Both the position numbers and the translations under genes were made by a program. Shown one piece after another: positions 1 through 64,000 of a stretch of 64,000 nucleotides of DNA (the first letter of the stretch is position 1; every line of letters starts with the position of its first letter). A model generated the notes under the pieces. It ran no database searches and was not told the DNA's origin. It was given only the letters and a program-made list of their open reading frames with translations. Source of the DNA: Daucus carota subsp. sativus (Eukaryota > Streptophyta > Magnoliopsida > Apiales > Apiaceae). Location of the stretch: contig NC_030387.2 of NCBI RefSeq assembly GCF_001625215.2, positions 25,184,517 through 25,248,516 of the forward strand, in the 5' to 3' direction.

Positions 1-188
1 AAGTAGTTAGAAATATTATTTTTTTAAAATTTTTTTTTCTCTTAATAAAAATATATAACTAAAACTTTTATTCACAAAAAAATAACTTAAAAATAATAAC
101 TTTTACTACTCGGTCAATCATATAAAGAAATGTGCCAAAAGTCAAAATGTCAAATAAGAAAACAGAGGGATTATTGGTATTTGCTAAA

Positions 189-491
189 TACTCCATCCGT
201 CCCCTTAGATAGTATACATTGAGGGACGCAGACGCGAACGTGACACGGCCTTTAATGCTCCTGCAAAGTGTAGTTATTTTTTTAAAAAATTTTCTTTTCT
301 GAAATAAAGTTTGGATGTTAAATTTTTATTTGGGAAAAAAAAATCCTCAAAACAAAGTTACGGAACTATATTTTATAAGAGTATTGAAATGCGTATCAAG
401 CAGTTGAAAATAAATGTATAGAATTAAATGGGACAAAGGGAGTAAAGCAGTTGAAAATAAACGTATAGAATTAAATGGGACAAAGGGAGTA
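189..491. mobile_element. Stowaway-like MITE with duplicated right end
   Basis: The left end reads TACTCCATCCGTCCCC and the right end GGGACAAAGGGAGTA, the inverted CTCCCTCCGTCC-type terminus of Tc1/mariner-like MITEs. The last roughly 45 bp (GCAGTTGAAAATAAA through GGGAGTA) occur twice in tandem, near 403-446 and 447-491. No coding capacity. Confidence 0.6.
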
Positions 492-644
492 TTAATTAAG
501 ACATAATAATTAGATACAATCAATGACAGATATTAGATATGTAGTTATTAGTAATTAATAATGTGTAATAAATCAAATGAAATAATTATTAGTGTAGATA
601 TTAATGATTAAATTGGCTCACCAAAACCCATGTTGTAGTATTAT

Positions 645-909
645 ACTCCCTCCGTCCCCTTTTACATGTCCCTTTTGAAAATTTTTTTTGTCCCAAATTA
701 CTTGTCCACTTCTCTTTTCAAAGCAACTTTTTGTATGTTTTTTCAAAATGTAACAACTTCCAATGTTTGACTAGCATATATATATACACAACTCTATCTA
801 ATTCATTACATTTATTAGGGATATGTATGAAAACAAGATATCCACCTAACATTTTCTTAAGATGCGTTTTTTTTGCAAAAGGGACAAGTAAAAAGGGACG
901 GAGGGAGTA
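645..909. mobile_element. Stowaway-like MITE
   Basis: The ends are CTCCCTCCGTCCCCTTTTAC and the matching inverted GGGACGGAGGGAG, each flanked by TA, as expected for a mariner-type MITE of about 265 bp. The short ORF in it simply reads through the terminus and is not a gene. Confidence 0.75.
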
Positions 910-2234
910 TATATAATAGATAGATTAAGCATTGTATGTTTAATTTAAAGAATCAAACTAGTGCAATAAAGAAAAAGCTCGTAGAGGTTAGCTCTTCAAT
1001 AAAATATTACTCAGGCGGAGAAGAAAAAATCCACCTGAAATCTTGAAAGAGCCTTTATTTATTTTTATTTTATTTGTTCTTGATTAATACATTTATCTAC
1101 CTATAAAAAAAATTTAAAAATTGTATTCAATCCTTCTTCTGCAATCTTTGTATTGTTAAATAACATATTACATTTAAACAATATTTAAACATTAGTATAT
1201 GATTGTATTTTACAATTTAATTATTATTTAGACATAAAGATCTATCAACTTTAAAAACGTCAAAGCTCATTTTAAGATTGATCGATTATAAAATTAAATA
1301 AATTATTGTCATGGGCAATTGAATTGGATTATCACTAAAAATTATATCAATTTTAAATCAATTAATATAGAGATTAAAACACATAATGATAAAGAATTAA
1401 ATTATAGAAATAGGACATTGTTTATTCAAATATAAAATGACAAATACAACAGCATTTCCTCCTCTTCGTTTCACATGTTATGATTTTTTTCACAAATTGA
1501 AAACTTTAATTTATTTAAAAGGAAAAAAAATTCTATTACAATAATATTTTGTACGACGGAGATTTTTATATAATTGGAATGGAATAATTAGAGTGTTGGC
1601 TCTCTCTATCATAATTTTAACAAATAATATTCCAAATATCACATCCAGTAAAAATGAATCTAAATATCGTTTCAAAACGCAACTTTAAATTGTGTTTATA
1701 AAAATTGCTAGTATTTTTTAAAAAAACAAAAATCGCTACTTAAAATGATTTTATGGGTGAAAAAAGTTATTTTAAATTGTATTTTGATTACAAAACGCTA
1801 TTTTATCTTAAATTACTTATTTTTTAAGTTCGAAACGCTACTTAGGTTTTGAGTTCAAAACACTGCTTTAAGTATGTTTTGGAAGTAGAACGTCACTTTA
1901 TCCTGTATTATCAATTTTTTGAAGGTTATGACCGTGAGAAGTTGAAGTTGCAATTTTTTTTATTTTTCTAAGTATAAAATATAAGTTAAAGTTGCTTGCG
2001 AAAATTTTTGATAATTTTTTGATCGTGATATGAGGACATTTTAATCCACAACTATGATATTATGGACTCTTCATAAAATATTAAGGATGAAATAGTGAAC
2101 AGTGTTCCTAAAAAAAATACTGCTAGTGTATAAAACCCAGAAAACAAAAAAATTGCAAAAAGAAATACAGGAACACTAGTGAAAGTGAATAACATGAGTG
2201 ATTTGGGTGAAATGTGAATGACAGTATTAATTTA
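910..2234. other. AT-rich spacer without a gene
   Basis: No ORF or splice pattern is convincing here. From about 1660 to 1905 a diverged short motif of the form AAAACGCTACTTA recurs several times, which may be a remnant of an old repeat; otherwise I see nothing. Confidence 0.5.
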
Positions 2235-3385
2235 AACTAGTTGAGAAACCGCGCGTTGCGGCGGCCTATAAAAATTATATTAATGATTCAGTATTAATAT
2301 TTGTAGAGTACAATAATTTTGTGGTTGTTTATAAAAAGTATATTAATGATTAAAAATTAATATTTGTAGGATAAAATCAATTTTATATTATAAAAATCTT
2401 GATGTAATATCAATACTAATATATAAAATTGCAAAATTTGGACTATTCACAGTGAAAAACTGAAAATAAATTTCTACACGTAATTAACAATTTAAAACAC
2501 GACGAATCTTGATTTTATTTGTGTTTCTTTTTTGAAAAGTAATCATGTTCTTACATTGTCACCTTCCTTCAATTTTTTTGGATTGATTGTGCACAAAAAC
2601 ATCTAACTTAAATCCGTGAGATAGCAGTCCATAACTACCCTTGCGTATAACAACCTTTATTTTTTTAATATTATATAAACAGCATTCATTTAAAAGTTGC
2701 TTGAACGGAGCAAACAGATAATGCATGAATAATATTTTCATGTGTACAAAGTAAATCATAAAAAAATTAACAACAACAAACATGTCCGATGGACAAAACA
2801 AATATTATAAAATAATAACCAATAAACATACATCATTAATAGTTAATTTATTGATATCATCCATCAATATCATGTCAAGACTATATTCTTCACCCGTGTT
2901 TGGATTTGTCGACTCCCACGTAACGGTCTGTAACTACCTTTGCTTGCAACAACCTTTATTTTTTTTAGTACCGTATAAACAGCCTTCACTTATTATTGTA
3001 GAAGAACGGCACCACCGAGTTAGAAATCGAGCCATAGAACTATCACTATCACCAGAGAGAGGTAGGGTTGTGATATTGAGAGAGAGGGTTGTGTTGAGAT
3101 GATCCAAAATCCTACAATCTATAGGGGTATTTATAAGTGCAGAGAGACTTGTATGATACTCTTTCCCATAATTACATAATTTGAAACAAAATCAGGTTAA
3201 AACTTTCAAGCTGCTATATTCCATAAATAATCTGAAACAAAATCAGATTCTAAAATATCCGAAACTAAAAAAGATAGTTCTAATTTTTGATATTTTTCAT
3301 CCGAAAATTCCAGAAAATTAGAAAAATATAACGGAGCGATGTGAGAGGCGCCACCTACACGCCCGTCGCTTCTCCTTTATATAGA
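2235..3385 (-). mobile_element. Helitron-like element (non-autonomous)
   Basis: Read on the minus strand, the element begins TCTATATAAAGGAGAAGCG and then the segment giving GGCGCC. It ends with a GC-rich hairpin (CCGC...GCGG around 2250-2264) followed by TTTCTCAACTAG, a CTRR terminus, then T. That fits Helitron structure: 5' TC, 3' hairpin plus CTRR, insertion between A and T, no inverted termini or target duplication. An internal segment around 2620-2700 is repeated at 2925-2990. No RepHel ORF is present. Assignment rests on termini only. Confidence 0.5.
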
Positions 3386-3670
3386 AATGAAATCAGATTA
3401 AAACTTTCAAGCTACTATATTCCCCTGAAACAAAATCAAATTCTGAAACTTGCTTCTAATATATCTGAAACTAAAAAAAGGTAGTTCTATTGCTTCTCCT
3501 TTATATAGAAACAAAATCAGATTAATACTTTCAAGCTACTATATTCCATAAATAGTTTTAATTTTTGATATTTTTCATTCAAAAATTCCAGAAAATTAGA
3601 AAAATAGCACGGAGCGATGTGAGAGGCGCCACCTACACGCCTCTCGCTTCTCCTTTATATAAGTATATTC
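3386..3670 (-). mobile_element. Duplicated Helitron 5'-end fragment
   Basis: This segment repeats the last roughly 200 bp of the neighbouring Helitron-like element, including the GATGTGAGAGGCGCC stretch and CTTCTCCTTTATATA terminus. It looks like a tandem or nested second 5' end rather than an independent element. Confidence 0.5.
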
Positions 3671-3677
3671 CTTTATA

Positions 3678-3972
3678 TAAGAGCATCTCCAAGAGATTCT
3701 TAATGCTCCTAACTTGAGATTTGAGGAGGGAGAGGAAAAATGTTGCTCCAAGAGACTCTTTAAATCTTAAGAGCCTCTTGTTTCTCTCTACTCTCCCCTC
3801 AAAGTTAAGAGCTACCACATGACTCCTAACTTATTTTTTCACAATAAAAGAAATCTTTCCTTCCAATTCACCTCCATCTTTCAATCTCTTTTGTTGTAGT
3901 AGAGTCCAATATATGAATAAAATATGAAATAGAGAAGAGATGTAGAGAGTATTGTTGGAGTTTACGCTCTTA
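3678..3972. mobile_element. MITE with GAGCATCTCCAA termini
   Basis: Termini TAAGAGCATCTCCAA and TTGGAGTTTACGCTCTTA are imperfect inverted repeats; the flanking TAA/TTA suggests a PIF/Harbinger (Tourist-like) type. The short antisense ORF inside has no recognisable domain. Confidence 0.55.
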
Positions 3973-4340
3973 GAGCATCTCCAACGGTGCTCCTAAATCA
4001 TTCCTTAAACAATAATATAAAATGTGGCTCCTAATAAGTTAATACACTAAAAAGCATGAGAACTCCAATGGTACTCTTTATACTTGTTCCTTATTCATAT
4101 TTTATATTTATTTTATATAAATGAGAGGAAAAAGTTAACTAAAAGAGAGAGAAGATTGAAGGGAAATTAATATAATATTGGGTTAGGAGCTACTAGATAC
4201 TCTTTAAAAGAAAGGAGAGAGAGTAAGCTCTTAAATTTTTAAAGAGCATCTAGGAGCCCATTGGAGCACTAAAATTTGATTTGCTCCTAAAATTTAGACT
4301 TAGGAGCTTGTTTAGAGAGCCCCTTGGAGTTGCTCTTAAC
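3973..4340. mobile_element. Second adjacent GAGCATCTCCAAC-type MITE
   Basis: Left end AGAGCATCTCCAACGGTGCT and right end CCTTGGAGTTGCTCTTAA are inverted relatives of each other and of the preceding MITE, which it directly abuts. Confidence 0.5.
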
Positions 4341-4493
4341 TTTGTTCTAAATTGCTAAGAGTCACATTTTTTATATTATATTTAGAAGCCAACAAGGAGG
4401 GTCTTGGACATGCTGTAAGTATATTGATGATTGAGAGCAGCCAAACAAACACGAAAGCATGGAAGGCAGTGAAAGAGCCATCTTTGATTCTCT

Positions 4494-4874
4494 GAGAGCA
4501 AGTCCAACAATGTCCTAGTTAGAGCCCCAAATATAATATAAAATATGATGTCCTAGTGATTTAGGACATGGTTATGTAAGTTCAACTCCAACAATGTGCC
4601 TTATTTTCAATATATGTTTAATATTTTATTATTAAAGTATTCCTTTCATCATTAAAACACAATATAAAGTAGAGAGAGAAAGAGGGTGGATATAAAATTT
4701 TATATTAAAATATTGGATAGGACAAGGAGAGAGGTGCCCTATTAATAGGGCTTGAAGAGGTTGTCCTAGTGATATAAGGCATCACTAGGACACTCTTGAA
4801 TCAACATTTTTCATCAAGTGCCTTAAATTATAACTTAAGACAAGTTATAGGGCTTCTCTTGGACTTGCTCTAAA
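4494..4874. mobile_element. MITE with AGAGCAAGTCCAA termini
   Basis: Inverted termini AGAGCAAGTCCAACAATG and TTCTCTTGGACTTGCTCT bound about 380 bp of AT-rich non-coding DNA. It sits just upstream of the first gene and could contribute to its promoter. Confidence 0.6.
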
Positions 4875-5048
4875 CCCCAAACCCCAACTCTTTCTCGGCG
4901 AGATTTTCAATCGAGTCGACGATTTAGTCGATGGATCCTTCCATTGCTTTCATCAGTCTCTCTCTCTCGCGCGCGCACACACTCAAACACAAACACTTTC
5001 AGCACAATTTTGCCTAATTTTACGTCTAATTTGCATTTTCTTGATTAT

Positions 5049-8000
5049 ATGTTTAAGGAGGCTTCAACTGTACTCAAAACTGAGGGCACTGATAGAGCAG
5101 ATGAGCTGAAGAAAGTGAGATTTTACGTCAAATTCTCATCCCCCCTTTTTACTGCTTTCGATGTTAATAGCTATACGGTGCAAGTTTTTTTTTCCCCTGG
5201 TTTTTGTTGGGAGTTGTGAGTTCTCATGGGTGTTTGTTTTAATTTTTAGGGTGTAGTTTATTCTCCATCAGCTTCAAGGCTGTGGAGACCAGCTGCTCAG
5301 AGAAATCTCAGAAACCAGTGGGCTAACTTGTCTTCTTATAAACACAAATGGGCCTCTCTTTCTTCTTCTGCTCGTTCACATGCCACTTCTTTTGTTAATT
5401 ATTCCCTTTCCTTAAGGTATTATTTTCAATCTTACTTTTATTTAATCAAACCCCAAATCATCTTTGTATTTTGTGTATGTATATCTGCTTGTTTTCTTCT
5501 TGTTTTCTAGGTATATGGATGCTAGGGATTTGGGCGTGTTGACTGATTTACCTGGTATAAAAAACAAAGCTTCTCTTAAATTGTTTAAGCAGCAGGTCAT
5601 TTCTTATTACTACTTTTTTTTTCTTTCTTTTTTTTCTCCTCATATTTAAGCTTTGAACTACATTGTATTTTTTTTTGATGTTTAGGAGCTTCATAGGAGT
5701 AAGCTTTTAGCTTCTTACAGGAATATGGTACTGGTTCTCTACTTGGATTTTTATTGATTATGTGAAAATTTCAGAGCTTTTGTTTATCTTATGATCGTGG
5801 AAAACATAAACAGTTATGCTTGCATTGTATGTAATTGTTATGCAACAACTACTGCATTTGCATATTGTATAGTTAGAGCTGCTTCTTCAATAAACAATAG
5901 GCTATAAATCATAATTTCAGTGCCACATTTTTCGATTGGCATGTTAGATTAAAGGGAACTTGCAACACGTGGATGTCTTGCTTCTGTTGCATCTTATCCT
6001 CTCTTATATTTGTATCATCATTTCTTAGTAAATTAGTAAAAACCAATACATGTATACTCATTTGTGTAAATATATACAGGTCACTATAGTGAATCAAATG
6101 GTGAATTCTGGTGCTTCGATGAGATGTTTCCTTAAAGGGGTTGACAATAGCTCAATTTTACAATATTCAAATTCTTCTTTGAACAGTACCGATGTTGGTG
6201 ATGGAGGGGGAATCCCGGCCTTTACATTTCGGTCAATTTCTTCTTTCGGCATGTTCTTTAACTTTAAGTATATTCGAGCTTTTGTTACTATTTTCCCATG
6301 TTACTATATTAGTTATTATACCAAAGACCTAATATACAAATTACTTACAGTTAAAGTCTCCTGGAAAAAAAATAGGCACAGATATATTTGCCATTATATT
6401 AGAAACACAATGTCCAACTTGTCTAAAATGGTGGTTTTAATATAATTCTAGCCAATACCTTTGTAATTAGCTCATTACTCTTAAAATTCCTTAAAAATTT
6501 CTTATCAATTTACCATTCTAAGAATACATAATTTTATTACAGAGGAATTAGCAGAGGAGCTTATACATATGTTTATTCTGGAACTCAATTTAAAGGTATA
6601 TTGCACCTTTCGCACGTCGCTGCAAGAATAAAATGTCTTATATATGAATTGGGCTGGTCAGTGTGGTCACTTATCCTTCTTTTTGTTAATGGTTGTTGTC
6701 GTTTGGGGTGTTTAATTGTTGCTATGGAACCGCAGCGGCTGCTAGTTATAGAGTTTATTTCCATCATTAATGAGGATGTCCAAAAAGATAATGAACTGTG
6801 CTGGCTGGACGAACTATATTCTGGCGAGTTTGATGACTTGAGTAAATGCAATTTGTACTCAACAGAAGCTTGTGCACCACTTCTTCCAAATATAAAGGGG
6901 AGAAAACCAGGTAAGCTAAAGCTGCAAGCAGAACACCAGCCAGATGAAGATGTTTTACAGGTAATGTCATCATTTCAATTTTTATATAAATTGTCTATCA
7001 TTTCCACAACAAGAGTTGCACTTCAGATATAATGTACTTGGTATGCACTTCAGATATAATGTACTTCAGATATAGTATATGACCAAGTACCAGCACCTGA
7101 GTAATTCGATTAGTTGCAATAATAGAGATAAGTTCAATAAACTTATTTGGAGTAAGACCCTACAAAGTAGTTATTTGTCAAAAAAAATTCCTATTATGCC
7201 TATGAAACAGAGATCCTTCTTAAGAAAGTAAGGATAGTATGTAACGATCTTTGGAAATCAACTAACTTCCAATTAGTTATCATTTGAAGTGCTCCACACA
7301 CAAGGAGCAGCCGCTGGGATCCAAAGGATTGCATGAATCAGATATTTGTTTCCCGCCATAAAACCTTAAAATTTAATTAACAAAAATTCAATTAATTAAA
7401 AAATAGGAAACTGGTCCACAGCCACGGGTGGATAGGGACCGGTTTCCAGCCATCAGATCACGTCCCTCCATTTTGTGATCCTACGGCTAAAAAAAAGGCT
7501 CCCCGCAATGAAACATTGTAACCCCGCAAAGAAACATTGCGAGTATGAAAGACCCCGCAATAAATCATTGCGGGTATACAAGTCCCCGCAATGTTTCATT
7601 GCAGGGAGTCTCTTTTTTTTTTCCCTGGACCCTTTTACCCCTCCCTGGACCCTTTTACCCCTCCCTTCACATATCATATGCCTTGTAGAGTTTATTATAT
7701 TAAATTGTTATCATTTAACATTTTTAAATTAAATTAAAATATTGTTAAGGTTAGAAATAGTGAGAAAATTTTGATTTTTCTTAGTACAATATATGAATAA
7801 TTTTTCTATCTAATTTCTATATATTTTTATCTTATTAACTATTTTATGTCTTTTTGTTATACTAATAATTTTACTTATTTGAATACTACTGCTTGTTTTT
7901 TAAATATATCGAACACATGTTTGAACTATGTAGTTCACATGCTCTTTTAAGGTTAATTAACTTTTTGTAGCTAAAGTTGAATTATTTTATTACGAATTAT

Positions 8001-11000
8001 TCACTTTTTCCAATTCTCTTTTGTACTGGTAGTGTTTTTAAATGTACTCAAACATATTCAAATCCAAGATAAATATCGAAATTATGAATAAACATCACTT
8101 AAATTGGTTGAATATTAGTAAGAACACATATAATTGGTATTTTTTGCTAGAATTTAATAATTTTTGACAAATTATTAACTTTTTCCAATTCTCGTATGTA
8201 CAAGTAGTTTTTTCAAATATACTCGAACAAATACAAATCAAAGAAAAATATCTAAATTATTATTAAATGTCACTTAAATTGGTTAAATATTAATAAGAAC
8301 ACATATATTAATATTTTCTAGCTAAAATTGAATAAATTCTTACAATTTATTGAACATTTTCAAATATTTTGAATAAAATAAGTAATATTATCTTCCCCGC
8401 AATGAAGCATCGCGGGGACAGTTTACCTAAATTTCATACCCGCAATGAAACATTGTGGGGATTATGTACCCCGCAATAAATCATTGTGGGGTGTTAAATC
8501 TTCATTTGAAAGGTGGCTGTGTGAGGTGGATAGTGTATTTGTTTTAAAAGACACCCGCCATGAGTCATTGCGGGTAGTTTACTTTTTAAAAGATACCCCA
8601 CAATGAATCATTGCGGGGAGTATGTTATACTTCAAGCCACATAGCTCACGATTCGAACACTTCACCTTCCAGTTCTAAGACAGATAGTAATGCCAGTTGT
8701 GGGGTGATATAATGTATTAGTATAATAATTAAAATTAAAATTTTAAACAAATATAACATATAAAATAATTAAAATTTTCAAATAATAGTGAGAAAAAATA
8801 ATTTTGTAATTTAAAATTATAAACAATTAAATATTTTAAAATATTTGTGATATACAAATAATTTAATATTAATGTACATTCTAGTGATATAATTATTTTG
8901 AATAATAATCTTTAAATTTAAATTTTAATATATATATCTTGAATTAATGAAGTTAATCGTATATTTAAAATGAATGAAAATAATTTAAAATGAAAGTAAA
9001 AATGTTAACTAAATCTGAAGTAGTGGAAGGATAGTTTGGGGAAGTAAAATGTTTCAGAGTTCCCCGCAATGAAACATTGCAGGGACTTAAGTACCCGCAA
9101 TGTTTCATTGCAAGGACTTAAGTACCGACAATGAAACATTGCGGGGTCTTGAATACCCGCAATGTTTCATTGCGGGGAGTCTTTGTTATCCAATGGCCCA
9201 GATCTGGTGGTTCCCTATCCAACGGTGGTTGTATAACAGTTTTTATCATAAGTATGAGGATAGAATCTTATACAAATATATAGTGTCACCTGATCCATCT
9301 AAGTGTATAACAATATGTCAATATATCTGTCTCAAGAATAACGACTTTTGGTTATATGGTCATGTGGAGAATTGACAATTTCTATTTTACTCTTACTACC
9401 TTATTTCAATATCAGAATCCAATCTATCCCCCTTTCTCTATTTTATTGAATGACAAATATCAGTATATGTATGTTGTATATGATACATTCGATTGAACAG
9501 TTGAGTGTTTGTCTTGCAGGTGTACTTGACAACTTGGCTTGCAGATGTCAATATGGATAAATGCAGGTAACATTTTATCTGTTATTATTACAAGAAAGAT
9601 GAATTTTGAATAGACGAAGCCATGGTTGTCACGTCGATAAGTCGAGTTGAGTCGATAAAGGTCCAGCTTATCGACTAGTCGACTAGTCGTAGACTAGTCG
9701 AAAAGTTAATTAATATTTAATTAAATAATATATGTGTTATATATGTGGTTTCCTCTTATTAATCATATGTATATCAATCACAAAATAGATATGTTAGTTA
9801 CAAACATATCTTTTTTCCCCTTTCATGTACACACATTAACACACTACACACATTAATTGTACCAATATATAAACAGATTATAATACATGTATATTCAATT
9901 TAATCAACTTATGCATACATAAGCACATACACACACAAAGATCTATAAACTTAGATTAACATATTGATTATTGTTGATTTTGAGCAGGTTCATATAATTT
10001 ATTTTTTTCATTTTAATTTTTGATTGAATTTTGCATTTGTCAACCGACTAGTCGACCAAGTCGAACGACTAGTCGATAAGTCGACCGACTAGTCGACGAT
10101 TCGCAAGTCGACCTCTCCAGTCGATTTTCTCAACCCGACTAGTCGACTAGTCGCGACTAGTCGAGCGCCGTGACAACACGAAGGAAAATAATTCTTCTTT
10201 GAAGATTAAATATGTATTAATTTTCTCATATAATAGAGTTTCTTTTTACCAAATTCCTTTTTTGGTTCTCTATAACTTTGTGTGTAATTTGAAAGCATCA
10301 AACTGATAAAACCAAGAACTCTAAATTTTCTTTTGTAGATATTACATGGTTGTGGGAATAGAATGGGATGGTGTGAAGGGATAGTGTAGGGGTTAGAGAT
10401 GGACTAGAGACGGTGACTGGGAAGAGTTTAAAGGAAATGGTGTAGTGTACAAGTAAGACAATGGAGTGGACAAACTAAAAAGTAAGGACAAAAGCAATGT
10501 AAATTATGCAGAATGGTCTTTCTAGTATCAGAGACGAGTGTTACTTTAATACGACTGCTAACTTTGTTGAGATGAGTAGTACGTTAATATGACTGATAAC
10601 TTTGTTCTTCTTTCTACAAAGAAAGTAGTAACCACAAGCATCATAAGTAATGAGAAAGACATTACTGGATTCTGTGAAACACCAACACTAAGTTGTCTAA
10701 TGTACTGGATTTATATATTAAGTTTGGGTGTTTCTTTAGTTGTGACGGTTAGTCAAATCTATGCTAGAGTTTTGACTTTTGATAGGTGGCTAATAGAATA
10801 TAGTGGAACTACAGTCGGATTGATAGTGACGTAGAATGGGAACTGGCCCTCAATCTAACACGAGGCTTCGTGGAAAGAGGCCAAGAGGGTGATGTGCTTG
10901 AGCTCTTAGTCCATAAACACTAAACACATACTTGTAAATTCTTGTACACTAGCTTTTAATATGCTATAGTACCTTGTTGAGGTTGGGATTACACTTTAAG

Positions 11001-11440
11001 TCAAGCATTACTTGAAGGACTGTCTATTATCTTTTTGTCTAGAGTCCTTTATAAGCTACATTTCTAAATTCTTCGAACATCAATGATTTGGCTCCTGACT
11101 ATGATTCCCAGTTACCAAGATTTCAGGTTTTGGCATAAAACATGGTGGTTATTATTTGGTGCAACTAAACTGCTCAGTTCCCACAAAATACTTGTGTGAA
11201 AATCATCAAGTTCCCTCATGTTTGCATTTCTCTTTTGTATGAATTTGATGAATATGATGAATATGTATAAATGAAACATAGAAGAATTTACCTACTTATT
11301 ATGGAAGCCATTTTTCTTTTTGTCACTATTTTGGATATTACATTCTAATTGACTATTGGTCATCTGTCTTATTTTTTTTAATCAGGGTGGATGAAATATT
11401 TACTTCTGTTGCGGAGGAAATGAATGTTACCCTTGTGTGA
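5049..11440 (+). CDS. Uncharacterised plant protein, nine exons (about 302 aa)
   Basis: I do not recognise the family. A consistent spliced frame runs through exons 5049-5114, 5250-5416, 5511-5595, 5686-5727, 6080-6248, 6543-6595, 6736-6960, 9520-9566 and 11386-11440, ending in TGA. The predicted protein has a basic, Trp/Ser-rich N-terminal third (RLWRPAAQRNLRNQW), a middle with LLASYRNM, and an acidic C-terminal half containing CWLDELYSGEFDDLS and the ending EEMNVTLV. No signal peptide or membrane helix is obvious. The intron after exon 5 appears to use a GC donor, because only that join gives SSFEELAEEL in frame. The start is uncertain: an upstream ATG at 4931 closes quickly, and an acceptor-like TATGTTTAAG lies just before the second exon-like stretch, so another first exon is possible. 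Introns 7 and 8 are swollen by transposons. Confidence 0.65.
7405..9245. mobile_element. TIR element with 13 palindromes, inside an intron
   Basis: The ends, GGAAACTGGTCCACAGCCAC going in and GGTGGTTGTATAACAGTTTT going out, form an imperfect inverted repeat of roughly 35-40 bp sharing GGATAGGGA. Inside are 13 copies of a 22-23 bp palindrome with half-sites CCCCGCAATG and CATTGCGGGG. They begin near 7501, 7522, 7553, 7583, 8395, 8438, 8469, 8553, 8596, 9062, 9093, 9124 and 9154, often about 30 bp apart. The centre between clusters is AT-rich and non-coding. The likeliest reading is a foldback or Mutator-like non-autonomous transposon with subterminal protein-binding sites. No clear target duplication was found. 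Confidence 0.6.
9622..10177. mobile_element. hAT-like non-autonomous element, GACTAGTCGA-rich
   Basis: Termini ATGGTTGTCACG and CGTGACAAC are inverted. The flanks ACGAAGCC (9614-9621) and ACGAAGGA (10178-10185) resemble a decayed 8-bp target duplication. Both subterminal regions are packed with the palindromic motif TCGACTAGTCGA. A relative lies at 43740-44321. Confidence 0.6.
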
Positions 11441-12127
11441 AACTGGTGTTTGTAGCAGGTAGAGCAACCAGAAGCAACATATGACGAATTAAAATCCTTT
11501 TTTTGGGAGGCCTCTATTCTGGATTTTGAGAGGCTTGGTTGGGGGTTAATATATTAACAGGATGAAAACTCAGGCTTAACAAGAACCTTTATATCTGTAC
11601 ATGTAAGAATGTTGAATCAAGATGTGTGAATGAATACGAATTAGTGATATACACACTTGGGGTCGGTGTCAGTTATGGAAACTTCTCCTATCAGCCTGAC
11701 AGATAAAATCTCAAAGAAACTTTAGAGTCTGATTTAATGGACTCAACCAGAGAATTTCACAACAGACTCAAATCTGTATAAATGCTGGCAAGAAGAACAG
11801 GTGCTAGTGCAATGCTTCCGATGAATAGCAACATGGAAACTCTTCGTAACTATGTTACTATCACAGATATACAAGCTTGTTTCCATGCTTGTTGATGCTT
11901 GGGCTTCAAATTCTGTACCCAAACCTTCCATTTTTCTGGGGTTTCCCTTGTGTAACCTCAATTCATATTTTTGGACTTGATGAAATGTGGGGTTTGATGG
12001 TATTAGGCTATTAGCAGTGGCCAAAACCATATGCAAAGATTATTACAGTATTGTCATAATTTACTCTCTTTACTTATTGTTTTATACAAAACCAAATCAA
12101 ACCAAACATACTCAGTATATCCCGCTT
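11441..12127. other. 3' flank of the first gene
   Basis: Includes the probable 3' UTR of the nine-exon gene. A minus-strand ORF of 97 codons (11743-12036) has no family resemblance and atypical composition, so I do not call it. Nothing else is supported. Confidence 0.4.
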
Positions 12128-12215
12128 AGAGCAGGGTTTGAGGAGGGTAAGATGTACGCAGTCTTGCCCCTGCCCTTAAAGCAGAGAGGCTGTTTTCGTG
12201 AAGACCCCCGGCTTA
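12128..12215 (+). repeat. Possible SINE-like dispersed repeat remnant
   Basis: The stretch GGGTAAGATGTACGCAGTCT, with AGAGAGGCTGTTTTC shortly after and a GACCCCCGGCTTAG end, resembles a short dispersed repeat I associate with many eudicot genomes. No intact tRNA-type promoter pair was verified. Confidence 0.3.
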
Positions 12216-12423
12216 GTGTACAATAAATAATATAGTGTGTGATGTAATATTAATATACCTTAGCCCATAACTTTCTTCACATGGGACTTATCTAAACAGT
12301 TCTCGTTTGTCGATGATGGGTGACAATGATCTGAAACGGAGATATCAAATTGGATAAGAACTGCCACTATTTGCACAATCTTTTGAATTAACTTGATTTC
12401 TTCTTGTGTAATCCATCTATGTC

Positions 12424-12735
12424 GGTTTTGCTTCATCAAATCCTTCGACGAAACAACATATGTGATGATCCATTAGTACGCATTAAACCTTATCAAATCC
12501 TTCGACAAACCAACATTCGTGATGATCCATTAGTACGCACTAAACCTTATCAAATCCTTCGACGAACCAACATTCGTGATGATCCATTAGTACACACTAA
12601 ACCTTATCAAATCCTTCGACGAACCAACATCCGTGATGATCTATCTTACCAAATCCTTCGACGAACCAACATCCGTGATGATCTATCTTACCAAATCCTT
12701 CGACGAACCAACATCCATGATGATCTATCTTATTG
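12424..12735 (+). repeat. Minisatellite: 57-bp then 42-bp tandem units
   Basis: The core CAAATCCTTCGACGAACCAA recurs six times, followed each time by a variant of CATTCGTGATGATC. The first units are about 57 bp and contain CATTAGTACGCACTAAACC; the last ones are about 42 bp and lack that insert. All units keep one reading frame, giving repeats of QILRRTNIRDD, but the best ATG (12419) has no other support as a gene. Confidence 0.75.
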
Positions 12736-12747
12736 TTTTATACAAAT

Positions 12748-12884
12748 GGTTCACTAATATGGGCGGATTAAAATATAATTTACTCTCTTTGCTTATTATT
12801 TTATAGGGTTCACTAATATGGGTGGATTATTGTCATAATTTACTCTCTTTGCTTGTTGTCTTAATCCGCCCATATTAGTGAACC
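12748..12884. repeat. Inverted repeat with 23-bp arms
   Basis: GGTTCACTAATATGGGCGG starts the left arm at 12748 and its complement ends at 12884. A third, direct copy with one change lies near 12807-12830, accompanied by repeats of TTTACTCTCTTTGCTT. It may be a small foldback remnant; the downstream 740 bp to SDRLK1 show nothing further. Confidence 0.55.
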
Positions 12885-13627
12885 CTTTGTTTCCTACAAG
12901 ATCCCTCTACCAATCCATACATGCAACTCCAAAAATTATACCATTCCTAAGTCGTGAGCATTTTTTGCTACGTGTCTTATTAAAACATCGTATCTTGTCG
13001 AAATTTCAGGACTATTTTCTAGTACTAGGCGAATACTTGCAAGTCAATCTTCAATCTGTATCCAATTGCTTGTCTTCACAGACCTCCCAAATTATGTTCT
13101 GTCAAAAGGGACGAATTCTTGACCTTTATATTTTAATTTATACTTTATCTTGCATTTAAACGTTAGTATCGAATAAAATCAATCTCCGTTTTGTATTTCT
13201 GTGGATTCCAGTTATCTTTAGTATCTACTGTTGATTGTGTTGTTATTTAAATTTATAAATTCCGCATTTCAGTTAACGGGATGTCAAGAATTCGAGTGTG
13301 GATGTGAGTAGTTATATTTCGAGATCACTCTATAATGATGTTGTTTATTGTCATTTATGATCTTAATGGTTTGTTTCATATTGATATAAACTATGGTACA
13401 GTTGTATAAACTATAGTACTGAATTGAATTCACTGTTGTAGATATATATCATGGTTCATTTTGTGTAGTTTATAATTTGTTGACCAAGTTTTGTGCACAT
13501 TAGACAAAAAATTAGGATAACTTGTAAAAAGAATGATCCATTTCTTTGAATCATTAGCATTATTTATCTTTATTAGAAACATGGCTCTCCCTGTTCATCA
13601 AGTATGCACTGCATCAGATTGTGAATT

Positions 13628-16969
<3,342 letters not shown>

Positions 16970-17451
16970 TGGTCAGTGTTTCAAAATTGTGTCCCAGACA
17001 TCTCTTCATCTGCAAGTAACCAAAATCTTTGACTTGTATGAAAATAATGCTATATAATGATCATCAATATAGCCTACAAACCATTTTCAGTTATAATAAG
17101 CATCAATATGAACTTGTATACATGTAGAACTGTACAAGTAAGAAATACAATATCGCAGTTAAAAGACTGTTTGTTTTTTTATCTTTAATGTTTTGTCTTT
17201 GTTCTATTAAGTTACTACTATATTATTAAGTTCTGGTTCATTTTCATGTTGGGATGACGATATCGTAGAGTGTTAAACTTATGCAAAGACTTTTGATAGT
17301 CTACTGCAAAGACTTTCCTGTCATGTTATCAACAAAAGATAAGTAGATGTGGTATGAAAAAATCTAATTTGCTGTTTAAGGTCGGCTGGTCTTTGAGTTT
17401 TATATGTTCAACTTCAACATATCGAGCATCTGATTGACTAGAAAGAGAGAA
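16970..17451. promoter_or_regulatory. Spacer between SDRLK1 and SDRLK2
   Basis: Only about 480 bp separate the SDRLK1 stop from the SDRLK2 ATG, so this must hold the SDRLK1 3' UTR and the SDRLK2 promoter. I see no individual control site I could defend. Confidence 0.4.
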
Positions 17452-20400
17452 ATGCATAGCCAGACGAGCTCTCAGACCATATTTCTACAATTTCTTTTTC
17501 TTCTTCTTCTTCTTCTTCAAACTTGCAGTTCCACCAGCATCATCACCTCAGATAAACCTCTAAGTGATGGCCATGTTTTGGTTTCTGCAAATGAAAGATT
17601 TGCTCTGGGATTTTTTAGCCCGGGAAATAGTAGCAGAAGATATGTGGGAATTTGGTACTATAAAATCTCTGTGCAAACGGTTGTTTGGGTTGCCAACAGG
17701 AATAGCCCTATTACAAATACATTTGGTGTTTTATCACTAGACAACACTGGAAATCTTGTTTTATTTGACAGCCAGAAGCCAGATGTTGTCATGTGGTCGA
17801 ATAATGTTTCAGACTCATCGTCTATGGTTATATCCAACTACACAGCCCAGCTCTTGGACACAGGGAATTTTGTGGTACCTGAAGAGAATAGTAAAAATGG
17901 TTTTGTGTGGCAGAGCTTTGATTTTCCAACAGACACTCAACTTCCGGACATGAAACTTGGAGTAAACCGTAGGTCCGGTCTCAACTGGTTCCTGACTTCT
18001 TGGAAGTCACCTGATAATCCTGCAATCGGGTCCTATTCACTTATGATTGATGATAACGGATCTCTACCTCAGTTGTTTCTGTATAGAGATGGGATTCCTT
18101 TTTGGCGCGGAGGACCTTTTAATGGAATTCGATGGAGTGGTGTGCCTGAGATGAATACTAGTAATTCCTTGTTCAGTGTGAAATACTTAGATAATTCTGA
18201 GGAGGTATCCCTAGAGTATAGCATGCGTAACGCCTCAATTATGTCGAGACTAGTTGTTATAGAGTCGACTCAGAGGATTGAAAGAAAAACATGGCACCAA
18301 GATGTCCAGAACTGGGATGACTTCTACCATGCCCCCAAGGACAACTGTGATTCTTTTAGTCATTGTGGTGAATTTGGTGACTGTAATAGTTCCAGTGCGG
18401 GTGACTACGAGTGCAAGTGTCTTCCAGGGTACGAGCCAAAGTCTCCCCGTGACTGGGACTTATGGGATAGCTCGCAAGGCTGCGTTCCAAAGCGAGAAGG
18501 CCTAATGTGTAAAAATGGGGAAGGATTCATAAAGCTGACTGAAGTGAAGCTACCAGACACAACTAAAACAAGGGTAGACAAGAACATGGATATTAAAGCC
18601 TGTGAAAACTTGTGTCTAAACAACTGCTCCTGCACGGGTTACTCCAGCGCTGATGTGAGTAGAGGAAGTTTCAGTGGATGCATTACATGGTATGATAAAC
18701 TGGTAGACTTGAAAGAGTATCCAAGTGGTGGCCAGGATTTCTATTTACGTGTGGATGCTGTCGAGTTAGGTATTCTCTTTTATAATGAGTAATCTTTGAA
18801 TGACAAAATGTTTAGAACATCATATTACAAATAATTGTTTCCTGTCAAGTCCTGCTGGTTCGTGAATGCTGATAACTTAACATGGTAACAGATTCAGATT
18901 AGCTCCTAGTAATCCGCTCTTTTCTTAACCAAGTCTTTGTCATATGCTGTATTTTTGCTTATTCTGATAACGAGTTTCCTTTTATGCTATGCGTCTACTT
19001 GCAAACTGAAGAAAGTTGGAAAGCCGGGGCCTCAGCTCCTACTACTCCTCCAGCTAAAAATTCAAAGAAGTCGAAGAGATTCCATGGCAACATCAAGGTC
19101 TTGGTTATTGTGCCGCTATGTGTTGCCATTTTGGTATTGCTTACTGTCACATATTGGTTAAAAATGAAGAAGACAGGTAATTTTTCCTGTAAGAATAAAG
19201 TTTTGTTCTATATTTGATCAATTTCCTGCACTCACCACATCATTGATCGTATTTATGAATAGTTCAGCGAAAGCAGAACTTAAGCCTGATCAGCAGTAAC
19301 ATTCATAAACACGCAATACCTGTCCTTGACTCTCCAACTGGAGAAGAGGACAACGAGATAGGGACAAGTACCACAGATGTGAGAATCTTTTCTCTGAGCA
19401 GTATAGTAGCTGCAACCGAAGATTTCTCCCTTTTGCACAAAGTTGGAGAAGGTGGTTTTGGTTCCGTGTACAAGGTACTCTACAGTTTGATCAATGCACT
19501 TGTTTGATTTGTATTAAATGTAAGTACAGGTATTATGCTCAAGATTCATCGCAATTTGCAGGGTAAATTGGATAACGGACAAGATATTGCGGTGAAAAGG
19601 TTGTCAAACATGTCAGGGCAAGGAATGAAGGAATTTAGAAATGAGGTTACGTTGATAGCAAAACTTCAGCACAGAAATCTTGTCAGACTTTTTGGATACT
19701 GCACTCAAAAGGAAGAGAAAATGTTAATATATGAGTACTTGCCAAACAAGGGCTTGGATTGCTTTCTTTTTGGTATGATTGAGCCTGAATCTTTGAATTT
19801 AGATGGTATATTTATCATCATAGTAATGACCTGTTTTAATTATACTGTTCTGAGTTTAAGTTACTGTTAATTTTGTTTAGATGAAGAGAAAAAATGCATG
19901 CTTGATTGGGGGAAACGGTTTGATATAGCTCTGGGCATAGCACGGGGAATGGTATATCTTCATCACGATTCAAGATTACGAATCATTCACAGGGATTTGA
20001 AAGCAAGTAATGTTTTACTAGATGCCAACTTGAAACCAAAAATATCAGACTTCGCCACTTCGGTATGGCTAGAATAGTTGGAAGTGATCAAATTGAAGAA
20101 ACGACAAGGAGAGTGGTTGGAACATAGTTCGTATCACTTTCACTTATTTATATCAAATTGAATGATGAGGGAACTCAAACCTTCACCATTTCCTAACTAA
20201 CCTGAATAAGTAACTTTGACAATTCTATGTTGCAGTGGTTATATGTCACCAGAGTATGCAATGGAAGGACATTTTTCTATAAAGTCCGACGTTTTTAGCT
20301 TTGGAGTTCTACTATTGGAGATCATCACAGGAAGAAAAAACAGCAGCTATTATACCGAAGACACAGTTAATTTAATTGGACATGTAAGTATCAAACATTT

Positions 20401-20785
20401 GTACGCTGTTGACGTGAAATCAGAACATGTTGCATTAGTTATTCATGAAATGTCCTGTAAATAATTTCTCCCAGGTTTGGGATCTTTGGAAGGAATCTAG
20501 AGTTATGGAGATAGTTGATAAGGCGCTTGGTGAATCACATGATCATGATCCTCAGATATTAAGATGTTTTCATATAGGACTATTGTGTGTGCAAGAATCT
20601 GCTACTGCAAGACCAAGTATGTCAGAAGTGGTGTCATGTTATGCAATGAGATAAGTCTTCCACCTCCTGGCCACGCTGCGTTTATATTTAGAACATCAGA
20701 TAGAGGTCCTACAAGCACGAGTTCTACCAGTGTTGGAGCCATTTCTAACAATGAGCTCACAATTAGCACAGTTAAAGGTCGCTAA
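17452..20785 (+). pseudogene. SDRLK2: S-domain receptor kinase, two frameshifts
   Basis: Same seven-exon plan: 17452-18769, 19054-19176, 19263-19474, 19562-19772, 19881-20126, 20236-20383, 20475-20785. The start is the ATG of MHSQTSS, followed by a long leucine-rich signal peptide. Ectodomain, membrane segment and kinase N-lobe are intact (GEGGFG, IAVK, HRDLK). Exon 5 is 246 nt instead of 238: the DFG codons read GACTTCGCCACTTCGG (20048-20063) where relatives have one GACTTCGG-type copy, causing a stop at 20075-20077 after about 686 aa. Exon 7 has lost one base near 20634 (GTGGTGTCATG against GTGGTGTTTATG). Any product would be a receptor with a full ectodomain and a kinase cut at the DFG motif. 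All splice sites remain usable, so the damage is probably recent. Confidence 0.92.
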
Positions 20786-21620
20786 GTCTCATTCAACTTG
20801 GCGACACTTGAGCATTAAGAACACATATGTCTGTTGTAGTTACCGCCCAATAGTTTTGTGTAGTTTAGACATGATTATGGCATAGCTTTGTTCATCAATA
20901 AGCAAAGTACTGTACTTCAGGATTTTTATAGGCCCGTAAACAATTTAGATTGTAAAACTATAGCGTTTTGTGGATATATATAAGTTATGACTTGTGCCAT
21001 TGGAGATGCTTAAAATTCTACCAAGCAGTAGACCATGTCAGAAGGAGACCTCTAGGAAGCTATCAATTTTGGAGTAATTATGAACATGACGAATCATCAG
21101 CCTTTTATAGTTGATCAAGTCACTGCCACGAGGGAAATTTTTCACAAATACTTTACAGAGCATAGATATGTATTACAAGTACAGTTTTCAAACACAGTAA
21201 ACATGAAATCCAAGTGCTGAAACTTCTTCATCTGATGATGTATTGGCATTAAACTTGATGGACATGATGACCAACTTGCACATCTGTCCTTGTTGCCCCG
21301 AACATTAAATCAGATACTAATATCACTATGTGATGTTCCAATCTATCTAATTAAGGCTTCACAACGGTTGCACATACATATTCAGAAGATGCTAAAGAGA
21401 TTCAAATGCAAACACAACACGAAACATACAATACTGCAGTGTAATTTTCTCATCTGCACCACTCGTTTACATCCACTTATCTGTGACCGCGTCATTAGGC
21501 CCCTTTTCCATTATATAAAGGCGACGCATAAATATTTTTTGGTTGAAAATAACTTGCAACCGAACATGATCACTTGAGAGTACTTGATCACAGAAAAAAT
21601 TTGCTTTTAGTGTCTGATAA
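20786..21620. other. SDRLK2-SDRLK3 spacer
   Basis: Contains the SDRLK2 3' flank and presumptive SDRLK3 promoter. The short ORFs here lack domains. No repeat or transposon terminus is clear. Confidence 0.4.
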
Positions 21621-25172
<3,552 letters not shown>

Positions 25173-25755
25173 ATCTCAAGGTAAGAAGTGAACCATTTTT
25201 TCGGATTTTGCACTGAGAATTCGCCTGCTTTTTGTAGTCCCCTGCTGGCAGCTGCTGATCTTACTCTTGAACTGCCTGAGATTTTGCAATTGTATTATAA
25301 GGTGCAGTTGGTATCAGAAATCACCAAATGTATAAAATAATTACCGAGTGTGTGATATATCTAGAGTGGATTTTGTATACATATAGGTCTAGGAAATTGT
25401 TTGTACGTGTTAATGATACTAGCAGGTGCATGAAGTACTTATAGTTGAAAATTATGATAGATCAAATGTGTGATTTTGTTGCAGCGAGAATTCTTATTGT
25501 TCGAATCTTGTTGGATCCATCGCTTGATGCTGCTACAATATCACATTATCACGCAGAATAAGGAGATTGATACACATTCAAGAACTCATAATGTAAACCT
25601 GGAGATGAACTGTTTTACCATTGAAGAGTCAGTTCTGAAGGATGGGATGTATTGTCCGTTTTTTTTTACATTTTTCATCTTCTTACAATAGTGTAAAATT
25701 GGACTCACAAAATTTGAAAATATATTAAAAAGTTTGACTTAACTTTTGAAAAATG
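25173..25755. other. SDRLK3 3' flank
   Basis: The first few hundred bases are likely 3' UTR. No further gene is supported. Confidence 0.35.
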
Positions 25756-26036
25756 CATAGAGCATCTGCAACTCCAAAAACCCTCGGCTAAAATTTCCTA
25801 GATGGCATCGGCACTTATAGAGATTATCTAAAAATTATACAACTCCAACCCTTCATCCCCTCAGCAAAAAATATAGCCAACCATATTTGGTTGGCTATAT
25901 TTGTCGACCAAGTGCACTCTTAGGTATAATTTACACAAGCACAATTATAAATAATTTCATTGGAGCATATACATGTCCCCTTAGCCAAAAATTTACATAA
26001 TCAATTTAGCCAACTATTATACATATCCTTTTGGAG
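25756..26036. mobile_element. GAGCATCTGCAACTCC-type MITE
   Basis: Left end AGAGCATCTGCAACTCCAAA and right end ATATCCTTTTGGAGATGTT are inverted relatives; the same terminus family occurs at 3.7-4.3 kb and 54.4-55.0 kb. Confidence 0.5.
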
Positions 26037-26705
26037 ATGTTAAATGAGTCGAGCCGAGCCGAACTCTTAAGTGCTCGTGTATCGTTTGTTAAAAAATTAG
26101 CGAACTCGAGCTCGAGCTTGGATGGAGCCAAAAATATTGTTTGAGCATCGACTCATTAAGTAATAACTCTGTTCACGATCGGCTCGCGAACCGCTCACGA
26201 ACATGTCTCACGAGCTTTTGCTCACGAACCGCTCATTAACATACGCTCACGAACATGTCTCGCGTATTTTTGGTCACCAATCGGTCATTAATTTTGTTCA
26301 CGAGCTTGTTTAATAAACTTGATAACGAGCTAGCTTATGCTCCTAAATTTATTTACGAACTTGTTTGTTATTTAATTTAATTAAAAATATAAATTAAAAT
26401 TCTAACAATATTTTAATTTATACTCTAAGGAATCATAAATTCATAATAAACAATGTTCACGAGCTAGTTCACGAACTACGCTCCTGAGCCAAATTCACGA
26501 ACCATGTTCACAAACTCATAATTCGAACTTGTTCGCGAACTATCGAGTCGAATTCTACTATGCTCAAGTTCAGCTCGTTTATAAAACGAAACTTAAAATT
26601 GTGCTCAAGATCGACTCGTTTATGAATCGAACCGAGTTCGAACCGAGCTTTTTTCGAACCGAACACCAAGCGGTTATCGAGCATATCAACTCATTTACAG
26701 CCCTA
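26037..26705. mobile_element. hAT-like element rich in GAGCCGAGC/GAACTCG
   Basis: Left TTAAATGAGTCGAGCCGAGC and right CAACTCATTTACAGCCC are inverted. The interior is dense in ACGAGCT, GAACCG and CTCACGAAC variants on both strands, a familiar non-autonomous repeat type in plants. It abuts the preceding MITE. Confidence 0.5.
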
Positions 26706-27590
26706 TTTATAATGTGTAGTAACTTTTAATACACGTGTTTGTTTTGATTTCACAACTTAATGGATATAATAAATAATAAATATTTTTAATTATTTTTAAA
26801 TGATTATTTACATTTTTGCAAAATTGATTTTTAAAAAATAACTAAATTTTCTTAGGATTTTCAACTTCTAGCTTATAAGCCGAAAGTCGACTTGTAAATT
26901 CTTTATGATATAAATAAGCTATTTTTGATGGGTAGTGCTACATGCATAAAATTGGGGTACATAATATTGCATAAAATGATATGGCAATTGAGGTGGAAAA
27001 TTTTAATTGGTGCTATTAATACATAGGTTAACACATATTCATTCTGCGAATGTTTTTTTATCCAATTATACATCGAGCCTTTTCCATTTTTGATACACAA
27101 GTCTAGAACTTTGAAACTGTCAGCCAAACACATACAAAGATATTTTCAAAAGATATGGTTGCTGTGATCGGAGATTTTGAATCCACATCCGCCACTTCCA
27201 CAGTGCCTATATCCACTTGTATTGTCAACTTGTTTGATCCAGTTAAGCTCATTAACTTGCCATTTTTAATTTCCCATTTATAACTCTACCGAGGACGCCA
27301 CCTAGTGGGCTCTGGGCTATAGCGCGCTCTTGCTTACCGAACAAGAAGATAATGTTCGGGGGTTTCTTGTATATTGTATGTTATGACAGCATTAAGTTAT
27401 CTGTTCTTGGGGTCATGGATGGCTGTGGACTGGTTAACTGGCCTATGGTTTTCTGACTGTTGGATGCATATCCAGCAGTCAGGATCAGCGCTTTTTAACC
27501 GCTAGATGGGGATAGTACCCCTGTTCTTGTTGCCGACAATACATTCATCCCACCCTGAGTTTGCAATGGTAAAACACTACTGTCCACAAT
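26706..27590. other. Spacer left of the Mutator-like element
   Basis: About 0.9 kb with no gene or repeat I can define. Confidence 0.35.
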
Positions 27591-27600
27591 GACAAACTCA

Positions 27601-27707
27601 GGCTCCGTTTCATTTTTAACCAATTTGTTCAATCACTTTTCAAAACTAACCAGTTTTTTTTTAGTTTTCAAAACTAACCAGTCTAATTCATTCGAAAAAT
27701 GGCGACC
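27601..27707 (+). repeat. Left terminal inverted repeat of the MULE
   Basis: Contains two copies of CAAAACTAACCAGT followed by AATTCATTCGAAAAATGG. Pairs with 34820-34927. Confidence 0.9.
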
Positions 27708-28062
27708 TGGACGAATTTTTTTTTACAATAAGGGGCGCCCTACGAAACGGCGACCCAAACATAAAAACTTCCCCGTAGGGGTCGCGTTTTTAAAGGGCGT
27801 CCCAAGGTTTATAAATGGTGTACCCTAGTCAGCCTCACGCATAAAACAGAGGCAGAAAAAACAAGTTCAGCCGAGTGAAGGAAGAGGCGGCTGGCCGAAA
27901 GAAAAAGAGAGCAGCTGGTTGGAACGGAAATTAGGGAGGAGAGGATCGTCAAGATCAGAAAAAGAAGGAGAGGGTCACCAGAAATCTGATTTCAAGCTTC
28001 AAAATCAACCCCGATTAGCACTAATTTGAAGGTATTAACCTAATCTTCTCTCAAAAATAGTG

Positions 28063-28122
<60 letters not shown>

Positions 28123-28256
28123 GCTTTCATTTTGATTAATTTTTTGTATGATATGGTAGATTTTGCATGATTGAGGCTTGAGATTTGATATGAGATGTGA
28201 TATGGATTTTTGAAATTTGAAATAGTTTAATAATTTTGAGATTTATGTTTGAAACT

Positions 28257-29329
28257 AAGGGTAATTTTTAGGAATTTTGAAATTAGATCTTTAGGCTAAT
28301 TTCATGATTTTAAGATTTTGTGGTTAGAAATTAATAAAATAATGTTGGAAAAAGTCAAAATAAGCATAATTTAAAATCTAAATTAAAAATTTTAACATAA
28401 TTCGAATTAATATATAGATATAATATTAAAAATTTTAACATAATTCGAATTAATAAAATAATGTTGGAAAAAAGTCAAAATAAGCATAATTTAATAATTT
28501 AGAGATTTATGTTTGGAATTAAGGGTACTTGTTAAGAATTTCTAAATTGGATCTTTAGTCTAAGTTCATGATTTTAGGATTTTAAGATTTTTAAATTCGA
28601 ATTAAAATATACGAATATAATATACAAATATAATATATTTGGAATAAATATATTAAATATAATAATCGAATTAAAATATATATAAATGTTAATATTCGAA
28701 TATAATATATTAAAATATTAACATATAATATAAACATGTAATATTCGAATATAATAAATTAAAATATGAATATAATATTCATAATAAAATATGAACATAT
28801 GATATAAACATGTAATATTCGAATATATATATATATATATAAATAAAATATTCGAATTAATATAAAACTATAAAATTGGAATTAATATATATATGGGATT
28901 TGATATGAAATTTAGGAATTTGAAATAGTTTAATAATTTAGAGATTTATGTTTGAAATTAAGGGTACTTGTTATGAATTTCTAAATTGGATCTTTAGGCT
29001 AAGTTCATGATTTTAGGATTTTAAGATTTTTTAAATTCGAATTAAAATAAAAATATTTTAAAAATTTATATGCTATAATATACGAATATAATATATTTGG
29101 AATAAAAATATTAAATATAATAATCAAATTAAAATATATATAAATGTTAATATTCGAATATAATATATTAAAATATTAACATATAATATAAACATGTCAT
29201 ATTCGAATATAATAAATTAAAATATGAATATGATATTCATAAAAAAATATGAACATATATAAATACATTATTTGAATTAAATTATCCAAAAATATAAATA
29301 TATCGAAAAAAATCACTTTTAACATATTC

Positions 29330-29368
<39 letters not shown>

Positions 29369-29540
29369 TCGAATTAATATAAAACTATAAAATTGGAATT
29401 AATATATATATGGGATTTGATATGAAATTTAGAAATTTGAAATAGTTTAATAATTTAGAGATTTATGTTTGAAATTAAGGGTACTTGTTAAGAATTTCTA
29501 AATTGGATCTTTAGGCTAAGTTCATGATTTTAGGGTTTTA
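28257..29540 (+). repeat. Long-period direct repeats with TA microsatellites
   Basis: The block containing AAGGGTACTTGTTAAGAATT starts near 28257 (diverged), 28521, 28960 and 29477, so spacing grows from 264 to 439 to 517 bp. TA runs lie at about 28067-28120, 28826-28842 and 29335-29362. The repeats form the upstream region of the plant mobile domain gene and may act as its promoter or as replication-slippage debris. Confidence 0.7.
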
Positions 29541-29587
29541 AGATTTTTTAAATTCGAATTAAAATTGAAATTTATTTGTTGGCGCAG

Positions 29588-31522
29588 ATGGATCCCGTAG
29601 TTTACCGTCCCGGCCCAGTCAATGGCAACTTGTTGACATTGCAGAAGGATCACAGGTCCGAGGCGGTGTGGAACAGGAGAGAGGTAATGACCTGACTTAT
29701 TGCTATTTATTAGAATAAAACGTCTGCTTTATGATAAACTACTGACACATTTTGCATTTTAATTGTGCCAGGCACCGGAGGATTTGAGAGTGAGGGGCAA
29801 CTTCGGTGAATATTGGAACACAGTTAAAAATAACCGGCCGCATGACTCGATAGTGACTACCATCACGGCCGCAGGTTTCGGATGGATTTTCAGGCTGGGG
29901 AAGGTCAGGCATGACAGGGGGGTGATCACAGCCTTCATTGAGAGGTGGCGTCCAGAGACGCACACTTTCCACTTATCATTTGGCGAAGCCACCATCACAC
30001 TGGAGGATGTTCATCACATTCTCGGCTTACGGACCACTGGCCGACCACTTATCCTGCACGGGTACACCTCCACTCCAGCTCAGATGGTGGCTTTGGTACG
30101 GGATTTACTTGGACTGGCTCCTGAGACCGATGATTTGAGGAAGGACAACTTGAAGATCCAGTGGTTGATTACACACTTTGGCAGATGTCACCAGTTGGAC
30201 GAGTCGGCTGAGGATTTTGGTGCGTAGTTTATCTTTCACATTAGGGCACACCTACTTTGTGTGATCGGATCGTTGTTTCCTAGTGGCAGCGGGAACTATG
30301 TGCAGCTAAGCCTTCTTCGGTTACTAGATGACCTGGAGAGCCTGGGTGGTTATAGTTGGGGTAGTGATGTTCTTTCCTACACATACAGGAAGATGTGTGA
30401 TGCGAGCAGAGGAGTCAAAATCGACTTCACTGGGTATGCCACATTACTTCAGGTACGCATGAAAGTACCCTCTTTAATCCCATTACTGTCATTTAGTTTT
30501 AACAAATTGTCTTCCCATACAACTTGATGTGCAAATTTATGTACTTAAATACCAGGTGTGGATATACGAGCGGTTCCCTACGATAGCTCCACAGCACAGG
30601 TCTCAACCCCAGTTCACTTACCCACTTGCGCTTAGGTATGTAATATGCTACTCTTCTCATAAACACATTCAATTATTGCACATGCACTACTTCTCGTCTT
30701 TAATCTAAACATTTTGTTGTAGGTGGGTGGCTTCAGTTACCCGTACTCAGGTGCCGCACATGGGTGTGGAACAGTTTTTGTGGTGGCCGTATGCAGCTTT
30801 AGATGATGAGTTTCAGTCCGATCAGACATTGTACTTGCGGTGGACAGCTCCCACGCCTTTGATGTACATGGCATATGTCGAGTGGTGTTATACTGACAGG
30901 GTGACGAGGCAGTTTGGGTTCGTTCAGGACATACCCACATCCTCCCCACGTAGGAATCATCAGGAGTTGCACGACGTCGTCAACGAGTCCATTGACTGGC
31001 AGGGCGCCAGGGAGACATACATTCATTTTTGGGATACGTCCCTTGACCGAGCTATGACATCTCCTCCATTCATTTTGGGCAATGGTTGCTCTCCCACATA
31101 CATGCCTTGGTACCTCCAGGTTACATGTAGATACATGGTTAACCCAATATTCTGGGGTAGAGCGGATGCTTTTCAGGGGACACAGGGCGCCACACAGTCA
31201 TTGGTAAACAACTTTCTTATTAAGTTTTTTTACTGTCTTCCACAATTACTTTTGTTCTACTGCATATGTTATGTCATTTAGAATGTATTCTCGGCCTGAC
31301 TTTTCTTTGCATGTTTATGTTTAGTAACAGGAGGAGTAGCTTCTAGAGGTGGACTCTGCCATTGACCCTGCTGCTCCCGATCTTAATCGGGCACAGAGTC
31401 TGCTACAGGGGGTGATTGCTCGTGTCAGGGGTCACCGAGGCCCTCCGACACGCAGAGGTCGGCGTCCTGTCACACCAGTTGAGCTGGAGCCTGGCACTTA
31501 CTACACTCATGTGGCCAGATAG
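29588..31522 (+). pseudogene. MAIN-like plant mobile domain gene with in-frame TAG
   Basis: Exons by frame and splice sites: 29588-29683, 29772-30452, 30556-30635, 30723-31203, then from 31331 (or 31340) to TAG at 31520. The protein (about 500 aa) starts MDPVVYRPGP and has the hallmark block FIERWRPETHTFHL followed by ITLEDVHHILGLRTTGRPL, plus WPYAALDDEF and YMPWYL further on. This matches the plant mobile domain of MAIN/MAIL1 proteins, also found in transposons. MAIN-type host proteins act in the nucleus in silencing and genome stability; the transposon versions have unknown roles. An in-frame TAG at 30225-30227 interrupts exon 2; a second TAG at 31337-31339 is avoidable with a nearby acceptor. 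A proline-rich tail seems to continue to about 31850 in other frames. Confidence 0.8.
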
Positions 31523-31789
31523 GGATGCACGGGGTCCTTCAGGGGCGGGGGAATGGCCCCGTTGGCCCGAGGTGGCAACTGAGACTGCAGGGGATGACTA
31601 CGTAGGTGGTGAAAGTGGTTTTGCGGTGAATTTAGAGGATGACGAGGACACCTCTCCTACTGGTGGGCACACACAACTCCTCCACTTCAGGAGTCATACC
31701 ACCAGTTTGCTGATCGAGATGTTTATCGTCCTGACATGTCATTCCTGGCCGATCAGTACACCACACCTCCGCTACAGGCCCCGGTCCCG

Positions 31790-32071
31790 TCATTTGGTAG
31801 CCCATCCTACTCTTTCAGCATGCTTCGTCTCCATTTCTGCAATTTCCACTGCCTGCGACCATTTGAGGTCACTTATTTTCTCAGAAAGTTTGTTGATGAC
31901 CACAGTTGACCGGGTGTCTAGCCGCTCATCTAGCCATACTAAGTAACCACAACCACTAGCGCCGTTAGGACATTGCAACATCCGTCTACCAACGTCGGGA
32001 CTGTTGTCATGACAAACTCTCTTAACAAGGACTTTGTCACAGTAGCACTTATCGACAGCAACGGAATCCAT
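31790..32071 (-). CDS. GRF-type zinc-finger small protein (93 aa)
   Basis: Starts at a real ATG (32071). The pattern CYC near residues 9-11, GRRMLQC near 28-34 and GCGYLVWLDE near 39-48 fits the GRF zinc finger (CxC, GR, C, CGY/F-x-W-x-D). After it comes a predicted helical segment (KLSEKISDLKWSQAVEIAEM). GRF fingers are nucleic-acid binding modules in topoisomerase 3, APE2 and TTF2-type proteins. Convergent with, and possibly overlapping, the C-terminal tail of the plant mobile domain gene. A second copy lies upstream on the same strand. Whether it is expressed is unknown. Confidence 0.7.
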   Translation of the reverse strand: MDSVAVDKCYCDKVLVKRVCHDNSPDVGRRMLQCPNGASGCGYLVWLDERLDTRSTVVINKLSEKISDLKWSQAVEIAEMETKHAERVGWATK

Positions 32072-32289
32072 AAATGTTATAATGTGTTTGAGATAGTGAT
32101 GAAGGTGAGATGATGAGGGAGGGACTTATTTATAGGTGAAAATGATAAGTCCATCAGTTTAAAATATTAAAAAATAAACAACTTAATACATAAGACTGGG
32201 TTCGTAAAGTGGGGAAGGACAATGTATTATTGTACGTACATAATAAGAAACACAACAACACATGCATGTTACTAGGACATGAACTTAAA

Positions 32290-32625
32290 TCAACGTTCGT
32301 TTTTATTTTTTGAACAACCCTCCCCTTTCTTTTTTCCCTTCACAGATTTAAGGTCTTCATCATGCCTCTCCCTAATCCTCTCCTTTGCAAAGTGATGATC
32401 CCATATGAGGTCGCTCATCTCCTTAGCCATCTCAGTAAGCACTGCAGTAGCACGCGCCTCAAGTGGGTCATCGATCCAAAACATGTATCCGCACCCCTCT
32501 AGCCATAGTGAACACCGGGACATCATTCTTCCAGCATTAGGCCCAGTCCCTCGATAAGTACTATGAATGGCAAGCCTTTCACAGTAGCACGTATCCCCTT
32601 GAACAACCTCACCTATTGGATCCAT
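32290..32625 (-). CDS. Second GRF-type zinc-finger small protein (111 aa)
   Basis: Starts at ATG 32625 (MDPIGEVVQGD). Zinc-finger pattern CYC at about 13-15, GRMMSRC about 32-38, GCGYMFWIDD about 44-53, then a helix with RATAVLTEMAKEMSDLIW matching the corresponding part of the 93-aa neighbour, and a strongly basic tail (KGKKKGEGCSKNKNER). The two GRF ORFs are tandem paralogues in the same transposon, 218 bp apart, antisense to the mobile domain gene. The basic tail suggests nucleic-acid or nuclear targeting; that is inference. Confidence 0.72.
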   Translation of the reverse strand: MDPIGEVVQGDTCYCERLAIHSTYRGTGPNAGRMMSRCSLWLEGCGYMFWIDDPLEARATAVLTEMAKEMSDLIWDHHFAKERIRERHDEDLKSVKGKKKGEGCSKNKNER

Positions 32626-32759
32626 GTAATTAAGATTTGTTTAAAAAGTGTGAACAAGTTTTCCACTATTTATAAGCCCAATTTCCCAAGTAGGCTCCCT
32701 TCATACAATTGTTTACTCACCAGATTACCATTATTGCGGAAGAAAATAATGGAATCTCT

Positions 32760-33130
32760 GTCATGGGTGCATTATAGGCTTCACATGGCTACAGTCTTGT
32801 AATCTAACCCCGAAGGAATCTATGCAGTTTCACATGGGTGCATTATAGGGTTCACATGGGTACACTTTCACATGGCTACAGTCTCCGAATTTCTGCAAAA
32901 AATAATTCACATAGGTGCATTATAGAATTCACATGAGTACAGTCTCCGAATCTCTGCCAGAAAGACCATGTCATTTACTTTTATCATGGTTATAGTAAAG
33001 GAATCTATGCAGTTTCACATGGACCGATTCAGACACCTTCACCACTATACTCAAGTAGCTTCACATGGCTACACTCCATGAAAGCTGTGCAACCCTAGCC
33101 TTCCAACTCAACTACTTCACATGCCTACAG
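32760..33130. repeat. Diverged short repeats of TTCACATGGGTGCATTATAG
   Basis: TTCACATGG followed by GTGCATTATAG or CTACAGTC recurs about nine times with variation, often with CTCCGAATCTCTGC or GGAATCTATGCAG nearby. It lies directly upstream of the acidic-tailed ORF and may be its 5' region. Confidence 0.65.
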
Positions 33131-33247
33131 TGGATTATTAGTCTATATGTACTCATGTTTATTGAAGGTGTCTACACTTACAACTTCAAACTTAAATCTT
33201 CTCATCACGAAATGTTCTCATCCTCTAGAATTTGGTTGCTACGACAA

Positions 33248-33670
33248 ATGGATGACGACTACTATAGTTTGAGATACACCGATCCCAAAGAGTATTTCGC
33301 TGGAGTGCGGCGCGAGTGGGCATTCCGTCTTGAAGAATCGAATCAGTTGCGAAATGATCTGATTGGTCTTGGTGCAAAGCTCCCCGTCCGCGATTCTTTA
33401 GGCGTGTATCCGGCTCGTAACTTCAACGGTAGTTGGGGTGATTATCGCCGTTTGGTCATTGAAGCTGTGGGACTAATAAGGGAAGAGAACAACAGAATGT
33501 TGTTGCGTCGTTGTCGTTTCTACATGCTTAAGTTGGTAAAGGATTCGGCAGCTGCTAGCGGTAGAGAAATGACTTTTGAAGAAGAATGTCAACTTCTTCA
33601 AAATCCAAATTACTTGTCCGATGAGCCGATGTCCGATGAAGAGGCAACTGATGATGATGATTCCGAATAA
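33248..33670 (+). CDS. Unrecognised MULE-borne ORF with acidic tail (about 140 aa)
   Basis: Starts at MDDDYYSLRYTDPKEYF (ATG 33248); ATG 33212 in frame would add 12 residues. The body is charged and helical (EEWAF-like, RREWAFRLEESNQLRNDL; LIREENNRMLLRRCRFYML) with a conserved-looking centre VYPARNFNGSWGDYRRL, and it ends in EEATDDDDSE. No known domain is recognised. Its composition is more GC-balanced than the AT-rich surroundings, which supports real coding. Role within the element unknown; acidic tails of this kind occur in chromatin or activator proteins, but that is only an analogy. Confidence 0.55.
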   Translation: MDDDYYSLRYTDPKEYFAGVRREWAFRLEESNQLRNDLIGLGAKLPVRDSLGVYPARNFNGSWGDYRRLVIEAVGLIREENNRMLLRRCRFYMLKLVKDSAAASGREMTFEEECQLLQNPNYLSDEPMSDEEATDDDDSE

Positions 33671-33787
33671 TATATTTTGTTCTTGCTTTTATTTCGATAA
33701 ATCTAGTTGTTTGTACTTGCATTATATTTATTTCAATGAAATTGCACTTAGTAAGAGCATAAACACAACATTACAACATTATATTCA

Positions 33788-34183
33788 TCACGGATGCTTT
33801 GCATACTCGTCAAAATTCGATTTCACAATATCTATCACTTTTGCATCGTATTCTGCCCAGCTCTCTTCCAACAATGCTACCATTTGCTCCTCCGTGATCT
33901 GTCCTCTCAAGAAAGAAGTATTTGTATCTCTATCTTTTTTGAAGTGATATTCTCGCAACGCCCTGCCTACTCCATACATAACCTCAGTGTCGGTCTCATC
34001 CTTGGTCGGCACCCAATGTCTGCCCTTTCTTTCTTCTCGATACTGCAACAACCGCATCTCCGCAACAAACTTCATCTTCATCGATGCCCTTTCCGCAGCA
34101 ATTGAAAGCTCGCCTTTCGTTTGTTAATAAGCCCATTCTTCCATCCCCTCGTCTTCCTTTCTCGATCTTTTATGGTTCTCCAT
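33788..34183 (-). pseudogene. Unrecognised MULE-borne ORF with early stop (about 131 aa)
   Basis: An ORF of 97 codons begins at ATG 34081, but the same frame extends upstream to a better ATG at 34183 (MENHKRSRKEDEG), interrupted by one TAA (34124-34126). The upstream start is basic and NLS-like (HKRSRK). The body is charged and helical, with HWVPTKDETDTEVMYGVGRAL and EEQMVALLEESWAEYD. No domain recognised. The 3' ends of this and the acidic-tailed ORF converge 118 bp apart. Confidence 0.5.
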
Positions 34184-34349
34184 TCAGAGCTTCGTTTGTA
34201 CGAGTCGATCTAGAATATGTGTGTATGTGTGAGAATGGCTAAAAACCTAATGGTATTTTATAGAAGCATATAGGTTACAAAAATTCACAATTTTATTACT
34301 AGTTATGTAATTACAACATTATTAATTAGATACTTACTAAAACTTGAAT

Positions 34350-34350
<1 letters not shown>

Positions 34351-34416
<66 letters not shown>
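34351..34416. repeat. TA microsatellite
   Basis: An almost perfect (TA)n run of about 66 bp inside the right part of the MULE, followed by AT-rich DNA with repeated ATATCACAAATAATGTATAA. Confidence 0.85.
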
Positions 34417-34420
<4 letters not shown>

Positions 34421-34819
34421 TTATAATTAATTACCTTTTAAATTATAATTCAATATGAGCTTAAATATTTAAATATTACAATCTATAATATTATATTATA
34501 TCATTACATAATATAATAATATAAAATATAATATCACAAATAATGTATAAGAATTATCCGATTAATGATTTTTTTTAAAAAAAAATATATCACAAATAAT
34601 GTATAAGAATTATATGATTTTTTTATATTATATCATTATATAATATAATATTATAAAAATATAATAATATAAATAATATATAAGAATTTTCCGATTTTTG
34701 ATTTTTTTTTTTAAAATAAGCCAGGGTCGCCCGTGTATAGGGCGACCCATATGGCAATAAAATGAAAAAGGGGTCGCCCTTCCAAAGGGCGTCCCGTGCT
34801 GTGGAAATGAAATGGTTTG

Positions 34820-34927
34820 GGTCACCATTTTTCGAATGAATTAGATTGGTTAGTTTTGAAAGCTCGAAAAAAAACTGGTTAGTTTTGAAAAGTGGTTGAA
34901 CAAATTGGTTAGAAATGAAACGGAACC
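34820..34927 (-). repeat. Right terminal inverted repeat of the MULE
   Basis: Reverse complement of the left terminus; ends GAAATGAAACGGAACC. The 10-bp flank GAAAAACTCA follows directly. Confidence 0.9.
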
Positions 34928-34937
34928 GAAAAACTCA

Positions 34938-35803
34938 CTCTTCGCGCTTATAAGTGCTGAACAAGCATGTTCCAACGTGAAATTCATACTATCTGGTAAA
35001 TGATCCAAGGAAAGGACAAATAATTAACAGATTACGACTCCTGCTAATCTTCTTCCTGCCAAACACCTTCTTTCTTTGTTGTTATAATCACATTATAAAT
35101 ATCATCACAACTTGTACATTGACTCTAACTGCGCTTGCGTGAAAATTAATAATATGGGAATTTTTAGATTTTGCTATTGAAAATGTTTCTACGAAAATTT
35201 CAAATTCATCAATTTATTTATTTCTTTTGAGTAATCTTACTTTGCACGAAAATTATATAAATATAACTGGATACATAAATTTTCATTAAATAAAATAATA
35301 CCATGATCCAAAAAATACTTGCGCATTCTGTCATTTATAAAAAAAATTAATATTTATTACAGTGAGATATATGTAGTACACATGTCTTATAATTGAACAA
35401 AAAGGAAGATTAGTATTAATCAAAAAAATCATTAATATTTCCTCTTTATATCATCTTCTAATAAATTTTTCTATTCAATTTGAACAAGTTATTTTTACAT
35501 GATTGTATATGCAATCGAATTTATTGGAGGTGTTGTTAAGAATAAATTCTTTAAATGATAAAATTATAAGTGATAAAAAAGAATATAATTAATTGGGAAA
35601 CTGATTATAAAGAATATAATTAAAATATAAATGACAAAAATATAAAAGAAATTTGGACTTTCAAAATTTAAATCAACTTCGAATAAATGATGAACTAATA
35701 AGACTCGCATATCAGTTGATGAATAAATTATATATTGAAAAGTATATAAACAACCTATATCCATTCCTAAAGTTTATATTCTTTTTTAGTACCAGGCACA
35801 CCA
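34938..35803. promoter_or_regulatory. AT-rich SDRLK4 upstream region
   Basis: No gene. It must include the SDRLK4 promoter, because the upstream neighbour is the inserted MULE, whose right end is about 875 bp from the ATG. Confidence 0.4.
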
Positions 35804-38800
35804 ATGTTTCCCAATAAAAAGTCCCTAAAGTTTATTTTCATGCTCCTTTTTCTCGGAGCTTGCATTTCAACTAGCATCATCACCCTGGATAAGCCCCTCA
35901 GCGACGGCCATACACTGCTTTCCTCCGGACAAAATTTTGCACTGGGATTCTTTAGCCCCGGTAATAGTAGCCGGAGATATGTAGGCATCTGGTACAACAA
36001 AGTCTCTGTCCAAACACTCATCTGGGTTGCCAACAGGGATCATCCCATCACCAACAAATCTGCTGTTTTTTCACTTCACAAGACCGGAAATCTTGTCTTA
36101 TCTTACACCCCAAACGCCCCTGTTTTATGGTCCACCAATATTTCGAACTTATCAGCTGCTGGTGAGTCCAGCTACTCAGCTGAGCTAATGGATACAGGAA
36201 ATCTTGTGGTGTATAAGGATAATAACAAGAAGGATTTGTTATGGCAGAGCGCAGATTTTCCATCAGATGCTTTGATTTCCAATATGAAGATTGGAGTGGA
36301 CCGGAGGTCCGGGCTCAACCGGTTCTTGACTGCATGGAAGTCCCCTGATGATCCTGGAAGCGGGTCGTATACAATTATGATTAATGCGAATGGTTCGGTT
36401 CCCCAGCTGTTTTTGTATAGGAATTGGGAGCCGGTATGGCGCGGAGGGCCTTGGAATGGATTAGGATGGAGCGGCGTGCCTGAAATGGCAGTCCTGGGAT
36501 CCGCTAGATTTATATTCAATGTAAGTTATGTTGATAATGCTGAGGAGGTGTATCTTGTGGATTACTTGCGTAACAAGTCAGTTATATCGAGAATGATTGT
36601 TAATGAGTCCACTGGAACTCTTCAGAGGCTCACTTGGCAAGAGCATAAATGGGTTAATTTCTACTCAGCACCTAAGGATACATGTGATCTTTTTAGTCAT
36701 TGTGGTCCTTATGGTGTTTGTAGCATCTTAAATGTGGGAGAGTATGAGTGTAATTGTCCTCCGGGATTCGAGCCAAAGTCGCGTCAGGACTGGTACTTGA
36801 GAGATGGCTCACAAGGTTGTGTTCGGAAACAGAAAGGCCAGATTTGTGGGAATGGGGAAGGGTTCGTGAAGCTGGAAAGGATGAAGCTGCCTGACACGTC
36901 TAAGGCGAGGCGCGACATGAGTTTGGGTATGAAAGCGTGTGAAGAGTTATGCTTGAGGAATTGCTCGTGTATGGGCTACTCCGCGGCTGATGTGCGTGAT
37001 GGAGGTTCGAATGGGTGCATTACGTGGTACGGTGAACTGGTGGACTTGAGAGAGTTTTCGAGTGGTGGCCAGGACTTGTACATGCGATTAGATGCCGTTG
37101 AGTTAGGTATGGTTTCTGGAATTATTGGCTTAGTCTTTGATGATATTTATTAGACTTGTAGGTGTTAGTTGAGTTCATTTATTTGGCTCCACCTCTTTAT
37201 GAAACAAATAATCAGTATAAGGCTCCTAGAGTCCCAGCACATACGTGACGATCAGGATTAATGAATGAAGCTAACTGATCCTGTATATAAGTTGAACATA
37301 GTGAACTGCTGGTAAAATAGCAATTTGGCAAGAAAGTCGCTTTATAGTGCAATCAGTCAATGAACTTAACACAGGCTGTTGGAACTTGGAACTGATACTG
37401 CTAGGACGATACACGCCATTGTAAAACCATTAGTTAGGTAATCCGTCATCCAAAGGGGATATCGTGTAAACACCAAGTAGACAAACTTGACTTGATCAGA
37501 CATATTACTCTATTAATCCAATTACTCATTTTTCAAGAGTGGAAGTGAGTCGAACTGATTTTTGATTTTTAGAACACTGCTTAAAATAAGATTTTCTGTT
37601 TCTTTCTGTTAAAATTGTGTAAACATAAGATATACACTACATCTTTGTTTCATAGTCAGTGTATGCTGAATTGCTGATAAATTTAATGTCATCTAGTTTC
37701 AATTTCCTTAATCTGATAACGAGCTCTCCTTACATTACAGCTAAATATTCAAAGAAGAAAAAGAAATTTCCTGGCTTCCTCAAGATACTATTCATTGTGC
37801 TTCTGAGTGCTGCAGTTTTGGTTCTTCTTAGTATCGCGTATTGGTTAATGATGAAGAAAAACAGAGGTAACTGTATGATGAGTATGCCCTTTCTAATCCT
37901 TATGTAACCACATTTCACAAATTAAATGACCAATTTACTGACTTCATTCAGAAAAAGCTCGGAGAAAGCAGGAGGGAACAGGATTGTTTAGTAGTAATAG
38001 TCATAATCTCAGAATGTCTGTCAACGATTCTCCAAAGGGAGATCAGGTTGAAAATTTAGAGACAAGTACTGGTGACGTGAAATTTTACACTCTAAGCACT
38101 ATTATAGCTGCAACTGGTAATTTCTCCCTTGCTCACAAAGTCGGAGAAGGTGGTTTTGGTTCTGTGTACAAGGTACTTTATAATGTAAATATTTCATCTA
38201 TCAGATTTTTAGTAAATATGCACGAGTACATGTGGATAATGCTTGAGTTGCAGGGTAAACTAGAAAATGGCCAAGAAATTGCGGTGAAGAGATTGTCACA
38301 CACATCAGGGCAAGGAATAGAGGAATTCAGAAATGAAGTCACATTGATAGCACGGCTTCAACACAGGAATCTTGTCAGACTTTTTGGATACTGCATTCAG
38401 AAAGATGAGAAAATGTTGATATATGAGTACTTGCCCAACAAGGGACTGGACTGTTTTCTTTTCGGTATGACTCAGCTTCATAGTTGATTTTAGTAAGCAT
38501 ATGTGAAGATGGCATGCTATACTAACAGGTGTTGATTTTGTTCAGATAAAGAAAAGAAGTGCATGCTAAACTGGGAAAAGCGGTTTGATATTATATTGGG
38601 CATAGCTAGGGGGATGGTATACCTTCATCACGATTCAAGACTGAGAATCATTCACAGGGATTTGAAAGCAAGTAATGTTTTACTTGATGCTCAAATGAAC
38701 CCAAAGATATCTGACTTTGGGATGGCTCGAATCTTTGGAAATGATCAGATTGAAGAAACGACAAGGAGAGTAGTCGGAACATAGTATGTATCACTCTTTT

Positions 38801-39458
38801 TTTTTTCTGCTAAGCTCTAGTACGTAACTAAGCCCAAATATAACATGATACTTGTATGATTGCAGTGGTTACATGTCACCAGAGTACGCCATGGAAGGTC
38901 TATTTTCAATTAAATCCGATGTTTTCAGCTTTGGAATTCTACTCTTGGAGATCATAATGGGAAGAAAAAACAGTACCTACTATGCTGAAAACTCCGTTAA
39001 CTTAATTGGACATGTGAGTATAATGCTAGCTTCCACACCTTTCAATCCATTCGTGAAGTACTTAAAAACCTTATGGCTTTACTATTACTACTAATGTTGC
39101 AGTTCATAACAAATTAATTGAGGGTCTTTCAAATCAATTCATTCAGGTTTGGGATCTTTGGAAAAAGTCAGAAGCCTTACAGATAGTTGATCCGTCACTA
39201 GGCACATCTGATGAACGTGATCCTGGAATTCACAGATGTATCCATATCGCTCTATTGTGCGTACAAGAATCTGCAACAGCAAGGCCAAGCATGTCGGAAG
39301 TAGTGTTTATGTTAAGCAATGAAATAAGTCTCCCACCTCCAGACCAGGCTGCATTCATTCTGAGAACATCTGATAAAGCTCTTACAAACACAAGTTCTAG
39401 CAGTTTAGGTGCTATTTCGGTAAATGACATCACAATAACTACGGTTGAAGGTCGCTGA
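35804..39458 (+). CDS. SDRLK4: G-type lectin S-receptor-like Ser/Thr kinase (852 aa)
   Basis: Exons 35804-37106, 37741-37866, 37952-38172, 38254-38464, 38546-38783, 38866-39013 and 39147-39458 sum to 853 codons. Signal peptide ([14 protein letters not shown]), B-lectin domain ([20 protein letters not shown]), S-locus glycoprotein region, complete EGF-like module ([13 protein letters not shown]), PAN domain, membrane segment near 446-470, kinase. Key residues: GEGGFG loop, Lys 562, HRD Asp 659, DFG Asp 677. It ends TTVEGR, with a last exon very like SDRLK3. Its promoter-side neighbour is the 7.3-kb transposon. It lies about 870 bp upstream of SDRLK5. Nothing broken is visible. Confidence 0.95.
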
Positions 39459-40332
39459 TCTCAAGGTATAAAGTTATGCGTTTAGGTACTGTTCTTCGTG
39501 GTTTCCTCTTTGCAGCTAGTAGATACTGAAGTTTTATTGAACAATGTTCGTGCAAACACATTTATATTATTGGACTGTTTGAGGATGTACTATTATAGTA
39601 TGTCCCTGTGCTACAAAGTATTACCAAATATGCGACGTTTTTATTGTTAGTTTTTAAACTGAGCTGGAAACAATAGTGGCGTTTCAGTGAACTTCTGAGT
39701 TGCAAGCTCAGTGAAAGTTGCGTTGAGTCAAACTAATCTACTAAGCTCAGCTCTTGGATTCAACTAATTCTGTTCTACATGAAGATGAAGATGATGTTTT
39801 CTGAGCTTTGATTTTCCAGCAGACACTTAAGAGATCACACACTAGAAAATTGGTAGACATAAATATTTGAAATTCAGACTCAAAAACATCCAAAATGTCG
39901 ATAATTTTAAGAAAATATATGATTAAATTTGGTAATATCCATTTCCTCCGATTAACTTTAGAGATATTGTCAAAAATCCAAACGAAAAACACCCAAAAAT
40001 TTGAAAATATCGGTTGACTACTTCAAAGTTGCCCGAGTAATTTTGTTGAAACTGCTGATGGAATACTTGCAAACTTATTAATACAAATCTCACACCTATT
40101 CTGACACTACACTCTACATAGTGCATGTCTGCAGACACATAATCTCTGCCCCACAGTACCTTGGCCACTTGATGAGGCCATAAATTTGCTGATCAAAACA
40201 GTGTAATGCAAGTCTTACTATGACCATAATTAGAGCAACTTGCAGATCTTTCAGACTGGAGACTTGGTCTCACAGAATGGACTCCATAAATATAACAACG
40301 CAACAAAACAAAACACGTATCACGTATCAAGT

Positions 40333-43432
<3,100 letters not shown>

Positions 43433-43739
43433 ATCCAACGATGAAGTGAACAAGTTATGTAGTTTCCGACTAAGAGCTGTCGCAGTAATGTTTCGAATGT
43501 AAAGTTAGGATTTGATGTGAATGCATATATGTGCTCTCAGTATATCTAATGTGTGCGCCTGTTAGATAGGCAATGAGTATGCACATATAAATACAGTTTC
43601 AGATCACAATTTGAATTCAAAAGGATTCAAATTGTTGTAGTATCTAATCCAACAAGGTACCGAATCTTATAAGGTTTCACAAGTCATAACAATTTCAGTC
43701 TGCAACAACTAGCTACAATGTGTAGACTTCAAGGTTATC

Positions 43740-44321
43740 ACGGCGCCAAGTCGAGACTCGGCGCCCGGGTACCTTGAAATCGACTAGTCAACAAGTCGCC
43801 TGACTAGTCATAAAAAGTCGACAAGTCATTCATATACGTAATTTTACTAAATTTAATAAATATAATATAGTTGAATAGAAATCAGTTATAGTTTGAATCA
43901 AAAGTAAAAGATAATAAGCAACAACGAGATGCACAGGACGTAAAAAATTGTTAGTTCACATCTAAAGTGAAGCCTGACATTAAGGAAATAATAATGTGAA
44001 GTTGAAATGATACAAAAATTAGGGATATTCTGATATGATATGTTGAAAATGATACAAAGATTACGTAGCCGGAACAGATATTCGGGGCCTACACATTGAC
44101 GACAAGTCTATTAGTCGGACCTCATATAACCGCCCAAAGCCTTATCTTTCTCTTCAGAACATAATCACATAAGATTTTGTCTAAAATACCTTACTTCTGA
44201 AGTTTCTGGACAGACTAGGTACCGGATCAGGTCGGGTAAAACTCATAAGTCGCCAGACTAAATAAGTCGATGCTCGACTTTTTCTATAAAACAGTGACTA
44301 GTCATCGACTTGATAACAATG
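43740..44321. mobile_element. hAT-like non-autonomous element, perfect 8-bp TSD
   Basis: GTAGACTT flanks both sides (43732-43739 and 44322-44329), the 8-bp duplication typical of hAT. Termini CAAGGTTATCACG and CTTGATAACAATG are inverted. Subterminal CGACTAGTCA-like motifs link it to the element at 9622-10177. Confidence 0.8.
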
Positions 44322-45064
44322 GTAGACTTATTTCTAAGTTATTTTGTCTAAACATGCTTAGCTATTGATGACTGCAATCAGCATTGGCGATAATTATCTA
44401 CCATATAATTCGCAAAATGTACGGAATATACAGAGCGTATACCTAAAGTAAAGGCTATTAGCTGATTACTACCCAATATATAACATGAATACTAAGCGAA
44501 CAATCCTTCATAATATGCAACATGAACAGCAACAGAAACCTTCCCTTTACAACCATTTCAATTAAGCGGTGCGAAAATGTCAAAGAGAAACTAATTTTTC
44601 CTTTACAACCATTTCAATAAAGGGCAGCAAAAATATCAGAGACGAACTACCTGATTCATATTCGTAGTTATATTTATATGATAATGAATATGAAGGCAAA
44701 ATCTAATTATGAACCCAGCTGCTAAAGTTTCACTAGGAGCTACACAAGAACTTAGAATATGCCTCAAAATTTTAAATTAGATATACCATTACCTACCAAA
44801 GAGTTTTAAACACACAACAATGCATACATCGTCAAATTTCAACACCACAGGTTCAATCAAGATATATAGGGTGAGTCCATAACTCAAGAAATCAAGGGAA
44901 CTGCAAAAATTCAAATTAGCTTGTCAAAAAATGAAACTGATTATCAAGAAAACAAAGGAAAAAAGATAACGGAAAAGAAGCTAGCTTGGTAATCTTAATA
45001 TATTGTACGATATACCATGATGCAAAGCAGTAGTTAATAGCATCAAAATTATTGTACTAGTCGA

Positions 45065-46249
45065 CTACGCAACTGGAAGTTTCAGGTTCTTGTTGTAGTA
45101 ATGAAGATAATTAGTCAAAGCTATAAGATCCTTCGCCTCGTCAATCTTCGACTCCTTGACCAGTTTATCAACCACATCCTGCAGTACTTTTACATTAACA
45201 ATGCATTTCCACTTGACAGAATCCTTAGCCAGCTTGACAGCATAATCAAGGTCACCTTTCTCACACACAAATGGGAGAACCATTTTAATTATCCGACGAT
45301 CAGGACGAACCATATCTAGTGATAGCTTCTCATACCACTTCTTTGTCTCTTCTAAATTTCCTTTTCCACAAAAACCTTTGATGAGCAAATAATAGCTAAG
45401 TCTATCGGGTTTTATATCTCTACTCCTCATTTTATCAAATGCTATAACAGCTTCTTCAATCTGATCGGTCTCAATCAAATAATTAATCTTTGGGTCATAA
45501 CTCCTTACAGTCGGAGCAATATTTTTGCTTTCCATTATCGACCACAACTTCTCAGCTTCAACTATCTTCTTATCCCGATACAACCCGACCAGCAGAGTAT
45601 TAAATGTGACCGAATCCGGTTGAAACCCATTACTCTCCATCTTCTCAATCACTCCTAAAGCCAAATCCAACGAACCCGACTGACAATACGAACGCGCAAG
45701 TATATTATACGAAACAAGATCAACCTCAAAACCATACTTCTCAGGTAACTCCCTGAACAGCTGCTCAGTCATGTCAAATTTCCTAGCATACACACAAGCA
45801 GCAAGAAGGCCATTAAAAGACCTACAACTCTTCTCAGACATTTCATCAAACAGTTGGAGTGCCTTATCAAACATACCGCCTCGTCCATAACTAGCCATGA
45901 GTCTAGTCCTATACACTTCATCATCATCATTACCATCTCTTAGTGGCTCCTGTTGCTGCACAGCTTGTTCGATGAGTGAGTGCTGATTGGCAGCAGCGAG
46001 TCGACGGACATAATTGTTGACCCTGTATATACGAAACTTGTCGGATGAGGAAGCAATCTTAAGTTTTTCTGCAAGCCGTTTGAATTTCTTGGGGGGTTGA
46101 GTTGAGGAAGGCTCTGGGGTTTTAGCGGGGGGTTTGGAGGACTCTGAGGTGGGCTTTGGAGGCTTAGGAGAGGAGGTGGGTTTGGGTGGCTTGTTGGCGG
46201 CGCTTGATCGGAAGAGATTGCTGAGTTTGCTCATTGAGGAGGAAGACAT
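45065..46249 (-). CDS. P-class pentatricopeptide repeat protein (394 aa)
   Basis: Single-exon gene, ATG at 46249, stop at 45065. The N-terminus (MSSSSMSKLSNLFRSSAANK) is Ser/Lys-rich with few acids, compatible with an organelle, probably mitochondrial, transit peptide, followed by a Pro/Lys-rich linker to about 55. From about 112 onward run seven P-type PPR units of about 35 aa, for example VSYNILARSYCQSGSLDLAL, VTFNTLLVGLYRDKKIVEAE and LSYYLLIKGFCGKGNLEETK. No E or DYW extension, so RNA binding for stability, processing or translation is expected rather than editing. It resembles short PPR proteins of the At4g36680 type. The opposite strand lacks a competing gene. Confidence 0.93.
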   Translation of the reverse strand: MSSSSMSKLSNLFRSSAANKPPKPTSSPKPPKPTSESSKPPAKTPEPSSTQPPKKFKRLAEKLKIASSSDKFRIYRVNNYVRRLAAANQHSLIEQAVQQQEPLRDGNDDDEVYRTRLMASYGRGGMFDKALQLFDEMSEKSCRSFNGLLAACVYARKFDMTEQLFRELPEKYGFEVDLVSYNILARSYCQSGSLDLALGVIEKMESNGFQPDSVTFNTLLVGLYRDKKIVEAEKLWSIMESKNIAPTVRSYDPKINYLIETDQIEEAVIAFDKMRSRDIKPDRLSYYLLIKGFCGKGNLEETKKWYEKLSLDMVRPDRRIIKMVLPFVCEKGDLDYAVKLAKDSVKWKCIVNVKVLQDVVDKLVKESKIDEAKDLIALTNYLHYYNKNLKLPVA

Positions 46250-46339
46250 TGCTGAGGGGTTTTCTCAAATCACTAGTTCATTTTGATTTTTCCGCTTCAT
46301 TTAGTTAAAACTACAGAATTTATCAGAAGAAAAATGTCA

Positions 46340-46833
46340 GGGGCGGTTTGGTCAGAAACAATCGGTTTCATCCGATTTATTATTGTTTGTTTTATGAAAA
46401 CTGTTATTTTTTTGGGTTTTTTTGCCATGAGTTTATTCCATATCTCTTCATAATCCATTGTCCAATTCCATGAGGTATTTCTTCCCCTTCCTGGATTCTT
46501 GTTTTATTTTCATTTAAAATTTATTTTAGAAATCATTAACATTAAAAGTAATATGTAAAATATTTTTAAAATCAAAAACAATGTTTAATTTAGTTTTTTA
46601 AAAATTAATTAACTTTTTAAACGATAAAATGTATCAAATTAAAAACATAAATATAAGTGACTATTTTGATATTATTTAATATTAAAAAATCAAATACAGG
46701 GATAATTATATAACTTTTCATTCTATTTTCATATCAGAACCAAACACGTAATACAATTCAGCATCATTCTCTCCCTTTTTCTTCGTTTTCTCTTTTGAAT
46801 TCCATTCCATTTCCCGTTGAACCAAACGGCCCC
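46340..46833. mobile_element. MITE with GGGGCGGTTTGGT termini
   Basis: GGGGCGGTTTGGT and ACCAAACGGCCCC are 13-bp inverted ends with one mismatch, around about 494 bp of non-coding DNA just upstream of the PPR gene. The superfamily is not settled; no clear target duplication. Confidence 0.6.
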
Positions 46834-47017
46834 TTACACTTTTTGAAACGGTTTAATGATGCAAGACTGGTTGTCTGTTTGTTTGTTTGAGAATTTTGTT
46901 AAAAATTGTTGTGATGTCATAAAAAGTGTTGTTATAGTAATCAGACAGTTGTTTGATATTTTTTTTGATAGTTATATGTTTGGAGATATTAAATGAAAAA
47001 GATAATATGTTAGGTAC

Positions 47018-49933
47018 TGATTAAGGCGTTGAATTAAGCTAGAAGGGGGGGTTGAATAGCTTAATGTCCAATTTAAAATTATAATTGCCTTTTAAAAATA
47101 TTTTCCAAGTTTTAAATATTTTTACCGTGTTGTTTAGCAATTATATGTGCGGAAGTAAAGAGCAAATATAACACGGTCGATTTTATCCTGGTTCGCGATG
47201 GAGCAACCTCTAATAGATTCTCTCACCCCTAGTCCAGTCCCCGAGCTCCTCTCCGGACTCGAGATTTTTCACTATAAGAAAGATGTACTCCTTATAGCTG
47301 GCGGAGAAGCCGTTACAATCTAAACTTACAAATATTTATCTTGGTCCGTAACTACCCGTTACAACCTCACAATAAATATAAAACTTCTACTTGACTTATC
47401 TTAGAACGTAACTCCCCGTTACTTCTTCAAAGTCGATGTAGAACCTTGGTGTAGTCTTTGTACTTCTACGCTTTTGCCGGTCTTGGATCTTAGGTCTTAG
47501 ATCTTGGGTTTTTTTCTTTTCTTCACGGTGCGAAGACGACTAACTCCCCGTTAGTACGTCTAAGACTTGGGTCTTAGAACAAGAATCACCTCACTTCACT
47601 TCAGCTCACTGCAAAAGTTAGAAAACAATATCTACGAAAACAAACAAGTTGTAAAAGATATGTTTTGAACTAGTATGTTACGGTACTAGTTCGGAGATGA
47701 CAATAATATTCAAGTTAAAAATATTATAGTCAAGTTAAGTATACTTGTGAACAAGTATACTTTTGATTACTCCAAGTTAAGTTAATTTGGGGAGTAATCA
47801 AAAGAAATCTTTCTTTTTAAGCTTGAGATCTTAGGACTTCACTAGTATTCCTTTTCTTTTAGATTAACTCTTTGTGATCGAAGAATACTTGATTTACAAA
47901 TCTCCGTTTTGAGATATATTTGAAGATCTCGGAGATTGTATAATATCCTCTCTTTTAACTTGATACACAAGCCTTTGAGGATATAAGAAAGCTTTCACGA
48001 ACAAAGTTCGGAATATTCAATATCTTTCCCGAGATATATAAAGTTAAGTTAGTGTGGGATCGAATAAGATTTCTTTTGCTTCTTCAAAGTTTAGCAAGGA
48101 TAATAACAACAATAAAAATGTTGCTAAACTTTTCTTTTGAAGCTTTCGTGTATAAAAGCCGTTAGAATCGTATCTTTCTCTTCCACACAACGCTAAGGCG
48201 ATAGACGGAAGTACGATCTTGCTTTTATAACGAATTTGACTCTATGTCAAATATCTCCCTTATTGGAGATAAGAACTTTTGAACTTTAGTTCAAATCAAG
48301 TGAGCACTTTCACGGATTTTTGTTTGTTCTTTTTGTTCTCTTTAAAAGAGAAAGATATATCTTTGATATCTTGAACAAATCCGGATTTTTTGGTGTCTTT
48401 TGGGGAACCTTTTAGAAGAACTTTTAAGATGAAGAGAAGTTGGGTACAAAGTTCTAAAACAAAATGGTCGGTTAAGACACAAATAAGAAGCTAAGTAGTA
48501 ACCACTTACGAGAGATGGACCGGTAAAGTTCGTCGGAAAAATTCGCCGGAGGTTCGGCCGGATTTTGGCACTATGAACTTACTTGGGCAGCCCTTACAAA
48601 GGCTTAGAAGTGGTTGTGGTTGAGCTCGGTTAGTGTAAGAAAGCTTGTAGATCAAAACCTTGAATATATGAATATATATTTGAGAGAGAGAAGGTTTTGG
48701 TGGAGAAGTATATTTGAGAGAGAATATAAACTTGTATTCCTTGATAACTTCTCAAAATCTCAGCACTTTCTTGGCTCTTAGCTTAGAAGTATTTGTTGTG
48801 TGAGAGGTTGGTATTTATAGAGAGAAGTGGGTGGAATGAATGGTTGAGATGAAAGGAAAATGAAGGGTGGAGATTGAAAGGGTGTGGATTGTGGTTTTGT
48901 TGTGTTAGTTGCCCACTTGTATAATAAGACAAACAACTTTATGGGAGAATTCTCAGCTGATTTGTGTCACTAGAAGACAAGCACGCTTCCCAAGAATTTG
49001 ATTAATAACGTAACTTTGTATCGTTATTAAATGCGACGATTTTTCGAAACCTCCGATAAATTACACCAAAAATATGATAAATCATAGAATATTGGAAAAT
49101 GGTGGTCTGGAAATTTTGGTCAATTTTGGTCAAAGTTGACTTGGTCAAACGTCCAGTCAAAGATCCCAGTCAGCCCCTAAAAATAGCGTCCGGACCAAAC
49201 TTCTCAGAAAATTACAAAAAATTTACTATGCACCAAAAACATTATTCAAATGATTTATCTCAAGTTTCAAGTCATTCTAGCAAGTAGAAGTATTTTATTT
49301 GGATTTAAAACTACAAAACCAGTCTCCGGTTTTGAATAAAATAAGATTAGCCTTTTTCTAGTTTGAACAGAACTTTGGCTAATGTTTTGACTTGAGTAAA
49401 ACATTTAAAATATATTTCCTTGAAGATAAGATATTTGAGATTTGAATGAAATATTTTTATGATGTTAAAAGATTTTATTCCATAGAAATACTAAAATATT
49501 TAATGAGGAATAAATCTTTAAAATCTGAGACTTGAATAAAATATTAATGTCTCTTTAAATAAATGTCAAAAGAGTGTTCTAAAGAATATAATGGATGTAT
49601 ATTCCTTGTTCAAATTTCTTTTGCATTTTGCTTTTGCAATTGTAAAACAAGAAGATATCATTACTAGATATTTCTCGTCCGATAAATTGCGATTATAAAA
49701 CCTTTGAATACTCCTTAAACAGATATTAAAAATCTTTTTGTAAACATGGAGCATCACTTATATTTATGTAAATAAATACATTTTGGAAATCCTTTTTGAG
49801 CTAGAGTTGACCATTTGACTTTTGATAAAATCATTTAAATAATATGTCCTATTGGAGAGGATTCTAAGTGTATTTAAATTTTATGTGAGTTATACAAATA
49901 CCAAAATAATCATTTATCGAAGATGTCCTTTCA
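47018..49933 (-). repeat. 3' LTR of the Sirevirus-like element (about 2.9 kb)
   Basis: Plus-strand left boundary TGATTAAGGCG, right boundary CCTTTCA. The start segment GCTAGAAGGGGGGGTTGAAT is a type I associate with Copia LTRs. No host gene is visible within it. The outer boundary is inferred from TG/CA and is less certain than the inner one. Confidence 0.5.
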
Positions 49934-49947
49934 ATCTTCCCCTTTTT
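49934..49947 (-). other. Polypurine tract adjoining the 3' LTR
   Basis: On the minus strand AAAAAGGGGAAGAT immediately precedes the LTR start TGAAAGG, the expected plus-strand primer site of reverse transcription. A near copy, AAAAAGGGGAAGAAG, is at 50173-50187. Confidence 0.7.
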
Positions 49948-51410
49948 GGTATTTGCCAAACAAACATAAAATTTAAATAATTATAAGTGTGTGCTTCCCC
50001 TATGTGTATGCATGATTTAAACAAATTAAATTTTGCACATAATACTAAGGGTTAGTCATAAAAATCCTCTAATAGTTGCTTCCTGCAAAAATAAATTAGC
50101 TAGTCAGTATGTGCTCAAAAAGATTTAATTAGACTATAAGAATTTTAAAATTTTAAAAATTGAGTCAATTTTCTTCTTCCCCTTTTTGTTTGGTAGAAGA
50201 CCAAAAAGCATTGTTGACAAGTGTGCGAAGAATTTGAAGCATAAAAATTTTGTAGTGAAAACAATTCTCGCTATGGTTAAGATTTTGAGATAGTTTTGAG
50301 GAATCCTTGTAAACACGCTCATAGAGGAATGTAGCCAGTTTTGGTTTTAAAACATCTAAACGAGTGAGTCAACTTAAAATATGTTTTGCTGAAGAATCAA
50401 TGGTACCAAGTATCTGGCACGAGTGTACATATAATGGTGATATGTGTTATAAATTTTCATATACATGGTATTAATCAACGGAGCAGTTATATAAATATAT
50501 ATCCCTTAAACATATAAATTGTAATCGTAAGAATTGTCCAAAGCTATACATAATCTATTCTAGATACAACTGATTACCTTGACCTAAAACAAAGAGAACT
50601 TGTCAAGAGATCTTATACACCAACTAAGTTCAGTTTTTAACACTCTAGATATATGGCATGTCTTAGATTTGCACTTTACACAGGCTAATCTAATACATGT
50701 TGGGATTCAGGATCATTAATACATGGACTAAGCTAGTACAAAAAAAATTATATGGCCTGACTGAGTTCTGCAATTTACATAAGCTAATCTAATACATTTA
50801 AGACCTGGAATACAAATACAGAGACTAAACTATTACATTCTAACTAATCAGCAATTACTTTAAACAACAATGGAAATTATCAGCCCTGCAAACACTAATA
50901 TAGCATCTATTCTTTGAAATATGCAGATAGTATATAAATGACAACTGTCTTGCTGGATTGGCTTTCCACAATTATAAATGCTATGAAAAGATAAAGTAGT
51001 ATATTTTGCTCACCTGAATATTTGACTTCAAAAGAAATGATGCATAAAACTCATCCTTGAAATTTGATCACCAAAATTTCTTGTTTGAGTTTCATGACTT
51101 AACCTGTATACAAGCTACATAGAATCTAAAAAGTTATAAGAATTAGCTGCAAGACAGAAGATTAACAGGAATGAATTAGATATATTACAACTTAAAAAAC
51201 AGTTTCTACCAATCAGTGTGGTTCACTGATTAGATGAAACTAGCATCCATCCATGTTTAAGTACATAACCAAGTCTTGTAGCTTCAAGTACAAAATATTC
51301 AAAGTTAAATATTACAGTAATCCAGCAAATTAAAAGCAAATTACACTTCTTGAATTAAAATTCAAGAACCAAAAGCAGACAGCATCAAACGAGCAACATA
51401 CCAACAGGAA

Positions 51411-52847
51411 TCACTTAATGGATTCCTCCATTGCAGCAACAAAACCAGCAGTTCCAAAGCTTAAATGCACAAAGTCATCAGGTCCTTGACCCCCAATACC
51501 AACACCAACAGGTTCAATAGCATGAAACATATCCACATCCCTAATCATATTACCACTCATTTGAACTTGATACAGATTACCTATATCAATATCCATTTGC
51601 CTATTTCCATTTAAAGAAGCAGCAGCTATCCCCTCTAGGTAAGTCACCCTATTTATAATGTTCACATTTTCTTCCTTAAGTCTTTTCATCTCAATTTTCT
51701 GTTCTTCTATCACCTTAAGCACAGAGTTCTTATCAGCTAGGAACACATCTTCCTCATCTAAGTAGGATGGCATATTAAAGGCAACAGATTTCTCAGGTTC
51801 ACATTTATCTAAAGCAACTTGAGCCCTAACATGAGTAACATCAATGTAGGCAGTAGTCTTAGTTTCTAAGGCAGTAGGCAAGGGAATGTGAAACAGACTA
51901 AACACAGCAGTCAAGACATGAGCATAAGGCATGTAATCAGTCAAATGAGCATTGATCATGTTCAAGAGAATAACATAAGATATGCTGAACTCTATCCTAT
52001 TAATAACAAACAGGAACATCAGCTTCATATCATAGAAATCAAAGTGTTTATCTTGGTTAGACTTAGGGAGCACATTGGACCTTATAATCAAAGCAACCAA
52101 CTGATACACAGGAGTAAAATGCTTATAGTGTATACCACAGTTAGAATCACACAGACCAAATGGCACATCAGAATCAGTGAAGAAACCCACATAAAGTTGA
52201 AACTCTTCTTGACAGAACACAAAGTGAGAGTAGATGTCAAAACATGGCATTCCAGATAGTCTTTGAGGTAATTTTAAAGCTTTGTTTAAGATTTTCTGGT
52301 CAACTAGTATAGGTTTCCCTCCTACAATTGTAGTTAAGTGCATTATCCCATCCAATCCCCTTATAGGCTTCATGTTACAGTAAAACTCACCAATTAAGTG
52401 CAAGAAATACCTATGATCTAGGTCATAAATCAAGCTTTTTCACTCAGCAGCAAGCACTAGTTTCTCAATCTCTCCCTTGGCTTCCACAATGGTTCCAGGT
52501 TGAACATTTTGGTTCATAAGGAGAAGCTTTTTGGAATGTGACAGATTGGCTAGTCTTGGTGGAGGGGGTCTGATTTTTATGAGATCAGGGTAGTTTTGAT
52601 AGTTTGAGGCTCTTTTGAGAGGTCTGATAGGCTTTTTGAAGATAGGGCTTTGGTAGAAAGGAATGGCATTAGTGGAGGTAGTGTATTTAGGCCTTCTGTG
52701 ATAGGTTCTTATAGGTTTAGGTTTAGTGTATTGATGGAGTTTTGAAGTGGTGGATTGTTTAAACTGAGTGGATTCCATGGCTTCAAGAAGGTAAGGATGA
52801 TCAAAGGTGTTTCTTTGGTAATTGGCAGGGAGGGGAGTGAAATCCAT
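51411..52847 (-). pseudogene. Envelope-like ORF of the Sirevirus, one in-frame TGA
   Basis: Two ORFs (52847-52440 and about 52439-51411) are in the same frame, separated only by TGA at 52440-52442, giving one reading of about 478 codons. The N-terminal part is Pro/Lys/Arg-rich (PIRTYHRRPKYTT). The middle resembles the putative plant transposon protein domain found with envelope-like genes (VALIIRSNVLPKS). The C-terminal part has a probable coiled coil (VIEEQKIEMKRLKEENVNII). No gag or pol motif is present. In Sireviruses this gene sits between pol and the 3' LTR, which fits its position here. Function in the retrotransposon is not established. Confidence 0.6.
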
Positions 52848-52999
52848 GGGAGAGAGTGAAGTTCTTATGCTTGCTGTGAAGTAGAAGAAGACATGAGTGT
52901 GTATATATATAGACAGTCATGCAACTCAGATACATATACATATATATATTTATGCTGTATAGATACATATACATATATGTTTTGCAAATCAATCATGTA

Positions 53000-53074
<75 letters not shown>
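53000..53074. repeat. Compound CA/TA microsatellite
   Basis: (CA)n of about 50 bp runs directly into (TA)n of about 22 bp. The Val/Cys-run ORF on the opposite strand is an artefact of it. Confidence 0.9.
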
Positions 53075-53075
<1 letters not shown>

Positions 53076-53442
53076 TAAAATATTAGCATGCAAGCCACCT
53101 ATTTTCATGCAAGCATGGGATTCAAGTCAGTTAACTATCTCAGCCACGGAATTATGCAAATCATGACACAAAAGTCCACAGATGAATAGTGTAACACAGT
53201 ACTTGAACAGTTACAAAGGACTGCACATGCCAAAACTATATGCTAGGTGTGTAAAAAATAGGTGACATGTATTTTTCAAGTAACTAGTGTAGTGACAAAA
53301 AGAAGCTCTAACAAATGCACATGCATTTAAGAATTTTAGTGTTGGCAGAGCATAAAAGAATGTGCAGCATACATTTATTCAAATTTTTGCTTAAAAGGTT
53401 GATTTGATAGTGTCAGAAGGTACAAACACTTCACTACAAAGG

Positions 53443-53997
53443 AATGTTTTGACTTGAGTAAAACATTTAAAATATATTTCCTTGAAGATAAGATATTTGA
53501 GATTTGAAGGAAATATTTTTATGATGTTAAAAGATTTTATTCCATAGAAATACTAAAATATTTAATGAGGAATAAATCTTTAAAATCTGAGACTTGAATA
53601 AAATATTTTTGTCTCTTTAAATAAATGTCAAAAGAGTGTTCTAAAGAATATATAATGGATGTATATTCTTTGTTCAAATTTCTTTTGCATTTTGCTTTTA
53701 CAATTGTAAAACAAGAAGATATCATTACTTGATATTTCTCGTCCGATAAATTGCGATTATAAAACCTTTGAATACTCCTTAAACAGATATTAAAAATCTT
53801 TTTGTAAATATGGAGCATCACTTATATTTATGTAAATAAATACATTTTGGAAATCCTTTTTGAGCTAGAGTTGACCATTTGACTTTTGATAAAATCATTT
53901 AAATAATATGTCCTATTGGAGAGGATTCTAAGTGTATTTAAATTTTATGTGAGTTATACAAATACCAAAATAATCATTTATCGAAGATGTCCTTTCA
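53443..53997 (-). repeat. Truncated 5' LTR copy
   Basis: Direct repeat of 49381-49933 with a handful of substitutions and a 2-bp length difference, including TATCGAAGATGTCCTTTCA at its end. No 5-bp target duplication matching the other side (GGTAC) is found, so the element is probably rearranged. Confidence 0.8.
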
Positions 53998-54366
53998 TAA
54001 TATTTTCGTCAAGGTTCGGTAATGAAATCTATGAGTACTTATAACAAAAGCTAGAAAACATTTTTTCATAGAAAAATGAGAGAACACATTATTTCAAAAC
54101 ACAATTTTTGAGCTTAAAATTGTTGTTGGGAAGAACTGATTTTAGATTTATCAATTTTTTTTTTGTTGATATTGCTCTCTTCCACGGTGATACCAAACAG
54201 TACCAAATAATATTCGCATTTGTTGACTTGTATTTATAAAGGAGAGTTTTTTTATAATAATTTAGAGATAACAAAAAATATAATCAAAATATCAAATTAT
54301 CCTTACATTTATTTATTATTAATATATATATATATATATATATAATGATAACCGATACTCCTACTC

Positions 54367-54972
54367 GAGCATCTCCGATAAACTCTTTATTTGAGCTCTT
54401 AAATTAAAAAATAAAAAACCATGCCAAATTTTGAGCTCCAAGAGACTTTTAGAGGCTCTTTAAAAGCTTAAGAGTGTCTTCTCTCTCCTCAATTGTAGGA
54501 GCCCCTAGAATCTAGATAGCTCTTAACTACTCCCTCCGTCCCTATTTACTTGTCACTTTGACTTTTTGCACGTAACTTAAGGTGATTAAAAAACATAATT
54601 CCGCTCATTATTTTTAATTTTTTTTTCTATGAATAAAAATATAAACTATAAACTTTAATTCAGAAAAAAAAATTCTAAAAATAATAAGTAGAAGTATGTT
54701 TTTAATCAACTTAAATTACGTGCAAAAAGTCAAAGTGATAAGTAAAAAGGGACGGAGGTAGTAATATTTTATTATAAGTTTGTTCCATTTACTCTCTTTC
54801 TTTCTACTTTATTTTGTCTTTTTATGAGTTCAATGTACTTTTAATAATATAAAAATAAATAAAGAGTAGATATAAAGAATATTGTTGGAGTATATGTAAA
54901 CTAAATTGCTAAGAGCTAATAATTTAGTATATTATATTTAAGAGTGATTCTAAAAGTTTATTGAAGATGCTC
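54367..54972. mobile_element. GAGCATCTCC-type MITE, host of a nested MITE
   Basis: Left GAGCATCTCCGATAAACTCT and right AAGTTTATTGAAGATGCTC are inverted. The middle is interrupted at 54528-54763 by a Stowaway-like MITE; removing it leaves an element of about 370 bp, like those at 3.7-4.3 kb. Confidence 0.6.
54528..54763. mobile_element. Stowaway-like MITE with long inverted repeats
   Basis: TACTCCCTCCGTCCCTATTT and its inverted partner AAAAAGGGACGGAGGTAGTA flank long complementary arms (ACTTGTCACTTTGACTTTTT / AAAAAGTCAAAGTGATAAGT) that could fold into one hairpin over much of the element. Confidence 0.8.
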
Positions 54973-55269
54973 CTGCTCTCGTTTAAACATGTACTCCACG
55001 AAATATAACTCAGAAAAGTGGGTACCGCAAAAAAGTGGGTACCGCGTCATTTTTATTCATAATCATCCCCTCTATATATCCCGTCTCGGCATTGTCAAAA
55101 TTCAGTTTCTCGATGCGTACATATCCAACAAACCAAACAAGAAAAACAAAGCAAAGCAGCCCCAGTACGCAAAGTCAAACAAGAATTACACAAATTTAGA
55201 AAACACATAGAAAACACATACACAAACAAACTCAATTCAAACAACATTACACACATCTCAAACACCACC

Positions 55270-57414
55270 ATGGAACAACAAAATGAAGGCGGAGACATCG
55301 TGTCTGAATTGGTAAAAATAAAAGGTGTAGACACGACGTTGACGTTAACGTGCGCCGGAATGCTGAAGTGGCACGACGGTCAGCGCCTCCGGTGTTTGAC
55401 CGTGGAGAAGGAAGTCCTTGGTTTCTCCACCGTGGGGTCGCAAGTGTTTGTGAAAACTGTGGTGGAGACACCTGGGCTTTGTTGTGTTGGAGGTGGCGAC
55501 AAGGGGCTTACGAGGAAGACGTTTGTGTTTGAGCCTCTGTCGGAAGGGTCTTTGCAACTTTGGTCTCGTAAGCTTGGTCAATATATTGATTCCTTAGGTA
55601 ATTTTTTTACATACGGAATATGTTTAATTTATTTATTTTTTTGCATGTGGAGTGGTTTGAATTTTTTTTTTTTTTTTCTGAAGCAGGGTGGTTTGAATTA
55701 TTGTTAATGATATGTTTCTTTAATTTATTCTGTTACGGTAAATTAAATTGAGGGAGTGAAAATAGCGGGGTCTGGGGAAGGTGAGATAGTTACCTTTGGT
55801 GGCCGCATTTATTTTGGTCCTGGTACTAAAGTCAGATAGTGTTATTTTCACTAATTTTTGTTATGTTTGAAACTTAATCACTTTGCTAGTGACTTTGAAA
55901 GTGAATAATTCTAATACTAGAAGGACTTCTGTTTGTGTGGGCAGAATGAACGAGATTCAAAAAATATAGACTTTGTTAATGGTGTCTTGTGTAAGGTGCT
56001 TGTTCTAGCATGTGTATTGTAATTTATAATAAATCAGGGAAACTCTCAATGTAAGGATTGGCTTTTTCAAATGCTACCCAAAATGATTTTGATTTTCAAA
56101 TGGTACCACTCTATTATTATGTTATGTCCTCTTGCACCCTTATAGCCCTATAGGTTCCGTTAGACAAACGTCATATTTTTGGGACCATTTATAAAAGTCA
56201 ATTCTAAGAGGGTCCCATTAATCATTTTTCAAAATTCTGAAGATCTAAATTTATTATTTCATATATAGTATTAGCCTAAAAAAAATTAGGTGAGTCACTA
56301 GTGCAAAATAATTACATAATAATAAAACAAAAAAGAACATATGACTGCACAAATGATTCACTTTAATACAAATAAATACATGTTTTATAACAGATCAATA
56401 CTTATCATGGAAATATATTGTTAAAGAGATTTTTTTTTTTGAAACAAATTAAAGAGATTTATTTAAAACATCAATACTTATCATGAAATCATATTTTGTG
56501 GTTTATATAAGATATTATATTTGTTTGTATCAAAGAGATATATTATAGATAACTATATGTTTTTTGGGAGATGGTCCCCGAGAGTTGATTGTTGTCATTT
56601 GTCAACAATCTATACACGGTAAAATGGGCCCCTGCACGGACATAAGAAATCTAGGGTCAATTTCTTTCCCGTATAAGAAACAGGGGTAGTTTGCTACAAC
56701 AATCACTTGCCAGGTGCTGAATCCATGTTTTTTTGTTTAATGTCTTAACATCGTGGGATCGATGACCACCAAACCACCAAAAATCTTTACAATAATTTTA
56801 TATAAGATATCAAAAATATACCGACAAAAAAAAAGATATTAAAATGTTTGACTAACGGATCTTAATTCTATATTATGTAATGACAAAATAGTAGATTGGT
56901 ACTATTTAAAAGTCAAAACTATTTTGGGATACCATTTGGAAAAACTTGCGAATTTCCCTGAATCAAATTAAACATACTCGGTCTGTTCTGCTGTGTAGTG
57001 TGCGGGGAAAGGGTAATATAATGAACTAGTATGTTACTATCTTGCTTTTAACTTAATGGTGAGCAAAAACATGTATAGTGTTAAACAGGAAGGAGTTGTT
57101 TCATGTTTGAAGTAATAACCTTGGAAGTACAACTTCCCTAGGATATATAGTATTTTGTCCCTTAATTATCTTCTGGTCATGTCTCCGGGTCTCAAATGGT
57201 TAATTTAGGATAGATTCTTATACTTCTTCTAATAATGACTATATGATTATTTTGTCTTTCTCTGAGTAAGAAATTACTTTTTCTTTTTAATTTGTTATAC
57301 AATTTTCTCCATCAGTTCTCCATGACTTAACAGTTGTTTTGGTTGCTATACAATCAAACTGAATCATAATTGTTTTAGATCATTCAGCACATACATGCAG
57401 CAGCCCCCCCCCCC

Positions 57415-57445
<31 letters not shown>

Positions 57446-59876
57446 ACACATGTGAATCATTTATAATGAACTACTGGTGATTTGTTATTTATCGGTTTTC
57501 ATCCTCTGTTCTTATTCCAGGACGGCCAAAAAAGTTGCTCATATTTGTTAATCCATTTGGAGGAAGGAAATCTGCTACAAAGATCTTTGCTGCAGATGTA
57601 AAACCCTTGCTCGATGATGCTAATATCCTATATACGATGCAAGGTTGGTTTTTGATCTTATCTCTGTTATAACAACTCGCACATATTTGGTAGCGGAGTA
57701 TGATGGTTGTTTGTCTTTCTCAGAAACTAAACATCAGCTCCATGCTAAGGAGATCACATATAAAATGGATCTGTCGATGTATGATGGTATTGTTTGTGTT
57801 AGTGGGGACGGAATATTGGTTGAGGTTTGTCATTTCTCCTCAACTGTTTATCTAATCAGGTGGACAACCAAAAATTTAGAAACCCATTTTTGGCTTTTCC
57901 ATAAACATCTTGCAAACTCTTGCTGCTTTTTGTGTCACTCCCTCCGTTTTTTATTATATGACGCATTGAAGTTTGCTGCACATCTTTAGGTGGGTTGACT
58001 GTATAGTAGAAATTATTATTTTTAAATATTTTTTGTGAATTAAAATTGGATTAAATACTTCCATTCAAAAAAGAAAATTTTAAAAATAATATCTTTAACT
58101 ATGAATGCGGCCAAAACACCTAAAAGTGTCAAAAAGTCGAAGCGTATAATTTTAGCACATGCAGACAAAAGTTCTGCGTTAAGGTCGAACGGGTTCCATT
58201 GTCATTTGTTTGATTGAAACTCTTTGTTAAACCAAGTTTAGAGTTTAGACTATAGAGTGGTTGGCTTACCAGACCATCTGTTAAACCAAGTAAACTACAT
58301 AGTGAAAGACTGGTTCACACACTATTGGTTGAACCAGGTAAAACTACCAAGTGAACAACAATTTCGGTAAGAAACTGTATGAGACTTTGTGGAAGTTTAC
58401 ATATTAGTCCTACCTTTTGACGGGCTTGCATGCCATACACTTTTTGCATTGCCCTAGTACTTTTTCTGCTAAATCTCCTGAAACCAAAGCGAGTCAAATA
58501 AAATAACATATCCAAGTACTGTGTTTTTAGAGAATGTTGCCAACTTGTCAAATAAAATAAAAAATTTGCCTGATTACCTGAGCAATAAATAATTGAAAGT
58601 GGGTTTTTTAAGTCACGCTATAAAGTTCAAAAACGCCACTTTTGACCATTAATTATTTATGTCAAAAGACCTATCCATGAGACTCAATTAAATTTAATTA
58701 AATAAGAATGAAGATTAAGTCATAATGAGACTAAGCAATAATGAGTTAGTACAACCATAATTTGGCCATTTTAATCCTAGAATTTGTTTTTAGTTAAGGA
58801 CGGACTATGAAACAGTCAGAACCATAGTTACATAAGACTTGGTTCGATTCGAAACGGGGAACGAAATCGGGTACGCGGGACATTAGTTTTAGTGAATCCG
58901 GTACGAGGGAACGTATGGGTACGATGGAACGTATGGGTACAACTGGTCTTTTAAAAAGAATTCTATAATCATATATATAAATTCCATTATAATATACAAT
59001 TTTAGTTGATAATTTATACATTTATAAATTTTTTTAAAGAAAAAGATGTTGAATAACAAATAAAAGTACACATTTATTGATAAAATAAACTACTTATCAT
59101 ATGACATAGACATGGATCTACTGTTGAGAACAAGAATGAAGTGTGTTCTTCCGGGTCGTCACTTCCGGCGATCTAGGTCGCGACCCCGAACGTTTCCGTT
59201 TGCGTTTCGGGTACGAACGATTTGGATCGCGGTACGTGGCAGCGTACCCGTTTCCTTGTAACTATGGTCAGAACTTCTTATGATATCTCAATGAGAACAT
59301 CGTTGCTAGAAATCAAGTAAGGTTCAAATTTTTCCCATTGGTCGAGGTATTTCAATGCAATGTCCTAAAAGGTATATTATATACTATTTTTTAGTATTTT
59401 AAAATAATAAAATACTGGAGATAATCATCCTCAAATTATCATTAATTATATACATAACTTTTGTTTTTAATATTTTTGCTGTGTGTCACTATTATTGAAT
59501 ATGCATTCGCCAGTCCTTGGGATTTGTAAATTCCACTTGTTAGGCGAATTTTGCATTTTTTTTATATACTCAGACTTAGATTGTTTACGATGTAAATCAT
59601 ATAAATAACAAAACCAGGTTGATTTTTCTCTATACACATTCGTATGATGTGATATGAACTCGTCAATAGGCAGTGCTAGAGCTCTTTTGGTTTACAAAGT
59701 GATGCTTCTGGACTATCATGTTCTCTTTTTAATCTTTTGATATTTTGTTGACATATGATCATAAATTTTATCTCTTCACTCTATGGTTTGTACTTTTTAG
59801 TAGGTTATAAATGGACTCCTGGAGAGGGAGGATTGGGATTCTGCAATAAGGATGCCTCTTGGAGTAGTACCTGCAG
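55270..59876 (+). CDS. SPHK: Sphingosine (long-chain base) kinase, first four exons only
   Basis: Exons 55270-55597, 57521-57643, 57724-57824 and 59804-59876 join in frame for about 209 aa. The N-terminal 110 aa (MEQQNEGGDIV...) is the plant-specific lead. The lipid-kinase (DAGK-type) catalytic domain starts at RPKKLLIFVNPFGGRKSATK, with the nucleotide-binding SGDG (SMYDGIVCVSGDGILVE), then VINGLLEREDW and PLGVVPAG. The enzyme phosphorylates sphingoid long-chain bases with ATP and feeds sphingolipid signalling in guard cells and stress. The next exon should start with GTGNG; I cannot find it before the window end, so the gene either has a very long intron 4 or has lost its 3' part. Exon 4's acceptor lies at a TTTAGTAG doublet. 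Confidence 0.85.
56035..56960. mobile_element. TIR element in intron 1 of the lipid kinase
   Basis: CAGGGAAACTCTCAATG at the left and CTTGCGAATTTCCCTG at the right begin inverted arms of about 50 bp that also share TTTTTCAAATGCTACCCAAA and its complement-like TTTTGGGATACCATTTGG. Interior AT-rich, non-coding. Confidence 0.65.
57404..57450 (+). repeat. Poly-C tract followed by CA repeat
   Basis: About 28 C residues run into (CA) of about 18 bp in intron 1, about 70 bp before exon 2. Second long C run in the window. Confidence 0.85.
57936..58155. mobile_element. Diverged Stowaway-like MITE
   Basis: Left end CACTCCCTCCGTTTTTTATT with GACGCATTGAAGTTTG; right side AAAAAGTCGAAGCGTATAAT is roughly complementary. 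The terminal CTCCCTCCG is missing from the right end. Confidence 0.45.
58823..59266. mobile_element. hAT-like MITE with perfect 8-bp target duplication
   Basis: GTCAGAAC stands on both sides (58815-58822 and 59267-59274). Termini CATAGTTACATAAG and CTTGTAACTATG are inverted. The interior repeats GGTACG, GGGTACG and CGTATGGGTACGA on both arms. It sits in intron 3 of the lipid kinase gene. Confidence 0.85.
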
Positions 59877-60719
59877 GTGTTGTATCACTTCCACTTAAAT
59901 AGTTCAATATATTACTTTTTTCCCTACATCTCAGTGCATGGTGTATTTAAAATACTGGTACATTGATACTATAAATATCATTTGTCACATCATTGGATAC
60001 TATATATTCGTTTTATACTTTCCAAGTAGATTTTTACCTTTACACTGATTAAGTAGAAAAACTTATGCTGTCGGCTCAGTTACTCAGGAAACCTTTCAAT
60101 TATTGTTATAAGACCATTTAAACCCCAATTTTTTATTGACACTAATTTACTACAGTTATTATTAAGTAACAACAAAATGATCAACTCATAATATAAAACA
60201 GGCAGCAAAAGTTAGCGGAGTTGTTAAACATATAGGGTGAATAGTTTTCTTCTGGATAAATAATATCTTATTAAATCTCAGATGCCAATTCTGTTCCAAC
60301 TCATGTTCTAGTCAGCTGCTACCTTATATTTAATCATAACCGGGATACTAACCATTGTATAACACGAAGGTATTTTGGATGCATGTAATGACGCCAAGAG
60401 TGTTAGCTAGTGAGACTAAGGAACCAACATTGGTCACATATGCAAGAATAAAAAATTCTGCCAGCAATAAAAAAATATTTTTGTGATAGGCCCCGTCTGC
60501 AACGTCTTCCCACGCCTTTTTTTTCTTCTCTTTTTGACAAACGGAAGGAAAAGGCTGCCCCCTTTGGGCGTTCTTGCGACACTAGAGCCGAAAGAAGAAG
60601 CAGGAGATAGAAGCAGATGGGGCAGGTCATCTTGCAGGAGGAAGGATTGGCATAGAAAACCCCACTTGTTGCATCAAACTTTGTAGTTGGGCTACCATAG
60701 CCGAAATTCATAAAGTTGA
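59877..60719. other. Region after the last visible kinase exon
   Basis: Contains no continuation exon that I can recognise. The 102-codon antisense ORF (60403-60711) has no family match and is not called. Confidence 0.4.
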
Positions 60720-62660
60720 AGGGTATAATTAAAGGGAAGGAAGTAATGGTTATGATTGATACAGGAGCTAATTATAATTGTGTCTCTATCGATGGTGTCG
60801 AAAGATTGGGAATGCCAATCAAATCAAAGAAGGGTTCTGTGTAATATTGGAAAAGGAGGAAACGGTGAAAGTGACATGAGAATGCAAAGAAGTACTTTTA
60901 CAGTTGGGTTGGGTGTACGTCTTGGCTGCCTTTTACCTTGGGCAACTCCAATATTATTCTTGGAGTCCAATGGCCAGGAAAGTTGGGGTTAGCAACACTG
61001 AATTGGAAATTGCAAGAGACGAAATTCAAGGTAGGGCACCAAACAGGAATTGTAGAGGGAGGGTGTGGTATATTAGTGAGTTGAGGCAGTCCCGTATCTG
61101 GTGAATGATTTTGGGAGGAGAAAGTGGTGGTATTTTTAAAACCTATTTTGTCCAGGTGCAAACAACTTTCAAATTGCCTAAAGGACTACCCGAAGGAGGG
61201 ACCATGAGCATGCCATCATCCTGAAGGATGGTAGTAATTTAGTATATGTAAGGCCCTATTGATACCCCAATGCTAGGGAAAATGAGAACAAATATATAAT
61301 CCAGGAAATGCAGGGATCATAAGGCCTTCTTGCAGCCCATTCTCGATATCGATAATCTTGGTCAAGAAAAAGAAAAAGGATGGATCATGGCTATTTTGTG
61401 TTGATTATCGAGCCTTGAAGAAGGAGATGATGCCGGATAAGTACCCAATTACAATCATTGATGAGTTTATAAATGAGTTATATAAGTCAAAAGTTTTTAC
61501 ATTGTTGCACGTTAAATTAGAATATTACCGAAAACCGGGTTAGAGGCCGGTTGTGAACAAGAACGTGTTTCACACCCACGAAGGTCACTATGAATTGTTG
61601 GTGATGTTGTGTGGACTTACAAAAGCCCCCTCCACATTTCAATCCTTGATGAACGAGGTCTCCACATTTCAATCCTTGATTTTCGAGATGTTCCGTCCTT
61701 TCTTTTGTCAATTTGTGTTAGGTGTTTTTTTGATGATATTTTAGTTTAGGCAGCTGGTCCAGAACAGTCGAAAAAAAGTGCTAGATGAGAGAAACCCTTG
61801 AATGAGTCATTTTTCTGCTGGATGACACTATAGACCCCTGCATTCACATAAAAAATTCCCAGCTGAAATAAACCGCCGGTAGTATGGACCCGGACCCTTT
61901 AATTTATTTTCCTAACAAAACTAAAAACTTAAAGCACTTGGAGATGGTTCTGGAAACACTTAAAAAGCTTCAATTATTTGTTAATTATAATAAATGTGAG
62001 TTTGGAATGATGATAGTAGTATATCTGGGGCACATCGTAGTTTTGGAACATGGAGTGTCAGCAGATTGTTAGCAAGATTAAGGCAATGTTGGAGGGCCAC
62101 AACCCACGAACATCCGAGGACTGCAGGGATTCTTGGTTTTGAATGGCTACTATCAAAATTTTATTGCCGCATATGCCCAAATAGCGGCACATCCATTAAC
62201 GGAGCAACCCTTGAATGAGTCATTTTTCTGCTGGATGACACTGTAGACCCCCACATTCACATAAAAAATTCCCAGCTGAAAAAACCCGCCGGTAGTATGC
62301 ACCCGGACCCTTTAATTTATTTTCCTAACAAAACTAAAAACTTAAAGCACTTGGAGATGGTTTTGGAAACACTTAAAAAGCTTCAATTATTTGTTAATTA
62401 TAAAAAGTGTTGAGTTTGGAATGATGATAGTAGTATATCTGGGGCACATCGTAGTTTTGGAACATGGAGTGTCAGCAGATTGTTAGCAAGATTAAGGCGA
62501 TGTTGGAGTGCCACAGCCCACGAACATCCGAGAACTGCAGGGATTCTTGGTTTTGACGGGCCACTATCAAAAGTTTATTGCCACATATGCCCAAATAGCG
62601 GCACATCCATTGACGGAGCAACCCAAGGACAATTTTGTAATTGGATAGACTTTTAAAGAA
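60720..62660 (+). pseudogene. Decayed Ty3/gypsy pol fragment
   Basis: Short reading-frame pieces in different frames match the pol order: an aspartic protease-like MVMIDTGANYN near 60745, reverse transcriptase pieces KKDGSWLFCVDYRALKK near 61365-61420 and [19 protein letters not shown] near 61580, then a segment with LKHLEMVLETLKKL and KCEFG followed by YLGHIV. Many stops and frameshifts, a missing catalytic-site stretch and an internal duplication show it is dead. No LTR pair was identified. This is retrotransposon debris in or after the lipid kinase gene. Confidence 0.75.
61795..62625 (+). repeat. 413-bp tandem duplication inside the pol fragment
   Basis: The block beginning CCCTTGAATGAGTCATTTTT starts at 61795 and again at 62208, with about 95% identity by eye through CAAATAGCGGCACATCCATT. 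It duplicates part of the reverse transcriptase remnant. Confidence 0.85.
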
Positions 62661-62886
62661 CTCAAACAAAAAATATCAAGTCCCCGGTGTTAGCCATGCC
62701 TTCGACTGCATCTTTAATCTGTTGCTGCACTTGCAGATAGCCTCTTCGATGATCTGAAAATCATCCTCCCCCCATTCAAGACGGCAAGATCCATATCCAG
62801 CTGCATTAATTCCCTTACTCTTCCAAAGGACGACGAAAGATTCTGGCTAGGAACTGAGCCAAACGACTCTGGCTTTCCTGGATCAC

Positions 62887-63114
62887 TTTAACTCAAAGTT
62901 CCAACGTTTTGTCCCTTTTCCTCTGGTTGAGCTACTGCACCATCCATGGGTGTCTACGATCCAAAAACCAGCTGCGGTCCTCCCATTCACACACTGTTTC
63001 TTTAACTCAAAGTTCCAAAGTCTTGTCCCTTTTCCTCTGTTTGAGCTACTGCACCATCCATGGGTGTCTACGATCCACAAACCAGCTGCGGTCCTCCCAT
63101 TCACACACTGTTTT
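62887..63114 (+). repeat. Two 114-bp tandem copies
   Basis: TTTAACTCAAAGTTCCAA starts at 62887 and 63001; both copies contain CACCATCCATGGGTGTCTAC and end CACACACTGTTT. Overlapping ORFs in both strands come from the repeat. Confidence 0.85.
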
Positions 63115-64000
63115 TTGCTCTTCGTTTCAGGTTGAAGTATGTTCGCGCTCTCTTAGAAAGCACACCTGAGGTCTATATGCATGACCGCAGTTTGTTTACT
63201 CTAGGTTTCAGATGTTGAATTGCTCCTGATACCATAAGCACAATGAACCCCTCACTGGCCCTTGTCACTACCCTATCCCTGAGGTGTAGACGTTTCAGAA
63301 AGGTTGATCCAAACTCACTGCATGAACATAGACCTTAACAAATACTGCATCAAGAATTTTCCATCCTCCATTCTCTTTCTTTTTGTTTTTCTCTCTTGGG
63401 TGGATGATACTCTTTATAAACTGTACATAATTTGCTGCCCCTTCCTCCGTTAAATAGCATTTGCAGGAGATGTCTGCTTCTTAGGCTTCCCTGTATAACT
63501 ACCTCCCACCCCTGGCTGTTCATTGGCTGAGTTTTTGAATTTCGTAATGACCTTTTTGGAAATTAAAACAACATTTGGATTTTAATTTCCAACTGCTGCA
63601 AATTAGAATTCTAGAGAATCCCACTACCACCATTTAATTTATGTCTCAGCCCAGCTCAGAAAAATAGAAACTTAGCACTATGCATGCAGAACTTTATTTC
63701 TACTCTGATTTGTTGGGCTAATTTGTGGGCTCCAATTAAATTCTCCCTTTCAACGTACTGGAGTTTGGAATTATAATCCAATAAAAATCAACTATTACCT
63801 TCAATCTACTTTATCCTGCTCTAATTTCCTGGATTTCTTTTACTAGTGTTAAGCAGTCTGAACATTTCTGAGCTTCCTTTCTCGTTTTTAATAGCCTGAC
63901 AGGCAAATAGGATGGCATTTCTCTCAGCTTCCATAGGAGCTTCAGCTACTGCAGGCCCTATATACCAAGTTATCCTCCTTATCTAGAATACATGCCATAC
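63115..64000. other. Unassigned sequence to the window end
   Basis: No ORF or splice pattern is convincing. TTGCTCCTGATACCATAAGC near 63220 resembles phrases seen in plant LTR regions, so this may be more retrotransposon, but I cannot place a boundary. Confidence 0.35.

Follow-up and report, generated by a model that had tools for sequence, protein, structure and literature searches.

A transposase-less carrot MULE with a five-gene set that includes a plant mobile domain gene, and its MURA-bearing relatives

The window, a 64,000-nucleotide stretch of carrot (Daucus carota subsp. sativus) DNA, contains at positions 27601–34927 a MULE with long terminal inverted repeats (TIRs), a flanking duplication, five genes, and no transposase. 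The left TIR (27601–27756, plus strand) aligns with the complement of the right TIR (34771–34927) with a score of 187, where none of 300 dinucleotide-block shuffles exceeded 32, and the flanking duplications (27591–27600 and 34928–34937) are identical at 9 of 10 positions. The inverted termini and the 10-bp duplication with one mismatch that had been read from the sequence earlier were thus recovered. The right TIR lies within a longer right end (34396–34927) that is common to MURA-bearing elements, aligning at 89% over 536 columns with L022 and at 86% over 521 columns with L030. Twenty loci were fetched, four of which (L032, L033, L035, and L039) are not delimited at both ends; perfect flanking duplications were found in 14 of 17 elements, a target duplication of 8–11 bp being the criterion for a MULE. 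The TIR score relative to the shuffles and the target duplications of sister copies rule out a chance inverted duplication as the source of these ends. No transposase was detected by Pfam in the five ORFs, and the sister MURA protein has no match anywhere inside the element, in agreement with the original prediction. Because no MULE transposase lies inside it, and MURA is present in sister elements and in the composites described below, the window element is filed as non-autonomous.

The genes are arranged in the order PMD (+), GRF1 (−), GRF2 (−), ORF4 (+), ORF5 (−). The first, spanning 29588–31522, encodes a plant mobile domain (PMD) protein in five exons (29588–29683, 29772–30452, 30556–30635, 30723–31203, and 31331–31522). 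Its presence, predicted earlier, is borne out by a match of the 30760–31281 reading frame alone to PF10536 (52.6 bits; cut-off 34.9); the PMD protein P0021 scores 225 bits against the same family. The window copy has two in-frame stops within 29588–31522 and a tail remnant running out of frame to about 31946, and stops account for 4 of the 621 window PMD codons aligned to P0021. The ORF at 31509–31946 is a leftover of the PMD tail.

GRF1 (31790–32071, minus strand, 93 amino acids) and GRF2 (32290–32625, minus strand, 111 amino acids) are both open and each match PF06839 at 28.3 bits (cut-off 25.9), as expected for the two GRF zinc fingers originally proposed. GRF zinc fingers suit nucleic-acid binding, and the two proteins probably bind nucleic acid. 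ORF4 (33248–33670, plus strand, 140 amino acids, open) has predicted long helices and belongs to a family found in carrot, celery, and Rhododendron; a fold search with its model returned 14 matches at E values up to 10, none below 0.001. MURA elements encode a second protein, with which ORF5 (33788–34183, minus strand, 131 codons with one in-frame stop) probably shares a stretch of sequence. ORF4 scored 13.0 against that same protein, and no relationship was found; neither ORF4 nor ORF5 matches a Pfam family above cut-off.

Two further complete copies (L023 and L034) carry the five genes in the order and orientation of the window and have no MURA, and both order and orientation are also kept in a diverged subfamily. 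Genome-wide, 60 ORF4 rows merged into 57 loci, with a convergent ORF5 at 54 and both GRF genes at 41; GRF rows were assigned by identity and place, 50 being taken as GRF2 and 49 as GRF1, and the remaining 51 of 150 (another GRF family, fragments, and weak rows) were excluded. This co-occurrence, together with the conserved order across copies and the diverged subfamily, rules out random cargo and upholds the idea of a coherent module whose five genes recur in the same order in full-length copies. One copy, L021, has undergone further internal loss. In other species, the locus tags of module-gene relatives, among those seen, are not neighbouring.

The carrot genome contains three architectures: elements with the five genes only, elements with MURA only and the same termini, and elements with the five genes plus MURA. 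Of the 20 fetched loci, 9 hold MURA but no member of the five-gene set, and the MURA proteins of L025, L026, and L028 are identical; this MURA-only kind, which has the termini of the window element, has recently amplified in the absence of PMD, GRF, and ORF4. Related copies lacking the ORFs, which the original prediction had named as evidence against a module, therefore do exist, but they constitute a sister family and not random cargo. The third architecture is a diverged 17.4-kb type with the five genes and MURA in one element, represented by three copies (C3, C4, and C6) on three contigs with a common layout. One composite copy was read contiguously from PMD to MURA; the fetched sequence covers the PMD stretch of C3 and C4 in part and, for C6, stops short of the right end. 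The alternative that the five genes and MURA never occur in one copy fitted a set of loci without L041 and L043–L048, and was rejected once MURA was found among these.

It could be argued that the composite is a nest, in which a MURA MULE sits in or beside a five-gene MULE, rather than one gene set. In C6 a terminus-like fragment lies between PMD and the GRF genes (5308–5367 of the reversed stretch) and another lies head to head at the left end, which speaks for a nest; however, the layout is the same in the three copies on three contigs, and C4 has one outer end pair with a 9/9 duplication enclosing both the five-gene part and MURA, and we regard a nest as very improbable. Since a MURA transposase is added in three copies belonging to the diverged subfamily, its absence is a state of the window element's branch and not of the module, and the existence of three architectures makes the window element one half of a split MULE, the half with the accessory genes.

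Estimates of dN/dS were made with stop codons skipped and with GRF matches below 60% identity left out, which separates paralogues. Over the deep split, the ratio is 0.30–0.34 for PMD, 0.23–0.27 for ORF4, and well below 1 for ORF5; because this split sets one composite against transposase-less copies, it may be chiefly the composites that have been under selection. When close copies without transposase are compared with one another, the ratio is near neutral for PMD (0.69–0.93) and ranges from 0.04 to 1.18 for ORF4. The near-neutral PMD values might be expected if the window type were a passive deletion product of a composite, carrying five genes without use: MURA-bearing composites exist, L021 shows still more internal loss, and PMD is broken in three of the four transposase-less copies examined (the window, L023, and L034, with L039 free of stops). 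We nevertheless consider a passive product unlikely, given that stop-free copies number 6/6 for GRF2, 5/6 for GRF1, and 6/6 for ORF4, that 41 of 50 long ORF4 loci genome-wide lack a stop, and that ORF4 dN/dS between the window and L021, L023, L034, and L035 is 0.04–0.25, albeit over few changes.

In a tree of 37 rows chosen among the matches listed, of which a few bear MAIN-like names, by label only, the element PMD falls in its own clade deep within Apiaceae, and on this tree a recent capture from a host gene appears unlikely. The predicted fold of the PMD protein matches that of VANC21, a DNA-bound anti-silencing protein (PDB entry 9lnj), at 11% identity, which lends support to the original suggestion that the module may counter silencing; for the other suggestion, guidance of integration, the evidence speaks neither way. 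A sequence-profile search of the PDB gave eight weak matches, none of them VANC; Pfam found no DUF1985 in P0021, and the DUF1985 matches of its relatives P0121 and P0129 fall below the cut-off. The PMD protein is therefore not filed as VANC. Our literature search found no paper joining DUF1985 with PMD.

A candidate target for the PMD protein is provided by 5′ noncoding tandem repeats at 28400–29570, in which the word TTCGAA is reiterated. This word, chosen after inspection, occurs 13 times in 1787 bp, whereas 500 shuffles gave a mean of 0.76 and no more than 4. Judged by an order-2 null model, its ranks in five copies are 13, 36, 4, 15, and 5, with other words higher, which weakens the case for TTCGAA as the sole target word.

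We think it somewhat probable that the window element represents a transposase-less branch of a MULE lineage, moved in trans by MURA, in which PMD acts against silencing at the element's own repeats. The full form would comprise the MURA transposase together with PMD, GRF1, GRF2, ORF4, and ORF5. The sister MURA protein would move the window type through the common termini, and PMD would bind short reiterated words in the 5′ repeats and remove silencing marks from them, the role that VANC21 has at VANDAL21, perhaps assisted by the GRF proteins, ORF4, and ORF5. If binding is sequence specific, the benefit would return to copies carrying the sites.

The same genes could instead be accessory transposition factors, acting in target choice, integration, or transposase assembly, with the DNA-binding fold of PMD marking ends or targets. 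GRF and VANC-type folds both fit nucleic-acid binding, ORF5 has its probable relative in MURA elements, and a precedent may exist in maize mudrB, reported as apparently required for integration (PMC6446971). We find this reading rather doubtful, as the single clear fold match is to an anti-silencing protein, and the recent spread of MURA-only elements ending in the same termini took place without PMD, GRF, or ORF4. Counting against the anti-silencing role that we favor is the fact that MAIN and MAIL1, host genes that share the plant mobile domain, promote silencing (PMC5418596 and PMC8616336); unlike them, the element PMD lies in its own Apiaceae clade. The same sources call PMD function unknown and place the domain in both transposons and host silencing genes.

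Among known systems, VANDAL21 of Arabidopsis, a MULE with the sequence-specific anti-silencing protein VANC21, resembles the carrot composite in having a transposase beside a protein of predicted VANC21 fold, and shares fast-changing tandem repeats in noncoding DNA (PMC5735166). The carrot element differs in its long TIRs, in having PMD and not DUF1985 by Pfam, and in adding GRF1, GRF2, ORF4, ORF5, and a branch without MURA. MULEs of grasses and Amborella also carry PMDs, there as transposase fusions according to PMC5418596, whereas the carrot PMD is a separate gene, in a eudicot, accompanied by GRF1, GRF2, ORF4, and ORF5 and, in some elements, also by MURA. We found no paper linking GRF zinc fingers, PMD, and transposition, or zf-GRF and mutator transposases in plants.

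More tentatively, PMD may be a branch of the VANC fold, so that VANC, MULE PMDs, and host MAIN/MAIL1 would form one DNA-binding superfamily; an Apiaceae VANDAL-like MULE would have evolved a five-gene anti-silencing kit around PMD and then split into transposase and anti-silencing branches, complementary and with common ends, whose rapidly evolving repeats would serve as private targets. The fold match to a DNA-bound anti-silencer yields a hypothesis that can be tested directly for the domain as a whole, the action of MAIN/MAIL1 included, and suggests that a host silencer and a transposon anti-silencer could have a common ancestor. Composite, transposase-only, and accessory-only forms in one genome would amount to a natural example of a transposon whose genes have been divided among elements that cooperate.

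Pack-MULEs likewise have MULE ends enclosing non-transposase genes; the carrot gene set differs in being old, conserved in order, and common to composites, rather than consisting of varied, recent gene fragments. MuDR, with mudrA and mudrB, offers a further parallel, a transposase and an accessory gene in one MULE, to which the probable kinship of ORF5 with the MURA elements' second protein may be compared.

The element at window positions 27601–34927 lies among clustered lectin genes of the S-locus type (window 13625–41640): all three neighbouring frames scanned contain B_lectin, S_locus_glycop, and PAN_2 domains; these frames presumably have kinase parts as well. Alignment of its ends (27601–27756 against 34771–34927) scored 187, whereas 300 shuffles of dinucleotide blocks reached 32 at most. 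On either side is a 10-bp duplication that has one mismatch. These features bear out the original observation of MULE-like inverted ends with a near-perfect duplication. The contents noted are also present: a plant mobile domain (PMD) gene, two GRF zinc-finger genes (GRF1 and GRF2), and two further ORFs (ORF4 and ORF5), for which a Pfam search gave no family above its cut-off. The five-exon PMD gene is disrupted by two in-frame stops and an out-of-frame tail, with stops at 4 of the 621 codons aligned to the carrot PMD protein P0021. ORF5 has one stop; GRF1, GRF2, and ORF4 are open. Elsewhere in the window, a minus-strand frame (51414–52439) has a sub-threshold match to Transposase_32, a putative plant transposon protein (33.6 bits; cut-off 45).

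The host genome (441 Mb, 11 contigs) was searched with the left 201 bp; 40 of 263 candidate places were scored and 20 loci examined. Two complete elements, L023 (8,635 bp) and L034 (9,362 bp), carry all five genes and share gene order and orientation with the window copy. Nine loci with these ends (L022, L025–L030, L036, and L037) encode a MURA transposase and gave no match to PMD, GRF, ORF4, or ORF5 at E 1e-4; no MURA match was found in the other loci among the 20. The MURA of L026 has DBD_Tnp_Mut, MULE, SWIM, and zinc-knuckle domains. Identical MURA proteins and perfect flanking duplications in L025, L026, and L028 indicate that the MURA-only family has moved recently. Across 17 delimited elements, 14 duplications are perfect (9–10 bp), two match at 9/10, and one element has none. 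Among the other module-bearing copies without MURA, L035 shows four of the five genes within the stretch examined; in L039, PMD, GRF1, and GRF2 are present and ORF4 and ORF5 lie farther along; and L021 is a 3.3-kb derivative holding ORF4 and ORF5. Two matching termini with identical flanking bases (L032 and L033, C7:30381650–30418130) lie about 36 kb apart around copia-type retrotransposon frames, with a PMD fragment in L032; the pair apparently marks an old copy that has taken in large insertions.

The ends of five-gene elements resemble those of MURA elements at 78% on average, just as closely as they resemble one another, and the two kinds intermix in a quick tree without support values. 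The right end of the window element is 89% identical to L022 over 536 columns and 86% to L030 over 521; its likeness to L026 is mainly in the terminal 200 bp. The MURA elements' second protein comes in a 271-residue version and a related one of about 185 residues, which lie in opposite orientation within one element in L022, L030, and composites; L031 retains the shorter version alone.

Copies on contigs C6, C3, and C4 carry MURA together with genes of the module, which answers yes to the question whether any copy adds a MURA-type transposase. L041 on C6, which belongs to a subfamily with numerous, nearly identical ORF4/ORF5 copies, has all five genes in order; PMD identity is 57–58% over its two longest core stretches (240 and 174 columns), falling to 40% in the tail. 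The C6 copy comprises, in one contiguous stretch, the left end, PMD, GRF1, GRF2, ORF4, ORF5, and, on the opposite strand, MURA, whose identity to that of L026 is 77% over the C-terminal half and 55% over the N-terminal half. Beyond MURA lie two relatives of the MURA elements' second protein, and the C3 and C4 copies show this right half too. The C4 composite is delimited (C4:17670968–17688399, 17,432 bp) by inverted ends and a 9/9 duplication, and the parts of it examined hold GRF1, GRF2, ORF4, ORF5, and MURA. An element with both gene sets thus exists, the window type being its transposase-less counterpart; the composite may be ancestral or may have arisen by joining. At its left end L041 (C6:6887500–6897499) faces a second inverted terminus head to head, and between its PMD and GRF genes it contains a fragment resembling a terminus; PMC3310237 describes MULEs that bear multiple terminal repeats.

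Genome-wide, ORF5 lies within 700 bp in convergent orientation at 54 of 57 ORF4 loci, GRF2 is upstream on the other strand at 45, and both GRF genes are present at 41; 41 of the 50 ORF4 loci with at least 130 aligned codons have no stop. By simple counting, without error bars, dN/dS between L041 and other copies is 0.30–0.34 for PMD (four copies, dS 1.13–1.22), 0.23–0.27 for ORF4 (five copies), and 0.40–0.53 for ORF5 (six copies). Among close transposase-less copies it is near neutral for PMD (0.69–0.93) and spans 0.04–1.18, on few changes, for ORF4. Purifying selection is thus evident across the whole lineage, but in the transposase-less branch by itself it is weak or unproven. GRF1 and GRF2 reach a dS of only 0.11–0.15 across the L041 split. 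A block of about 1.15 kb containing both genes and noncoding DNA (window ~31800–32950; L034, L039, and L041) is 87–88% identical between subfamilies, compared with about 66% for PMD and 74–76% for ORF4/ORF5; the GRF block has been exchanged between MULE subfamilies.

VANC21, the sequence-specific anti-silencing protein of the Arabidopsis MULE VANDAL21, binds a nine-base motif arrayed in fast-changing noncoding tandem repeats, according to PMC5735166 and PMC10398659. The region 5′ of the window PMD is tandem-repetitive. TTCGAA, a word picked after inspection of the sequence, has 13 occurrences in 1787 bp there, whereas 500 shuffles gave 0.76 on average and never more than 4; it is found 13, 17, 25, and 6 times in the corresponding region of L023, L034, L039, and L041; each of the nine MURA loci has 0–2, and the 56.5 kb of window flank 16. 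Against an order-2 null, however, its rank in five copies is 13, 36, 4, 15, and 5. The repeat arrays 5′ of PMD are real; TTCGAA is a candidate target word.

The lineage appears to be the Apiaceae equivalent of VANDAL: it combines, in a MULE, a transposase and a protein of predicted VANC fold. The PMD protein's putative targets would be the element's own repeats. Unlike VANDAL, the carrot lineage adds GRF1, GRF2, ORF4, and ORF5, which accompany the predicted VANC-fold protein, and seems partly split into transposase-only and accessory-only branches with ends in common. The portions of the literature searched yielded no statement linking PMD to the VANC fold. Two papers contain earlier speculation that transposon PMDs counter silencing (PMC5418596, PMC8616336), one of them also reporting PMD–transposase fusions in MULEs of grasses and Amborella (PMC5418596); eudicots are said, in PMC7156037, to have mainly genic PMD-C.

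A tree built from 37 rows selected among the matches listed unites the PMDs of carrot, celery, and Heracleum with two unnamed rows in one clade, at 100/100 support. ORF4 has 20 relatives, the named ones from carrot, celery, and Rhododendron, and ORF5 has seven, of which three are named, all carrot. A profile comparison of ORF5 with the MURA elements' second protein scored 34.5, where 300 column shuffles reached 23.7 at most; the alignment spans only about 20 columns. A second single-GRF family, about 38–43% identical to GRF2 over residues 9–88, occupies about 35 places on many contigs of the same genome.
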